Part shown: positions 1-64,000 of the stretch, one piece after another
Numbering within the stretch: the stretch's first letter is position 1
How the letters are laid out: every line of letters begins with the position of its first letter
Origin: an uncultured Flavobacteriaceae bacterium
GTDB lineage: Bacteria; Bacteroidota; Bacteroidia; Flavobacteriales; Flavobacteriaceae
Length of the DNA stretch: 64,000 nucleotides
Assembly (NCBI GenBank): GCA_905181835.1
Contig: CAJIZF010000004.1
Span: 310,001-374,000, forward strand
Reading direction: 5' to 3'
Position numbers and translations under genes: made by a program
Notes under the pieces: generated by a model
What the model was told of the DNA's origin: nothing
Seen by the model: the letters and a program-made list of their open reading frames with translations, nothing else
Databases searched by the model: none

Positions 1-193
1 CATTGAGTTTGAAAACTAAATGACCTTCAACAAATTTACTCTGTGCAACATATTTTGTTCCAGTAGGAGAATTTTTATAAAGTATACCCCAAGTAAAATC
101 CTCTTCGGGTATAAAAGTAGCTTTTATAGTGTTTTGAGATATTAATAATGAAGGAATCATTACCAATAAATAAAAAATACATTTAAATTTCAT
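1..193 (-). CDS. Secreted protein, N-terminal fragment (cut by window edge)
   Basis: The reading frame starts at an ATG at 193 and stays open to the left edge, so only about 64 residues are visible. They begin with a basic tip and a hydrophobic run ending in LLIS-Q, a typical Bacteroidota signal peptide with cleavage before Gln. The mature start, rich in Lys, Thr and Tyr, resembles the DUF4369-type N-terminus of secreted thioredoxin-like proteins, but no catalytic motif is visible, so the function is open. It lies 32 bases beyond the end of mfd on the same strand and could be co-transcribed with it. Confidence 0.6.
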   Translation of the reverse strand, partial: MKFKCIFYLLVMIPSLLISQNTIKATFIPEEDFTWGILYKNSPTGTKYVAQSKFVEGHLVFKLN

Positions 194-224
194 AGGATAT
201 AATTTTACCAAAAACACGTACTAA

Positions 225-3200
225 TTAATCCAAAACAGGTGATAAAGATCGTAATGCTTTATTTATGGTGGTTATATTTTCAAAGGTAATAATTAATCGC
301 AATCCGTTTCTTGTTTGTTTTTCTTTCATTTTAACTATACGAGGATTGTTTTGTACGTATTGAATAACTTCAGAAAAAGCAGGACTTTGGTAAAATGAAC
401 TTTCTTGATTTGTAATAAAATATCCAACTAGTTTCCCCTGTTTCATCAATACACGTTCTAATCCAATAGTTGCAGCAATCCATTTGATTCGAACGCTATT
501 GATTAAATCTATTGCTTGAAGCGGGAGTTCACCAAAACGATCTATTAAATCTACTTCGTATTTTTGAAGTTCCTCTTCGGTTTTCAACTCACTTAATTTA
601 TTGTATAAGTTCAGCCTTTCGGTGATATTATTGATATAATCGTCTGGAAATAGTAATTCGAAATCGGTATCAATAACTGTTTCTTTTACAAAATCTTTAA
701 GCTCGTGTTCTGTACCAAGATAAAGCTCTTTAAATTCTTTTTCTTTTAATTCATCGATTGCTTCGGCAAGTATTTTTTGATAGGTTTCAAAACCAATTTC
801 ATTAATAAATCCGCTTTGTTCCCCACCCAATAAATCACCAGCCCCTCGAATTTCCAAATCTTTCATAGCGATATTTAAACCACTTCCTAATTCGCTAAAC
901 TGTTCCAGGGCCTGGATACGTTTGCGAGCATCATCGGTCATTGCTGAATATGGAGGAGTGATGAAATAACAAAATGCTTTTTTATTACTTCTACCTACAC
1001 GACCTCGCATTTGATGTAAATCGGAGAGCCCAAAATTATTAGCATTGTTAATAAACATCGTGTTGGCATTTGGCACATCCAAACCACTTTCGATAATCGT
1101 GGTAGAAACCAATACATCAAACTCATTATTCATAAAAGCTAACATGAGTTGTTCTAGCTTTCTCCCTTCCATTTGACCGTGCCCAACACCAATTTTTGCA
1201 TCCGGAACGAGTCGTTGTATCATACCTGCAACTTCTTTTATATTTTCAATTCTATTATGAACAAAAAATACTTGACCGTTTCTTGAAATTTCGTAACGAA
1301 TGGCATCTCTTATGTTGTCTTCAGAAAAACGAACCACTTGAGTTTCTACAGGATATCGGTTAGGTGGCGGGGTACTAATAATAGATAAATCTCTTGCTGC
1401 CATCAAACTAAATTGTAGTGTTCTCGGAATGGGAGTTGCAGTTAACGTTAAGGTATCCACATTTTGTTTGATTGTTTTTAATTTATCTTTTACAGCCACA
1501 CCAAACTTTTGTTCTTCATCGATAATTAATAACCCTAAGTCTTTAAATTGTACAACCTTATTCACTAATTGATGTGTTCCAATTACAATGTCTAAAGTTC
1601 CGTTTTTTAATCGATCTAATACTGAAGTTCGTTGTTTAGCAGTTCTAAATCGGTTGAGGTAATCAACGTTCACAGGCATTTCGGATAATCTTTCTGAAAA
1701 AGTTTTAAAATGTTGAAATGCTAAAATGGTAGTTGGCACCAATATAGCAACTTGTTTTCCATTATCTACTGCTTTAAAAGCCGCTCTAACTGCTACTTCT
1801 GTTTTTCCAAAACCTACATCACCACAAACCAAACGATCCATCGGGCGTTCGTTTTCCATGTCGCGTTTTATATCTGCTGTAGCTGTGACTTGATCTGGAG
1901 TATCTTCATAAATAAAAGAAGATTCTAATTCAAGTTGTAAATAAGAGTCTAGATCGTATGCAAAACCCTTTAGCGTTCTTCTTTTAGCATATAATTCAAT
2001 TAAGTTGAAGGCAATTTCTTTGACCCTTTTTTTCGTTTTTTGTTTTAATTTTTTCCAAACACCACTTCCTAATTTGTATATTTTAGGAGTGGTTCCATCC
2101 TTTCCGCTATACTTAGATATTTTATGTAACGAGTGGATGCTGAGATATAAAATATCACGTTCTCCATAGATTAATTTTATAGCCTCCTGTTGTTTCCCCT
2201 CTACATCAATTTTTTGAAGTCCTCCAAATTTCCCAATTCCATGATCAATATGAGTCACATAATCACCCACCTCTAAATTGGTTAATTCTTTTATAGTAAT
2301 GGCTTGCTTTTTAGCATATCCATTTTTTAGCTGAAATTTATGATACCGTTCAAAAATTTGATGATCGGTGTAACAAATATTTTTCTGATCTGAATCTACA
2401 AACCCTTCATATAAGGGAAAAACAACAGTTTCAAATTGATTTACGTGTTGTTCGATATCGTCAAAAATATCGTGAAAGCGCTGTTCTTGTTGCTGGCTGC
2501 TGCAAAAAATATAGTTCTTAAATCCTTTTTCTGTATTGGTATTTAGATTGTCAATTAATAAATTAAACTGTTTGTTAAATGATGGTTGAGGTTGGGTGTT
2601 AAAGTTAATGTCACTGTCCACTGAAGTATTGATTAATTGAACTTTGGTATAATCTTCCAGTTCTTTTTTAATTAATTGAGAGGAACAAAATAGCTCATTA
2701 GGATTGCTTTGTTTAATCTCGCCGTCTAACTTATTAAATGTATCTTCTGCTTGATTAAATAATTTATCAATTCCCTGATATAACAGATCTTCGTTTTTAT
2801 GAAAAACGATTGTTTTTGAAGCTATATATTTTAAAAAACTAATACGTTTTTCTTCCATCATTTTATTTTCCATATTTGGAATGATGGTTATCTTTTTTAT
2901 GGTTTCTGTTGATAACTGTGTATCAACATCAAAACTCCGAATACTCTCCACTTCATCACCAAAAAACTCAATTCTATAGGGGTTGTCGTTGCTAAAAGAG
3001 AAAACATCTAAGATACCTCCGCGGACTGAAAATTCTCCGGGTTCGGTTACAAAATCAGTTCGTTTAAAATTATATTCAAACAATACTTCATTTACAAAAT
3101 CAATGGATAAGTAGTCACCTTTACCAATTTTGAGGGTATGTCTTTCTAATTCTTTTTTAGTAATAACTTTTTCAAAAAGAGCTTCAGGATATGAAACAAT

Positions 3201-3560
3201 AATTGCTGGTTTTTTTCGTGAATTAATTCGATTTAAAACCTCAGACCTTAATAGAATGTTAGCGTTATCAGTTTCTTCAATTTGATAAGGGCGACGATAA
3301 CTTCCTGGATAAAAAAATACATTTTTTTCACCTAATAAATTTTCTAAATCATTTAAGTGATATGCTGCCTCTTCTTTATCATTTAAAATAATTAAAAAAG
3401 GACGATCTACTTCTTTAAAAACTTCGGAGATAACGATAGAAAAAGAGGACCCAACTAGACCAGAAATTACTGTTTTATTTTCACTATTGGTAATAGCTCT
3501 CCCGAGTTTTCTTGAGTAAGAAGACTTGCTAAAAAGTGAAGAAACCAATACTTTACTCAT
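225..3560 (-). CDS. mfd: Transcription-repair coupling factor Mfd
   Basis: Mfd is an ATP-driven translocase that removes RNA polymerase stalled at DNA lesions and recruits UvrA. The 1111-residue protein has the full layout: a UvrB-like N-terminal half, an RNA-polymerase-interacting region near residue 430 (YVTHIDHGIGKF), a Walker A motif near 580 (GDVGFGKTE), a DEEQ helicase box near 680, an arginine-finger motif near 850 (QMRGRVGR), and a C-terminal TRCF domain. The length is usual for Bacteroidota Mfd. Upstream, on the minus strand, TACCTTTG (3566-3573) fits the -7 element of flavobacterial promoters and sits only a few bases before the ATG. The gene is divergent from the TerB-like gene. 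No interruption is seen. Confidence 0.97.
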   Translation of the reverse strand: MSKVLVSSLFSKSSYSRKLGRAITNSENKTVISGLVGSSFSIVISEVFKEVDRPFLIILNDKEEAAYHLNDLENLLGEKNVFFYPGSYRRPYQIEETDNANILLRSEVLNRINSRKKPAIIVSYPEALFEKVITKKELERHTLKIGKGDYLSIDFVNEVLFEYNFKRTDFVTEPGEFSVRGGILDVFSFSNDNPYRIEFFGDEVESIRSFDVDTQLSTETIKKITIIPNMENKMMEEKRISFLKYIASKTIVFHKNEDLLYQGIDKLFNQAEDTFNKLDGEIKQSNPNELFCSSQLIKKELEDYTKVQLINTSVDSDINFNTQPQPSFNKQFNLLIDNLNTNTEKGFKNYIFCSSQQQEQRFHDIFDDIEQHVNQFETVVFPLYEGFVDSDQKNICYTDHQIFERYHKFQLKNGYAKKQAITIKELTNLEVGDYVTHIDHGIGKFGGLQKIDVEGKQQEAIKLIYGERDILYLSIHSLHKISKYSGKDGTTPKIYKLGSGVWKKLKQKTKKRVKEIAFNLIELYAKRRTLKGFAYDLDSYLQLELESSFIYEDTPDQVTATADIKRDMENERPMDRLVCGDVGFGKTEVAVRAAFKAVDNGKQVAILVPTTILAFQHFKTFSERLSEMPVNVDYLNRFRTAKQRTSVLDRLKNGTLDIVIGTHQLVNKVVQFKDLGLLIIDEEQKFGVAVKDKLKTIKQNVDTLTLTATPIPRTLQFSLMAARDLSIISTPPPNRYPVETQVVRFSEDNIRDAIRYEISRNGQVFFVHNRIENIKEVAGMIQRLVPDAKIGVGHGQMEGRKLEQLMLAFMNNEFDVLVSTTIIESGLDVPNANTMFINNANNFGLSDLHQMRGRVGRSNKKAFCYFITPPYSAMTDDARKRIQALEQFSELGSGLNIAMKDLEIRGAGDLLGGEQSGFINEIGFETYQKILAEAIDELKEKEFKELYLGTEHELKDFVKETVIDTDFELLFPDDYINNITERLNLYNKLSELKTEEELQKYEVDLIDRFGELPLQAIDLINSVRIKWIAATIGLERVLMKQGKLVGYFITNQESSFYQSPAFSEVIQYVQNNPRIVKMKEKQTRNGLRLIITFENITTINKALRSLSPVLD

Positions 3561-3699
3561 TCATGCAAAGGTAAGATTTCAATTAAATATTTAAAATAAG
3601 TTTAAAATTATTTTAACAGACCTATTTGTCTATTTTACTTTAAAATTATTTTAATAAACACCTTGATTAGTTTTATCTTTGTAAGATAAATTTAAGATT

Positions 3700-4134
3700 A
3701 TGTCATTTTACGAATTATTTAAAAAAGGTCATCAAACAAGAAATAAAGCTCACTTTGCGTCGATCGCTTCCATAGCAATGACTGACGGAAAAATTTCTGA
3801 AGACGAACAAGCTTTATTGCAATCTTTAGCAACTAAATTGAGTGTTAATAAGTCTGATATGACAAAAATTATTGACAATCCATCCCAGTATCCAATTATC
3901 CCATCAAATTCTGTTGAAGAACGATTAGAAAGAATGCATGATTTATTTGATATGATATTTTCTGATCAAAAAATGGATGCTAAAGAATTAGTATTAATTA
4001 AAAAGTATGCAATCGGACTTGGATACAATTCTACAAGCGCCAACGAATTAATACAAAATTCAATTGAAATTTATACAGGTAAAATCAGTTTTAACGAGTA
4101 TAAATATCTAATAAACAACAGATTAAAAGGCTAA
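3700..4134 (+). CDS. TerB-like (TerB/DjlA fold) cytoplasmic protein
   Basis: A small 144-residue soluble protein with no signal peptide. Two acidic helix-turn segments, TDGKISEDEQALL near residue 27 and DQKMDAKELVLIKKYA near residue 90, match the acidic pattern of the TerB/DjlA helical domain, which is thought to bind metal ions or partner proteins. The cellular role of stand-alone TerB proteins in Bacteroidota is not known. A TATCTTTG element (3674-3681) sits 18 bases before the ATG. The gene converges on fbp, leaving 1 base between them. Confidence 0.75.
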   Translation: MSFYELFKKGHQTRNKAHFASIASIAMTDGKISEDEQALLQSLATKLSVNKSDMTKIIDNPSQYPIIPSNSVEERLERMHDLFDMIFSDQKMDAKELVLIKKYAIGLGYNSTSANELIQNSIEIYTGKISFNEYKYLINNRLKG

Positions 4135-4135
4135 A

Positions 4136-5146
4136 TTATTCTTTGTGTTTTTGCATGAAAGCCTCTAGCTTATCTACCATGTCTTTATTACCACAGAAAA
4201 AAGGAACTCTTTGGTGCAGTTCACTTGGTTTTATATCTAAAATTCTATTAAATCCATTACTAGCTTTGCCTCCGGCTCTTTCCGCTAAAAAAGCCATAGG
4301 ATTGCATTCGTAAAGTAAACGCAGTTTACCATCTGGATTTTTTGATGTTGAAGGATAAAAATAGATGCCACCTTTAATCATATTTCGGTGAAAATCCGAA
4401 ACTAAAGAACCAATATAACGTGAGGTATAGGGTCGTTCTCCTTCTTCTTCTTGACAATATTTAATATACTTCTTTACGCCCTCTGGGAAGTGAACATAAT
4501 TTCCTTCGTTCACAGAGTATATATTTCCTTTTTCAGGAAACTTCATATTAGGATGAGATAGATAGTAGGTGCCTATCGCTGGATTTAATGTGAATCCATT
4601 TACACCGTGACCTGTTGAATAAACTATCATTGTGGAAGTTCCATAAACGATATATCCTGCTGCCACTTGTTGTTTACCAGGCTGCAAAAAATCGTCAATG
4701 GTTACTGGAGTCCCATCTGGAGTAATTCTACGATAAATTGAAAAAATAGTTCCTACTGATACGTTAACATCAATATTAGACGATCCATCTAATGGATCCA
4801 TCAATACTATATATTTATTATCGTGTTTTTTATTACCTCCTTTTATCGTTATGAAATCGTCTTCTTCCTCACTTGCAATACCACAAACAATTTCGCGATT
4901 AACTAGAGTATTAATAAAAACTTCATTTGCATATACATCTAACTTTTGTTGATCTTCCCCTTGAATATTTTCTTCTCCAGCGGCTCCTAATATATCGACA
5001 AGTCCGGCTTTGTTCACCTCGTGGTTTACAATTTTACCAGCTAGTCGTATCGAGTTAATTAATCTTGAAAGTTCCCCTGATGAATATTTAAACTCACTCT
5101 GTTTATTAATAATAAATTCTCCAAGTGTTTTGTTGTGTTTTGTCAT
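4136..5146 (-). CDS. fbp: Fructose-1,6-bisphosphatase, class I
   Basis: Hydrolyses fructose-1,6-bisphosphate to fructose-6-phosphate in gluconeogenesis. The 336-residue protein shows the metal- and phosphate-binding motif [10 protein letters not shown] near residue 116, a preceding acidic stretch [10 protein letters not shown], the sugar-phosphate segment [15 protein letters not shown], and the C-terminal [21 protein letters not shown] motif of class I enzymes. Length and motifs are complete. It is divergently placed to the GNAT-lysC pair. The order fbp, GNAT, aspartokinase recurs in Flavobacteriaceae. Confidence 0.97.
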
Positions 5147-5228
5147 GTAGTAGGTTGTCGTTTATTTATGCAAATATCGTTAAATTTTAAAGAAATAGAA
5201 CCGATATTTGTCTTTACAAATCAAAATT

Positions 5229-5720
5229 ATGAAAATTGTAGTCAGATTAAGTACACCTGAAGATATGCCTCAAGTATTGAGACTTATTAAGGATTTAGCT
5301 GCTTTTGAAAAAGAGATAAATGCTGTTGAAATATCTGAGGCTACCCTTATAAGAGAGGGTTTTGGTAAAAATGCTATATTTACTTGTTTTGTTGCTGAAC
5401 TTGACAAGAAAATAGTGGGAATGGCACTGGTATATGATCGTTTTTCAACTTGGAAAGGAAGAAGTATTCACTTAGAGGATTTAGTAGTGAATTCTGACTT
5501 AAGGGGTAGAGGGATTGGAAAAGCATTATATTCTGAGGTAATTAAATATGCAGTAAAAAGAAACGTTAAGCGCTTAGAATGGGTTGTTTTAGATTGGAAT
5601 AAAAATGCGATAGATTTTTATGAAAGTAGTGGCGCAAAACTTTTAAAAGATTGGTATCTTGTACAAATGGATCTGAGCAGAATGGAAAAATATTTAAAAA
5701 AGAATAACAATTTTAATTAA
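5229..5720 (+). CDS. GNAT family N-acetyltransferase
   Basis: A 163-residue acetyl-CoA-dependent acetyltransferase of the spermidine/spermine (SSAT-like) type. The acetyl-CoA binding motif is DLVVNSDLRGRGIGKALYSE; the core WVVLDWNKNAIDFYESSGA and a C-terminal W-YLVQMD segment follow. The true substrate cannot be read; an amine or amino acid derivative is likely. I chose the ATG at 5229 because the residues further upstream depend on a TTG and fall outside the fold. The stop is followed after 3 bases by the aspartokinase start, so the two are almost certainly one operon. Confidence 0.85.
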   Translation: MKIVVRLSTPEDMPQVLRLIKDLAAFEKEINAVEISEATLIREGFGKNAIFTCFVAELDKKIVGMALVYDRFSTWKGRSIHLEDLVVNSDLRGRGIGKALYSEVIKYAVKRNVKRLEWVVLDWNKNAIDFYESSGAKLLKDWYLVQMDLSRMEKYLKKNNNFN

Positions 5721-5723
5721 TAA

Positions 5724-6980
5724 ATGAAGGTTTTTAAATTTGGCGGGGCTTCTGTTAAGAATGCTGAGGGAGTAAAAAACGTACTTTCTGTACTTAAAAC
5801 GACAGAAGAGAAAAATTTGATTGTTATTGTTTCTGCAATGGGAAAGATGACTAATTTACTTGAAGACCTTGTTCTTAACTATTTTTCAAATCCTTCTGAA
5901 ATTAAAATAACAATAAGTAAATTTTACGAATTCCATCTAAAAATTATAACGGATCTATTCAATAATAATTCACATCCAATTTTTAATGAATTATTAAAGT
6001 TAAAAAATGAGCTACAATTATTTGTAGGTCACAATAAATCCAATGATTATTCATTTGTTTACGATCAAATTGTAAGCTTCGGGGAACTAATTTCCACAAA
6101 AATTATTTCAGTGTACCTCTTAGAAAATGAGTTTGAAAATAAATTTTTAGATGTTCGATCGGTAATTAAAACTAATACTAATTACAGAGAAGCCAAGGTT
6201 AATTGGGACGAAACTCAAAAAAATATTATTAATACTGTCTCAAAAACCGGAATATGTATTACTCAGGGTTTATTGCATCAGAGAGTTCACATAATTTTAC
6301 GACCACTTTAGGAAGAGAAGGAAGTGATTATACGGCCGCTATTTTTGCTTATTGTTTAAATGCTAGAAAGTGTTACTATTTGGAAGGACGTTCCAGGAAT
6401 CTTAAATGCCGATCCAAGACATTTTAAAAAAACTCAATTATTAAATCATATTTCTTACCGTGAAGCTATTGAGCTTGCTTTTTATGGTGCCACAGTAATA
6501 CATCCAAAAACATTGCAGCCTTTGCAGCGAAAAGAGATTCCATTGTATGTAAAATCTTTTTATCATCCACAGGATAATGGCACTTGTGTAGGGAAAGGTG
6601 TTTTTTTAGATCCTAAAACAGCTTGTTTTATATTAAAAAAAGATCAAGTATTAATATCATTATCTTCTTTAGATTTTTCATTTATGATGGAAGATAATAT
6701 AGGTGATGTTTTCAAGTTACTTCATCAATACAAAATGAAAGTCAATCTAATTCAAAACTCAGCAATAAGCTTTTCTGTATGTATAGATAATAAGTTTAAC
6801 AAGTTAGATGTATTATTAAAAAAGTTAAGGGAAACTTTTAGGGTATCTTGGAATGAGGGAGTAACACTTTACACCATCCGTCATTCAACTAATCTTGAAA
6901 TAAAAGAATTATTGAAGGGTAAAGAAATACTTTTAAGACAAGAAAGTAGAGAAACAATTCAGTTCTTAGTGAAAGCCTAA
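5724..6980 (+). CDS. lysC: Aspartokinase, interrupted by two compensating single-base shifts
   Basis: Phosphorylates aspartate, the first step towards lysine, threonine, methionine and diaminopimelate. The N-terminus KFGGASVKNAEGV is the amino-acid kinase signature; the C-terminal part carries ACT-like regulatory sequence. Near 6266 one base is missing (after TQG) and near 6366 one base is extra (before ESVTIWKDVPG). Between them the conserved segment FIASESSHNFTTTLGREGSDYTAA is readable only in the shifted frame. Outside this 100-base stretch both halves share a frame. Without correction the gene reads as two pieces, 5724-6311 and 6360-6980. Corrected length is about 418 residues, normal for a monofunctional aspartokinase. 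Confidence 0.9.
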
Positions 6981-7042
6981 TCAAACATCATTTTTAACTA
7001 ACTTTGTCTGATTTTAAATAGTTTACAAATTTTTTTATTACA

Positions 7043-8851
7043 ATGGGATTAGTCAATGCAAAAGAAGTAGCTCAAGCAATTAATATCGATAAACTTGGAC
7101 TTTTAGGAACTGCTTTTGGTTGGGCGTTGATGAAAGTTCTAAATCTGGATACTCTTAATAAAATCTACAATGAAAATAAACACCTCAGCGATATTGAATT
7201 TATTAATTCTCTTTTAGATAATTTTGAAATTAAATTTGAAATACCTGAAGAGGATTTAAAGAGAATCCCAAAAACGGGACCTTTTATTACCATATCGAAC
7301 CATCCATTAGGAGGTATCGACGGAATATTATTATTAAAGTTATTATTAGAGCATCGACCTGATTTTAAAATACTAGCTAATTTTTTGTTACATCGAATTG
7401 AGCCCATGAAACCTTATGTCATGCCAGTTAATCCCTTTGAAGGGAGAAAAGAGGTTAAGTCAAGTATTGGAGGCTTTAAGGCATCATTACAACATTTAAA
7501 AGATGGATTTCCTTTAGGAATTTTTCCTGCAGGAGAGGTCTCAACTTATAAAGATGGTAGATTAATAGTTGACCGACCCTGGGAAGAAACTGCGATGAAA
7601 CTAATTCAAAGGGCTAAGGTGCCTGTTGTTCCTATTTATTTTCATGCTAAAAACAGTAAGTTATTTTATGGAATGGCAAGAATCAGTGATACGCTCCGCA
7701 CTGCAAAATTACCCTCCGAATTACTCACTCAAAAAGAACGTTTAATTAAAGTTAGAATAGGGAATGCTATATCGGTAAAAGATCAAGGAGAATATCATTC
7801 ACTCGAAGATTTTACTAATTTTTTGCGAACAAAAACGTACCTACTCGCTAACCCGTTTCAAGAGAAAAAATTAATAGATAGCCTGCCTAAAAATCTAAAG
7901 TTTCCTAAACCTCCCAAAAAAATTGTCAAACCTATTAAGGGTGCTATTCTTCAAAGTGAAATTGATATTCTTAACAAAAATGATAAAAGGTTACTTCAGA
8001 GTAAAAATTACGAGGTTTATTTAGCAACTGCTCCAAGTATACCCAATATACTTCAAGAAATTGGTAGGCTAAGGGAAATTACTTTTAGAGAAATTGGAGA
8101 AGGAACCAATAAGGCAATTGACCTAGATCGATTTGATACCTATTACCATCATATGTTCTTGTGGGATACGGACAAGAAAAAAATAGCTGGAGCTTACAGA
8201 ATGGGATTGGGTTCTCAGATTTATTCAAAATACGGTATTGATGGATTTTATTTACAGGAATTATTTCGATTCGAACAGGACTTATTTTCGATGATGAGCA
8301 AATCGATTGAAATGGGAAGAGCATTTATCATAAAAGAATATCAAATGCGTCCAATGCCTCTATTTTTGCTTTGGAAAGGAATTGTACATACTACATTGCG
8401 ATATCCAGAGCATAAATATCTTATAGGAGGAGTAAGTATCAGCAATAAATTTTCTGAATTTTCAAAATCGCTGATGATAGAGTTTATGAAATCAAATTAT
8501 TACGATCCATATGTAGCTCAATACATCAACCCCAAAAAAAAATATAAGGTCAAATTAAAAGACGCTGACAAAGATTTTGTTTTTGATGCTAGCAAAGCTG
8601 ATCTAAATAAATTTGATAAAATTATTGATGAGGTTGAACCGGGAAGTTTACGTTTACCAGTTTTAATTAAAAAATATATCAAACAAAATGCAAAAGTAAT
8701 TGCTTTCAATGTGGATCCACTATTCAATAATGCCGTAGATGGCTTGATGTATATACGGATTTCTGACCTCCCTGAGAGTACCGTAAAACCGGTCATGGAA
8801 GAGTTCCAATCCGAGTGGAAAAAAAAGATTAATTTCCCTAAAGATCAATAA
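7043..8851 (+). CDS. olsF: Bifunctional acyltransferase, OlsF-like (ornithine lipid synthesis)
   Basis: The 602-residue protein joins two acyltransferases. The N-terminal half is PlsC-like: the catalytic box SNHPLGGIDG near residue 85 and a downstream FPAGEVSTYKDG motif (the usual EGTR-type phosphate site). The C-terminal half (from about 325) is a GNAT-like N-acyltransferase resembling OlsB/hemolysin-type proteins, with REITFREIGEGTN and LQELFRFE. This is the layout of OlsF, which makes ornithine lipids in Flavobacterium by N-acylating ornithine and then O-acylating the product. TAACTTTG at 6999-7006 is a plausible -7 promoter element. The identity of the amino acid acylated (ornithine or glycine/serine) is inferred from the family. 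Confidence 0.8.
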   Translation: MGLVNAKEVAQAINIDKLGLLGTAFGWALMKVLNLDTLNKIYNENKHLSDIEFINSLLDNFEIKFEIPEEDLKRIPKTGPFITISNHPLGGIDGILLLKLLLEHRPDFKILANFLLHRIEPMKPYVMPVNPFEGRKEVKSSIGGFKASLQHLKDGFPLGIFPAGEVSTYKDGRLIVDRPWEETAMKLIQRAKVPVVPIYFHAKNSKLFYGMARISDTLRTAKLPSELLTQKERLIKVRIGNAISVKDQGEYHSLEDFTNFLRTKTYLLANPFQEKKLIDSLPKNLKFPKPPKKIVKPIKGAILQSEIDILNKNDKRLLQSKNYEVYLATAPSIPNILQEIGRLREITFREIGEGTNKAIDLDRFDTYYHHMFLWDTDKKKIAGAYRMGLGSQIYSKYGIDGFYLQELFRFEQDLFSMMSKSIEMGRAFIIKEYQMRPMPLFLLWKGIVHTTLRYPEHKYLIGGVSISNKFSEFSKSLMIEFMKSNYYDPYVAQYINPKKKYKVKLKDADKDFVFDASKADLNKFDKIIDEVEPGSLRLPVLIKKYIKQNAKVIAFNVDPLFNNAVDGLMYIRISDLPESTVKPVMEEFQSEWKKKINFPKDQ

Positions 8852-8852
8852 T

Positions 8853-8883
8853 AAAAAGCTCTTGAGCTTATCAAAAGCTTTTT
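8853..8883. terminator. Bidirectional hairpin terminator between olsF and the OmpA gene
   Basis: AAAAAGCT (8853-8860) pairs with AGCTTTTT (8876-8883), flanked by A- and T-rich sequence on both sides, between two convergent stop codons. It can serve both strands. Confidence 0.6.
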
Positions 8884-8889
8884 ATTTTT

Positions 8890-10779
8890 TTATCGTTTAT
8901 TTATAATAAATTCAGATCGCCTATTTTTTGAATTTTCTTCTTCACTACAATTTGTCCCACAATCTACAAGAGGTTTGGTTTCACCAAATCCTTTACTTGT
9001 TAATCTTACGCTTTCAATTCCTTGAGATATAACATACTCTTTCGTGGAAGCGGCTCTTCTATTTGAGAGTTCCAAATTATAGGTTGCGGTTCCTCTATGG
9101 TCAGTATGGCTCTCAATTTTTATTTCCATAGTAGGATATTTTTTCATGATCGCAACCAATTTATCCAATTCGAAAGCAGCTTGAGGCTTTATGTTGTGTT
9201 GGTCGTAATCAAACATAATAGGGTTGAGTACTATTTTATCATTTACAATAATTTTTTCGATAGGGCGAAGTATTAATACTTTATTCATTGGCCCAAAATT
9301 TGCTGGATCAATGATTATACTATTGCCTTCGTACCCATTTTTATATCCGAGTACTTGGTTAGTTTTATCACATTCGATTATTAAAGTAACAAATCCTTTA
9401 TTATCAGTTGTTTCTGTAGCTAATTTATTTTCAAAATTATCAAACAAGTCTACACGAGCGTCAGCAAGTGGGAGTTTCGTAATTTCATCAACTACTTGGA
9501 CAATCAATTCAAAATCACATAAAGGTGCAATTAATTTTGTAGCATAAATATCGTCACTTCCTACCCCTCCTTTTCTATTGGAAGAAACATAACCTTCTTT
9601 ACTATTAGGGTTGTATTTAAAAGCAAAGTCATCACTTGGACTATTAATGTCAGTACCAATGTTTCTTACCCCTACAAAAACATCACCATTGGCCTCGGCA
9701 TAAAAAACATCCAAATCACCCAGCCCCATATGACCGTCGCTAGAAAAATAAAATGTTCCGTTTGCGTCAACAAATGGGAACACTTCTTTCCCTTCAGTAT
9801 TAATATCACTCCCTAAGTTTTCTGGTTTTCCGAGCGTTCCATCTTTATCAATAGTTACTTTATAGATATCAGACATTCCCATGCCACCAGGCATATCACT
9901 TACAAAGTAAAGGGTACTACCATCCGGGCTTAAAGCAGGCTGCCCAAAAGAATATTCACTATTATTAAAGTTTACAGGTTGGATATCTTTCCAAACGCCA
10001 TTTTCTTTGACGGCTGAAAAAAGATGAATCTGACTTATCCCTTCTTCACTTTTTTTATACTTTCCTTGGTAATAATCATTTCTATCAAAGTACATTTTTT
10101 TACCGTCCGCTGTAATTGCTACATTCCCTTCATGATATTTTGTATTAATGTCACCAATAATAAGGTTTGCGTTTTTAACAGTACCTCCAATTATTTCAGC
10201 TGTATAAACATCTAAAAACGGCTCTTCATTCCAGCTATATTTTTTTCTAATTGTATTTCTTGCAGATGAAAAGTAAAAAGATTGGTCGATTTCTGTTCCT
10301 CCAAACTCAGAGTACTCTGTATTTATATCTTTTAGGTTTGTCAACGAGAATTTTTTAGTACTTCCTAAATATTTTGGTAAGTAATCCGGATCTTTCATAA
10401 AAGCGATAGCTCTTGAGTCTTCTGGACTCATCTGTGCAAATTTCTTCATCCAAACATTATAGTCTCCAGATTTTCCATTTGTTTTTAAAACTTGAGCGTA
10501 GTTATAAACGGTTTCTGGCTTTACTTTTCTGCTTTTTACAACACGTTTATAGTAGGTCTCCGCTTTTTTAGAGTTATTAATAAAGTAATAGCTATTGGCT
10601 AATTGCTCATAAACATATCTACCACCTTTCCCTTTTTTTAAGAGGCTTTGATAAGTTTCAGCGGCTTCTGTGTAAGCTAATCTTTTATATAAATCGTCAG
10701 CCTTTTTGGTATCTTTATTTTGTGCGAATGCATTGCTGCTAATCGCTATAAGTAGAATGAGTATATATATTTTTTTCAT
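8890..10779 (-). CDS. OmpA family protein with TPR and PD40 repeats
   Basis: A 629-residue envelope protein. Order of parts: signal peptide (cleaved before QNKD), TPR-like helices (about 25-130) with an ALPHA-ALPHA pattern, a PD40/WD40-like beta-propeller (about 150-420; FGQPALSPDGSTLYFVSDMPGG and similar strands), a carboxypeptidase-regulatory-like beta-sandwich (about 425-500), and a C-terminal OmpA domain with the peptidoglycan-binding pattern IKIESHTDHRGTATYN-LS-RRA (about 555-625). Such proteins anchor outer-membrane assemblies to peptidoglycan. It is the last gene of a three-gene unit with a PorP/SprF protein and a large adhesin-like protein, a common T9SS-associated trio. Confidence 0.9.
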   Translation of the reverse strand: MKKIYILILLIAISSNAFAQNKDTKKADDLYKRLAYTEAAETYQSLLKKGKGGRYVYEQLANSYYFINNSKKAETYYKRVVKSRKVKPETVYNYAQVLKTNGKSGDYNVWMKKFAQMSPEDSRAIAFMKDPDYLPKYLGSTKKFSLTNLKDINTEYSEFGGTEIDQSFYFSSARNTIRKKYSWNEEPFLDVYTAEIIGGTVKNANLIIGDINTKYHEGNVAITADGKKMYFDRNDYYQGKYKKSEEGISQIHLFSAVKENGVWKDIQPVNFNNSEYSFGQPALSPDGSTLYFVSDMPGGMGMSDIYKVTIDKDGTLGKPENLGSDINTEGKEVFPFVDANGTFYFSSDGHMGLGDLDVFYAEANGDVFVGVRNIGTDINSPSDDFAFKYNPNSKEGYVSSNRKGGVGSDDIYATKLIAPLCDFELIVQVVDEITKLPLADARVDLFDNFENKLATETTDNKGFVTLIIECDKTNQVLGYKNGYEGNSIIIDPANFGPMNKVLILRPIEKIIVNDKIVLNPIMFDYDQHNIKPQAAFELDKLVAIMKKYPTMEIKIESHTDHRGTATYNLELSNRRAASTKEYVISQGIESVRLTSKGFGETKPLVDCGTNCSEEENSKNRRSEFIINKR

Positions 10780-10802
10780 TTTAAGTGTGCTTTATTAAAA
10801 GA

Positions 10803-11732
10803 TTAGAAATATCTAGGTGAACGTAGGGCACGTTTGTTGAAATAAACGTCCCATGTTAAAATTAGTTCGTGTGAAGATCCAGCAATAGCTTTTATATCTG
10901 AAATGACATGATCGTATGCATACCCTACCCGAATATTAGGATTGATTTGAAACCCAACCAATGCGCTATAAGAGTCATCTAAACGATAAGAAGCTCCTAG
11001 TTCAAATTTTTCATAAAATAAAGCGTTTAAGTTTGCATCCCACGACATTGGAGAATCAAAAGCCGCTTTAACCATTGCAGAGGGTTTTAGTTTTAAATTC
11101 TCACCTAGTTGAAACACATATCCTGCTGTTGTAAAGAAGTGTGAACTTTCATTGCCAAATTTTACCGCTTCACCATCAATAGTTTCATCTAAGTGAACCG
11201 ACTGTAAAAAATTGGGAACTGATACACTTACGTAAAAGTTGTCACTGTATAAAAATACACCAGCTCCAATATTTGGGTAGGTTCTTTGAATGTCTTCAGA
11301 AAAGAAAGGGTCGTTAGGATCTTGTAATTCTAGATCTGACAGACCAACTTCATGTAACGTAACTCCAGCCTTTAAACCAAAAGCTAATTGAAGCTTTTTG
11401 CCTAAATCAACTGTATACGAGAAATCAGCATAGATATTGGACTCGCTAACTGGGCCCAATTGATCTTTAATAGCAGAAATTCCCAGTCCAACTTTGTCTC
11501 CGAAAGGAGAGTGTGCAGCGAAAGAGAATGTTTCAGGATTATCAGCGATACCAACCCATTGACTTCTGTAGAGCGCCGTAATAGAAAGACTTTCTTTGGA
11601 ACCAGCATAGGCCGGGTTAATTACGTTTAAGTTGTACATATATTGCGTGTACTGAGGGTCTTGTTGTGCTTTTACTTCTTGGAAGACGATTAGTAGTCCG
11701 ATAAAAATTGTAATGATATATATTTTTTTCAT
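10803..11732 (-). CDS. PorP/SprF family T9SS outer-membrane protein
   Basis: A 309-residue beta-barrel with a signal peptide (cleaved after VKA). The family hallmark DPQYTQYMYNLNVINPAYAGSKESL follows at once, then alternating beta-strand segments and an aromatic C-terminal end. SprF-like proteins work with T9SS in placing individual large surface adhesins that have a gliding-type C-terminal domain. Here the partner is probably the protein encoded just upstream at 11769-13604. Many paralogues exist per genome, so the specific PorP/SprF symbol is not assigned. Confidence 0.93.
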   Translation of the reverse strand: MKKIYIITIFIGLLIVFQEVKAQQDPQYTQYMYNLNVINPAYAGSKESLSITALYRSQWVGIADNPETFSFAAHSPFGDKVGLGISAIKDQLGPVSESNIYADFSYTVDLGKKLQLAFGLKAGVTLHEVGLSDLELQDPNDPFFSEDIQRTYPNIGAGVFLYSDNFYVSVSVPNFLQSVHLDETIDGEAVKFGNESSHFFTTAGYVFQLGENLKLKPSAMVKAAFDSPMSWDANLNALFYEKFELGASYRLDDSYSALVGFQINPNIRVGYAYDHVISDIKAIAGSSHELILTWDVYFNKRALRSPRYF

Positions 11733-11768
11733 GTGTAACTATTTGGTAGTTAGAAAAGAGTTTTTAAG

Positions 11769-13604
11769 TTAGTTTGAACTTCTATTTAAATAAATCCACC
11801 CACTTGTTTGAGATCCGTAAACATCATCAACACTTGCAAGATCAATCACATAATAATAGGTGCCAGTTGGCAATTCATTGCCGCTATTATCTTGCCCGTT
11901 CCATTGATTAACGTAGTTGGCTTGCTCGTAAATAATCGTACCGAATCGGTTAAATATTTGTAAATTAGTAACACCTCCAACGCGATCACTTAAAAATTCC
12001 AAATCTAAAGAATCATTAAATCCTGGAGTTGCATCTGGAGAGATTCCTTCAGAAATGATACAATTAGCGATATCGTACAATTCTATTACTAGTTCATCGC
12101 TCGCAGTACAACTTCCTTTTGAAATGACAACTGAATAAGTTTGAGCTCCAATTATTTCATCGGTGATAGTAAGGTCTAACGTATTATTTGTTTCTCCCAA
12201 AAGGAGCCCTCCGTTTAAATACCATTGGTAAGAAATTCCCTCTTCTACCGTTGTTGAGGTTAAAGTCCATGACTCTCCTACACATGATTTAAAATCATCG
12301 TCCAGATTAATCTCTAAATCTGTTCTATCTGATATGGTAATACTATCCTCAATTTCACAATTTCCAAAAGAAGCAGTAACGGTATAGGTTCCTATTTCAT
12401 CAACAGTAATAATTGAAGTTGTTTCGCCAGAACTCCAAGAATAGGTAACACCACTAACATCCATATTTGAGGGCGTTGCATCTAATTGTATTATATTCTC
12501 AAAACAAGTTTCAAAATCCTCCCCTAAATCAAATAAAGGGGTATCTTCAAAAAGTAAATTTACCACATCAGTTACTTCACAAGTTTCAGCGGTAATAACT
12601 ACACTGTAGCTGCCGGAAACACTTACTGTTATAGTTGGTGTTGTTTCACCGGTACTCCACAGATAAGTAGCATTAGAAGTGTCCCCGTCGACATTAGGTG
12701 TAATTTCAAAGGAAGTTACATCACAAAATTCTTGGTCATCACCTAAATCAACAGCGAAGAGTCCAGGAATAGATATGGTTACTTCATCTTCTGCTGGCTG
12801 GTCACAATCAACGCCGTTTATTACTACTTTATAAGCTCCAGATTCTGAAACTGTTAAATTATCGGTTGTTGCACCAACAATTTCAATGTTATTTAAGTAC
12901 CACTGATACGATTCTACAGGGCCACTTGTAGTTGTTGTAAGGGTAGTTTCGCTATCATCACAAAGAACTTGATCTCCGCCGTCGATGTCAATGCTACAGG
13001 TAAATATGATATCACAATTTGTAGTGCCTATTCCTCCTGTTTGCACTAACTTTATAAATCCAGCGGATTGATTATAGTTGGTAATTAACAATACATAAAT
13101 CTCTCCTGTTTGGGCATTTGTAATTGAAAAATTTTCAATCGGTGCTGCAGAGTAACTACAACCAATTTGATTAGATTGTTGCAGTTGATTATAATCACAC
13201 AAATCATCACCTTGAGCAAAAGGACCCCATGCTATATAATCAACATCAAGCCCTGTACCTATTGGATCTCCGTTGGTGTCAAATTCTGTATTTTGTACTA
13301 TTTCAAAATCTAAGTCTCCAGGAGTATCAATTTGAAGATAAAACCAGGCCGGATAGGGTTGTGAAAATAAACAGTCGTAGTCTGGTCCTGATTCAGCAGT
13401 TGGAGCACAATTAGAGTCTGTATCATTACAATTAGGGAAAATATATGCTTCTACCCCCGCACAAAATGGCTCTATGTTAGCACATGTAGAACCTTGAGAG
13501 AATGAAATAAATGGTGATAAAAAGAAAAGCAAAATAACTATTGGAAAATAGTTTTTTTGCTTTAAAACCCTAGAAAATAGAAAGAGGGTAGTTATTTTTT
13601 TCAT
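11769..13604 (-). CDS. Large secreted surface protein with T9SS type B (gliding motility-associated) C-terminal domain
   Basis: A 611-residue exported protein. A signal peptide (ends near FISFSQG) is followed by a Cys-rich N-terminal domain (CANIEPFCAGVEAYIFPNC) typical of this protein class, then repeated Ig/PKD-like modules, each with the pattern C-D/E-x-ITP and YxWSTGETT-TITV, and a C-terminal domain with FNDSLDLEFL, LQIFNRFGTIIYE and W-GQD-SGNELPTGTYYYVI, the type B sorting signature. It is the first gene of the trio with the PorP/SprF and OmpA proteins. A likely adhesin or matrix protein; the ligand is not known. Confidence 0.88.
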   Translation of the reverse strand: MKKITTLFLFSRVLKQKNYFPIVILLFFLSPFISFSQGSTCANIEPFCAGVEAYIFPNCNDTDSNCAPTAESGPDYDCLFSQPYPAWFYLQIDTPGDLDFEIVQNTEFDTNGDPIGTGLDVDYIAWGPFAQGDDLCDYNQLQQSNQIGCSYSAAPIENFSITNAQTGEIYVLLITNYNQSAGFIKLVQTGGIGTTNCDIIFTCSIDIDGGDQVLCDDSETTLTTTTSGPVESYQWYLNNIEIVGATTDNLTVSESGAYKVVINGVDCDQPAEDEVTISIPGLFAVDLGDDQEFCDVTSFEITPNVDGDTSNATYLWSTGETTPTITVSVSGSYSVVITAETCEVTDVVNLLFEDTPLFDLGEDFETCFENIIQLDATPSNMDVSGVTYSWSSGETTSIITVDEIGTYTVTASFGNCEIEDSITISDRTDLEINLDDDFKSCVGESWTLTSTTVEEGISYQWYLNGGLLLGETNNTLDLTITDEIIGAQTYSVVISKGSCTASDELVIELYDIANCIISEGISPDATPGFNDSLDLEFLSDRVGGVTNLQIFNRFGTIIYEQANYVNQWNGQDNSGNELPTGTYYYVIDLASVDDVYGSQTSGWIYLNRSSN

Positions 13605-13631
13605 GTCGTTAAAGTTGTTGGTTATTTTTGT

Positions 13632-13663
13632 TAAATATAGTTAATTTTTTAAATGTTTATCAA
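13632..13663 (-). promoter_or_regulatory. Candidate promoter of the adhesin-PorP-OmpA unit
   Basis: On the minus strand TTG (13661-13663) is followed after 21 bases by TATATTTA (13632-13639). This matches the flavobacterial form TTG-N(17-23)-TAnnTTTG except for the last base. It lies about 28 bases upstream of the ATG at 13604. Confidence 0.4.
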
Positions 13664-13707
13664 TTTGGCTTTTTAACTTTAAAATCGATCCATTAAATAG
13701 TAATTAT

Positions 13708-14154
13708 TTATTTCTTTTGAAAATATAACGAGTTATAAATATTCCTTGGTCCGTCTCCTTTACCACATTCGCTTTCTACAGCGCTATTTACAAAAGCAAG
13801 TTCCCATCCCTCTTCTATCATTGTATTTATTTTTGAGGTTATGACAGCATCATTTGCAGCAATGTTTTGAAATCTAATCCCGCCAATATTATAAAAGTTT
13901 AATAATTTTGTTTCGTCAAAATTTTTCACTCTTATTTCCCCTCTATCAGATTTATTTCTTGTGTTATCATTTTCTGTTTGCGTAGAAGTATAATCTTTAT
14001 AGTCTTTGTTTTCGTTTGCACTAATTATCCTAGATCTTCCGATTCCATTTGGAACTATGGATTCAACACTTGTAAAAACTTTATATTCTACTTGAGCACC
14101 AATGTCGTTAATATAGATAATAGAAATAAATAATATAATTAATAATTTTCTCAT
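13708..14154 (-). CDS. Secreted protein of unknown function
   Basis: 148 residues beginning with a clear signal peptide (hydrophobic core, cleavage near DIGAQ). The mature part is hydrophilic and ends with INTMIEEGWELAFVNSAVESE, resembling the DUF4177-like ending found in small Bacteroidota proteins, and a C-terminal LYFQKK. There is no catalytic motif. It stands alone between the adhesin unit and the divergent hflX. Not recognised. Confidence 0.6.
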   Translation of the reverse strand: MRKLLIILFISIIYINDIGAQVEYKVFTSVESIVPNGIGRSRIISANENKDYKDYTSTQTENDNTRNKSDRGEIRVKNFDETKLLNFYNIGGIRFQNIAANDAVITSKINTMIEEGWELAFVNSAVESECGKGDGPRNIYNSLYFQKK

Positions 14155-14283
14155 GATGATTTACTTGTTTAGATTATAAAAATCTAAGATACAATAATTA
14201 CAGTATCTAATTTTTAAAATTACTCTATCCCAATTTATTATTTATAAGAGAGGGACTTTTGTACCTTTGTTAATATATTTATT

Positions 14284-15486
14284 ATGATTGAAAAAGTAAA
14301 AATAGATTACGAAAAAGCAGTTTTAATTGGTGTAATAACTCAAAATCAAGACTTAGATAAATCTAATGAATATCTAGATGAGCTTGAGTTTTTAACTTTT
14401 ACTGCGGGCGGCGAAGTATTAAAAAGATTTGTTCAAAAATTAGCGACACCAAATTCACGAACCTTTTTAGGTTCTGGGAAAATAGAAGAAGTTCAAGAAT
14501 ATGTAAAGCTTCATGAGGTGGGGTTGGTTGTATTTGACGACGAATTAACTCCAGCGCAACAGAGAAATATTGAAAAAATTCTTGAATGTAAAATTTTAGA
14601 TAGAACTAACTTAATTCTCGATATTTTTGCACAACGGGCGCAAACCAGTTATTCGAGAACTCAAGTAGAATTAGCTCAATATCAATATTTATTGCCAAGA
14701 TTAACCGGTATGTGGACCCACTTAGAACGTCAGCGTGGTGGAATTGGAATGAGAGGTCCAGGAGAAACCGAAATAGAAACTGATAGAAGAATTGTACGAG
14801 ATAGAATTTCTTTACTAAAGAAAAAACTAGCTAAGGTAGATAAACAAATGTCGGTTCAAAGAGGAAACAGAGGGGCCTTAATTAGAGTTGCATTAGTAGG
14901 ATATACCAATGTAGGTAAGTCAACATTAATGAATGTGATCAGTAAATCTGATGTTTTTGCTGAAAACAAACTTTTTGCTACTTTGGATACCACTGTAAGA
15001 AAGGTAGTTATAAAAAACCTTCCTTTTTTAGTCAGTGACACGGTAGGATTCATACGAAAACTTCCAACTCAATTGGTTGAGTCTTTTAAAAGTACTTTAG
15101 ACGAAGTTAGAGAGGCTGACTTATTGTTACACGTCGTTGATATTTCTCATCCTTCTTTTGAAGACCATGTTGCATCGGTCGAAAAAATATTAGGAGAAAT
15201 TAATGCCTCAGATAAACCCTGTGTTATGGTATTTAATAAAATCGATAGTTACGATCCAGAAGTAATTGATGACGACGACTTAATCACTGAAAAAACAAAA
15301 GCTCATTATACGCTTGAAGATTGGAAACAGACTTGGATGAATAAAGAAAAAGGAGAAGCTATTTTTATTTCAGCTTTGAAAAAGAATAACCTTGAAGAAT
15401 TTAAAAAAATAGTTTACGAAAAAGTAAAGGAGCTCCATATTAAAAGATTTCCATACAATCATTTTTTGTATGAAGATTACCAGTAA
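14284..15486 (+). CDS. hflX: GTPase HflX
   Basis: A ribosome-associated GTPase that splits stalled or hibernating 70S ribosomes, including under heat stress. The 400-residue protein has an N-terminal HflX domain with the conserved FLGSGKIEEV and DDELTPAQQRN-E segments, a coiled-coil linker with GGIGMRGPGETEIETDRR, and a G domain with the P-loop GYTNVGKST near residue 206, DTVGFIRKLP (G3), and NKID (G4). A TACCTTTG element at 14262-14269 sits 14 bases before the ATG, which suggests a very short leader. Confidence 0.96.
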   Translation: MIEKVKIDYEKAVLIGVITQNQDLDKSNEYLDELEFLTFTAGGEVLKRFVQKLATPNSRTFLGSGKIEEVQEYVKLHEVGLVVFDDELTPAQQRNIEKILECKILDRTNLILDIFAQRAQTSYSRTQVELAQYQYLLPRLTGMWTHLERQRGGIGMRGPGETEIETDRRIVRDRISLLKKKLAKVDKQMSVQRGNRGALIRVALVGYTNVGKSTLMNVISKSDVFAENKLFATLDTTVRKVVIKNLPFLVSDTVGFIRKLPTQLVESFKSTLDEVREADLLLHVVDISHPSFEDHVASVEKILGEINASDKPCVMVFNKIDSYDPEVIDDDDLITEKTKAHYTLEDWKQTWMNKEKGEAIFISALKKNNLEEFKKIVYEKVKELHIKRFPYNHFLYEDYQ

Positions 15487-15500
15487 TTGAATTTTAGTAA

Positions 15501-15530
15501 AAAAAAGTCTATTATAAAATAGACTTTTTT
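15501..15530. terminator. Bidirectional terminator between hflX and the DUF3078 gene
   Basis: A perfect 13-base stem, AAAAAAGTCTATT (15501-15513) with AATAGACTTTTTT (15518-15530), separated by a 4-base loop. It lies between convergent genes and has A and T tracts on each side, so it should work in both directions. Confidence 0.8.
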
Positions 15531-15546
15531 TAGCTGAATATTTCTC

Positions 15547-16467
15547 TTATAAATTTACATTTACTCCTAAACCAAACACTTCTCTGATTTGAAATCCATT
15601 AAAAGCATTGTCATCATAAATTGTTTGAAAAGTTAAATTTGTTGTGAAAACATCATTAATTTTCATTACTAAATTTAGGGTGTAATCGAGATCAATATTT
15701 TGTGGTTTATCTATATAATTAGAGAACAGGTTTAATATATTTTCCATACTGATATTATTCATAATGTCAAATTTGTAATAAGCTCTAGCATTAAAACCAA
15801 ACTCAACTAAAAAAGAATCTCCAGGATCTACTCCAAAAGTCTCTATATCATTACTCGACTCGTATAATTGAGTGTCTTCATTATAAGAGTATATTTCTGA
15901 AGTAATGAATGTGAATTTAGCGGTGAGCGGTGAAATATTGAAGTATAAGTTATCGTTTTTCTTCCATAATAGTCCAGGACCAAAACTCCAATATGCAGGT
16001 TTAAAAAATCCTGAAGTTGGAAAATCTTCGTTACTTAATGTTGGATTTTGATCCATAAAGTCATCTTCATAGTCATAACCGTCTGTGAATTGTGTTTTGA
16101 AATTCATAAAGAATGAGACGCTCCAACTTTCTTTTAATTTTTTTCCAAAAATGGAGTTTAACTCTAAACGATCGTCTGTTTTTCTTGTTCCGTCATCTTT
16201 ACTATTTGTTAAACCGTAGCTTGCTAATATTTTATTATCCAAGGACCAATCTCCACTTAAATAATTCAGATCGTAATTTAGATTAAGGTTGCCAGCAAAA
16301 TTATTATCACCTCCAGCTTGCCAGTTTGAAAAAGCAGATTGGTTGATTAATAAAGTAATTTTTCCTGATTTTTTCCATCCATCTTTAGATTCCTCGGAGG
16401 GTCCATTTTCTTGAGAGAAGCACATAAATGGTAATAGTGGTAAAAGTAGTAGTAATAAATTTTTCAT
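15547..16467 (-). CDS. DUF3078 family outer-membrane beta-barrel protein
   Basis: 306 residues with a signal peptide (cleaved near FMCFSQE). The mature start WKKSGKITLLINQSAFSNWQAGGDNNF is the family hallmark (W..GG-N motif), followed by alternating hydrophobic and polar residues of a barrel and a C-terminal strand. The function of DUF3078 proteins is not established. It is the last gene downstream of the suf operon on the same strand, but a 94-base gap and the change of theme suggest it may have its own promoter. Confidence 0.85.
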   Translation of the reverse strand: MKNLLLLLLPLLPFMCFSQENGPSEESKDGWKKSGKITLLINQSAFSNWQAGGDNNFAGNLNLNYDLNYLSGDWSLDNKILASYGLTNSKDDGTRKTDDRLELNSIFGKKLKESWSVSFFMNFKTQFTDGYDYEDDFMDQNPTLSNEDFPTSGFFKPAYWSFGPGLLWKKNDNLYFNISPLTAKFTFITSEIYSYNEDTQLYESSNDIETFGVDPGDSFLVEFGFNARAYYKFDIMNNISMENILNLFSNYIDKPQNIDLDYTLNLVMKINDVFTTNLTFQTIYDDNAFNGFQIREVFGLGVNVNL

Positions 16468-16561
16468 AAGTTTAATTTTAGTGATTAATTAATGATAAAT
16501 AAACTCAGGGATAAAGAATTTTAGAAATTAAAGATTACTGTTATTAGGGATGTTTTTTTTC

Positions 16562-17059
16562 TTAAACAAAGGGACTGAAGAACATGCTTCCCCGTACATA
16601 ATACTTTTTACAACTGGTTGTATTTTTTGAATTAGTTGAATATATGAAGTTTTCTGGAATATTTTTTTTGGAACAACCTTTGATAATTACAGATCTGTTT
16701 TTATAATTTGAAACATCAATTTCATTAATGATATTAGAAAAAATTAAATTTTCTAATTCATTTTTATTACCTACAACTATCAATTTTGCAATTGCATTTA
16801 ATTCAGTTGTTATGAGCATAAAGGCCCATGCTGGAACGAGCGCTTTGTTTTTGTTAGTTAAAGCTATATAACAAAACTGATACTGTTTCCAGTCATAGGA
16901 TTTAATTTTTAATCTAAATTCTTTTTCTTTAAGAAGGATTCCTTGAAATAAAAATTGAGAAATATCAACCTCTACTCTTTTTCCGGTTGGATAAAAGTCT
17001 TCAAGATCTAAAGTGATTAATTTGCTGCCTGCAACTCTATTTTTTATCTCGCCAGTCAC
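16562..17059 (-). CDS. DUF2480 family protein in the suf operon
   Basis: 165 residues, cytoplasmic, without signal peptide. The N-terminus EIKNRVAGSKLITLDLEDFYPTGKRVEVDISQFLFQGILLKEKEFR is characteristic of DUF2480, a Bacteroidota-restricted family whose genes usually follow sufT-like genes. Its stop region and the sufT stop are adjacent (start at 17059, sufT stop at 17060), so the two are tightly coupled. A role in Fe-S cluster biogenesis is inferred from position only. Confidence 0.8.
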   Translation of the reverse strand: MTGEIKNRVAGSKLITLDLEDFYPTGKRVEVDISQFLFQGILLKEKEFRLKIKSYDWKQYQFCYIALTNKNKALVPAWAFMLITTELNAIAKLIVVGNKNELENLIFSNIINEIDVSNYKNRSVIIKGCSKKNIPENFIYSTNSKNTTSCKKYYVRGSMFFSPFV

Positions 17060-17389
17060 TTATAACATTCCAAGTTCTAATTTAGCTTCTTCACTCATCA
17101 AGTCTTGACTCCAAGGAGGATCAAAGGTTATTTCAACTTCTGCATCTGTTACGTCATCAATTGATTTGATTTTTTCTTCTACTTCCAGAGGTAATGACTC
17201 TGCAACAGGGCAGTTTGGAGTAGTAAGTGTCATCAAGACTTTTACAGCGTGATCTTCATTAACAAAAACATCATAAATGAGTCCTAGTTCATATATATCT
17301 ACAGGAATTTCTGGATCAAAAATAGTTTTTATCACCTTAACAATTTTCTCTCCTAACTCTTCTGTATTTATTTTTTCTTTTTGTGTCAT
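17060..17389 (-). CDS. sufT: SufT-like DUF59 Fe-S assembly factor
   Basis: A 109-residue MIP18/PaaD-family protein that helps deliver or mature Fe-S clusters on targets. It has the DPEIPVDIYELGLIYD motif near residue 25, the reactive-Cys segment TTPNCPVAESLP near 62, and FDPPWSQDLMSEEAKLELG at the end. It lies between sufE and the DUF2480 gene with only a few bases between genes. The symbol follows the usual use for DUF59 proteins in suf operons. Confidence 0.88.
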   Translation of the reverse strand: MTQKEKINTEELGEKIVKVIKTIFDPEIPVDIYELGLIYDVFVNEDHAVKVLMTLTTPNCPVAESLPLEVEEKIKSIDDVTDAEVEITFDPPWSQDLMSEEAKLELGML

Positions 17390-17394
17390 AACGG

Positions 17395-17817
17395 TTATTG
17401 TTTTTGTGCTTTTAATGCAAGCGCATAAATCTTTAATTGTTTAATCATGGAAACTAAACCATTTGCCCTAGTGGGTGAAAGATGTTCTTTTAATCCAATT
17501 TCATCTATAAAATCGGTGTTTGCACTTAATATTGCATCAGGCGTTTGATTAGAAAATACTCGCAAAAGAATGGCTATTATACCTTTTGTAATTATTGCGT
17601 CACTATCGGCTGTATAATTTATTTTACCATTTTTTAGTTGAGCATCGAGCCAAACTTTTGATTGGCATCCTTTTATCAATCTATCATCGGTCTTGTTTTT
17701 CTCATTTATAAGGGGTAATGATTTTCCTAAATCGATCATATACTCATATTTTTGCATCCAATCGTCGAATAATAAAAACTCGTCTATAACCTCTTCTTGT
17801 ATTGATTTAATAGTCAT
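17395..17817 (-). CDS. sufE: Cysteine desulfuration protein SufE
   Basis: SufE accepts persulfide sulfur from SufS and passes it to the SufBCD scaffold. The 140-residue protein has the active-site Cys in LIKGCQSKVWL near residue 51 and the family segments DWMQKYEYMIDLGKSLPLI and GLKEHLSPTRANGL. The start is the ATG at 17817. It is 5 bases from sufT and 4 from the META lipoprotein gene, which indicates one transcript. Confidence 0.94.
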   Translation of the reverse strand: MTIKSIQEEVIDEFLLFDDWMQKYEYMIDLGKSLPLINEKNKTDDRLIKGCQSKVWLDAQLKNGKINYTADSDAIITKGIIAILLRVFSNQTPDAILSANTDFIDEIGLKEHLSPTRANGLVSMIKQLKIYALALKAQKQ

Positions 17818-17821
17818 ATTC

Positions 17822-18250
17822 CTAATTAGTTATTTTATAGGCACGAATTATAAGATTTCCCTCTTTGTTATAAAAAGTAAGCATATTATCATCAAAGTCA
17901 AACGTCATTGTACTCCTAAATGCTTTAAATAATTCTGATTCAACTTTCATTACATCATCTTCACAATACATCTTTGTTACCCCTAGAGGTTCAATTTCTA
18001 TTTTATTATTATTGGTAACGATATAGTTCCCAAAATAAGTATTACAATCGGTCTTTCCAGAAATTTTATTTTCATTTGAGTCAATTGTAAAAAACAATTT
18101 TCTTTCCAGTTGCTGGTTGTTTAAACTTTTAATTTCATAGTTCCCCGAGTAAACATTGATCATCGTTTTTTCTATAGTAGGTTTTGTTTCCTTACAAGAG
18201 ATAAAAAACAGTGAAAAAATTAGAACACTAAATTTGATAGTTTGTTTCAT
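17822..18250 (-). CDS. META domain lipoprotein (HslJ-like) inside the suf operon
   Basis: 142 residues with a lipoprotein signal (LFFISC at residues 14-19). The mature part contains the META fold: an IYSGNYEIKSLN strand, GKTDCNTYFGNY and a C-terminal MTFDFDDNMLTFYNKEGNLII. META/HslJ proteins are envelope stress proteins without a settled biochemical role. It sits between sufS and sufE with 4- and 7-base gaps, so it is co-transcribed; whether it has an Fe-S role is unknown. Confidence 0.8.
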   Translation of the reverse strand: MKQTIKFSVLIFSLFFISCKETKPTIEKTMINVYSGNYEIKSLNNQQLERKLFFTIDSNENKISGKTDCNTYFGNYIVTNNNKIEIEPLGVTKMYCEDDVMKVESELFKAFRSTMTFDFDDNMLTFYNKEGNLIIRAYKITN

Positions 18251-18257
18251 ATTATAT

Positions 18258-19475
18258 TTAGGATAACATCATTTTTGCTTTATTTATAGCCGCTATAAAA
18301 ATATCAATCTCTTCTTTTGTATTATAAAATGCAAATGAAGCTCTGATGGTACCAGAAATTTTATAGAAATCCATAATGGGTTGTGTGCAATGCTGCCCAG
18401 TTCTTACTTCTACGCCTAATTTATCAATAATAGTTCCAATATCATAGGGATGAATTTTATCAATATTAAAAGAAATAACTGCAGTTTTATTGGAAGAAGT
18501 TCCATAAATTTTCACACCATCAATTTTTAAGAGTTCTTTAGTTGCATATTTTAAGAGTTCATTTTCGTAAATCGCTATATCGTTTAATCCAATAGAGTTT
18601 AAATAGTCTACCGCGGCTCCAAAAGCAATACCTCCTGCAATATTTGGAGTTCCTGCTTCAAACTTATGGGGGAGATCTGCATAAGTAGTTTTCTCAAAAG
18701 AAACCTCTTTTATCATTTCTCCTCCTCCCTGATATGGAGGTAATTCTTGGAGCCATTTTTCTTTTCCGTACAAGATACCAACTCCTGTAGGACCACACAT
18801 TTTATGAGCAGAAGTGACATAAAAATCTACATTTAATTTTTGGAAATCAGGAATTAAATGGGAAGTTGCTTGAGCGCCGTCAATTAAAACTGCAGCCCCT
18901 TTTTCATGTGCTTTATCAATAATTACTTTAATAGGATTAATGGTGCCTAAGGTATTTGATACATGATTCACAAATACTAATTTAGTTTTTTCAGATAGTA
19001 AACGAGTATAGTCAGCTATTGATAATTCTCCCATTTCAGTCATCGGAATTACTTTCAGAGTTGCCCCTGTTTTTTCACAAAGCATTTGCCAAGGAACAAT
19101 ATTAGAATGATGTTCTAATGCAGAAACTAAAATTTCGTCCCCACTTTTTAAAATTTCAGAAAAACCAGAAGCCACCATATTAATACTGTGGGTTGTCCCA
19201 GAAGTAAAGATAATTTCATGATTGTGTTTAGCATTAAAATGATTTGTTATTTTAGTCCTAGCTAATTCATAAACATCCGTGGCTTCTTGTGAAAGAGCAT
19301 GGACACCTCTATGGATATTTGCATTGTAGTTACTGTAGTAATCGACTATTTTATCGATGACTATTTTTGGCGTCTGTGAGGTTGCTGCGTTATCAAAATA
19401 AACCAGCGGATATCCATTTACTTTTCTCGAAAGTATAGGAAAGTCTTTTCTTATTTTTTTTATATCTAAACCCAT
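18258..19475 (-). CDS. sufS: Cysteine desulfurase SufS
   Basis: A PLP enzyme that takes sulfur from cysteine as a persulfide for Fe-S clusters. The 405-residue protein shows ANIHRGVHALSQEAT, the cofactor-contacting ALEHHSNIVPW, the PLP lysine in TSAHKMCGPTGVGILYG near residue 227, and the catalytic Cys in RTGQHCTQP near residue 363. That short Cys loop is the type II (SufS) form. It follows sufD at 16 bases. Confidence 0.96.
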   Translation of the reverse strand: MGLDIKKIRKDFPILSRKVNGYPLVYFDNAATSQTPKIVIDKIVDYYSNYNANIHRGVHALSQEATDVYELARTKITNHFNAKHNHEIIFTSGTTHSINMVASGFSEILKSGDEILVSALEHHSNIVPWQMLCEKTGATLKVIPMTEMGELSIADYTRLLSEKTKLVFVNHVSNTLGTINPIKVIIDKAHEKGAAVLIDGAQATSHLIPDFQKLNVDFYVTSAHKMCGPTGVGILYGKEKWLQELPPYQGGGEMIKEVSFEKTTYADLPHKFEAGTPNIAGGIAFGAAVDYLNSIGLNDIAIYENELLKYATKELLKIDGVKIYGTSSNKTAVISFNIDKIHPYDIGTIIDKLGVEVRTGQHCTQPIMDFYKISGTIRASFAFYNTKEEIDIFIAAINKAKMMLS

Positions 19476-19491
19476 GACTTAACAATAAGAA

Positions 19492-20805
19492 TTAAATATC
19501 AAATCCAATATTCACACCAATTTTGTTGGCGATAAGTTTATTGATCCTTCTCTTTAACTCTGGAATCTTTACAGATTCAAGCACTGTATTTGCAAAAGCG
19601 TACATTAATAAGGCTTGAGCCTCTTTTAGTCCAATACCTCTTGAACGTAAGTAAAAAAGAGCGTCTTCATCAAATTGACCAATAGTACAACCATGCGAAC
19701 ATTTTACATCGTCTGCAAAAATTTCAAGCTGAGGCTTTGCATTCACAGTAGCATTGTCATCAATTAATATATTATTGTTTTGCTGAAATGCATTAATCTT
19801 TTGTGCTTGTTTTTCCACAATAACTTTTCCGTTAAAAACCCCCGTTGACGAATCTGCATATAGCCCTTTATAGTCTTGGTGACTTTCACAATTTGGAGCA
19901 TTGTGTTTCACTAAAGTATTGTGATCAACATGTTGTTTGTCTTTAAGAATCGTAACTCCTTTTAGAGTAGACTCACAGTGCTCCCCGTTTTGAATAAAAT
20001 TTAAATTATTTCTTGTTAATTTACCACCCAAAGAAAAAGAATGAACTTTACAATTACTATTTTGTTCTTGATGTATTGTAGTATTATCAATTAGAGAAGC
20101 ATTTTCTTTGTCATTTTGAATTTTATAGTAATCTAAATAAGCTCTTTTCTCTGCAAAAATTTCAGTAACGGAATTTGTAAAAACAGGATTCGCTGTAAGA
20201 CTTTGATGTCTTTCAATTATTTGGACGTGAGCATTTTCTCCAACCACAATCAAATTTCGAGGTTGCACCATTAAAGCTGACTCGTTTCCAGTAGAGAAAT
20301 TTATAATTTCAATTGGTTTTTCAACCTCTTTATTTTTTGGGATATTGATATATGCTCCTTCTCTAGCAAATGCAGTATTTAGAGACGAGATGCTATTTTT
20401 AGCAGCAGCTTTATTGTAATAGTTTTCTATTACTGCCTTATACTTAGATTTTGATAATGCCGCTGAAAGTAAACAAATATCTAATCCATCATGAGTTGTT
20501 TCAGATAAAAAAGTACTGAAGACACCGTCAATAAAAACTAGTTTATACGAATCTATATCATACAGGAAATAGTTTCTAACTTTTTTAAATTTCACGTCTT
20601 TGTTTCCCTTAGGAAAAACACTATAGTCTTTATTAAGAATTGATTTTAACGAGGTGTATTTCCAATCTTCTTCTTTTTTTGTTGGGAATCCTTCTTCTTC
20701 AAATGTATGTATTGCCTTTTTTCGAATTTCATGAATCGGTGAGTCATCTTCCAAATGATCATCGAAGGCTAGGTAAGATGAAACTAATTTATCTTTTAAA
20801 TTCAT
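19492..20805 (-). CDS. sufD: Fe-S scaffold component SufD
   Basis: SufD pairs with SufB and the ATPase SufC to build Fe-S clusters. The 437-residue protein has an N-terminal helical part (FPTKKEEDWKYTSLKSIL) and a right-handed beta-helix core ending in the conserved IFADDVKCSHGCTIGQFDEDALFYLRSRGI segment (near residue 360), then the C-terminal helices that bind SufC. Length is normal and no interruption is seen. Confidence 0.95.
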   Translation of the reverse strand: MNLKDKLVSSYLAFDDHLEDDSPIHEIRKKAIHTFEEEGFPTKKEEDWKYTSLKSILNKDYSVFPKGNKDVKFKKVRNYFLYDIDSYKLVFIDGVFSTFLSETTHDGLDICLLSAALSKSKYKAVIENYYNKAAAKNSISSLNTAFAREGAYINIPKNKEVEKPIEIINFSTGNESALMVQPRNLIVVGENAHVQIIERHQSLTANPVFTNSVTEIFAEKRAYLDYYKIQNDKENASLIDNTTIHQEQNSNCKVHSFSLGGKLTRNNLNFIQNGEHCESTLKGVTILKDKQHVDHNTLVKHNAPNCESHQDYKGLYADSSTGVFNGKVIVEKQAQKINAFQQNNNILIDDNATVNAKPQLEIFADDVKCSHGCTIGQFDEDALFYLRSRGIGLKEAQALLMYAFANTVLESVKIPELKRRINKLIANKIGVNIGFDI

Positions 20806-20827
20806 AATTGTTATCTAACAAAGATTG

Positions 20828-21580
20828 TTAACTTACTAATTCTTCTTTAATCCAGTCATATCCCTTAGCTTCTAACTCGTATGCTAATTCTTTTGTCCCA
20901 GACTTCACTATTTTTCCATCGATTAAAACATGAACAAAATCAGGAACGATATAGTCTAATAATCTTTGATAATGAGTAATTACAATAACAGCATTATCTT
21001 TACTTTTCAGTTTATTTACACCATTAGCAACAATTTTTAATGCGTCAATATCTAAACCTGAATCAGTTTCGTCAAGAATTGCTAATTTAGGATCTAACAT
21101 TGCCATTTGAAAAATTTCATTTCTTTTTTTCTCTCCCCCTGAAAATCCTTCATTTAAAGATCGGGATAAGAATTTTCTGTCGATCTCTAATAAATCAGCT
21201 TTTGATTTGATCAACTTTAACATTTCTGAAGCTGGCATGTCTTCTAATCCTTGTGCTTTTCGATTTTCATTAATGGCCGTTTTGATAAAGTTGGTTACGG
21301 AGACTCCCGGGATTTCAACTGGATATTGGAACGAAAGAAAAATCCCTTTATGTGCTCGTTCTTCAGGACCAAGTTCAGAGATATTTTCATCCAAGAATTT
21401 AACAGAGCCTTTTGTAACCTCAAAGTTTTCATTCCCAGAGATCACAGAAGATAATGTGCTTTTCCCAGAACCATTGGGCCCCATAATAGCGTGAATCTCT
21501 CCTGGTTTTATTTCTAGGTTGACACCCTTTAATATTTTTTTATTCTCGACACCTGCGTGTAATTCGTTAATTTGAAGCAT
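20828..21580 (-). CDS. sufC: Fe-S assembly ATPase SufC
   Basis: An ABC-type ATPase that powers the SufBCD complex. The 250-residue protein has Walker A GPNGSGKST near residue 34, the Q-loop segment FLSFQYPVEIPGVS, the signature FSGGEKKR, Walker B LAILDETDSGLD, and the H-loop VITHYQRLL. It is 22 bases from sufD and 4 bases from the lipoprotein gene upstream. Confidence 0.97.
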   Translation of the reverse strand: MLQINELHAGVENKKILKGVNLEIKPGEIHAIMGPNGSGKSTLSSVISGNENFEVTKGSVKFLDENISELGPEERAHKGIFLSFQYPVEIPGVSVTNFIKTAINENRKAQGLEDMPASEMLKLIKSKADLLEIDRKFLSRSLNEGFSGGEKKRNEIFQMAMLDPKLAILDETDSGLDIDALKIVANGVNKLKSKDNAVIVITHYQRLLDYIVPDFVHVLIDGKIVKSGTKELAYELEAKGYDWIKEELVS

Positions 21581-21584
21581 ACTA

Positions 21585-21983
21585 TTATTTCTTTTCTTCT
21601 ATTTTGACATCAATTTTTGAAGGCTTACTACCTACTATAACAATTTCAGTTATGGTCAATATTTCATCCCACCCTTCTTGGCCTTCTGGTTTTTGAGAAA
21701 CTTCTCCTTTAACAGCTACGGGAACCATATCAAAATCAGAACTTTTCACTGCTTTTACTTTATCCGCTAACTGTTTAGATAAATCGTCTATGGTAACCCC
21801 ATAAATAAATTTATCACCTTTAAGCACAGCCGCATCTTTTAGGAAAATAAAATCTCCTCGATAAACTTTTTCTTCTGAACTATCAAGTTCAATTTTCGAT
21901 TCTTTTTCTTGATTAGTTGCTATGTCTTTTTTACAAGAAAAACTAATTATTGAAATGAGTGTAATTAAAATTATTTTTTTCAT
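21585..21983 (-). CDS. Lipoprotein of unknown function between sufB and sufC
   Basis: 132 residues with a lipoprotein signal (ISFSC at residues 13-17). The mature part is charged and beta-rich: YRGDFIFLKDAAVLKGDKFIYGVTIDDLSKQLADKVKAVK, then VAVKGEVSQKPEGQEGWDEILTITEIV, which looks like a small OB-fold-like or NlpE-like domain. No catalytic motif. The gaps to sufC and sufB are 4 and 12 bases, so it is within the suf transcript. Not recognised as a Fe-S protein. Confidence 0.7.
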   Translation of the reverse strand: MKKIILITLISIISFSCKKDIATNQEKESKIELDSSEEKVYRGDFIFLKDAAVLKGDKFIYGVTIDDLSKQLADKVKAVKSSDFDMVPVAVKGEVSQKPEGQEGWDEILTITEIVIVGSKPSKIDVKIEEKK

Positions 21984-21995
21984 TTTTTTCGTTGA

Positions 21996-23444
21996 TTATC
22001 CTACGGAGCCTTCAAGGCTAATTTCTAATAATTTTTGTGCTTCTACAGCAAATTCCATTGGAAGTTTATTTAATACTTCTTTGCTAAATCCATTAACTAT
22101 AAGAGCAATAGCTTTTTCGGTATCAATTCCTCTTTGATTACAATAAAATATTTGATCTTCTCCGATTTTACTAGTGGTAGCTTCGTGCTCTATCTGGGCA
22201 GATTTATTTTTTGCTTCAATATATGGAAACGTATGAGCTCCACATTCATTCCCCATCAGCAGGGAGTCACATTGTGAAAAATTACGTGCATTTTGAGCAT
22301 TTTTATTTATTTTCACTAAACCTCTGTAGCTATTCTGTGATTTTCCTGCAGAAATACCTTTCGAAATAATTGTGCTTTTGGTATTTTTACCAAGGTGAAT
22401 CATTTTTGTGCCCGTGTCTGCTTGCTGAAAGTTATTAGTGACTGCAATTGAATAAAATTCACCTATAGAATTATCCCCTTTTAGTATGCAACTTGGATAT
22501 TTCCAGGTAACAGCAGAACCTGTTTCAACTTGAGTCCAAGAAATTTTCGCATTTTTTTCGCAGATTCCTCTTTTAGTTACAAAATTGTAAACCCCTCCTA
22601 GACCTTCTTTGTTTCCAGGATACCAATTTTGTACCGTAGAGTATTTAATTTCAGCATTATCTAAAGCAATAAGTTCTACTACTGCTGCGTGTAATTGATT
22701 TTCATCTCTAGAGGGAGCTGTACATCCTTCCAGGTAACTAACATAGCTTTCTTTGTCAGCAATTACGAGTGTTCTTTCAAATTGACCTGTACCTGCTTGA
22801 TTAATCCTAAAGTAGGTAGATAATTCCATAGGGCATTTAACCCCTTTTGGGATGTAACAGAATGATCCATCACTAAAAACAGCACTATTTAAAGCAGCGT
22901 AAAAGTTATCTTTTCGTGGAACTACAGTACCAATATATTTTTTTACCAAATCAGGGTGGTCCTGTATAGCTTCTGAAATAGAACAAAATATAATGCCTTT
23001 CTCTGCTAATGTCTTCTTGAAAGTTGTTGCCACTGACACAGAATCTACAACAATATCTACCGCAACCCCTGCTAGTTTTTTTTGCTCATCTAAAGAAATT
23101 CCAAGTCTGTTAAAAGTGTCTAATAATTCTGGATCGACCTCATCAATACTATCGTATTTTGGTTTTGAGTTAGGTGCTGAGTAGTAGGAAATGTTCTGAA
23201 AATCAGGTTTTTTATAATTCACATTAGCCCAATCAGGTTCCTCCATACTTTTCCAGTGCATGAAAGCTTCTAATCTCCAATCTGTCATCCATTGAGGTTC
23301 ATTTTTCTTATCAGATATTGCCTTTACTATATCCTCATTTAAACCAACAGGGAAAGTTTCAGATTCTATATCTGTATAAAACCCATATTCATATTCCTTG
23401 GTTTCAAGATCTTTTTTTAAATCGTTTTCTGTAAATTTTGCCAT
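21996..23444 (-). CDS. sufB: Fe-S scaffold protein SufB
   Basis: The scaffold on which the Suf system assembles clusters. The 482-residue protein has the SufB core with [51 protein letters not shown], and the C-terminal [45 protein letters not shown] region that carries Cys and His used for cluster binding. Full length. It follows sufA by 26 bases. Confidence 0.97.
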
Positions 23445-23470
23445 AATACCTTTGTACCTTTTCTTAGAAT

Positions 23471-23800
23471 TTATAAAGAAAAACTTTCACCACAACCACA
23501 GGTTCTATTTGCGTTTGGATTATTAAAAACAAAGCCTTTACCATTGAGACCACCGCTATATTCAAGTGTGGTTCCAACAAGGTAAAAAAAACTTTTTTTG
23601 TCAACTATTATTTTTACGTCATTGTCCTCATAAAGTTGGTCATTTTCTTTTTTTTGCTTGTTAAAATCCAACTCGTACGATAAACCCGAACAACCACCAC
23701 TTTTTACTCCAACTCTTACATAATCTTGGACAACACTAAAGCCGTCTTCAGACATCAATTGACTTATTTTTATTTTTGCTGTATCGCTTACTTTTATCAT
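23471..23800 (-). CDS. sufA: A-type Fe-S carrier SufA (HesB/IscA family)
   Basis: 109 residues with the three conserved Cys of A-type carriers: [12 protein letters not shown] near residue 36 and the C-terminal [10 protein letters not shown] pair. It carries clusters from SufBCD to target proteins. It is the first gene of the suf operon, immediately downstream of a candidate promoter. Confidence 0.95.
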
Positions 23801-23824
23801 AATTAGATTAATCTAAATAAAAAG

Positions 23825-23859
23825 CAAATATATGCCATTTTCAATACTTTTCAGCGCAA
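23825..23859 (-). promoter_or_regulatory. Candidate promoter of the suf operon
   Basis: On the minus strand TTG (23857-23859) is followed after 24 bases by TATATTTG (23825-23832). The -7 element fits the flavobacterial form exactly; the spacing is slightly long. It is 24 bases before the sufA ATG. No clear Fur or IscR-type operator is visible by eye. Confidence 0.4.
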
Positions 23860-23995
23860 AACCTCCCTATTAATATTTATCGTTGAATCAATTTTTCTTA
23901 TTTAATCTTTACAGCATTATAATCATAAAAATTAATTAAAACTTTTAATCATATTTTTATTTTCTTTATTTTCACAAGCTTTAAAGAAAAAAACT

Positions 23996-25825
23996 ATGAA
24001 AAATTTGTTCAATTTTAAGCATTTCAAAGGAGATTTATTCGGTGGAATAACTGCGGGTATTGTAGCGTTGCCCCTGGCATTAGCATTTGGTGTTAGTTCA
24101 GGTTTGGGACCAAGTGCAGGTCTATACGGAGCTATATTTATCAGTTTCTTTGCAGCTCTTTTTGGAGGTACTGATACTCAAATATCAGGGCCAACTGCCC
24201 CAATGACTGCAGTAAGTATGGTTGTAATTGCTGGTATTTTGGCAACTTTTGAAGGCGATGTAGAAAAGGCATTGCCGGCAATTTTAACAGTATTTTTATT
24301 AGCGGGATTAATGCAAGTAGGGTTGGGTTTTTTAGGCTTAGGAAAATATATTAAATACATCCCATATCCAGTGGTTTCAGGTTTTATGACTGCAATTGGT
24401 GTGATTATTTTAATAACTCAAATTTTACCTTCTGTAGGATATTACCCTAAAGAAGATCTAAAATTTGTAGAACAATTTAAACCAGCTGCTGAAGAAGTTA
24501 TACTGGAAAACATATTAATAGATGAAGTTGATGAAGGAATTTTAGTTTTAGAAAACTTTGAAGAAACTATTAAAAGAGGAAAGAATGTATCTCAGGAACA
24601 AATAATGACTGAATCTAAAACTTTAGCAGGTAAAGAAGCTTCAGGAGTTTTAGGAACTATTAAGGTATTGCCTTATGCGTTAAACAACATCAATTGGCTA
24701 GAGTTAATCCTAGCCTTAGGGACAATTTTAATTATTTATGGTTTTAAAAGAATCACCAAAGCAGTTCCGAGTACTTTAGTTGCTCTATTTGTAATGAGTG
24801 GTATTGCCATTGGTTTTGGTCTAGATTATCGCCCTATAGAGGAAATTCCTAGTGGATTACCCATTCCAAAATTAGGAATGTTTACCGACTTCAGTTTCGC
24901 TAGTATAACACCTTATATTTTTACAGCTCTAACCTTAGCTTTGTTAGGAGCGATAGACTCATTATTAACATCAGTTGTGGCTGATAATATGACCAAAACC
25001 AAACACAAACCGAATAAAGAGCTTATTGGTCAGGGGATTGGAAATAGTATAGCTGCATTGTTTGGAGGAATTCCAGGTGCTGGTGCAACGATACGTACAG
25101 TTGTAAATATCAATGCAGGAGGTAAAACTAGATTATCTGGTATGATTGCAGGTATTTTATTATTAATCATCTTATTAGCACTGGGTCCTGTAGCCTCTAA
25201 AATTCCTGCTGCAGTACTAGCAGGAATACTTGTAACAGTTGGTATTGGGGTTATGGATTATAAGGGACTAAAAGCAATTCCTTATATGCCAAAACCGGAA
25301 GTCGCAATTATGTTGGTAGTTCTTATACTTTCTTCTGTTTGGAATTTAGTTTATGCCGTTGGAATAGGATTAGTTATCGCTTCATTGATTTTTATGAAAA
25401 TCATTGGAGATATTTCTGCAAAGAGATCGGAAGTTAAATCATTAAAAGAAGAAGCTTGGGACGATGAAGTTGGGATTCCGGAAATTTTACAAGAACAAAT
25501 TTTTATCAAACATATAAAAGGTCCTCTTTTTTTCGGAACTACTAGTGATTTTCAAGCATTAGCTAAACAAATCCCCCAAAAAGCTACTACCGTAATAATA
25601 AGAATGGATCGTATGCCATATATGGATCAGACGGGTTTATACGTGATGGAAGAAATACTTCTTGACCTTGTAAATGCAGGAAAAACAGTATTATTAGTAG
25701 ATATCATTGAACAGCCCAGATATATGATGGAACGTATTGATATTATTCCAGATTTAATAACTAAAGAGCATCTGTTTGAGGACTTTAAAGAATGTTTAAG
25801 TTGGATAAAAGAAAACGTCAAATAA
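23996..25825 (+). CDS. SulP family inorganic anion transporter
   Basis: A 609-residue membrane transporter for sulfate, bicarbonate or related anions. The transport domain shows GGITAGIVALPLALAFGVSSGLGPSAGLYGAI, DTQISGPTAPMT, and LLGAIDSLLTSVVADNMT, followed by a C-terminal STAS domain (about 500-609; FFGTTSDFQ, YMDQTGLYVMEEIL). A strongly acidic, hydrophilic insertion occupies about residues 150-225 between membrane helices, common in marine SulP transporters. Substrate cannot be read from the sequence. Confidence 0.92.
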   Translation: MKNLFNFKHFKGDLFGGITAGIVALPLALAFGVSSGLGPSAGLYGAIFISFFAALFGGTDTQISGPTAPMTAVSMVVIAGILATFEGDVEKALPAILTVFLLAGLMQVGLGFLGLGKYIKYIPYPVVSGFMTAIGVIILITQILPSVGYYPKEDLKFVEQFKPAAEEVILENILIDEVDEGILVLENFEETIKRGKNVSQEQIMTESKTLAGKEASGVLGTIKVLPYALNNINWLELILALGTILIIYGFKRITKAVPSTLVALFVMSGIAIGFGLDYRPIEEIPSGLPIPKLGMFTDFSFASITPYIFTALTLALLGAIDSLLTSVVADNMTKTKHKPNKELIGQGIGNSIAALFGGIPGAGATIRTVVNINAGGKTRLSGMIAGILLLIILLALGPVASKIPAAVLAGILVTVGIGVMDYKGLKAIPYMPKPEVAIMLVVLILSSVWNLVYAVGIGLVIASLIFMKIIGDISAKRSEVKSLKEEAWDDEVGIPEILQEQIFIKHIKGPLFFGTTSDFQALAKQIPQKATTVIIRMDRMPYMDQTGLYVMEEILLDLVNAGKTVLLVDIIEQPRYMMERIDIIPDLITKEHLFEDFKECLSWIKENVK

Positions 25826-25917
25826 ACTAACTCAAATTTGATGAATATTTAGCTGTTTTTTACAAAAAGCAATACCTTTGTTTTTAAAGAAGTAACAATC
25901 CTTAAAAATTATATTCA

Positions 25918-26560
25918 ATGAAAATAATAACAAAAAATCTCTTTTTTTTACCTTTTTGCTTATTAATATCATTTTCTGTTTCTGCACAAATTGAAGTAAC
26001 TCCTCAAGCAGGCTATCAGGTAGGTTCTAAATATAGTTATTATGATGGTTATATGAAATTAAAGTCTTCTGGGCACTTTGGTGTAACTGTCGATTTTGAT
26101 GTAAACCCTATTGGCGCTCAAGTTGAGTTAATTTATGCTTTTCAAAATGCAGATTTAAATTTCAAAGATTATTACTTTTTCCCATACGAAACCTATATCA
26201 CTCAGTTTAATGTGCATCATATTCAAGCAGGGTTTTTACAAAACTTTAATGATGATGAAGATTTAGTTCCCTTTGGCGGTATGTCAGTTGGTATGGCAAT
26301 TTTTAGTCCTCAAAATATTGATTCCGTTGATTTAGATTATGACCCAGGAAATCGTACAAAATTTGAATTTGGTTTTACAGGTGGTGCTAAGTATTTTTTT
26401 ACAGATCGATTAGGTATAAGGTTACAAGCGCAATTACTAATACCAATTGGAATGGGGAGGAATTTATTATGGCTCAGGTGGTGGCGGTATCTATACCTCT
26501 GGAGGTTCTCTTTTACAACTTAACTTTACAGGGGGGCTAATATTTAGATTGGGAGATTAA
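25918..26560 (+). CDS. Outer-membrane beta-barrel protein, frameshifted near the end
   Basis: A small porin-like barrel (about 213 residues when corrected) with signal peptide (cleaved near VSAQIEV), glycine- and aromatic-rich strands, VPFGGMSVGMAIF and GFTGGAKYFFTDRLGIRLQAQLLIPI. At about 26450 one extra base breaks the frame, so the uncorrected frame stops at 26523. In the other frame the expected C-terminal strand GGSLLQLNFTGGLIFRLGD ends at the TAA at 26558-26560. TACCTTTG at 25873-25880 is a plausible -7 promoter element. It probably forms an operon with the next lipoprotein gene. Confidence 0.75.
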
Positions 26561-26579
26561 TTATTTAAAAAAACTTATT

Positions 26580-27243
26580 ATGAAAAAAACTTTTTATTCC
26601 TTCTTATTATTAGGATTTGTATTATTAAGCAGTTGTTCAAGTGTAAAAGTGTTAGATTCTTGGAAAGGAGACAACCTTGCAACGATGTCAGATAAAAATA
26701 TACTTGTAATTGCGAGGACTGACAATCAACAGGCTAGAATAGCTATTGAAGAGGCTATGGCAAACGACATAAGAAAAGCAGGTTTTAAGGCTACTGAAAG
26801 TTATTTAAAGTTTAACAGCATGAATCCTAACAAAAAAGTTGATCCAGAAAAAGTTCAAGCGTTGATAGAAAAAGCAGGCTTTAAAGGTGTTGTTATGAAT
26901 GTATTAAAAGACTATAACGAGTCTATGGTTACGGAAGAATCCGGGGGTTATTATGCAGGAGGAACCACTTATTATGGTGGATATCCTGGATATTATGGAG
27001 GGTTTTATGGATATTATCACAATCCATATTCATATTCAACTTACGGAAATTATGTGCCAAGTAGTAGTACCACAAGAATTTCTAAATCATATATCTTAGA
27101 AACATTAATATTATAATCTAGACGAACCCGAGGGAAAACAACTCGTTAGTGTTGTAACTACGCAGATCATCGATCCTAGCAGTGTCACTAAGACTGCAAA
27201 AGATTATTCGAAGCTAGTTTTCAATAGTCTTAAGAAAAAATAA
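26580..27243 (+). CDS. Lipoprotein with Gly/Tyr-rich segment, frameshifted near the end
   Basis: Begins with a lipoprotein signal (LLSSC near residue 19). The N-terminal domain (KNILVIARTDNQQARIAIEEAMANDIRKAGFKATES) is an alpha/beta fold of a Bacteroidota family of unknown role. A Gly/Tyr-rich stretch (YYAGGTTYYGGYPGYYGGFY) lies at about 125-145. At about 27107 one extra base breaks the frame (uncorrected stop at 27116); the other frame continues with DEPEGKQLVSVVTTQIIDPSS to a stop at 27241-27243. Function unknown. Confidence 0.7.
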
Positions 27244-27247
27244 ATAT

Positions 27248-27277
27248 AAAAAATGTCAACTTTGATTGATGTTTTTT
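27248..27277. terminator. Bidirectional terminator between the lipoprotein and peroxidase genes
   Basis: AAAAAATGTCAA (27248-27259) pairs with TTGATGTTTTTT (27266-27277) with two G-T wobbles and a 6-base loop. It lies between convergent genes. Confidence 0.55.
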
Positions 27278-27323
27278 TTGCGCCTTCAACAAAAATTATT
27301 TTTTAGTTAAGGTGAATTGATTA

Positions 27324-28392
27324 TCAATTTGGATTTAAAAATGCAGGATTTGTTGTGAATTCAGGTTCTGATAATGAGAGCAAGAAAGCTTTTAAGTCTG
27401 CTTTATCTGAATCAGTTAATTGTGCGCCACCTTCGGCTATATTTTTCATTAAAGGATCGATGGTGTTGGAATAAACCAACCCTTCACTATAATGATTGAT
27501 CACCTCATCTAAAGTCGCAAACCTACCGTCATGCATATAAGGTGCTGTATAAGCTAAGTTTCTTAAAGAGGGAGATTTAAATTTTCCATAATCGAGCGGA
27601 TCCCCAGTAAACCCTCCTAATCCGAGATCTTCAAAAGAAGAGTCTAATCCATTATTATGAAATGCATTATTTGTCCATAAGGGGTTAAATTCATTTCCAT
27701 GACAATGAAAGCAATCTCCTCTATTTTCATCCATAAAAACATTGAAGCCATTTATTTCTTGAGCAGTGACTGCATTATTATCTCCTAATAAATATTGATC
27801 AAACCTTGAATTCCCAGAAATTAAAGTCCTTTCAAACTGAGCAATTGCTCTTGCTACAAATTCTCTTGTTATGATAGGGGTTCCAAAGGCTTGTTCAAAT
27901 AAATCTGGATAATCTGAAGTGGCTTGCAATGTGGCAACTACATTTGGCCAAGTATTATTCATTTCTATGGGATTTTCTATAGGGTCGTCTACTTGATCTT
28001 CTAGGCTAGAGGCACCTCCATCCCAAAGGAATCTATTTTGAAAATTCCAAACTAGGTTAACTATTGGCATGGCATTACGGGTTCCCATTTCCCCGGTAAT
28101 ACCAGTACTAAAACGATTGGGGTCAGTAAACGAATTTTCTGCTAAATGACAACTAGCGCAAGCTTGGGTACCGTCGTTAGACAACAAGGGCTCATAAAAT
28201 AATTTTCTACCTAAAGCGATTCCTTCTAATGTTTGAGGATTGTTGGTTGGAACCGAAGGAGGTAGAAGTAGGGAATTAAAAAGAGCAGGTATTTCTAAAT
28301 TTACTGGTGTTGGCTACATAATTAGTGCTGTCGTCCGAACTAGAACAAGACAGAAAAAAACATGCTATCAGTATAATTGAAAAATACCTCAT
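27324..28392 (-). CDS. Di-heme cytochrome c peroxidase / MauG-MbnH-like, frameshifted near the N-terminus
   Basis: A periplasmic or outer-membrane-anchored di-heme enzyme. The start at 28392 gives a lipoprotein signal (FFLSC-SSSDD); at about 28312 one extra base breaks the frame, after which TPVNLEIPALFN continues. Heme motifs are CASCH near corrected residue 75 and CFHCH near residue 217, with MHDGRFATLDEVINHY towards the C-terminus. Uncorrected, only 27324-28187 is readable from an internal ATG. The family includes peroxidases that reduce H2O2 and MauG/MbnH enzymes that oxidise Trp in partner proteins. The partner MbnP gene is 13 bases upstream on the same strand, which favours an MbnH-like role. 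Confidence 0.85.
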
Positions 28393-28405
28393 CTATCATA
28401 ATTAA

Positions 28406-29173
28406 TTAATCTCCAAGATAAACCGAAAATACGGATTGACCGTTTTCGTTCATTCTTTTTTGAGCAGTATAGTTGCCCATTAAACCGGTGTTAAATTCAT
28501 TTAAATCCCAAGTGTTTGGATTTTTAAACCACTCTGCTAAATTCATTTTTACGTCGATAACAGTATTGCTATTGATAGATAAATTTTCAGTAGTAACGGT
28601 GATAAAGTTTTGTTCAAATACACCATCACTTACTTTGGCAGTTCCATTATGATAATTAAAAACAGGATCGTCTCCAATACCAGGGTTTGCATAGGTGCCA
28701 TCAAATTGCATAAAGTGGTAACCGCCACCTAGCATTGCAGGCCAATTCCAACTTGCACTATTTAGATCTTCGTAAGCTCCGTCCATATTATCTTCTTCAT
28801 TAAATCCATACACAAAACTAATTTTTGTATAAGTTCCTGGCGGTACAACAATATTAGTTGCATAATTAAAGGTATTGTTATCTGAGAGATCAACTAGATT
28901 GTAATCGTTGGTTCCTAAAATTGATATTTCATCTCCTGTGCTATTGGTCAATATTATTTTTGAAATTAAATAACGAAGTCTTGTAATTTTTAAGACCTCC
29001 CCGCTTTCGTTTGTAAACTCTGTAATTCCGATGTCGTCAGAACTTACGTTTTCACCATCCCAATTGTGAGAATGAGAAACTGAAATCAGAAATTGTGGCG
29101 CGTTGTTGTCATCATCAGAGTCACAAGCCAAAAAAACAATTAATAGCGTTAGGAGAAAGGCAATTTTTTTCAT
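28406..29173 (-). CDS. MbnP family lipoprotein (copper-associated)
   Basis: 255 residues with lipoprotein signal (LIVFLAC) and an aspartate-rich linker. The mature domain has the MbnP pattern: ISVSHSHNWDGENV, ITRLRYLISKIILTN, ISFVYGFNEEDN and the hallmark SWNWPAMLGGGYHFMQFDG (near residue 145). MbnP in methanotrophs is a periplasmic partner of the di-heme MbnH enzyme, which oxidises an MbnP Trp to kynurenine and has been linked to copper handling. Here it immediately precedes a di-heme peroxidase gene. Copper binding in this species is an inference. Confidence 0.87.
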   Translation of the reverse strand: MKKIAFLLTLLIVFLACDSDDDNNAPQFLISVSHSHNWDGENVSSDDIGITEFTNESGEVLKITRLRYLISKIILTNSTGDEISILGTNDYNLVDLSDNNTFNYATNIVVPPGTYTKISFVYGFNEEDNMDGAYEDLNSASWNWPAMLGGGYHFMQFDGTYANPGIGDDPVFNYHNGTAKVSDGVFEQNFITVTTENLSINSNTVIDVKMNLAEWFKNPNTWDLNEFNTGLMGNYTAQKRMNENGQSVFSVYLGD

Positions 29174-29267
29174 TTTTTATTTAGTTTTAAATTGTTGTTA
29201 GATTCTTTATTTAGTACTTATAAAACATCTTTAATGTAAATTACCCTAAAAATGTTTCTGTATTTTT

Positions 29268-30647
29268 TTATCTCATTTTAAAGATTAAGATATCTTTATC
29301 ACCCTTATTAAGTGGAATGTCAAAATCATTACTTAAGGTACTTCCTACAAATACAATTTCATTATTTGAGGTTCCCGTTACATTGTTTCCAAAATCAATA
29401 TCTGAGCCACCAATATTGGTTTCATATTCTAGAGCGCCGTTTTCATTAACAATAAGTAACCAGGCATCGTTTGCTCCATAATTATTACTAGCATCTCCAC
29501 CAGTACTTCTTGAACTTCCTGCAATTGCAAATGATCCATTACCCAGATTCTTGACACCTCTGGAGGTATCAAATTCAGCTCCACCAAACGATTTTTCCCA
29601 AAGTATTGATCCATTAGAAGCATTAATTTTAACAATCCAAATATCGCCACCACCTTTTGGGTTGGATACATCTCCACCAAGAGATCTTGATTCTCCGGAT
29701 AGTAAGTAATTTCCATCGTTAGCCCTGGCAATTGAGAATGCTCTATCAGTTTCAAGACCTCCATAGGATTGCTCCCAAACTTTCTCTCCAGTTGCACTCA
29801 ATTTTATCACCCAAAAATCGTCTGCACCTATTGCATTAGAAATATCAAAGTCAGGACTATCAGAAACACCGATCAATAAAAACCCACCATCATCAGTTTC
29901 AATAACGTCTTTGTTTAAATCTGCTTGTGTCCCACCAAAATAGCGACGCCAAATTTTATTTCCGTTGGCATCCATTTTGATCCCCCAAAAGTCCCCCAAA
30001 CTGTGTTGACCGGCTCTTAAATTTTGATCGCCATGTATGATATCATTTCCTTCCCCATTACTACCACCTTCACCTACTTGTAAAGTGCCGGAAGCAAAGT
30101 ATCCACCGTCACTTGTTGGGATCACTTTGTAAGCTTGATCTTGGCCAATAAATCCAAATGATTTTTCCCATTGGATTTCCCCTTGACTATCTACTTTTAC
30201 AATCCAATAGTCTTGAAAGCCTGCATTTTCAGAAACATCTCCATCAAAACTTGAAGTATAACCGGAGATGATGTAGCCTCCGTCGTTGGTTTTGGATAAG
30301 CCTGTTGCCTGATCGTTTTGACTACCTCCATAGGTTTTGTCCCAGATTTTGTCTCCGTCTGGGTTTAGTTTTAATAACCAATAGTCCTGGTCTGGATTAA
30401 TTTTACCTGTAATATCTCCATCGGTACTATTAGTGAATCCCAACACGACATATCCACCATCATCGGCTTCTACGATATCGATTGCATCGTCTTCGTTAGT
30501 GCCTCCAAAAGTTTTGACCCAAACTAATTCTCCTTCAAAGACAGGGTCTCCATGGATTACGGAACTATCATCATCACTAGTACAAGCAATAAGAATGTAT
30601 ATAGATAAGAATACTGATAGGTATTTTCTTCTTTTAAAAAAATCCAT
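29268..30647 (-). CDS. Lipoprotein with seven-fold repeats, probable beta-propeller
   Basis: A 459-residue exported lipoprotein (signal ends IYILIACTSDDD). It consists of about seven repeats of roughly 55 residues, each with GG-(4-5 residues)-D-A, then DGGYx-(L/I)xGxSxSxDGD, then D-W-(L/V/I)-K, and GxxxWxxxFGG. The seven count and the tryptophans fit a seven-bladed propeller. It shares the local strand with the MbnP and LVIVD genes. No catalytic residues can be named. Not recognised beyond this family of repeated Bacteroidota proteins. Confidence 0.75.
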   Translation of the reverse strand: MDFFKRRKYLSVFLSIYILIACTSDDDSSVIHGDPVFEGELVWVKTFGGTNEDDAIDIVEADDGGYVVLGFTNSTDGDITGKINPDQDYWLLKLNPDGDKIWDKTYGGSQNDQATGLSKTNDGGYIISGYTSSFDGDVSENAGFQDYWIVKVDSQGEIQWEKSFGFIGQDQAYKVIPTSDGGYFASGTLQVGEGGSNGEGNDIIHGDQNLRAGQHSLGDFWGIKMDANGNKIWRRYFGGTQADLNKDVIETDDGGFLLIGVSDSPDFDISNAIGADDFWVIKLSATGEKVWEQSYGGLETDRAFSIARANDGNYLLSGESRSLGGDVSNPKGGGDIWIVKINASNGSILWEKSFGGAEFDTSRGVKNLGNGSFAIAGSSRSTGGDASNNYGANDAWLLIVNENGALEYETNIGGSDIDFGNNVTGTSNNEIVFVGSTLSNDFDIPLNKGDKDILIFKMR

Positions 30648-30703
30648 AATGAACCAACTTTAAATGGCTAGTATATAAAATTAACTATTATTTGTTAATT
30701 ATA

Positions 30704-32115
30704 TTACTTTACAATCAGTCTTTTTGTGGTTAAGCTATTAATTTTTACTAAGTAGATTCCAACATTTAAGCTGCTGATATCAATATTTTTTGTTAGTAAA
30801 TTCTCGCTGTCAATACTTATAACTCTTTGCCCCAATATGTTAAATACCTCAATTTTTGAAATTGGATTGCTGTTGGATTGAATCCTTAAATTATTTTTAG
30901 CTGGGTTGGGTATTAGGTTAAAATTATTAGATTCAAAGTCAGGATTATTTAACCCACTTTCTCTAACTAAAGTAAACCCATTAGTTCCAGAAATAACAAT
31001 ATTCTGGCTTTCAAAAAAAGGATAGACATTCCAAGAGCCATCATAATTAGCATTATTATTTTGAGGGTAAGTATCAAAATAAATATCTGCTGTCATTTCT
31101 TGATTTTCAATATTACTAATATCTACTACGCGCAATCCAGAAGAATAGTTTGAAAGGTAATATCGATCACCAATTACATATCCGTTGTGATCTACTGAGC
31201 TAGTTTCACCAAAATACTCCATGTGAAATTGAATATTGTCTAAATCGGACACATCAAAAACAATAGTACGGGTATTAAACCCAAAATCAAACTCATCAGC
31301 CTCATCGCCAAGAAGCATATATTTACGATCATCGGTTAACCAATTTTGATGTGTGTAACCAGAACTAGAGTAAGGTAGTGAAGCTATTTGAATAGGATTT
31401 GCTTTGTCTGTTACATCAACTATCTCAATGTGATCTTCATTAGAACCAAAGAATATTTCTTTTCCAGTATAATCGCTATCTGGCCCATCATAAATAATTA
31501 CTTGAGCATCGTGAGTATAGCCACCTGCTGAATATCCTCCTTCTAAAAATGGATTAAGTGGGTCTTGTATATTAATCATATGTGGTCCACCTCCAAAGGT
31601 ATTATCTCCAACACTATAGGCATATCCAGATTCTTCATTAATTACTATATTATGAGAACTTCCAAAACCAGGATAGTGTGCATCTTCAGTAAATGTTTCA
31701 GGCGGAGATGCAACAGATCTTAATCGTGTTAAATCAAATACTTGCATTCCATGACCATTAGCTTCACTTACAATAAATGCATGATTCTGATATACTTTTA
31801 TGTCTCTCCATATTATAGATGAAGAATGAGTTGGTAGTTTCCCTAAATATACTGGATTTATTGGATCTGAGATATCAATAAAGGCAGTCCCATTTGTCAA
31901 GACCTACCAAGGCATATTCGGCTACCATCTTCAGGATCTGTCCAACCCCAAGAGTCACTTGCACCATTTGCATTCATTTCATCTAGTGAAATATGAGATT
32001 GTAAATCAAAACCATTACAAGGGTAGTTAAGTGCAAAACCATTTTCACAGGGAGTTTGTCCAAAATTAAAAAATGGGGTAAGTGTTGCGAATAGAAATAA
32101 GTATATTTTTTTCAT
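30704..32115 (-). CDS. LVIVD / choice-of-anchor B propeller, paralogue 1, two frameshifts
   Basis: A secreted beta-propeller with T9SS tail, about 470 residues corrected. The signal peptide and conserved TPCENG-YPCNG-DLQ and SWGWTDPEDG segments are in one frame (32115 to about 31923). Single extra bases near 31923 and near 31903 move the frame, after which NGTAFIDISDPINPVYLGKLPTH continues to a T9SS type A tail (NLIPNPAKNNLRIQSN, ending in RLIVK). Blade-equivalent His occur in PTHS, SHNIVI, YTHDAQ, YTHQNW and DHNGY. TACATTTG (32134-32141 reversed) and a 14-base motif (32227-32240) lie upstream. Function of the family is unknown. Confidence 0.8.
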
Positions 32116-32226
32116 AGGTTATTTATTAAGTTACAAATGTAATTATTTAATGTAGTTATGTATAAAATTTAACAGTTATTAAACATTATAACATAAATAC
32201 TATTAATTAAACAACTGTATAGTCGC

Positions 32227-32240
32227 TAAACCCTACTTTT
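32227..32240 (-). promoter_or_regulatory. Shared upstream motif AAAAGTAGGGTTTA (copy 1)
   Basis: Minus-strand AAAAGTAGGGTTTA, identical to that at 36214-36227. It lies 112 bases upstream of paralogue 1 and about 85 bases upstream of its TACATTTG element (32134-32141). A regulator-binding site is an inference from exact sharing and similar placement. Confidence 0.4.
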
Positions 32241-32307
32241 CTTGTAGTTATTTTTATATTACAACATTACTATCTCATATAATATGTTTGAAATTTTGGG
32301 CAGACTA

Positions 32308-33718
32308 TTAAAATTTTACAACTTTTAATGCAAACAGATTGTTTATATTAAGTATATAAATTCCATTTGAAAAACTATTCAAATTTACAGCAACAGTTGA
32401 TTTGGAATTGAACAATTGATCAGTTAGTTTTTTCCCATTTAAATCGTAAATTTTTATATTTAGTATTGGTATTTCACTTGATTGAATGTTCAATATATCA
32501 GTGTTGGAATTTAATGCCACTTCAAAAGACTCAGAAGTTGTATTTATTGTTGATAGTGAAGAGGACTTTACTAAAAAGAAACCTTCTCGATCACTAATAA
32601 CAATATTCCCACTTTCAAAGTATGGATACGTACTCCAAATTCCCTCATAACCTGCAAAATCATTTAAAGGATGACTATCAAAATAACCAAGTTGTGTCAT
32701 GGTACCGTTTTCAATTTCAGAAATGTCAATAACTCTCAATCCAGCAGCGTTGTTAGCAAGATAAAAAACATCTTCTTTTATGTAACCGTTGTGGTCAGTT
32801 GCAAGGGTAGGCCCTGTATAATCAAATGAATGGCTTGGGTTATCTAGATCAGAGATGTCTAAAATGATTGTTTTTGTATTAAAACCAAAGTCTATTTCAT
32901 CAGCTTCATCTCCTAAAATATAATATTTAAAATCGTCGGTTATCCATCCCTGGTGGGTATATGAAAAATTGGCGTATGATAGGTCTGCAATATGCTGAGG
33001 GTTGTCTTTATCCGTTACATCTACAATTACCACACGATCTTCATTACTACCTACATAAATTTCTTTTCCGATATAGTCGGTATCGGGGCCATTATAATTT
33101 TTTATATGCGCATCGTGAGTATATCCATCAGTAGAATATCCGCCGGCTGCAGTTGGGTTTAAGGGATCTGAAATATCAATGAAATGGGCACCACCAGCAT
33201 AGGTATTATCCCCCAAACTATAGGCAAAACCAGTTTCCTCATTAATCGCAATATTATGTGAAGCTCCAAATCCATCGTAATGAGCATCTTCTGTGAAATT
33301 TTCGGGCGGATTGGGTACATTTCTTAGTCTTGTTAAGTCAAAAACTTGCATGCCATGGTTACTAGCCTCACTTACAATAAAAGCATGATTTTGATACACC
33401 TTTATATCTCTCCAGATACTTTCGCCTGTGTGGGTAGGTAAGTTTTCCTAAATAAATTGGGTTAATGGGATCTGATATATCAATAAAAGCAGTTCCGTTT
33501 TTTAAGCCCATAATAGCGTATTCGTTTCCATCATCAGGATCGGTCCACCCCCAAGAATCATTTCCTCTTATGCCATTCATTTCTTCTAACGAAATAAAAG
33601 ATTGTAAATCGTAGCCATCACATGGGTAATCTCCAGCCATTCCGTTTTCACATGGAATTTGTGCAGCGAGATTTATTGAAAATAATACTGTAAAAAAAAA
33701 AGGAATTAAAAGTTTCAT
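32308..33718 (-). CDS. LVIVD / choice-of-anchor B propeller, paralogue 2, one frameshift
   Basis: Starts at the ATG at 33718 with a signal peptide (cleaved near LAAQIPCENG). At about 33445 one extra base (in YLGK-LPTHTGESIWRDIKV) splits the frame; 33718-33368 and 33399-32308 read as two pieces. Corrected length about 470 residues. The conserved Cys pair, DSWGWTDPDDG, THTGE, SHNIAI, YTHDAH, YTHQGW and DHNGY motifs are all present, followed by a T9SS tail ending in LKVVKF. It begins 3 bases past the end of paralogue 3, so the two are probably co-transcribed. Confidence 0.8.
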
Positions 33719-33721
33719 TAT

Positions 33722-36116
33722 TTAAATTTTTATCAATTTTTTGGTGACTTCATTATTAATGGTCATGAAATAGATTCCATTTGAAAAATTCGAAATATCA
33801 AGTGTTTTTGTTTCTGAATTTATAGTATTAATATCAAGAATTTGCTTTCCATTGATGTCAAACACACTAATAGAGGTTAATAAATCAGTTTTTGAATTTA
33901 CAGTCACCATATTTGACGAGGGATTTGGATAGATGCTCAATCCTTTATTTAATTCATTATCGTTCAATCCAAGTACAAGTACTTCTAGTTCAAATGAGCA
34001 CATATTTTCATTTCCTGAGCTGTCTGTTGTTATAAATGTAATGGTATAACTTCCCATGCCAAGAATAGTTCCCGCGGCTGGATCTTGTTCAATTGTCAAA
34101 TTATCCGTACAGTTGTCGGTAGCCGTAACTTCATTATTAGCTACGTAATCAGGTAAGATTACGGTGCCATCAGGACCCGCTTCTATAAGTTGATCATCAG
34201 GACAGGTAATCATAGGGGCTAAATTATCCTCAACAGTTATTATTGCTACACAAGTATCAATATTTTCAGAAGGATCAGTTACTGTTAAAGTGACTTCATT
34301 TTCCCCAATATTTGTACAGTTAAAAGTGATTAGTGTCGATACTTACCGAATAAGAACCACTATTATCACTAGGAACCTCCATCTATATTTTCTGCAGAAA
34401 TAGTTGCTTCTCCATTTTCGTCTAAAATAACCGTTAGATTCTGACAAACTGCCACAGGCGCTTCATCATCAAAAGTATCGATCACGGTGATCTCAATAAT
34501 GACACTAGCCATATTTTCTGAATCATCTATCCCTTCCAAAACAGCATCAAAAGTTCCGACACTTGTAAATGTATTTGGAGTTAACGACAGAGCTGCTATG
34601 GAACAATTATCAAAACTGCCATTATCGACCTCGCTAGTGGTTACGGTTACCGAAGTATTTCCTTCCAGATCAACTGTAATATTTTGACCCGTCATAGAGG
34701 GTGGAATAGTGTCTTCAATGGTAATTACTGCCTCACAAGAATCTGAGTTTCCTGCTGCATCAAAGACCGTTAATGTCACGTTATTATCACCGATATTATC
34801 GCAGGTGAAGCTACTTATATTTAATTCAAGCGAAGTGATTCCTATGTCATCGGTAGAGCCTCCGTCTACAGAAGCAGCAGTAACGGTTTGCACGCCATTT
34901 TCATCTAGACCTAAAGTTATATTTTGACAAACTGCGGTGAGTTTATAGTATCTATTATACTTGATTTAACCAGAAAAAAACCACCCCCTGAATAATTAGA
35001 AATTACAATATTACCACTTTCAAAGTAAGGATATACATTCCAAGCTCCTGAAAAATTTGCAGAATTGTTGGAGGGAAAGGTGTCAAAATAACCAAGCTCA
35101 CTTATGTTTTGGTTTTCTAGATCACTAATATCAAATACTCGCATTCCTGCAGTATAATTGGCTAAATAATATTTATTGTTTTTGGTATATCCGTTATGAT
35201 CTATCGCGGATGTTGTTCCAAAATAATCAAATTCAAATTGAGGATTATCAAGATCAGAGAAATCAAAAACAATGGTTTTTGTGTTGAATCCAAAGTTTTG
35301 CTCATCCAATTCGTCACCGAGGATAAAGTAGTTTAAATCTTCCGACAACCACCCTTGATGAGTGTAAGAGTCATTGCTATAAGTTGCATTGGCAATTAAT
35401 ACGGGATTCGACTTATCAGTTACATCTACAATTGTAACAAAACTTTCGTTGGACCCAATATATATTTCTCTTCCAGTGTAATCTGTATCAGGGCCATTAT
35501 AGGTGATAACTTGCGCATCGTGGGTGTAACCACTACCGGCATAACCCCCTTCTCCAACTGGATTTAAAGGGTCTTGAATGTTTATAAAATGTGCACCTCC
35601 ACTATAATCCGCTCCAACTCCATAAGCATATCCAGTTTCTTCGTTGATAACGATATTATGTGCGTCTCCAAAGCCACCGTAATGTGCATCTTCTGTAAAA
35701 GTTTCAGGAGGGTTAGCAACGTCTCTTAAACGAGTTAAATCAAACACTTGCATTCCATGTCCTCCTGCTTCACTTACAACAAAAGCATAGTTGTTATAAA
35801 CCTTAACATCTCTCCAAGTTGTTGAAGAAGTATGTGTTGGTAATTTTCCAAGATAAATAGGGTTAATAGGATCTGAAATATCAATAAAAACAGTTCCATT
35901 GTTAAGACCCATCAAGGCATACTCTTTACCATCTTGGGGGTCGGTCCAACCCCAAGAATCATTTCCGCTAGAAGCATTAAATGTTGAAAATGGGATAAAA
36001 GATTGTAAGTCATAACCGTTACAGGGATAGGGTCCCGCCATACCGTTATCACATGGTGTTTGTGCATAATTTACAAGGCTATACACAAAAAATACAAAGA
36101 GCATTATTTTTTTCAT
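33722..36116 (-). CDS. LVIVD / choice-of-anchor B propeller with HYR-like domains, paralogue 3, three frameshifts
   Basis: The longest of the four paralogues, about 798 residues corrected. The propeller part (36116 to about 34930) has all family motifs and His segments. One missing base near 34930 hides the continuation AVCQNITLGLDENGVQTVTAASVDGGSTDD, an HYR/Ig-like repeat series. Extra bases near 34372 (IDGGS-SDNSGSYSVSID) and 34318 (HF-NCTNIGENEV) break the remainder. It ends with a T9SS tail (SIYPNPSSNMVTVNSKTDL). I chose the ATG at 36116 because an upstream ATG at 36134 would precede the expected transcription start and adds no signal-peptide quality. Confidence 0.8.
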
Positions 36117-36135
36117 AAAATTAAGTTTAATCATA

Positions 36136-36168
36136 TAAAGATATTAATTATGAATTGTTAGTTAACAA
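36136..36168 (-). promoter_or_regulatory. Candidate promoter of paralogue 3 and 2
   Basis: On the minus strand TTG (36166-36168) is followed after 22 bases by TATCTTTA (36136-36143), one mismatch from TAnnTTTG. It is 20 bases before the ATG at 36116. Confidence 0.35.
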
Positions 36169-36213
36169 TTAATTTTTTTTAATAGTTTTAGTATAAGACA
36201 ATTTAATTATCAA

Positions 36214-36227
36214 TAAACCCTACTTTT
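36214..36227 (-). promoter_or_regulatory. Shared upstream motif AAAAGTAGGGTTTA (copy 3)
   Basis: The same 14 bases as at 32227-32240, on the minus strand, 98 bases upstream of paralogue 3 and about 46 bases upstream of its -33 element, a usual place for an activator site. Confidence 0.4.
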
Positions 36228-36297
36228 TAAACAATTAATTTAATATCAATCAAATAATTCTTTTCCATCAAAAATATAATAGAAATTGAGAAGTATT

Positions 36298-37725
36298 TTA
36301 AAACTTTACAACTTTCGAGGTAAATTTAGTATTGATTTTTAAAATATATATTCCACTTGATAAGTCTGCAACATTCAAATCAATTGTTGCTACAGAGTTG
36401 TATTGATTAGAAATTACCAACTTGCCATTTAAATCATAAACATCAATTGTTTTGATTTGAGTTTCTATAGCGCTAATCTTAACATTACTAGAACTAGGAT
36501 TCGGATGGATATTAAAATTAGAAATAGTATTATCTCCCATTCCTAGTGAAGAAGATTTTACTAAATAGAAACCAGGCACATAGTTTGGATCACTGTAGAC
36601 TAAGCTAGAGATAATAATATTACCACTTTCAAAATAGGGGTATACATTCCAAGCTCCATCATAACCTGCGGAGTTTCCATAAATAAAAACATCAAAATAT
36701 CCTGTTTCGGTCATATTCCCGTTTGCAATATCAGAAATATCAACTACTCGCATACCGGCTTTATAGTTTGCTAGGTAAAATTTATCGCCCTTCACGTAGC
36801 CATTGTGATCTGTTGCAGAAGTTGGCCCAGTGTATTCAAATGCTAGCTCTGGATTATCTAAATCTGTAAAATCAAAAATAATATTCCTAGTATCAAAACC
36901 AAAATCTAACTCATCGATTTCGTCTCCCATAATAAAGTAAGTCAAATCTTCAGTAAACCAACCTTGATGAGTATAAGACGTGTTGGAATATAATACGTTG
37001 GATATTAATTGTGGATTTGATTTGTCAGTAACATCAACAATAGTTACAAAATCTTCGTTACTTCCAATGTAAATTTCCTTTCCTGTATGATCCGAATCGG
37101 GACCGTCGTAAACAACTACTTGTGCATCATGAGTATATCCACTACCACTATATCCTCCTTCACCTATCGGATTCAATGGGTCTTGGATATTAACAAAATG
37201 TGCACCTCCACTAAAGTCTGCACCGACACCGTAAGCATAACCTGTTTCTTCGTTGATAACGATATTATGTGCACCTCCAAAGCCACCGTAATGCGCATCT
37301 TCCGTGAATGTCTCAGGAGGGTTAGCAACATCTCTTAATCTAGTTAAGTCAAATACTTGTATTCCATGTCCGCCTGCTTCACTAACTACAAATGCGTAAT
37401 TATTATAGACTTTTACATCTCTCCACAAACTTGAAGTTGTGTGTGTAGGTAATTTTCCAAGATATGTTGGATTTACTGGATCTGAAATATCGAGGAATGC
37501 GGTTCCATTATCTAAACCAACTAACGCATACTCAGTTCCATCTTCAGGATCTGTCCATCCCCATGAGTCGTTTGCGTTGCTCGCATCAAAATCAGTACAA
37601 GGAATAAAAACCTGTAAGTCATAACCATTACAAGGGTATTGGCCTGCCAATCCGTTTTCGCAAGGTGTTTGCGAGTTTAACGTCGTCATACATAATATTA
37701 AAACTGGTAATAATAACTTTTTCAT
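36298..37725 (-). CDS. LVIVD / choice-of-anchor B propeller, paralogue 4 (intact)
   Basis: 475 residues with no break, so it serves as the model for the family. Signal peptide (about 1-18), conserved Cys22 and Cys32, SWGWTDPEDG at 54-63, then a propeller from about 65 to 395. His residues fall at 95 (PTHT), 153 (AHN), 199 (THD), 253 (THQ) and 307 (DHN), always just before a blade's first strand and spaced 46-58 residues apart; further conserved His are at 120, 145 and 176. The T9SS type A tail runs from about 405 (FNIHPNPSSSNVKIS) to KVVKF. It is exported and probably cell-surface bound. Activity is unknown. Confidence 0.88.
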   Translation of the reverse strand: MKKLLLPVLILCMTTLNSQTPCENGLAGQYPCNGYDLQVFIPCTDFDASNANDSWGWTDPEDGTEYALVGLDNGTAFLDISDPVNPTYLGKLPTHTTSSLWRDVKVYNNYAFVVSEAGGHGIQVFDLTRLRDVANPPETFTEDAHYGGFGGAHNIVINEETGYAYGVGADFSGGAHFVNIQDPLNPIGEGGYSGSGYTHDAQVVVYDGPDSDHTGKEIYIGSNEDFVTIVDVTDKSNPQLISNVLYSNTSYTHQGWFTEDLTYFIMGDEIDELDFGFDTRNIIFDFTDLDNPELAFEYTGPTSATDHNGYVKGDKFYLANYKAGMRVVDISDIANGNMTETGYFDVFIYGNSAGYDGAWNVYPYFESGNIIISSLVYSDPNYVPGFYLVKSSSLGMGDNTISNFNIHPNPSSSNVKISAIETQIKTIDVYDLNGKLVISNQYNSVATIDLNVADLSSGIYILKINTKFTSKVVKF

Positions 37726-37747
37726 AATTTTTTTTTCAATTTTTTAT

Positions 37748-37779
37748 CAAAGAAACGAAAAAATCATTAGATTGGCCAA
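37748..37779 (-). promoter_or_regulatory. Candidate promoter of paralogue 4
   Basis: On the minus strand TTG (37777-37779), 21 bases, then TTTCTTTG (37748-37755), one mismatch from TAnnTTTG. It lies about 23 bases before the ATG and has no AAAAGTAGGGTTTA motif upstream. Confidence 0.3.
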
Positions 37780-37830
37780 TACTTTTTTCTTATTGCTTTT
37801 AACCACTACATGTCAACAAACTTCCATAAA

Positions 37831-38973
37831 ATGAAAACTAACTACCGCTTATCTTTATTGTTATTTTTAGTGATAACTACCTCCTGTAAAGAAAAACAAA
37901 TTAAAACACAACCGTTACAGAAAATTAATGTCTATGAAGTGAATTCCAAAACAGTTCCAATCTATGAAGTTTTTGTGGGACAAGTTTTTGGTCAAAAAGA
38001 TATTCCTATTCGAGCAAGGGTTGAAGGATTTTTAGAAGGAATCAACTTTATAGAAGGATCAAATGTAAAAAAAGGAGATTTATTATATACGATAGATCCT
38101 GATCCCTTTAGAGAGGCAGTAGTTGCTAAACAAAGTATGGTTGCTCAAGCCAACACAATAGTTATTCAAAAAGAGAGTGACTTGAAAAGAGTAAAACCAC
38201 TAGCAGAAATTGACGCATTAAGCAAACGTGAGTTAGACATGGCTCAAGCCCAAAGGGATGCTTCTATATCTTCGTTGGAGGCAGCAAATGCAGATTTAAA
38301 AATCGCTCTAATAAACTTAAGCTATACAAAAATAGCATCTCCTATCGATGGGATTATTGGAAGGACTTTAGCTCGAGAAGGAGAGTTTGTAGGAAAAAAT
38401 CCTAACCCTGTAATTCTAAATACTGTTTCTGACATCAATACAATTAGAGTTCAATTTTTCTTGTCTGAAAACGAGTATTTAAAAATTGCTAAAGAATATT
38501 CTAAAAATTCTTCTCAACAAGAAAGAGAAAAAACCCCAGATATTCAATTAATTTTATCAGATGGCTCCTTGTTTGAAGAAAGAGGAAAAATAGATTTTAT
38601 AGATAGAAATATCGATACATCCACAGGAACAATTCTTGTTCAAGCTACGTTTCAAAATCCAGATAAAATAATTAGACCTGGACAATTTGCGAGAGTAAAA
38701 ATTAAAGTTAAAGATGTTAAAGACGCGCTTATTGTTCCTCAAAAATGTTTAATGGAATTGCAGGGTCAATACTCTGTTTTAGTGGTCAATGAACAAAATA
38801 AAGTAGAAACCATTCAAGTAGAGGTTGGTGAGAAAATACCAGGTTTTGTTATTGTTAAAAGTGGTTTAAAAAATGGCGATCGTATTGTTTTAGAGGGTTT
38901 ACAAAAAGCGAGACCTGGTAATGAAATTATACCTGTTGTCACTGATTATAAATCTCAAGAAACAAAACAATAA
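37831..38973 (+). CDS. RND efflux periplasmic adaptor (HlyD/MFP family)
   Basis: Links the inner-membrane pump to the outer-membrane channel. About 380 residues from the ATG at 37831, which opens directly on a lipoprotein signal (LLLFLVITTSC); an in-frame ATG at 37810 only adds seven residues. It has the MFP layout: lipoyl-like DIPIRARVEGFLEGINFIEGSNVKKGDLLYTIDPDPF, a helical hairpin, ASPIDGIIGRTLAREGEFVG, then a beta-barrel and membrane-proximal domain. It is 2 bases upstream of the pump gene. Confidence 0.93.
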   Translation: MKTNYRLSLLLFLVITTSCKEKQIKTQPLQKINVYEVNSKTVPIYEVFVGQVFGQKDIPIRARVEGFLEGINFIEGSNVKKGDLLYTIDPDPFREAVVAKQSMVAQANTIVIQKESDLKRVKPLAEIDALSKRELDMAQAQRDASISSLEAANADLKIALINLSYTKIASPIDGIIGRTLAREGEFVGKNPNPVILNTVSDINTIRVQFFLSENEYLKIAKEYSKNSSQQEREKTPDIQLILSDGSLFEERGKIDFIDRNIDTSTGTILVQATFQNPDKIIRPGQFARVKIKVKDVKDALIVPQKCLMELQGQYSVLVVNEQNKVETIQVEVGEKIPGFVIVKSGLKNGDRIVLEGLQKARPGNEIIPVVTDYKSQETKQ

Positions 38974-38975
38974 TT

Positions 38976-41900
38976 ATGCCTGAAAATAAAGGAAACTTTT
39001 TTGTTCACCGACCTATTGTAGCAATTGTCATTGCAATTGTTATTGTGATTGTAGGAACTGTAATGCTCGTTGGATTACCTATCGAGCAATATCCAAACCT
39101 AACACCTCCAATTGTCCAAGTAAGAGCTTCCTACACTGGTGCAAATGCCACAAGTGTTGAGGAATCTGTTGCAACTCCTTTAGAGCAACAAATTAACGGG
39201 GTAGATAACATGATTTATATGAAATCTACTAATGCAAATGACGGAACCATGTCTATTGATATCTCTTTTGATGTAGGAACTGATCCAGATATGAATACGG
39301 TATTGGCGCAAAACAAAGTTTCTGCTGCATCTGCTAAATTACCTGCATCTGTAACAAAATTTGGAGTTACAACACAAAAATCACTCCCAAATATCCTAAT
39401 GTTAGTTACATTAACTTCAGATGGTAGGTACGATCAAGATTTTTTAGGAAATTATGCCTTGATTAACATTAAGGATAAGCTAGCTAGAACCAAGGGTATT
39501 GGAAGGGTAGATGTCCTTGGCGCTTCAGATTATTCCATGCGAATTTGGGTGAAGCCTGATCGACTGTCACAGTTAGGATTAACGGTCCCGGAAATAATTA
39601 ATGCCATTAACGAGCAAAATGTAATTGTTCCTGGAGGTAAATTTGGTGCAGAGCCAGCCCCGATAGGTACAGAGTTCACCTATACTGTTCGATTGCCAGA
39701 GCGATTTAATTCGGAAGAAGCTTTTGGTAATATTATTATAAGAACCCAAGAAGACGGGTCACAAACAAAACTTAAAGATGTAGCATCCATAAATCTTGGT
39801 GTGGAAAGTTATAATATGAAAGCCCGCTTAAATAGCAAAACATCTGCAATTATTGCTTTATATCAAGCGCCTGGATCTAATGCAACCGAATTAGCTCAGA
39901 CCATTCGTCAAGAAATGAATTTATTAGCTACAGAATTTCCTGAAAGTATAGCATACGATATTTCACTCGATTCAACTACCGCAATTGATGCAGGAATTAG
40001 AGATATTGTAGTTACATTAATTGTGGCATTGATATTGGTAGTTTTTGTAGTTTTTATTTTTATTCAAGATTGGAGAGCAACACTAATACCTACCTTGGCG
40101 ATACCAGTTTCCCTAATTGGAGCATTTATATTTTTTCCGGCTTTAGGCTTCACTATTAACGTATTGTCTTTACTTGGTTTAGTGTTAGCTATTGGAATTG
40201 TAGTTGATGATGCAATAGTCGTGGTAGAAGCAGTTCAAGTAAATATTGCAAAAGGAATGTCTACAAAAGAAGCTACTCTTGATGCAATGCGAAAGGTAAC
40301 AGCGCCAGTAATCGCAACGACATTGGTTTTAGTAGCTGTTTTTATACCGGTAGCAGGAATGGCGGGTATTACAGGTTTGTTATACCAACAATTTGCAATT
40401 ACTATTGTAGTATCTGTATTGGTTTCATCTGTGAACGCTTTAACGTTAAGCCCTGCATTGTGTTCTTTACTTTTAAAAGAACCAAAGGTATACAAAGGAC
40501 CTCTTGGCTGGGTTTTTGCAAAATTTAATAAAGGGATGGATAAAACCACTGACTCGTATATGAGTTTTACTAATATCGTTGGCAGAAAATTAAAACGCTC
40601 TGTTATTTTTATACTCTTGATGACTTTCGGAGCAGGAATATTTGGAAGTTTGGTTCCAGGTGGATTTATTCCTGAAGAAGATATGGGATATTTTTATGTT
40701 AATGTTCAATTACCTAATGCAGCATCCATTCAAAGATCTGATATGGTAACCAAAGATATTGAACAAATTTTAATGCAAATTCCAGAGGTTGATTTTGTTA
40801 CTACTGCTACAGGATTCAGTATTTTATCTGGAGCTATGGTCTCTAATACAGGATTTTTATGGGTCACCCTAAAAGATTGGTCTGAAAGAGATCGTACTGC
40901 TGAAGAAATTATTGGAGATGTAAATAAGCGCTTGGCAATGACAATAAAAGAAGCTCAGGTATTTGCTTTTGGTCCACCGGCTATACCAGGTCTAGGAAAT
41001 GGTTCAGGATACAGTATCATGCTTCAAGATAAGGGAGGTAATACACCAGAATACCTTTCTCAGAACGCAATGAAATTTATCCAAGCAGCCAATGCACGCC
41101 CTGAAATTGGAAGAGCAAGTACTACTTTTCAAGCGACAGTGCCTCAGCGTTTTTTGAATATAGATAAGGAAAAGGCATTAAAATTAGGAATTAGATTAAA
41201 TGATCTTTACACTACGATTGGAGCCTTCATGGGCGGAGCCTATGTTAACGATTTTACTCGATTTGGGCGTTTGTACAAAACATACATACAAGCCGAGCCT
41301 GAATATCGAGTTGATGAAACAGGAATCAATAAGTTTTTTATAAAAAACAATAAAGGAAATATGGTTCCTTTGTCAACGGTTGCAAATGTTCAAAATATTT
41401 CGGGACCGGATTACACTACACGATTTAATTTATATAGATCTGTTGAGGTAACAGGAAGTCCCTCAGAAGGATATACCTCTGATGATGCTCGAAACGCTCT
41501 TAAAGAAGTAGCCGCTCAAACATTACCACAGGATATGGGTTATAGCTGGAACGCGATGTCTTTTCAAGAAGAAAAAGCTTCGGGATCTTTAGGAATTATA
41601 TTAACGTTTTCGTTGGTATTTGTCTTCTTAATACTGGCAGCTCAATATGAAAGTTGGTCATTACCTTTTTCTATATTAATGGGAACACCATTTGCAATTT
41701 TTGGTGCCTTTATTAGCCCTCTGGCTCGGAAGATTAATAAGTCCAACATTCGAGAATAATATTTTTGCTCAAGTGTCCTTTGTTATGCTGATTGGTATGG
41801 CAGCAAAAAACGCCATATTAATTGTTGAATTTGCAAATGATGAGTTTCAAAAAGGATTAAGCCTTTTCGATGCCGCTATGGCAGCAGCTAAATCAAGATT

Positions 41901-42246
41901 TAGACCAATATTAATGACTGCATTTTCTTTTATTCTTGGAGTTTTTCCTTTGGTAATCGCTTCAGGTTCTGGAGCTGAAGCAAGAAAAGTAATGGGAATG
42001 GCTTTATTAGGAGGGATGGGATTAGCAACTTTATTAGGCGTTTTTTTATATCCTATGCTGTTTGTGTTTATTGGAAAAATTGCTGGCTATGAGAAAAAAA
42101 GAGATGCAAATGAAATTATTGAATCTGAAAATCCAAAACAAATTAATGATCTCAGTTTATACATATCTATTATTATTAACATTAATTGTTTAGCACAACC
42201 ATTTGAATTGGGCCTAATTATTTACAACCTAAAGAAATTACTTTGA
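38976..42246 (+). CDS. RND multidrug efflux pump, AcrB/HAE1-type, frameshifted near 41723
   Basis: A proton-driven inner-membrane exporter. It carries the N-terminal FVHRPIVAIVIAIVIVIVG helix, the proton-relay pair in GIVVDDAIVVVEAV near residue 411, and porter-domain segments such as GPPAIPGLGNGSGYSIML. Near 41723 one extra base ends the first frame at 41759; the other frame continues GRLISPTFENNIFAQVSFVMLIGMAAKNAILIVEFAND through the last helices. That frame stays open to 42246, across the start of the next gene, so the true stop is uncertain (42185 or earlier). Corrected length is near 1,060-1,090 residues, normal for the family. Substrates cannot be predicted. Confidence 0.9.
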
Positions 42247-43715
42247 AAGAGTATAGATACTCGGCAAAAGATACCGATAGTATGATCAACTTAAAATGGT
42301 GGGATTTATTCAAAGACCCTGTTTTGGATACCTTGATCGTAACGGCTCTTCGAGAAAACAAGGACGCTTTAATCGCAGCAAGCAGAATTGAACAAGCACG
42401 AGCTAATGTTAGTTTTACTAAAGCTGATATGGGTCCAAAAATCACTGTTAGTGGAGGAGCTTCTCGAGGTGATTTAGTTAATGGCGTACCGATAAATTCA
42501 TTTAGAGCATCGACTGGCATCAATTGGGAGCTTGATTTTTGGGGTAAATTTAGAAGAGGCAATGAGGCTGCTCAAGCCAATTTGCTAGCTACATTTTATG
42601 GCAAAAGAGCTCTAGAAATTGCTTTAATAAGTGAAGTCGCAAATAATTATTTTCAATTGCTTGACTACAAATCTCGATTGGAAATTTCGCAAAACACACT
42701 CGCCTTAAGAGACAGTACGTTACAAATTATTCAAGCAAGATTTAATGAGGGCTATACCAATATTATTGACGTAAATCAGGCTCAAATTCAAAAAGCAATT
42801 ACACAGGTATCTATTCCGCAATTTAAGAGATCGATTGCGTTTACTGAACATAATTTAAGTATTTTAATAGGAAGATCTCCTGATTCAATTCCTAGTTTAA
42901 AAAAATTAAGAGACTATGAAATTCCGAAAATTATTTCTTCGGGAATTCCATCAGAAATATTACAAAGGCGTCCAGACATTCTTGAGGCACAAGAATATTA
43001 CAGAGCATCAAATGCATATATTGGAGTCGCTCAAGCAATGCGTTTCCCAACAATTAGTTTAACAGGTATGCTAGGATTAGGAAGTTCTGATTTGTCAAAT
43101 CTGGTTTCTAACGGACTGGGTTGGACAGCAGGCGCAGGTTTGGGAGCCCCCTTATTTGAATGGGGAAAAAACAAAAAACGAGTAGACATAGAAAGAGAAA
43201 ATGCCTACCAATCCTTACTTTTTTATGAAAACACAGTCCTTAATGCTCTTTTAGAGGTCGATAATTCTTTAATCGAACTTTCTACTCTAAAAGAAGAATT
43301 GAATGCAAATAAATTAATGTTAGATGCTGCAACAAATGCAAGTTATTTGTCAAGAGAAAGATATTATCAGGGGGTAACCAGTTATTTAGAAGTTATAGAA
43401 AATCAAAGAGTAGAATTTGATGTTAGATTGGCTTATGCGGAAAATTATCAACAATTATTATCTTCCTATGTATTCCTATATAAATCCCTAGGAGGTGGTT
43501 GGATTTCTTCAAACGAACTAGATAAATATGCACAACAATTGGCGGATGAACAAGGAGCAGACGTTTCTACCATTGATAAAAATGACTTATTCTACAATGG
43601 TCAAATTGTTGATTTGCACTTAACTAAGGAAGAAAAACAAGCTAAAAAAGAAAAAAAGAAAGCACAAAGAAGGTCTGAAAAAGAACAACGAAAGAAAGCA
43701 AGAAAAAATAATTAA
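42146..43715 (+). CDS. TolC/NodT-like outer-membrane efflux lipoprotein, frameshifted at the N-terminus
   Basis: The outer-membrane channel of the tripartite pump. From about 42210 it reads cleanly: GPNYLQPKEITLKEYRYSAKD, paired OEP repeats with long helices, WELDFWGKFRRGNEAAQAN and RRPDILEAQEYYRASNAYIGVAQA. The leader (MISVYTYLLLLTLI then NCLAQPFELG) needs two missing bases between 42178 and 42210 to join up, putting a lipobox Cys near residue 16. An ATG further up (42110) is an alternative start. The C-terminus is a Lys-rich tail (KEEKQAKKEKKKAQRR). It overlaps the pump end. Confidence 0.85.
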
Positions 43716-43746
43716 ATGAAATAGTTGTAAATGCTCTTTCTAGTAG

Positions 43747-43779
43747 TTGCTATTTATAAGTAATTTACTGTTATTTTTG
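43747..43779 (+). promoter_or_regulatory. Candidate thiL promoter
   Basis: TTG (43747-43749), 22 bases, then TATTTTTG (43772-43779), an exact TAnnTTTG match, 20 bases before the thiL ATG. Confidence 0.5.
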
Positions 43780-43798
43780 CAGAAATACGTATCGTCTT

Positions 43799-44854
43799 AT
43801 GTTTGAAAATAAAAATAATTCTACCACAAATATTTCAGAATTAGGAGAATTTGGATTGATTGAACATCTTACCAAAAATTTTAAAATAACCCAAAAATCA
43901 ACGATTAAAGGAATTGGTGATGATGCCGCGGTTATTTCTAATGATTCTTCAACAGAAATTGTTGTAACAACCGATTTGTTGGTAGAGGGAGTTCATTTTG
44001 ATTTAAGTTATATGCCCTTAAAACACCTTGGCTATAAAGCAGTAATTGTTAATTTATCTGACGTATTTGCCATGAATGCTAACGCAGAACAAATAACGGT
44101 TTCCATTGGTGTTTCTAACCGATTTCCTGTTGAAGCCCTTGAGGAATTATACGAAGGTATTCATACTGCTGCCAAACTTTATAAAATTGATGTTATTGGA
44201 GGAGACACTACTTCATCAAAAACAGGTTTAGTGATCAGTATTACAGCTATAGGTAGAGTAGCTAAGGGCGAAGCCGTTTACAGAAATACTGCAAAAGAAA
44301 ATGATTTGTTAGTGGTTTCAGGAGATCTTGGAGCGGCATATCTAGGTTTGCAAGTTTTGGAGAGGGAAAAAAAAGTGTTTGAAGTAAATCCTCAATCTCA
44401 ACCAGATTTGGGTAATTATACCTATTTAATCGAAAGGCAATTAAAACCAGAGGCACGTCAAGATATCCCTAAATTATTAAAAGATTTAGAGGTTAAACCA
44501 ACTTCAATGATAGACGTAAGTGATGGATTATCCTCCGAAATTTTACACCTCTGCAAACAATCTAAAGTAGGTTGCACTCTTTACGAAGATAAAATACCAT
44601 TGGACCAACAAGTTATTTCTGCTTGTGAAGAATTTAAAATGGATAGCACCACCATCGCTCTGAGTGGAGGAGAAGATTATGAATTGCTTTTTACTGTCAA
44701 GATGGAAGATTTTCCAAAAATAAAAGGAAATCCAAACTTATCGGTGATTGGACATGTCACTCACGAAAAAGAAGGAGTCCATTTAATTACCCGAGGAGAT
44801 GAGAAAATTCCTTTAATAGCTAGAGGTTGGAATTCATTAGAGTCTGAAAATTAA
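43799..44854 (+). CDS. thiL: Thiamine-monophosphate kinase ThiL
   Basis: Makes thiamine diphosphate from thiamine monophosphate. The 351-residue protein has the N-terminal LGEFGLIEHLTKNF, the IGDDAAVI ATP/Mg motif, TTDLLVEGVHFDLSYM, VIGGDTTSSKTGLVISITAIG, and IDVSDGLSSEILHL with ALSGGEDYELLF near residue 285. All expected metal-binding aspartates are visible. It stands alone, convergent with the hydrolase gene, and no other thiamine gene is nearby. Confidence 0.95.
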   Translation: MFENKNNSTTNISELGEFGLIEHLTKNFKITQKSTIKGIGDDAAVISNDSSTEIVVTTDLLVEGVHFDLSYMPLKHLGYKAVIVNLSDVFAMNANAEQITVSIGVSNRFPVEALEELYEGIHTAAKLYKIDVIGGDTTSSKTGLVISITAIGRVAKGEAVYRNTAKENDLLVVSGDLGAAYLGLQVLEREKKVFEVNPQSQPDLGNYTYLIERQLKPEARQDIPKLLKDLEVKPTSMIDVSDGLSSEILHLCKQSKVGCTLYEDKIPLDQQVISACEEFKMDSTTIALSGGEDYELLFTVKMEDFPKIKGNPNLSVIGHVTHEKEGVHLITRGDEKIPLIARGWNSLESEN

Positions 44855-44883
44855 TTCTCAAATCACAGGCGTAATTTTAAAAA

Positions 44884-45660
44884 CTAAATAAAACCTATCT
44901 GTTTCATAACTTCAATAATTTCACGATGATTTTCATTTACACTCATGTGACCAGAGTTAACTCTTATTAGTTCTGTATCACTATCAATTGTAATTTTTCT
45001 AGAATTAGAAAATGGTATTATGGGATCTTCAATACCTGAAATTATATATTTTTTTCCATTAAATAATTTTAAAATTTGTGTTCTATCACTTCTTAGTTTC
45101 ATTCCATGAATTGAAGCCATTATCGCTTGTTTTGATAGTTTTAACGCATCTTCTGTAAGTAATTCAATGAGATCTTTATACACTTCTAATTTTTTTTCAG
45201 GAAACAATGAACGAATTGCTTCTCTTACAAAAACATTTTTATTGGTATGAATAATTTTAAGCATACGTTCTCTGTTTTTTTTTCTCATTAACGAATCTTC
45301 TTCAGTAGTTGAGTTTAACAAAACAATAGTATTAATTTTAGAACTATATTTTTCAAGAAAGGCTAAACTAACATATCCTCCCATAGAATGACCAAGAAGA
45401 TTTGCAGTGGTTATATTATTTTCTTCTAGAATAAAATTGACGAGGTCTGCCAATAGTTCCATGGAGTGAATTTCGTCAATACAGTCACTTTTCCCGTGTC
45501 CTGGAAGATCGATAGCTAATACTTTATTTTTTTTGGAGAGAAGTGGAATTAAACCTGACCAAATTTTTGTGTTTAATAAAAATCCGTGTAATAAAACAAC
45601 CCATTTCCCTTCACCGGTTATCGAGTAATGTATTGAGGTTTTCTTGAACTGTGTTACCAT
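44884..45660 (-). CDS. Alpha/beta hydrolase
   Basis: 258 residues, no signal peptide. The oxyanion-hole segment is VVLLHGFLLNTKIW near residue 20 and the nucleophile elbow GHSMGGYVSL near residue 91; the acid (probably Asp in SGIEDPIIPF) and His (in SGHMSVNENH) complete the triad. It could be an esterase or a lactonase-like enzyme; the substrate is not readable. It ends close to thiL (convergent) and is separated from the aminopeptidase P gene by 57 bases. Confidence 0.85.
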   Translation of the reverse strand: MVTQFKKTSIHYSITGEGKWVVLLHGFLLNTKIWSGLIPLLSKKNKVLAIDLPGHGKSDCIDEIHSMELLADLVNFILEENNITTANLLGHSMGGYVSLAFLEKYSSKINTIVLLNSTTEEDSLMRKKNRERMLKIIHTNKNVFVREAIRSLFPEKKLEVYKDLIELLTEDALKLSKQAIMASIHGMKLRSDRTQILKLFNGKKYIISGIEDPIIPFSNSRKITIDSDTELIRVNSGHMSVNENHREIIEVMKQIGFI

Positions 45661-45717
45661 TTTTTTTGTTAATCTAAATTTCAGTCAATAAAACCTACAA
45701 ACCCTTGTAGTAATTTT

Positions 45718-47010
45718 TTAAGAATTCATGATATCTTCAATTTCTTCAATCGCTATCGGAATATTTTTCATTAAGTTTAGAGGAGCTCCTTTTTCTTGGA
45801 TAACTACATCGTCTTCTAATCGAATTCCAAAACCCTCCTCTGGAATATAAATTCCAGGTTCAACGGTAAAAACCATATTTGTTTTCATAGGCTCCCATAA
45901 CAAACCATAATCATGAGTGTCTAAGCCCATATGGTGAGAAGTACCATGCATAAAATATTTTTTGTATGCTGGCCAATTAGGATCTTCGTTTTGAACATCT
46001 ACTTTATCTATAAGGCCTAAACCTAATAATTCAGAAGTCATAAGTTTTCCTACTTCTACATGATAATCCGCCCAAATAGTTCCAGGAATTAGCATATTGG
46101 TGGCATTAATTTTAACTCTGTTTACGGCATTATAGACTTCTTTTTGACGTTTTGAATATCGACCATTTACTGGAATCGTTCGCGTCATATCACTGCTATA
46201 ATTAGCGTATTCCGCACCAACGTCTAATAAAATTAAATCGCCATCATTACAAACCTGATTGTTTTCGATATAATGAAGTACGTTGGCATTGTTTCCACTT
46301 GCAATAATAGGAGTATAGGCGAAACCTTTTGATCGATTTTTGAGAAATTCATGAATAAATTCTGCTTCAATTTCGTACTCAGCTACTCCAGGCTTAACAA
46401 ACTTTAAAACGCGTCGCATTCCTTTTTCGGTGATGTTACAAGCTTTTTGTAATAAGTCAAGTTCTATTGGGTCTTTTATGGAACGTAACCTTTGTAATAT
46501 TGGATTGCTTTTTTCAACTTTATGTGCAGGATATTTGTTTAAAAGCCATTTGGTAAAACGATCTTCTCTTGTCTCAGTTTCGATGGATGCCCTGTAATGT
46601 TCGTTAGTATTAATATGAACCGTATCAGATTGAGCCATTAGTTCAGCCATTACTTTGTTTAAATCTTGTAGCCAGTAAACTGTTTTTATACCACTTACTT
46701 CAAAAGCACGCTTTTTTGTTAGTTTTTCTCCTTCCCATATTGCGATATGATCATTGGTTTCTTTTAAAAATAAAATCTCACGATGTTTTTTGTTAGGGCA
46801 ATCTGGAAACATTACTAAAATACTTTCTTCTTGGTCTACACCGCTTAAGTAGTATATGTCTCTATGTTGTTGAAAGGGCATCGTACTGTCGGCACTTATT
46901 GGATAGATGTCGTTGCTATTAAAAACTGCCAAACTACTAGCTTTCATCTGAGCCATAAAATTTGATCGATTTTTTACAAATAATGCGGAATCAATTGGAT
47001 GATATTTCAT
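45718..47010 (-). CDS. pepP: Xaa-Pro aminopeptidase (aminopeptidase P)
   Basis: A metallopeptidase that removes N-terminal residues before proline. The 430-residue protein has the creatinase-like N-terminal domain and the pita-bread catalytic domain with the five metal ligands: Asp in LLDVGAEY, Asp in SSDMTRT, His in FMHGTSHHMG-D-HD, Glu in TVEPGIYIP, and Glu in GIRLEDDVVI. The length is usual for the family. It is transcribed away from the sdh operon. Confidence 0.93.
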   Translation of the reverse strand: MKYHPIDSALFVKNRSNFMAQMKASSLAVFNSNDIYPISADSTMPFQQHRDIYYLSGVDQEESILVMFPDCPNKKHREILFLKETNDHIAIWEGEKLTKKRAFEVSGIKTVYWLQDLNKVMAELMAQSDTVHINTNEHYRASIETETREDRFTKWLLNKYPAHKVEKSNPILQRLRSIKDPIELDLLQKACNITEKGMRRVLKFVKPGVAEYEIEAEFIHEFLKNRSKGFAYTPIIASGNNANVLHYIENNQVCNDGDLILLDVGAEYANYSSDMTRTIPVNGRYSKRQKEVYNAVNRVKINATNMLIPGTIWADYHVEVGKLMTSELLGLGLIDKVDVQNEDPNWPAYKKYFMHGTSHHMGLDTHDYGLLWEPMKTNMVFTVEPGIYIPEEGFGIRLEDDVVIQEKGAPLNLMKNIPIAIEEIEDIMNS

Positions 47011-47211
47011 AATGTAACCTTAAATTATTTTATTCAAAATTAATTAAAGTATCCCTTTTTTTAATGTTTCTAACGCTTTTTTATTTTCTTACTTTTTAAT
47101 TGTATTCGATTATTTGGTTCTGGACTTTAAATTCATAAGAATTTTAGAACTTATAATTTTTTTGTGTAATTAATAATAATTCTAAATACTTTAGAAAACA
47201 AACCATAAAGT

Positions 47212-47242
47212 TTGGTGGTTTTTACTTTGAGCCGTAATTTTG
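47212..47242 (+). promoter_or_regulatory. Promoter of the sdhCAB operon
   Basis: TTG (47212-47214), 20 bases, then TAATTTTG (47235-47242). Both elements and spacing fit the flavobacterial consensus exactly. The ATG follows 22 bases later. Confidence 0.6.
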
Positions 47243-47264
47243 TGCTTCTAAAAAAAAATTATAA

Positions 47265-47939
47265 ATGGGAATTTTATCCACCTCAATTGGAAGAAAAGTA
47301 GCTATGGCACTTTCTGCGTTCTTTTTAATGTTTTTCTTGTTACAGCATTTGTCAATCAATGTTTTATCAGTTTTTAGCCCGGAAATTTTCAACGAAGTTT
47401 CTCATTTTATGGGAACCAACCCTTTGGTTCAATTTGTATTGCAACCGGTTTTAATTTTTGCTGTTGTTTTTCATTTTATAATGGGTTTTATTTTAGAGTT
47501 AAGAAATAAAAAAGCAAACGGAAAATCGTATGCCAAAAATAACGGCGCTGCAAATTCTACTTGGATGAGTAGAAATATGATATGGAGTGGGGTGACTATT
47601 TTAGCTTTTATAGCGTTGCATTTTATTGACTTCTGGTTCCCAGAAATCAACACAAAATTTATTCAAGGTGATTGGACTGGAGTTATTGAAGGACAAGAAG
47701 GGTTTCGTTACCATGAAGAATTAGTTCATAAGTTTACAAACCCAGTTAGGGTAGGCGCTTATATTTTTGCGTTTGTTTTCCTTGGCTTACACTTAGCCCA
47801 CGGATTTACTTCTGCCTTTCAATCAATGGGAGGCAATGCAGGAAGAAAAAAAATATTTCAAAATATTGGAAAGGCATATTCGATTATAATTCCACTAGGA
47901 TTTATTTTCATTGCGCTCTACCATCACTTAAACCATTAA
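47265..47939 (+). CDS. sdhC: Succinate dehydrogenase cytochrome b subunit
   Basis: The membrane anchor of respiratory complex II, type B (single subunit, five helices, two hemes). The 224-residue protein has hydrophobic helices near 12-30, 58-78, 100-118, 158-178 and 200-220, with membrane His residues in FLLQHLSIN, VFHFIMGF, LALHFIDFW-type positions and FLGLHLAHGF as heme ligands. It is followed by sdhA after 12 bases. Confidence 0.93.
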   Translation: MGILSTSIGRKVAMALSAFFLMFFLLQHLSINVLSVFSPEIFNEVSHFMGTNPLVQFVLQPVLIFAVVFHFIMGFILELRNKKANGKSYAKNNGAANSTWMSRNMIWSGVTILAFIALHFIDFWFPEINTKFIQGDWTGVIEGQEGFRYHEELVHKFTNPVRVGAYIFAFVFLGLHLAHGFTSAFQSMGGNAGRKKIFQNIGKAYSIIIPLGFIFIALYHHLNH

Positions 47940-47951
47940 TCGTAAACTATT

Positions 47952-49949
47952 ATGGCGTTAAATTCAAAAGTACCTCATGGCCCATTGAAAGATAAATGGA
48001 CAGACTATAAAAATCAAATTAATTTGGTTAATCCTGCAAACAAACGTCATATTGATGTTATTGTTGTCGGTACTGGTTTAGCGGGAGGTTCTGCCGCTGC
48101 TACTTTAGCAGAACTTGGGTATAATGTAAAATCATTTGCATATCAAGATTCTCCTCGAAGAGCTCATTCCATAGCCGCACAAGGAGGAATTAACGCAGCA
48201 AAAAACTATCAGGGAGATGGAGATTCCACCTATCGACTATTTTATGATACGGTTAAAGGAGGAGATTATCGTTCTCGTGAAGCAAATGTTTACCGACTAG
48301 CCGAGGTATCTGCCAATATTATAGACCAATGTGTGGCCCAAGGAGTCCCTTTCGCACGTGACTATGGGGGTCTTTTAGATAATCGTTCTTTTGGAGGGGT
48401 TCTAGTTTCTCGAACTTTTTACGCTAAAGGACAAACCGGCCAGCAGTTATTATTAGGAGCATATTCTGCAATGAATCGTCAAATTGCTCGTGGAAAAATT
48501 GAAATGTTTAATAGACACGAAATGTTAGATGTTGTTGTAGTTGACGGAAAAGCGAGAGGAATTATTGCACGTAATTTAGTTACAGGCGAAATTGAAAGAC
48601 ATTCTGCTCATGCGGTAGTAATAGCATCTGGAGGTTATGGCAATGTTTATTTTTTATCTACGAATGCAATGGGATCCAATGTAACTGCAGGTTGGAAAGT
48701 TCATAAAAAAGGAGCATATTTTGCAAATCCCTGTTATACACAAATTCATCCAACTTGTATTCCTCGTTCAGGAGATTATCAGTCAAAACTGACATTGATG
48801 TCTGAATCTTTAAGAAATGACGGCCGAATATGGGTTCCAAAAAACTTAGAGGATGTTAAAGCTATTCGTGAAGGTAAACTAAAACCAACTGATTTAACTG
48901 AGGAGCAAAGAGATTATTATTTGGAGAGACGATATCCTGCATTTGGAAATTTAGTTCCACGTGACGTAGCCTCAAGGGCAGCTAAAGAGCGTTGTGATGC
49001 TGGCTTTGGAGTCAATGCTACAGGAGAAGCAGTATATTTAGATTTCGCAGCTTCTTTTGAACGTTATGGTTCTGAACAAGCAAAAATTCAAAATATTTCA
49101 AACCCATCTCCAGAAAAAATAAAACAATTAGGTCAAGAAATTGTTCGTGCCAAATACGGAAATCTATTTCAGATGTATGAGAAAATTGTTGATGAAAATC
49201 CTTACGAAACACCTATGATGATTTATCCAGCTGTACATTATACTATGGGTGGTGTTTGGGTTGATTATAATTTAATGACAACGATACCTGGTTGTTATGC
49301 AATTGGAGAAGCAAACTTTTCTGATCACGGAGCAAACCGACTAGGAGCCTCTGCTCTAATGCAAGGATTAGCCGACGGTTATTTTGTTCTACCCTACACC
49401 ATTGGAGATTATTTATCAGACGATATTCGAACTGGTAAAATTTCAACAGATACTCCTGAATTTGATGCTGCAGAAAAAGAAGTTTCAGAGAGAATTAATT
49501 TCCTTATTAACAATAAAGGAACTCATTCTGTAGATCATTACCATAAGAAATTAGGTAAGATCATGTGGGATAAATGTGGAATGTCTAGAAATAAAGAAGG
49601 TTTAGAAGCAGCTATCGAAGAAATATCAGCATTAAGAGAGGATTTTTGGAAAAATGTTTTAGTTCCTGGAACTGCTACCGAATATAACGAGCAGTTAGCA
49701 AAAGCAGGTAGAGTAGCAGATTTCTTGGAATTAGGTGAATTGTTTGCTAAAGATGCTTTGGTAAGAGAAGAATCTGCAGGAGGTCACTTTAGAGAAGAAT
49801 ATCAAACTGATGATGGAGAAGCAAAAAGAATGAAAGAATTTCAATTTGTTTCAGCCTGGGAATATAAAGGGGAGCCAAAAAATGCGGTTTTGCACAAAGA
49901 AGACTTGGCTTATGAGAATATAGAAGTTAAAGAAAGAAGTTATAAATAA
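47952..49949 (+). CDS. sdhA: Succinate dehydrogenase / fumarate reductase flavoprotein subunit
   Basis: Oxidises succinate to fumarate in the TCA cycle and passes electrons to menaquinone through SdhB and SdhC. The 665-residue protein shows the FAD-binding [18 protein letters not shown] near residue 38, [18 protein letters not shown] with the FAD-linking His, the active-site [18 protein letters not shown], and the C-terminal [19 protein letters not shown]. The length fits the type B family (FrdA/SdhA-like of Bacteroidota). No interruption. Confidence 0.97.
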
Positions 49950-49959
49950 AAAAGATAGC

Positions 49960-50706
49960 ATGAATTTAACACTTAAGATTTGGCGTCAACTTGACGCAAG
50001 CGACAAAGGGGAAATGGTCGATTATAAAGTGACTGAAATTTCAGAACACATGTCTTTTTTAGAAATGATGGATGTTCTTAACGAACAATTAATTGCGTCA
50101 GGAAAAGAGCCTGTAGCTTTTGATCATGACTGTAGAGAAGGAATTTGTGGAATGTGTTCCATGTATATTAACGGAGAAGCACATGGTCCAGATAGAGGTG
50201 TAACAACATGTCAACTGCACATGCGTATGTTTAAAGATGGGGATACAATTACTATTGAACCCTTCAGAGCTGCTGCTTTTCCCGTTATTAAAGATTTAGT
50301 CGTAGATCGTTCTGCATTTGATAGAATACAGCATTCTGGCGGCTATGTTTCCGTAAATACATCCGGAAACACACAGGATGCCAATGCAACTCTTATTTCA
50401 AAAACAGCAGCAGATAAAGCAATGGATGCAGCAACGTGTATTGGTTGTGGTGCTTGCGTTGCTACATGTAAAAATTCGTCAGCAATGCTATTTGTTGGAG
50501 CTAAAGTTTCTCAGTATGCACTTTTGCCTCAAGGTCAAGTAGAAGCAACTGATCGAGTGATGAATATGGTTCATCAAATGGACTTAGAAGGGTTTGGTAA
50601 CTGTACCAATACTGGTGCATGCGAGATAGAATGTCCAAAAGGAATATCATTGGAAAATATAGCACGTATGAATAGAGAGTTTTTAAAAGCAAGTATAAAG
50701 GGCTAG
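49960..50706 (+). CDS. sdhB: Succinate dehydrogenase iron-sulfur subunit
   Basis: 248 residues carrying three clusters: [2Fe-2S] Cys in [15 protein letters not shown] and TTCQLHM, [4Fe-4S] in [11 protein letters not shown], and [3Fe-4S] in the [15 protein letters not shown] region with the [10 protein letters not shown] approach. It is the last gene of sdhCAB, 11 bases after sdhA. Confidence 0.97.
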
Positions 50707-50825
50707 GTTTAAACTAATAAAAATTATCTTTTTTTTAACCTACTATTATTTTACTTATCTTGAAGTAAATTTTATAACATCGAATGTGTTTCGATGATTT
50801 TTCATTTTTAATTTTAGTAACCTTG

Positions 50826-51962
50826 ATGATATCTAAGCTTCCAAATGTTACCACTTCTATTTTTTCAGTAATGAGTAAAATGGCTTCTGATTTTAATGCC
50901 ATAAATCTTTCACAAGGCTTTCCAAATTTTGAAAGTGATCCTCTTTTAATTGAACTCGTAAATAAAGCAATGAAAGATGGATTTAATCAATATGCTCCTA
51001 TGCCAGGCGACATAGGTTTAAGAGCAACAATTTGTGAAAAAGTTAGATTATTACATGACAGGCTCTACGATATCGACAAAGAGATAACGATCACAGCTGG
51101 AGCAACTCAAGCTATATTTACAGTGTTAGCTGCCCTCATAAAAAAAGATGATGAGGTAATTATATTTACTCCTGCTTACGATTGTTATGAGCCCACAATA
51201 AAACTTTTTGGCGGAATAACTAGAGCTGTTCAATTAGAGGCTCCATTTTTTAAGCCAAATTGGGAAAAAGTTGAAAATTTAATTAATAGTCATACAAAAC
51301 TTATCATAATTAATACTCCCCACAACCCTAGTGGAGCTGTATTTTCGAGAGCGGACTTGCTTCAACTTCAAAAATTAACTGAAAAATATAACTTACTTGT
51401 TTTAAGTGATGAAGTTTATGAACATATTATTTTTGATGATCAAATTCATTACAGTGTTTCAAAATTTAGAGCACTTTCAAAAAGGAGTTTTGTTGTTGCT
51501 TCATTTGGAAAAACATTTCATAATACTGGATGGAAAATAGGCTATTGTTTAGCCCCCAAATTGTTAATGAATGAATTTAAAAAAATCCATCAATACAATG
51601 TTTTTAGTGTAAATAATCCCATTCAAAAAGCTTTAGCTATTTATCTTTCTACACCTAAAAATTATTTATCTCTTTCTAGCTTTTATCAAAAGAAGAGAGA
51701 CCTTTTCTTAGAATTAATAAAAGAGTCAAAATTTAAATACCATCCTACTGAGGGTACTTATTTTCAACTATTAGATTTTTCCTCTATCACTGACTTGAGT
51801 GATTTAGACTTTACAGAAAAATTAACAAAAACACACAAACTCGCGACTATACCAACCTCGGTTTTCAACCAGAATCAATCAGATAATAGACAAATACGAG
51901 TTTGTTTTGCCAAAACAAACGATGTGTTAATTTCTGCAGCTAAAATTATCAACTCTATTTAA
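50826..51962 (+). CDS. PLP-dependent aminotransferase, YbdL-like (methionine/glutamine transaminase)
   Basis: A fold type I aminotransferase, about 378 residues from the ATG at 50826 (earlier in-frame starts add non-conserved residues). The segments FNAINLSQGFPNFESDP, MPGDIGLRATI, TPHNPSGAVFSRADL, LSDEVYEHIIFDD, and the PLP lysine in SFGKTFHNTGWKIGY (near residue 236) fit the methionine/glutamine transaminase (YbdL/KAT) class. It is followed by an omega-amidase gene, which supports use of glutamine or a related amide donor. Confidence 0.9.
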   Translation: MISKLPNVTTSIFSVMSKMASDFNAINLSQGFPNFESDPLLIELVNKAMKDGFNQYAPMPGDIGLRATICEKVRLLHDRLYDIDKEITITAGATQAIFTVLAALIKKDDEVIIFTPAYDCYEPTIKLFGGITRAVQLEAPFFKPNWEKVENLINSHTKLIIINTPHNPSGAVFSRADLLQLQKLTEKYNLLVLSDEVYEHIIFDDQIHYSVSKFRALSKRSFVVASFGKTFHNTGWKIGYCLAPKLLMNEFKKIHQYNVFSVNNPIQKALAIYLSTPKNYLSLSSFYQKKRDLFLELIKESKFKYHPTEGTYFQLLDFSSITDLSDLDFTEKLTKTHKLATIPTSVFNQNQSDNRQIRVCFAKTNDVLISAAKIINSI

Positions 51963-52055
51963 CATAGATCTTAAAATTTAAAATCTAAAACTGAAATTTG
52001 GCAGTGATAATAGATTAAGGAGCTGCTAATAAAATACTTTTAACTATTTTTACCT

Positions 52056-52835
52056 ATGCGAAATGAATTAAAAGTAACCATCCTTCAGTCCGATTTGTTT
52101 TGGGAAAATCCAGATGCAAATCGACGAATGTTCTCTGAAAAAATCAATAATATCAATGAAAATACAGATCTAATTGTCTTGCCAGAAATGTTTACCACCG
52201 GTTTTACAATGAATGCTTCATTTTTAGCAGAATCTGAAAGTGGTCAAACACTTGATTGGATGAAAATTCAAGCCAACAAAAAAAACAGCGCACTAGTTGG
52301 TAGTTTTATAGTTTCTGAAAAAAATAATTTTTATAATAGATTGTTTTTTGTTGAACCTAATGGAGATTATTACACTTACGATAAACGGCATACTTTTACT
52401 CTAGCTGACGAACATCTAACCTATACCTCTGGTAAGGAGCTATTAACAATAAATTTTTTGGGATGGAAAATATGTCCCTTCATATGTTATGATTTAAGAT
52501 TTCCTGTTTGGGCTCGAAATACTTGCGATTATGACCTCCTTATTTATACTGCCAATTGGCCGCAAAAGAGAATTGATGCATGGGATACCTTATTAAGAGC
52601 AAGAGCTATTGAAAATATGGCTTATTGTGTAGGTGTAAATCGAACAGGAAAAGACGATAATTTAAATCAATACAACGGACACTCAGCAATTTATGATGTT
52701 TTAGGAAAGCAACTTACCACTACTAAATATGAAGGTAATTTTTATGAGACCATAATCCTAGAAAAGACACATATAGTATCGGAAAGAGCACATTTTCAGT
52801 TTCTATCCGATAGAGATCATTTTACTCTAAATTAA
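52056..52835 (+). CDS. Nitrilase-family omega-amidase, YafV-like
   Basis: Hydrolyses the amide of alpha-ketoglutaramate or alpha-ketosuccinamate. The 259-residue carbon-nitrogen hydrolase has the Glu of VLPEMFTTGFTMN near residue 42, the Lys of TYDKRHTFTLADEH, and the Cys of FICYDLRFPVWARN near residue 145. The aminotransferase gene lies 93 bases upstream on the same strand, an arrangement that is typical of the glutamine transaminase-omega-amidase pathway and of methionine salvage. Its 3' end overlaps the convergent lipoprotein gene by 14 bases. Confidence 0.9.
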   Translation: MRNELKVTILQSDLFWENPDANRRMFSEKINNINENTDLIVLPEMFTTGFTMNASFLAESESGQTLDWMKIQANKKNSALVGSFIVSEKNNFYNRLFFVEPNGDYYTYDKRHTFTLADEHLTYTSGKELLTINFLGWKICPFICYDLRFPVWARNTCDYDLLIYTANWPQKRIDAWDTLLRARAIENMAYCVGVNRTGKDDNLNQYNGHSAIYDVLGKQLTTTKYEGNFYETIILEKTHIVSERAHFQFLSDRDHFTLN

Positions 52836-54426
52836 AAGTTTCTATCAAACTCCAATTAGCTCGGATTTCTAACTTTGTGGGGTAATAAATAATATTTTCG
52901 GGCTGTTTCTTTTTTAGATAATTTCCTGAATCCCACCTTTTGTTCTCATTTTCATCATAAATAAGTCTAACATAATACTCTCCTGGATTAATATAATCAA
53001 ACACAATATTTTTATTTGTTTCAATAAATTGTTCTCGAACTAATTTAAATTTTGAATTTACTAATTGCACTATTACAGGTAGCTGTTTAGGCTTATTTAG
53101 AATTACTGTTAAAGAACCATAATCTGATAGTTCATTGGTTCTTACAGAAGTAAAAATAGTATCGTTTATATTCTCAAAAAAATCAACAAAAGCACCCGGT
53201 AATAATTGAATTTTATAGGATTGTGATTCTTCAACTTCAAAATTTAATAAAGTTGTATTGTGCTTAAAATCAATCTCGCCATTAAAAGGAACGGCTATAG
53301 AATCTTTATTTATGATACTTACTTTTTCAATGTCAAAATAAGTTAATGGGGTTTTAGAAGAAAATTTTAAAGTATCTAACGGAGAAAGTATTCCTGAATT
53401 AATAGCTTTTATATCTAAAGAGTCACTGTAAAGATCTCTCATTCTGACTACAAGAGTATCTTTAAAGTTACCATTAGTTGCTGAAAAAATTAAGGAATCA
53501 TTTTCGACAAAAGGTTTAAACCAATAGTGTAAACTGTCAGATTTAATATCTTTATAAATAATACTTTTAAAATCCTTAGGGACATTTGATAGTAAATCAA
53601 TCTTTAAATCTTTTGCTTCACCCGTATAACCAAAAAGTATATGATTTTTACCATCATGCTTTGGTTTTTCAATTTTGTATGGAAGTTCTTGTTTGAAAAT
53701 TTTAAGGGAATAACTACTATCTGTTGGAATGCTAATAAAATCTTTTAAAAACCCAATTTTATCGTAATTAGGTTGAAATAAATAATCGTTAGCCATATCC
53801 TTGAGCGCCACTAACAAATAACTCCCCTCTTTCAAATTTGTTAATTCAAAATCTTGAGCGGGGCTTTTAATAGTTGTTATGTAATTTGGTTTTTCATTAA
53901 AAATAATGGAGTCATTAAATAGCTCATTTATTTCATAAAGCATAATGGTCGTTGTTTCTTCAGCATTTAATAATAACGCATCTTGAATGGCTCCTTTTAA
54001 CTTTAAACTGTCTATGTAATTTCCGGTTGACACAACGTATTTGAAATACTCTAAGGTGTTCTCTTCATTATTGTCTACAATACTTTTTCCGAAATTAAAT
54101 GAATACGTTGTGTTTTTATTTAGCGTATCTTTTACTTTAATTTTTATAAACTTTCCAGTAGTTAAAGGTGTGATTTCTGCTTGATATTTCAAAGGTGGGG
54201 AAACAACCAGTTCTTTATTAATTTCTTTTAGTTTAATGTATTCATCAAAATAAATTTTAATTTCTTTTTCATTAAAATTTGTGTGGTAGTTTTCAGGATT
54301 AATTTTAATAATTACAGGAGGAATTGAATCCCTATTTCCACCAGATGGATTTCCTCTTTTCGCACAATTAGTAAAAGTTTGAGATATAATAAATAAGGTT
54401 GCAAAGTAAATTACGCGCTGCATCAT
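52822..54426 (-). CDS. Exported lipoprotein with Ig-like (SbsA-type) domain
   Basis: About 534 residues from the ATG at 54426; the next ATG codon is adjacent. The signal peptide ends in a lipobox-like TNCAKRG. The N-terminal Ig-like domain reads SIPPVIIKINPENYHTNFNEKEIKIYFDEYIKLKEINK-ELVVSPPL, the Bacteroidota SbsA Ig-like type, followed by several beta-sandwich stretches and a C-terminal segment YYVRLIYDENENKRWDSGNYLKKKQPENIIYYPTK. The role is unknown; such lipoproteins commonly sit next to comF. It follows comF on the same strand. Confidence 0.8.
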   Translation of the reverse strand: MMQRVIYFATLFIISQTFTNCAKRGNPSGGNRDSIPPVIIKINPENYHTNFNEKEIKIYFDEYIKLKEINKELVVSPPLKYQAEITPLTTGKFIKIKVKDTLNKNTTYSFNFGKSIVDNNEENTLEYFKYVVSTGNYIDSLKLKGAIQDALLLNAEETTTIMLYEINELFNDSIIFNEKPNYITTIKSPAQDFELTNLKEGSYLLVALKDMANDYLFQPNYDKIGFLKDFISIPTDSSYSLKIFKQELPYKIEKPKHDGKNHILFGYTGEAKDLKIDLLSNVPKDFKSIIYKDIKSDSLHYWFKPFVENDSLIFSATNGNFKDTLVVRMRDLYSDSLDIKAINSGILSPLDTLKFSSKTPLTYFDIEKVSIINKDSIAVPFNGEIDFKHNTTLLNFEVEESQSYKIQLLPGAFVDFFENINDTIFTSVRTNELSDYGSLTVILNKPKQLPVIVQLVNSKFKLVREQFIETNKNIVFDYINPGEYYVRLIYDENENKRWDSGNYLKKKQPENIIYYPTKLEIRANWSLIETFNLE

Positions 54427-54449
54427 AATCACAAAAATAAAGAAAATAT

Positions 54450-55112
54450 TCAAGCGATTGCAATGGTAGCTAGACTAAGTTTTACTTGTTTACTTTTAAA
54501 TAACTGATGAGCGCATTTTTCGATAGTAGCACCTGTTGTAATAATGTCGTCTACAAGTAAAACATGTTGATGGTCTAATAATTTTGGTTGGACTATTCTA
54601 AAAACTCCTGCAGTATGAAATCGATTAAATCGCTTCTTAAATACCTGAGAATTTGTTTTAATGTCTTTAATTAATATTTTATCTAAATAAGGAACTTGAA
54701 GTGCTTTTGCAATTTCGACTCCAAAACCCTCTACTTGATTGTATCCTCTTTTTTTTAGTCTTTTTTTGTCTAATGGGACGGGAATCACAAGATCAATATC
54801 TTTATAACTAGGTTTTTCTTTAAGTTCATCTCCCAGCCATTTACCAAAAAAAGAACTTAAGTCCTTTTTTCCACGATATTTCATATTGTGTAATAGTTCT
54901 TGAGTAATTCCTTTTTTTTCAAATTTTAATAAAACAGAAGCATTTTCAATGACTATTTTTCCAAAAAATAATTGTTTTATTAACTGCTCACCAAAGTTCA
55001 GGTTGTTGATAACGCTAAGCGAATGCCTGCATGTTGTACAGATAAGTATTTCTTCTTTTAAAAGTAATGATTTACATGCGTTACAAACTTTAGGAAATAA
55101 AAGATTTATCAT
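54450..55112 (-). CDS. comF: ComF family phosphoribosyltransferase-like protein
   Basis: 220 residues. An N-terminal four-Cys zinc-like knuckle (CNACKSLL, then CTTCRHSL) precedes a type I PRTase domain with VPVPLDKKRLKKRGYNQ near residue 110 and the PRPP loop VLLVDDIITTGATIEKC near residue 180. ComF proteins act in DNA uptake and natural transformation in other bacteria. The stop overlaps the region upstream of the Ig-like lipoprotein gene. Natural competence cannot be claimed from this gene alone. Confidence 0.9.
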   Translation of the reverse strand: MINLLFPKVCNACKSLLLKEEILICTTCRHSLSVINNLNFGEQLIKQLFFGKIVIENASVLLKFEKKGITQELLHNMKYRGKKDLSSFFGKWLGDELKEKPSYKDIDLVIPVPLDKKRLKKRGYNQVEGFGVEIAKALQVPYLDKILIKDIKTNSQVFKKRFNRFHTAGVFRIVQPKLLDHQHVLLVDDIITTGATIEKCAHQLFKSKQVKLSLATIAIA

Positions 55113-55193
55113 AAATATATATATTTTTGTTTTTAGACGTTATATATGTTGTATGCATTAGATTTGCTTATTAGTAACAAAAAACAGATAATC

Positions 55194-56075
55194 ATGAGTA
55201 TAGGGGAGAACAACAATAAATTAAAGGGAATAGCTGGTGTTTTAATGCTATTATTAATTGTATTGACTGTTTATACAGTAAAATTGTATAACGATAATAA
55301 AGATACAATAACAATTTTAGAAAGCGAAAAACTTAACATTGAATCAGATTTAGAGGAATTAATCGCCGATTATAATCAAGAAATTCAAGAAAGTGAAATT
55401 AAAGATAAAGACTTGATTGAAGCTAAAAAGCGAATTGAAGTTTTATTAATTTCAGTAAAAGATGCAGAAGCAAATGTTACATTGATTAAACGCTACAGAA
55501 ATGAGATTGGAAAATTGAAAGACGAAAGAGCTTTGTTGTTTAAAAGAGCAGATAGCTTAATAGCGGTCAATAAGCTTATAATAGCAGAAAGAGATAATGC
55601 TTTTTATGAACTTAACGAAACCGCAAAGGTTGCTGATTCAATTGCTCAAAAAAACATTGTACTAGCAGATAAAATTAGATCTGGATCTGTTGTTCAAGCT
55701 GTCAATTTAAATGGATCAGGGGTAATTACAAAAAATAATGGAAAAATTATTGATACACAAAGATCAAGAAGAGCAGATAAAATAAGAATATGTTTTGAGC
55801 TAGCTCCCAATAAAATTGCTGAAAAAGGAAATAAGTTACTTTACATACAAGTGATTAATCCTAAAAATAATTTATTAGGTGAACGAAAAGAGTTGGATTT
55901 TGAAAACGGAACACTAAGTTATAGTATGTCAACTAAAGTTTTTTATGAAAAAGAGGAGTTAGATGTGTGTGTTATGGTAAACAGTAAGAAGGAAGATTTA
56001 TTGAAAGGACTCTATACGATTAACGTATTTGATGCTTCAACATTAATCGCAACTTCACAAATGACTTTAAAATAA
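55194..56075 (+). CDS. Inner-membrane coiled-coil protein of unknown function
   Basis: About 293 residues from the ATG at 55194 (upstream in-frame ATG at 55146 adds a non-conserved leader). A single transmembrane helix near residues 12-30 (GVLMLLLIVLTVYTVKLY) is followed by a long charged coiled coil (about 35-160) and a C-terminal beta-rich domain (from about 190; RICFELAPNKIAEKGNKLLYIQVINP). This resembles the Bacteroidota family of anchored coiled-coil proteins next to glyS. TATTTTTG at 55122-55129 lies 65 bases upstream. Not recognised in function. Confidence 0.75.
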   Translation: MSIGENNNKLKGIAGVLMLLLIVLTVYTVKLYNDNKDTITILESEKLNIESDLEELIADYNQEIQESEIKDKDLIEAKKRIEVLLISVKDAEANVTLIKRYRNEIGKLKDERALLFKRADSLIAVNKLIIAERDNAFYELNETAKVADSIAQKNIVLADKIRSGSVVQAVNLNGSGVITKNNGKIIDTQRSRRADKIRICFELAPNKIAEKGNKLLYIQVINPKNNLLGERKELDFENGTLSYSMSTKVFYEKEELDVCVMVNSKKEDLLKGLYTINVFDASTLIATSQMTLK

Positions 56076-56095
56076 TTAAAAATAAATAATTGTCG

Positions 56096-56125
56096 CCGTT
56101 ACGAGCTATTCGTAACGGTTTTTTT
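56096..56125 (+). terminator. Hairpin terminator upstream of glyS
   Basis: CCGTTACGA (56096-56104) pairs perfectly with TCGTAACGG (56110-56118) around a 5-base loop, followed by seven T. It ends the coiled-coil gene transcript. TATTTTTG, a candidate -7 element for glyS, begins within its T tract at 56122 (by eye). Confidence 0.85.
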
Positions 56126-56136
56126 ATTTTTGCGCT

Positions 56137-57670
56137 ATGGCAAATGAAGATTTATTTAAAAAAGTAATATCACACGCAAAAGAATATGGGTATATATTTG
56201 CGTCAAGTGAAATATACGATGGACTAAGTGCTGTCTACGATTACGCTCAAAATGGAGTAGAGTTAAAGAAGAATATAAGAGAGTATTGGTGGCGTAGTAT
56301 GGTGTTTATGCATCAAAATATCGTTGGAATTGATGCTGCAATATTAATGCACCCAACTACTTGGAAGGCTTCCGGACACATTGATGCGTTTAATGATCCT
56401 CTAATAGATAATAAAGATTCTAAAAAAAGATATCGTGCAGATGTTTTAATTGAAGATTATTGCGAAAAATTAAACACAAAAGCCCAAAAAGAAATAGCCA
56501 AAGCAAAAAAGCGTTTTGGAGACAGTTTTAATGAAGAGGAGTTTGTAACTACCAACCCTAGAGTGTTAAAATATAGAGCACAGCAAAAAAATATTTTAAC
56601 ACGGATGGCTCAATCACTTGACAATGAAGATTTAGCTGATGTTAAGCTTTTGATAGAAGAGCTAGGTATCGCTGATCCTTTATCAGGATCAAAAAATTGG
56701 ACAGATGTTAAGCAATTTAATTTAATGTTTGGAACCAAGTTAGGTGCCTCTGCTGAAAGTGCAACTGATTTATTTCTTCGACCAGAAACTGCGCAAGGAA
56801 TATTTGTGAATTTTCTAAATGTTCAAAAAACAGGTAGAATGAAAATTCCTTTCGGAATTGCTCAAACAGGTAAAGCTTTTAGAAACGAAATTGTAGCCAG
56901 ACAATTTATATTTAGAATGCGAGAATTTGAACAAATGGAAATGCAGTTTTTTGTGAAACCTGGTGAAGAAATGAAATGGTATGACTATTGGAAAAAAACA
57001 AGATTAAAATGGCATTATTCTTTGGGTCTTGGTGAGGAAAATTATCGTTTTCACGATCACGAAAAACTAGCGCATTATGCAAATGCTGCTACCGATATAG
57101 AATTTAATTTTCCATTCGGATTCAAAGAGCTAGAGGGAATTCACTCTAGAACTGATTTTGATTTAAAAGCTCATGAACAACATTCTGGTAAAAAGCTTCA
57201 GTTTTTTGATCATGAACAAAATAAAAATTATGTTCCTTATGTTGTAGAAACTTCTATCGGTTTGGATAGAATGTTTTTAGCCATATATAGTAATTCATTA
57301 AAAGATGAGGTTCTAGAAGACGGATCCTCCAGAGTTGTTTTAAAACTTCCAGCAATTCTTAGCTCCTATCAAAGCAGCAGTTTTTCCGTTAGTAAAAAAA
57401 GATGGTTTGCAGGAAATTGCAAAGAAAATTGTTGAAGATTTGCGGTGGGATTACAATGTCCTTTACGATGAAAAAGATGCAGTAGGCAGAAGATATCGCC
57501 GTCAAGATGCCTTAGGGACTCCCTATTGTATTACGGTAGATCACCAAACAAAAGAAGATCAAACGGTAACTCTAAGAAATAGAGATACCATGAAACAAGA
57601 GAGAATTGCCATTACTGAAATTTCAGCTAAAATAAGAAACTCTATTGCCTATAGAGAATGGTTGAATTAA
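56137..57670 (+). CDS. glyS: Glycyl-tRNA synthetase, frameshifted near 57361
   Basis: Charges tRNA-Gly; the single-chain dimeric (alpha2) type. The class II core is visible: GLSAVYDYAQNGVELKKNIREYWW, the tail of motif 1, motif 2 FRNEIVARQFIFRMREFEQMEMQFF near residue 250, and motif 3 VETSIGLDRMFLAIYSN near residue 370. At about 57361 one extra base (in LPAIL-APIKAAVFPLVKK) ends the first frame at 57435. The anticodon-binding C-terminal part (QEIAKKIVEDLRWDYNVLYDEKDAVGRRYRRQD) is readable in the next frame to 57670. Corrected length about 511 residues. Confidence 0.95.
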
Positions 57671-57684
57671 CCTGTGTATTTTAA

Positions 57685-58026
57685 TCAATCAGTTAAAATT
57701 TCTTGTATGGCTATTGGGTTGGCTTTTTGACAGCGGTTCATTCTTCTTAAACCACTATATTTAAACCATATCTCTAAATCAGCCAAATGATATTTATCGT
57801 CGAGATTTATTGGATCAAGGTAATAAACACCATTTTTACCATTAATTTTTATGGTAACTGGACAATCTCCTTCTATGTCGGAAAGAAAAATTTCACCTAA
57901 TGTAAATCCTTTGTCAATCCTTTGGTTTTTAATTATTCTTTTTTCAGCGGATGTTGTTTTATCCATTGTGGAGCAGGATGTTATGTAAAAAAACACTAAC
58001 AACATTTTACTTAATTCTTTTAACAT
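57685..58026 (-). CDS. Small lipoprotein of unknown function
   Basis: 113 residues with a lipoprotein signal (LVFFYITSC near residue 18). The mature domain includes GDCPVTIKINGKNGVYYLDPINL and a C-terminal IWFKYSGLRRMNRCQKANPIAI, so two Cys could pair. It faces glyS convergently with 14 bases between stops. Not recognised. Confidence 0.65.
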   Translation of the reverse strand: MLKELSKMLLVFFYITSCSTMDKTTSAEKRIIKNQRIDKGFTLGEIFLSDIEGDCPVTIKINGKNGVYYLDPINLDDKYHLADLEIWFKYSGLRRMNRCQKANPIAIQEILTD

Positions 58027-58172
58027 AATTCAAAATTGTATGTTTAACTTTTAAAACTACAATTATTATGCCTTTTTTTAATGAAAATAAACTGATTTAT
58101 AGCCAGCCTGGAATTTAAACATAACGGATACGGTATAATCTTTCAATACAATTTTCTTGTTTCTAGAATCTT

Positions 58173-58204
58173 CACTAACAATTGTTTAAGTGAAATTGTT
58201 AGTG
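58173..58204. repeat. Perfect 11-base inverted repeat, loop 10
   Basis: CACTAACAATT (58173-58183) and AATTGTTAGTG (58194-58204) are exact complements. No T run follows, so it is a weak terminator candidate; it may be an operator or an RNA hairpin. It is about 140 bases upstream of the promoter of the T9SS-secreted gene. Confidence 0.6.
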
Positions 58205-58345
58205 TTAAAAATGAATACAATAAATTTAGAGCATAATTTATTTTCATTATTTTGGGAGCATCAGTTGTTTTTTTGATTTATGCTTGAATTTTATAACTTA
58301 TTTGCTTGAATCCTACAGTTTTTAAGTATTTAATTGTATTTATTA

Positions 58346-58375
58346 TTGTTTTTATGGGAATAGATGTTATTTTTG
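58346..58375 (+). promoter_or_regulatory. Promoter of the T9SS-secreted GEVED protein gene
   Basis: TTG (58346-58348), 19 bases, then TATTTTTG (58368-58375); exact flavobacterial consensus. The ATG is 41 bases further on. Confidence 0.6.
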
Positions 58376-58416
58376 GAAACACTTTTAAACAATTTGTTAA
58401 TTAAAAAAATAAACTT

Positions 58417-61079
58417 ATGAAATTAAAAAATTATTTTTTATTGTTTTTCTTGTTTGTATTTGCTGTTAATTCAAATGCTCAAGAATCTACACCTAATGTA
58501 GCAATGCAAGCCAATATCTCAGTTGAGGTGACTCCTGAATATATACCTTCAATTGCTTCTAGGCTAGCTGATCTCCCTCCATACGTTGATGTTGCCAAAG
58601 AAGCAGCAGATAAAAGATCACTAGGTAATACCGTTATTATTGGAAAAGATCGTCAAACTAAAGATGATTATTTTTTAAGAAATAGGCATGAATCATCTCA
58701 AAGTGTTCGTGTAGCTCCACCAACTGTCGTGTTTGATGCTTATCAATCTGGCTCTACACCCTCAGACCCATCAATGGCAATTGGTCCAAATCATGTGTTT
58801 GTAGTATTTAACACTGGTTTTGCAATTTATGATAAATCCGGAAACTTATTAGCAGGGCCATTAAGTCCAAATCCTACCATATTTCCGAGTAGTGGATGTT
58901 GTGATTTAACAGCTTCTTATGATGCTGCTGCAGATCGTTGGGTAATTACCTTTTTAGGAGGAGGTGCTCAAGTGGCAGTTTCTGACGGGCCAGACCCAAT
59001 TAATGATGGATGGTACAACTACAATATCGGAGCTATTAACGATTACCAAAAATTATCAGTTTGGAGTGATGGTTACTACATGACAGACAACACTGGTAGT
59101 AGTAATAAAGTTTGGGCGATGGAAAGAGCAGAAATGTTATTAGGAAACTCAGCACAAATATTAGGGTTTAATTTACCGGGGATACAAACTAGTGGATTTT
59201 ACAGTCCACAAGCACTTAATGTAAGTGATGCTAATATGCCTGCTTCTGGCGGAGCCACTTTTCTTTATCTTCAAGATGATGCTTGGGGAGGTGTTTCTAC
59301 TGATCACGTAAAGTTATGGACTTTAGACATGGACTGGGATGCAGGAAATGGAACAATGAATGCTGCTATTGAACTTCCAGCAACAGAATTTATTTCAGTA
59401 TTTGATGGAGGAAGTTTTTCAAACCTAACCCAACCAGGAGGAGGTTCAGCTGTTGATGCTTTGCAAGCTACCATTATGAATCAAGCTCAATTTAGAAAAT
59501 TTGACACTTATAATTCAGCTTATTTAACTTCGTAGTTGATATGGATGCTTCAGGTGGAGAGTTGGCTGGTATCCGTTGGTTTGAATTAAGACAAGATGCG
59601 GATAATGGACCTTGGTCGGTATACCAAGAAGGAACATATTCTGCACCAGATGGAAGGCATGCTTGGCACGGAAGTATGATTATGGATGGTTTAGGTAATA
59701 TTGCAATGGGTTATACCTCTATGGCTGGTCCTACAACACCTAATCCAACAGACTTTAGAATAAGCTCTTATTATACGGGTAGATTTAATGGTGATACAAA
59801 TGGTGTGATGACGGTTAATGAAGAATTAATCGCGGCAGGTAATGCAAATATTCCAAGTACTCGATATGGTGATTATGGAAAAATGGATATTGACCCCTCA
59901 GATGATACTACTTTTTGGTTTATCAATGAATACATGAATAGTGGACGTAAAGGAGTGGTTGGAGCTTTTCAACTTGTACCACCTCAAGCAGACGACATAG
60001 GAGTTAATGCAATTACAGCACCTAATTCAGGACCTTTAGGGGCAGCAGAAAGTATTGTAGTAAATATTAGAAATTTTGGAAACAACGATATTACCGATCC
60101 AGAAGTTCAATACATTCTTGATGGTGGTTCACCTGTTGTTGAAAGTTATTCAGGTACCATTGCTGCTGGAGGAACAGAGTCCTACACATTTACTGCAACA
60201 GGAGATTTTTCTGCAGAAGGAGATCATACTATTGTGTCAAGAACAAATTTAACTGGAGACACAAATCCTGCGAATGACGAAACTACAAAAACAATAACCA
60301 ATGGAATACTTTATTGTACTGCAACAGCAACTGCCGGATGTAATTTAGATGGAATCAAGAAATTTGTATTAAATACAATTGATGCTGATGATGGTGAAAA
60401 TGGATGTAACACGGAGCCAGCAAATAGTCCTACAGGTTACGCAGACAGAACAGACTTATCAACAGAATTGAGTAATGAAGCAGGATCAAATGTATATACT
60501 TTACAAGCTCAACAAAACTGGACTGGTGGTCCAGGTATTGAAGCTTTATCTGCTTGGATAGATTTTAATGATAATGGAACATTTGAGGTGACTGAAAGAT
60601 TAATTTCTGGAGAACTTTTTACTTCTGCTGCTGAGCTTGAAGATTTTACCCTTACAATCCCAGAAGGAGCAACTTTAGGTTCTCACAGAATGAGAGTAAA
60701 AGCTATCGATACATCAGCAAGCGGTAATATTTTAGATCCTTGTGCTGATCACGATTATGGTGAAGTACAAGATTATACTGTAGTTATAGTTGGAATATTA
60801 GGAGTTGAAGATCCTGCTATTTCTGAGGCAGAATTTACAGTGTTAACCTCTCCAAATAACCAGTTTGATATTACTCTAACTACTGGTTTTGATGGAGTTG
60901 CTTCTGTAGCAATCTTTAACGTATTAGGCCAGGTGTTAGCATACAATAATTTAGAGAAGCAAGGTGATAGTTATGAATATCATCTAGATATGTCTTACGC
61001 TGACGCAGGTATTTACTTCGTTAGAGTGGGAGATAATTCTTCTAAAACTTATAAAACTGCAAAAATTATTGTAAAATAG
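58417..61079 (+). CDS. Secreted T9SS type A protein with CARDB and GEVED domains, frameshifted near 59530
   Basis: About 887 residues corrected. A signal peptide (cleaved near SNAQE), then a propeller-like N-terminal region (GSTPSDPSMAIGPNHVFVVFNTGFAIYDKSGN, PNPTIFPSSGCCDLTASYDAAADRWVITF). One missing base near 59530 in YF-NFVVDMDASGGELAGIRWFEL gives an early stop at 59535. Next come a CARDB-like Ig domain (about 530-620), a Cys-containing GEVED domain (IEALSAWIDFNDNGTFEVTERLISG ... DYGEVQDYTV), and a T9SS tail (FTVLTSPNNQFDITLTTG, ending KTAKIIVK). Secreted or surface-attached; substrate unknown. Confidence 0.82.
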
Positions 61080-61098
61080 TTTTTAGCAAATAATTATT

Positions 61099-61129
61099 AA
61101 AAAGAGCGGATTATTTATTCGCTCTTTTT
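61099..61129. terminator. Bidirectional terminator between convergent genes
   Basis: AAAAAGAGCG (61099-61108) pairs with CGCTCTTTTT (61120-61129) around an 11-base loop, followed by T runs. It lies between the GEVED gene and the edge gene. Confidence 0.75.
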
Positions 61130-61140
61130 TTTATACAAAT

Positions 61141-64000
61141 TTAAAAATAAGCTCTTAATTGGACACTTCCAGTGTGGATTGCCTTAAATGTCTCACTTTT
61201 TCTGCCATTATAAGTTAAATTGATGTCTAGGAACTTAGTAACACTTTTTTGTAATAACAAACGCCAGGTTAAATTGATATTAGGTTGAAGGCCTTCTAAC
61301 ATTTGATAGGCAACTGGAGAGTAGGTGTTTCCATTAAAATTATTATTGATATAATTTAGTTCACCGTTTACTGCAATTTTTTGAGCATTAGCATAATTAA
61401 AAGAAATTCCTATTTTTTGTTGAATTAAAAGCTCAAAATTATTAAGTCGATTTTCTTTATTTAAATACTTATAAAATATATCAAATCGTGTTTTAGTACT
61501 CAATAAATACGAAATTTTAGGATTAATTTCATAGGTGTCTAATTTATAGTTCCTAGTTTCAAAATTTTCGTTTAAACTTTTATTTTCAGCAACAGTCCCC
61601 TTTAAATTTAATAGCCAGTCATTCCAGAATTTATGATTAAAATTTAATTGATGACTTTTTAATTTCGATTTTGTTAAACCAATAGATAGAAAGTTTTTAT
61701 TAGAAGACCTTATAAAGGTGTAAGAGGTGGTAAACTTTTGTTTTCCTTTATTAAAAAATAATACATTTCTAAAATTACTCACAGCTGCTAATTCGTTTTC
61801 TAAATAATCTTCAAATGGATTGATGATAAAAACAGTATCATCTCTCCTAACTTTTTTATCAATTAAAAAGGAGGTTTGATTGAAAAAATGAGCTACTACC
61901 TTCTTAAACCCTTTAAGATTAAACCATTGTTGAGGATTTAAAGTTAGCGTTTGACTAATTTTTGTTTGACTAATTTTAACAAATATTTGGTTGGGCAGAA
62001 GGATTCGAATATACTCAGCTTCATCCTGAAATTGAGCCAATTCAAACTCATCTAATTCTTGTATGTTGTTTTCGTTGTAATCATTCCATGTGTAAGTACC
62101 TTCTCCTGGCTCTACTTGAATGTAGGTAAATTCTTGTTGTGGTAAAACACCGTTATTAGTCTCTATTGCAGTATTTAAACGAATGCTATTTTTTAAAAAT
62201 GATTGGTTATAAATTATTCTTGAATTTAAAGAATTTTCCTCCTCCTCCATTTCATCCTCTTTTTTTAAAATTCGATAATTTGCAAAAACAGCTAATTGAG
62301 AAGTCGAATTATTCAGTATTCTAGATTTTAAATAGATATTATTTGAAGTAGATACTCGTTTCAATTCGGAATCTCGAATACTGTCATTAATTCGATGTCG
62401 GAAGCCAATTTCACTAAAAACCTTGGTGCTATCTCCTAATCCCGAAAAAATTTCATAGGCATTAAATTTTTGACTGGAGGGAGTTAGACTGTCATTAATA
62501 ATGGTTCGAATTTGGTTATTTTCGGTTGATAATTTTGCTCCAATCCAAGATTTCTTGAAAGAATAGGTCGCTAAATTGTGAACTCTAAAAAATTTAGAAT
62601 TTAGTTCTGAGCCTTTACTTTGAAGCGTACTTCCATTGGTTGTAAATTTAAAATTCTTAAATTTTAGGTTGATACCTAAAACATGTCTATTCCCAGAAAA
62701 ATTTTCAGAAAAATCTAAGTTCTGAAATTCGTATCTAAAGTCACCAAAATTCGTATCTGAGTAATCTATACCGCCCACTACATATCGCTGATTTCCTAAA
62801 GGATTATTGATATTCCAATCTCTATTAAACTCAACGGTATATAGTCTTTCAATGGTTTTGAAATCCTTATTTATATAATCTAATGTTGCAAAAGCGTCTA
62901 ATTTTCTTTCTTCCGTAGTTTTTAATAATGTTTGATTGACCGTCAATTTTCCCGCGAAACCAGTATTGTCCGTATTATCAATATCAGAAAACAAATTAAG
63001 ATCATTATTACTTCCTGCTACTTCAAAACTTAGGGAGGTTTTTTCGTTTGGATGGTATGTGCCATTTACCCCACCTACCTGTATTTTAGAGGGAGCTGTT
63101 AATTGAATTACGGGGGCATAATTTCCTTGTTTAACTCCGTTAATAGGAGGAGTATACTCATAAATACGATTAATAGCACTTGCCTCACTTAATACATAAT
63201 CTCCTAAATTTTCTCCAATTAGTGTAAAACGAACATTGTAGAGTTCCTCTTCAGGATTATTTGAAAAAATATAAGCTTCAGCTCCATCCACTTCATCAAT
63301 CTTATATAAAATCTTATTTTCGGAGTAGGTGTCTGGAATTGCAGATGGCGCAATCATTTGAGAGGAGTTATCACCAGCATTCTTTAAAATGTCAACTTGT
63401 GCTGATGTTAAATTTTGTTGTAAAGGTTGATTTTTTGAATCACTCTCGGAATAAATATAGGTTCCTAAGTCTAATTTTTTACTAGTATAATTAGCCCCGC
63501 CAAAACCAATAAACCGTGTGTAGTTCCTATCGGTATATTGATATTCAACTCGGATTCTCATATTAGCAGTAACAGGGTAGGTTGCATTAAATTTTAGTTC
63601 ACCTGCATTGTAGTCGATCATATAATCTTCTCCTTCTCCTCTTTTTAAGAGCAATCCATTAACATAAACTCGTTCACTGCCTGACACAATTAAAATGTAT
63701 AATTCGCCATTAGGACCCACAAGTTTGTAAGGACCTTGATTACCTTCTTGCCCAACAAAGTTACTACTTGAAAAAACACCTCTTACCAAAGCGCCAGCTG
63801 CAAATGTGTTTGTTTTGCCTCCGCTTTTATGATTGATGGTTCCACCAGCAGAAATTCCTTGAACTTTTTTTGTAAAATTCCCGAAATAACTGTTGTTATT
63901 AATTAAATCAATATCTCCAGCTCTTATGTTCCAATTGTCACTATACAATTCGATAAAAATTTGATCAAATTCGTCTAAGCTTTGAGAATATCCTGCACTT
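61141..64000 (-). CDS. Very large envelope protein, 5' end beyond the right edge
   Basis: At least 950 residues are visible and the frame is open through the edge (upstream residues SAGYSQSLDEFDQIFIELYSDN). The N-terminal visible part reads NWNIRAGDIDLINNNSYFGNFTKKVQGISAGGTINHKSG, with short beta-turns, then long stretches of alternating polar and hydrophobic residues and many Asn and aromatic residues, as in outer-membrane barrels. Its C-terminus ends in a barrel-like strand (HTGSVQLRAYF). It is a Bacteroidota family of unknown role, probably an outer-membrane barrel or a large surface protein. No function is assigned. Confidence 0.7.
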   Translation of the reverse strand, partial: SAGYSQSLDEFDQIFIELYSDNWNIRAGDIDLINNNSYFGNFTKKVQGISAGGTINHKSGGKTNTFAAGALVRGVFSSSNFVGQEGNQGPYKLVGPNGELYILIVSGSERVYVNGLLLKRGEGEDYMIDYNAGELKFNATYPVTANMRIRVEYQYTDRNYTRFIGFGGANYTSKKLDLGTYIYSESDSKNQPLQQNLTSAQVDILKNAGDNSSQMIAPSAIPDTYSENKILYKIDEVDGAEAYIFSNNPEEELYNVRFTLIGENLGDYVLSEASAINRIYEYTPPINGVKQGNYAPVIQLTAPSKIQVGGVNGTYHPNEKTSLSFEVAGSNNDLNLFSDIDNTDNTGFAGKLTVNQTLLKTTEERKLDAFATLDYINKDFKTIERLYTVEFNRDWNINNPLGNQRYVVGGIDYSDTNFGDFRYEFQNLDFSENFSGNRHVLGINLKFKNFKFTTNGSTLQSKGSELNSKFFRVHNLATYSFKKSWIGAKLSTENNQIRTIINDSLTPSSQKFNAYEIFSGLGDSTKVFSEIGFRHRINDSIRDSELKRVSTSNNIYLKSRILNNSTSQLAVFANYRILKKEDEMEEEENSLNSRIIYNQSFLKNSIRLNTAIETNNGVLPQQEFTYIQVEPGEGTYTWNDYNENNIQELDEFELAQFQDEAEYIRILLPNQIFVKISQTKISQTLTLNPQQWFNLKGFKKVVAHFFNQTSFLIDKKVRRDDTVFIINPFEDYLENELAAVSNFRNVLFFNKGKQKFTTSYTFIRSSNKNFLSIGLTKSKLKSHQLNFNHKFWNDWLLNLKGTVAENKSLNENFETRNYKLDTYEINPKISYLLSTKTRFDIFYKYLNKENRLNNFELLIQQKIGISFNYANAQKIAVNGELNYINNNFNGNTYSPVAYQMLEGLQPNINLTWRLLLQKSVTKFLDINLTYNGRKSETFKAIHTGSVQLRAYF

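Follow-up and report, generated by a model that had tools for sequence, protein, structure and literature searches.

A phosphotriesterase-like metal centre is probable in four tandem surface propellers of an uncultured flavobacterium

Several kinds of propeller protein bear comparison with the proteins described here. The phosphotriesterase of Sphingobium TCM1 (Sb-PTE), a haloalkylphosphorus hydrolase, acts on organophosphates and is known for degrading man-made flame retardants; the ligands of its binuclear metal centre (structures 5hrm and 5ioj) are presumably E201, H258, H317, H389, E407 and H475, and all six residues are present at those numbers in L143, a sequence nearly identical to Sb-PTE. 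Excerpts of PMC11277490, PMC11656708 and PMC13202482 do not name these ligands; the last gives triphenyl phosphate as the substrate for which the enzyme is best known. Carotenoid oxygenases and nitrous oxide reductase are likewise propellers with several histidines at one end of the channel, and the blades of WD40 propellers have a histidine network with a GH dipeptide before strand A. For SBP56, the methanethiol oxidase (SELENBP1, MtoX), an excerpt of PMC10362175 describes histidine and acidic residues in the cavity. The four tandem genes of the present locus encode members of the NCBIfam subfamily-domain model TIGR04312 (choice-of-anchor B), whose name carries no function; the metal site proposed below is an addition of the present work. 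Neither "TIGR04312" nor "choice-of-anchor B" occurs in any open-licence paper searched, most subscription papers lying outside that search, and the excerpts of PMC2447325 and PMC8078820 make no mention of metal in LVIVD repeats.

The window, that is the whole 64,000-nucleotide stretch of contig that we analysed, carries the features listed in Table 1. Membership of TIGR04312 was defined by the curated 100-bit NCBIfam cut-off, which all four copies exceed (387.6 to 555.3 bits, E 6.5e-116 to 7e-167), as does at least one protein in 120 of the 395 sampled genomes of the phylum. The predicted structure of the intact copy is confident (pLDDT 96.3, pTM 0.93), and the window family consists of seven-bladed propellers homologous to 5hrm.

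Table 1. Positions in the window of the propeller genes, their neighbours and the codons discussed in the text
Feature	Positions	Strand	Remarks
Intact copy	36298..37725	-	TIGR04312 seven-bladed propeller (residues 21-375); T9SS type A sorting domain (406-473)
Copy 2	34917..36134	-	Propeller
HYR domain and T9SS sorting domain	33722..34213	-	Separate frame downstream of copy 2
Copy 3	32308..33718	-	Propeller split over overlapping frames 33368-33718 and 32308-33399; T9SS sorting domain
Copy 4	30704..32112	-	Propeller split over frames 31909-32112 and 30704-31900; T9SS sorting domain
SBBP-type beta-propeller protein	29268..30647	-	NF047494 match below cut-off; next in recurrent order
MbnP	28406..29173	-	Next in recurrent order
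MbnH-like di-heme enzyme	27324..28187	-	CCP_MauG (Pfam); TIGR04039 below cut-off; last in order; genome search match 27330-28253
His95 codon	37441..37443	-	Outside conserved set; 116/197 close, 0/32 distant relatives
His153 codon	37267..37269	-	Blade 3, strand A start; aligned with Sb-PTE H258; 38/38 in joint alignment
His199 codon, Asp200 next	37129..37131	-	Blade 4; aligned with Sb-PTE H317; 38/38
His253 codon	36967..36969	-	Blade 5; aligned with Sb-PTE H389; 38/38
Glu269 codon	36919..36921	-	Right after blade 5 strand B; aligned with Sb-PTE E407; 38/38
His307 codon, Asn308 next	36805..36807	-	Blade 6; aligned with Sb-PTE H475; 38/38

The intact frame has histidines at positions 95, 120, 145, 153, 176, 199, 213, 253, 307 and 407, and in the predicted structure H153, H199, H253 and H307 lie at or beside the start of the innermost strand in blades 3-6. 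The motifs (A/S)HN, THD, THQ, GDE and DHN are common to all four copies. Conservation was followed in two sets of relatives. The close set comprises 198 of 210 ORFs (span > 330 residues), 196 after removal of duplicates, which with the window protein make 197 rows (paralogues and the window's own copies included); the distant set comprises 32 of 35 ORFs, the three partial ones being excluded. Each of the four histidines is found in 197/197 rows of the former; in the latter H153, H253 and H307 are each present in 32/32 members and H199 in 31/32, L138 having a glutamine there. The distant relatives also all keep Glu269 (32/32), and they largely keep Trp55 (28/32), Trp101 (28/32) and Trp359 (31/32). 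From 26 of these 32 sequences and eight closer ones we built the 34-row alignment A2, leaving out six that were partial or doubtful, among them L138 with its glutamine at 199; in A2, 4 of 9 histidines are invariant versus 9 of 369 other residues (Fisher p 1e-4). Judging from the strand positions and from what is generally known of propellers, the four histidines and Glu269 would share one end of the channel.

When the A2 profile was compared with all PDB sequences, Sb-PTE was the sole significant match (5hrm 1.4e-8, 5ioj 2.8e-8; the next at 0.09). The profile of close relatives, A1, gave nothing significant against the PDB, its best match being 5hrm at E 0.029, and the link to Sb-PTE is significant only with the divergent profile. 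By E-value, the first two Foldseek ranks are taken by the two chains of 5hrm (3e-10 and 5.6e-10; TMq 0.67 and 0.66), with other propellers scoring close behind. Alignment of the profile by hhalign with three PTE-like sequences gave Prob 99.6 and E 9e-23 in the co-linear blade register, the next register reaching 2e-11; the first HMMER piece of the A2 search of the PDB was one blade out of register, while its C-terminal piece and global hhalign favour the co-linear arrangement. Global hhalign against single sequences yielded E values of 2.5e-14 (L143), 3e-14 (L144), 1e-34 (Halorussus) and 1e-19 (Rhizobium), and values of 0.4-0.75 (best local 0.009) for the controls SBP56, YncE and SBBP, of which SBP56 and YncE are themselves weak matches (5e-4 and 2e-3) in the search that yielded the plasmid records. 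Eight of the 17 plasmid-record matches were taken. Four of them entered the joint alignment, which omits Variovorax and Paraburkholderia; in pairwise hhalign the first of these two retains four of the five residues and the second is out of register. Across the 38 chosen sequences of this joint alignment, the only invariant columns are H153, H199, H253, E269, H307 and G324. At the level of single residues, hhalign aligns Glu269 with E407 and sets H199, H253 and H307 several columns from their partners in the three PTE-like sequences; pairwise, H199 is matched to H323 of L143 in one run and H253 to H326 of L144 in another (four residues off), so that the partner is missed by 4-6 residues in each. 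Asp/Glu103 lies in the blade of Sb-PTE E201, in a different column in three alignments.

The search was also run in reverse with L144, which matches 15 of the 395 genomes (best 2.5e-6); of the 17 places among the matches listed, nine overlap listed TIGR04312 places and eight do not, and genome G280 has an L144 match and no TIGR04312 match. Sb-PTE and the window family share seven co-linear blades and the aligned set of four histidines and one glutamate at about 20% identity (computed through the near-identical L143). They differ in that Sb-PTE has a methionine aligned with Trp359 and a longer chain between blades, and in that no T9SS domain was found in it, whereas the window proteins carry one. 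The original prediction had called the centre undescribed; since its residues match those of Sb-PTE, it is probably Sb-PTE-like instead.

Two things support a metal centre at one end of the channel: four invariant histidines occupy equivalent places in their blades and are joined by a conserved glutamate, and the proteins are homologous to Sb-PTE, a propeller enzyme whose metal centre is known. We give a probability of about 0.68 to the reading that the four proteins are T9SS-secreted, surface-anchored propellers with an Sb-PTE-homologous metal centre at that place, likely hydrolytic in function. The putative ligands would be His153, His199, His253 and His307, each of which opens the inner strand of its own blade (3 to 6), with Glu269, which follows strand B in blade 5, as a fifth; Trp55, Trp101 and Trp359 (blades 1, 2 and 7) with Arg102, Asp/Glu103, Asp200 and Asn308 would complete the pocket. 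The most probable mode of action is extracellular: two divalent ions would activate a water molecule for the hydrolysis of an ester, perhaps a phosphoester. The parts of this reading are not equally secure: the fold, the conservation of the proposed ligands and the homology are computed results; that the site holds metal at all is very probable, two ions are somewhat to be preferred over one, and hydrolysis is favoured by a narrow lead over redox chemistry. A T9SS-secreted metalloenzyme is the more likely identity, and among such enzymes a hydrolase rather than a redox enzyme. The sequence comparisons suggest, moreover, that a large bacterial surface family is made up of metal-dependent enzymes and not of passive surface proteins. 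If the tie to Sb-PTE is true, many surface proteins become testable metalloenzymes, and Sb-PTE itself gains a broad circle of natural kin, rhizobial and haloarchaeal relatives included, among which its ancestral substrate could be sought.

A different view of the same site, unlikely though deserving some weight, is that its metal is structural or its catalysis lost, the proteins being adhesins or binders of the cell surface; it overlaps the other readings, so that its odds and theirs are not exclusive. The T9SS sorting domains would suit such a role, as would the FG-GAP, carboxypeptidase-regulatory or MAM domains that occur in members of the family and the one to six propeller frames per locus (48 long loci). 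However, catalytic centres are the more typical setting for a complete ligand set that stays invariant at about 20% identity, and Sb-PTE is an enzyme.

The neighbouring genes raise the question of copper. In 35 of the 48 long flavobacterial loci the propeller or propellers, SBBP, MbnP and the MbnH-like gene follow one another in that order on one strand, and this recurrent order offers a second handle on function. We prefer to see the propellers as hydrolases; an unlikely rival is that they contain a copper-binding, redox-active centre like that of SBP56, to which MbnP would deliver copper while the MbnH-like enzyme made a cofactor derived from tryptophan. The gene order and the conserved Trp55, Trp101 and Trp359 speak for the latter, as does SBP56 itself, also a seven-bladed propeller, for which an excerpt of PMC5739008 describes an mtoX operon that joins SBP56, a copper chaperone and a MauG-like neighbour (mauG). 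PF05694 (SBP56) also gives weak matches below its cut-off to L165 (5.9e-5), L164 (2e-4), L144 (0.0041) and one of 83 A1 members (0.0055). Against this, membership of SBP56 had to be rejected (hhalign with L166: global E 0.71, local 0.009 over 37 columns; 2ece at E 0.29 in the PDB search), its ligand motifs are HH and HxxH rather than one histidine per blade, and the residue set agrees with Sb-PTE. In six of the 48 loci a propeller is present while SBBP, MbnP and the MbnH-like gene are all missing. Phylum-wide, an MbnH-like gene is present in 54 of the 120 strong-propeller genomes versus 59 expected (p 0.27) and absent from 66, and a family-wide link to MbnH was consequently rejected, genome-level co-occurrence not being above chance; for the same reason the neighbouring genes do not tell us that the metal is copper. 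The original prediction had pointed to these neighbours, and what endures of that remark is the recurrent flavobacterial order. Among the matches listed, an MbnH-like gene is found no more than 5 kb from a propeller in four of the nine other Flavobacteriaceae genomes that have one (G088, G103, G312 and G367); G053 shows no MbnH-like match.

It is quite improbable that the histidines are purely structural, without metal, in the manner of the WD40 GH dipeptide. They do share its place in the blade, and many WD40 propellers are among the best 50 of 1564 Foldseek matches, but the invariant histidines are confined to blades 3-6, a conserved glutamate shares their end of the channel, and the same five positions are presumably ligands in Sb-PTE. 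Least probable of all is a hybrid in which the Flavobacteriaceae propeller would be a copper-loaded surface oxidase, an Sb-PTE-type site having been recruited for redox chemistry with copper from MbnP and with one of the conserved tryptophans (Trp55, Trp101 or Trp359) oxidised by the MbnH-like enzyme to a protein-derived cofactor beside the metal. As for the carotenoid oxygenases and nitrous oxide reductase, which had been proposed as parallels, neither is found in the PDB profile matches up to E 1 or among the best 50 of 1564 Foldseek matches.

The ring of blade-equivalent histidines in the original prediction comprised five residues, of which the alignment of the wider family upholds 153, 199, 253 and 307 and removes H95. 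This last residue is variable (Table 1) and not blade-equivalent: its column is a gap in 25 of the 32 distant relatives, and the equivalent place in blade 2 is taken by W101. Glu269 is absent from the residues listed in that prediction. Three further histidines had been described there as kept. H145 (147/197 close and 3/32 distant relatives) and H176 (146/197 and 14/32) both vary and were rejected as members of the set; H120 is present in 197/197 close relatives, yet in only 3/32 distant ones, and by this distribution may be a feature of the subfamily.

The original prediction suggested that blade-equivalent histidines of these secreted propellers (His 95, 153, 199, 253 and 307 of the intact copy, with His 120, 145 and 176 also kept) form a ring that is an undescribed metal centre. 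These residue numbers match the protein sequence, and among 197 aligned propellers with 48-100% identity to the window protein, His 120, 153, 199, 253 and 307 are each present in all 197. The other three vary: His 95 occurs in 116/197, His 145 in 147/197 and His 176 in 146/197. In 32 more remote members, from genomes picked mostly for weaker matches, His 153, His 253, His 307 and Glu 269 are each found in 32/32, and His 199, Asp 200, Asn 308 and Asp/Glu 103 each in 31/32; His 120 is retained in three, His 145 in three, His 176 in 14 and His 95 in none. Four of the five ring histidines thus hold across the wider family and His 95 does not, while of the three additional ones only His 120 is constant, and that among the close relatives alone. 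So corrected, the observation was largely right.

The structure model (pLDDT 96.3, pTM 0.93; model number is residue minus 19) places model H134 (H153) and H180 (H199) as the final residue before strands 135-139 and 181-186, and H234 (H253) and H288 (H307) second in strands 233-238 and 287-293. Model W82 (W101) directly precedes strand 83-88, W340 (W359) is third in strand 338-343 and W36 (W55) lies inside strand 32-39. The predicted series for blades 1 to 7 is therefore W55, W101, H153, H199, H253, H307 and W359; its least secure position is that of blade 1. Model E250 (Glu 269) directly follows strand 244-249, the second of blade 5. In propellers strand A begins on the face where strand B ends, which in the model puts the five conserved residues (H153, H199, H253, E269 and H307) at one end of the channel. 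Simple seven-fold geometry, with an allowed histidine-to-metal reach, sets an upper limit of about 7 angstroms on the inner radius if a single metal is to be shared by four strand-A starts in a row; two metals would relax this limit.

A precedent for such a site exists in Sb-PTE, the phosphotriesterase of Sphingobium TCM1. A profile built from the close relatives had no significant PDB match (5hrm reached 0.029), but one built from 34 divergent members matched only 5hrm (1.4e-8) and 5ioj (2.8e-8), the next entry being at 0.09. In an independent Foldseek search, 978 matches had an E-value of 0.001 or less; the two 5hrm chains took the top two places in this ranking, with other propellers close behind. 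The title of the Sb-PTE structure paper, as it stands in the reference list of PMC11656708, speaks of a familiar binuclear metal centre embedded in a seven-bladed propeller. Of two plasmid relatives, the Sphingobium xenophagum protein (L143) has the same numbering as 5ioj, and the Novosphingobium protein (L144) is 45% identical to it. What we take to be the Sb-PTE metal ligands (E201, H258, H317, H389, E407 and H475) are found at those numbers in L143, and all six are kept in L144.

When hhalign set the family profile against three PTE-like sequences, the co-linear register came out eleven orders of magnitude ahead; in it H153 equals H258 and E269 equals E407 exactly, with H199, H253 and H307 in the right blade and several columns off. 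Against L143 alone, H153-H258, H253-H389, E269-E407 and H307-H475 aligned and H199 landed on H323; against L144 alone, H199 fell on the H317 equivalent and H253 on H326, four residues off the H389 equivalent. Two weak matches of L144, from Halorussus (L165) and Rhizobium (L164), aligned at all five positions and a Variovorax relative at four, and a Paraburkholderia relative gave no in-register alignment. SBP56, YncE and the window SBBP protein did not match the family profile (global E 0.39-0.75; local 0.009, 0.022 and 0.62). Two MAFFT modes applied to 38 sequences jointly put all five positions in single columns; in the second, only these five and G324 are invariant. The four outsiders are 20-22% identical to the window protein. 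E201 has no exact counterpart in the family, which has D/E103 in the same blade.

In the reverse direction, L144 matched 15 of 395 genomes sampled from the phylum (best E 2.5e-6). Among the matches listed, 9 of 17 places overlap listed TIGR04312 places (genomes G293, G332, G085, G325, G344, G242, G167, G183 and G392) and the other eight overlap none of those listed. NCBIfam assigns L143 and L144 to no family, and in Pfam they fall under the LVIVD cut-off (16.2 and 18.6 vs 20.2 bits); neither database links the TIGR04312 family to the Sb-PTE group.

The conserved His/Glu set and its alignment with Sb-PTE support a metal centre, as read from sequence and model, but not an undescribed one, since Sb-PTE is a close precedent. 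Fold, conservation and homology are computed here; the metal, its nuclearity, the reaction and the substrate are inferred. The propellers are most likely surface-anchored metalloenzymes: at the mouth of the channel, four His and one Glu would bind one divalent ion or two, a surround of conserved Trp, Arg, Asp and Asn would complete the site, and metal-bound water would attack an ester. As far as searches of open-licence literature, NCBIfam and Pfam show, the novelty lies in tying a large family of surface proteins to this precedent, a family whose ring has a distinct half bearing Trp and whose genes recur in a cluster.

Features of the window and of plasmid-borne relatives
Feature	Coordinates	Strand	Remarks
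Four tandem TIGR04312 (choice-of-anchor B) propellers	30704-37725	-	
Intact first copy	36298-37725	-	475 residues; propeller 21-375; T9SS sorting domain 406-473
Frame breaks in or behind copies 2-4	30704-36134		
AcrB gene	38976-42246		frame break
Propellers to MbnH-like gene	27324-37725	-	
SulP-type transporter (presumed label)	23996-25825		near cluster
Halorussus plasmid (archaeon)	L165:1351-2586		LVIVD propeller; annotated hypothetical; all five ligand positions kept
Rhizobium tropici plasmid	L164:685-2121		LVIVD propeller; record without annotation; all five ligand positions kept
Paraburkholderia megapolitana plasmid	L162:634-2286		remote Sb-PTE-group relative; 27% to L144; beside DUF305 gene

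MbnH converts a tryptophan of MbnP to copper-binding kynurenine. Of 74 loci, 48 exceed 12.5 kb; going by record titles most of these are flavobacterial, and some share a genome. Within the 48, SBBP occurs in 42, MbnP in 39 and MbnH-like genes in 35, some partner losses reflecting loci that end early. All 35 show the window's order on a single strand: one to several propellers, SBBP, MbnP, MbnH-like. Six of the 48 have a propeller with none of these partners, three have the pump genes found on the other side of the window cluster, and none has the SulP-type transporter. The window di-heme gene scores under the NCBIfam TIGR04039 cut-off (232.8 vs 362.85 bits). A strong propeller is present in 120 of the 395 genomes and an MbnH-like gene in 195; 54 genomes carry both, against 59 expected (p 0.27). 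Copper is thus a hint for the lineage rather than a demonstrated trait of the family. The window cluster bears a notable likeness to the mtoX operon of SBP56, a copper chaperone and MauG (PMC5739008), and a 2013 paper (PMC3621798) presents MbnP and MbnH as a widely conserved pair whose role was then unknown.

Propeller copies 3 and 4 are each split across frames; behind copy 2, the HYR domain and the sorting domain are found in frames other than its own. These breaks are probably assembly or sequencing noise (indels), because the related genome L041, 91.7% identical in DNA over the propeller region, has four propellers each in a whole frame, its alignment with the window contains 106 gap bases, and of the two only the window has a split AcrB gene. 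Elsewhere in the family, FG-GAP repeats precede the propeller in L024, L030 and L036, and it is followed by a carboxypeptidase-regulatory domain in L128, L131 and L135 and by a MAM domain in L122.
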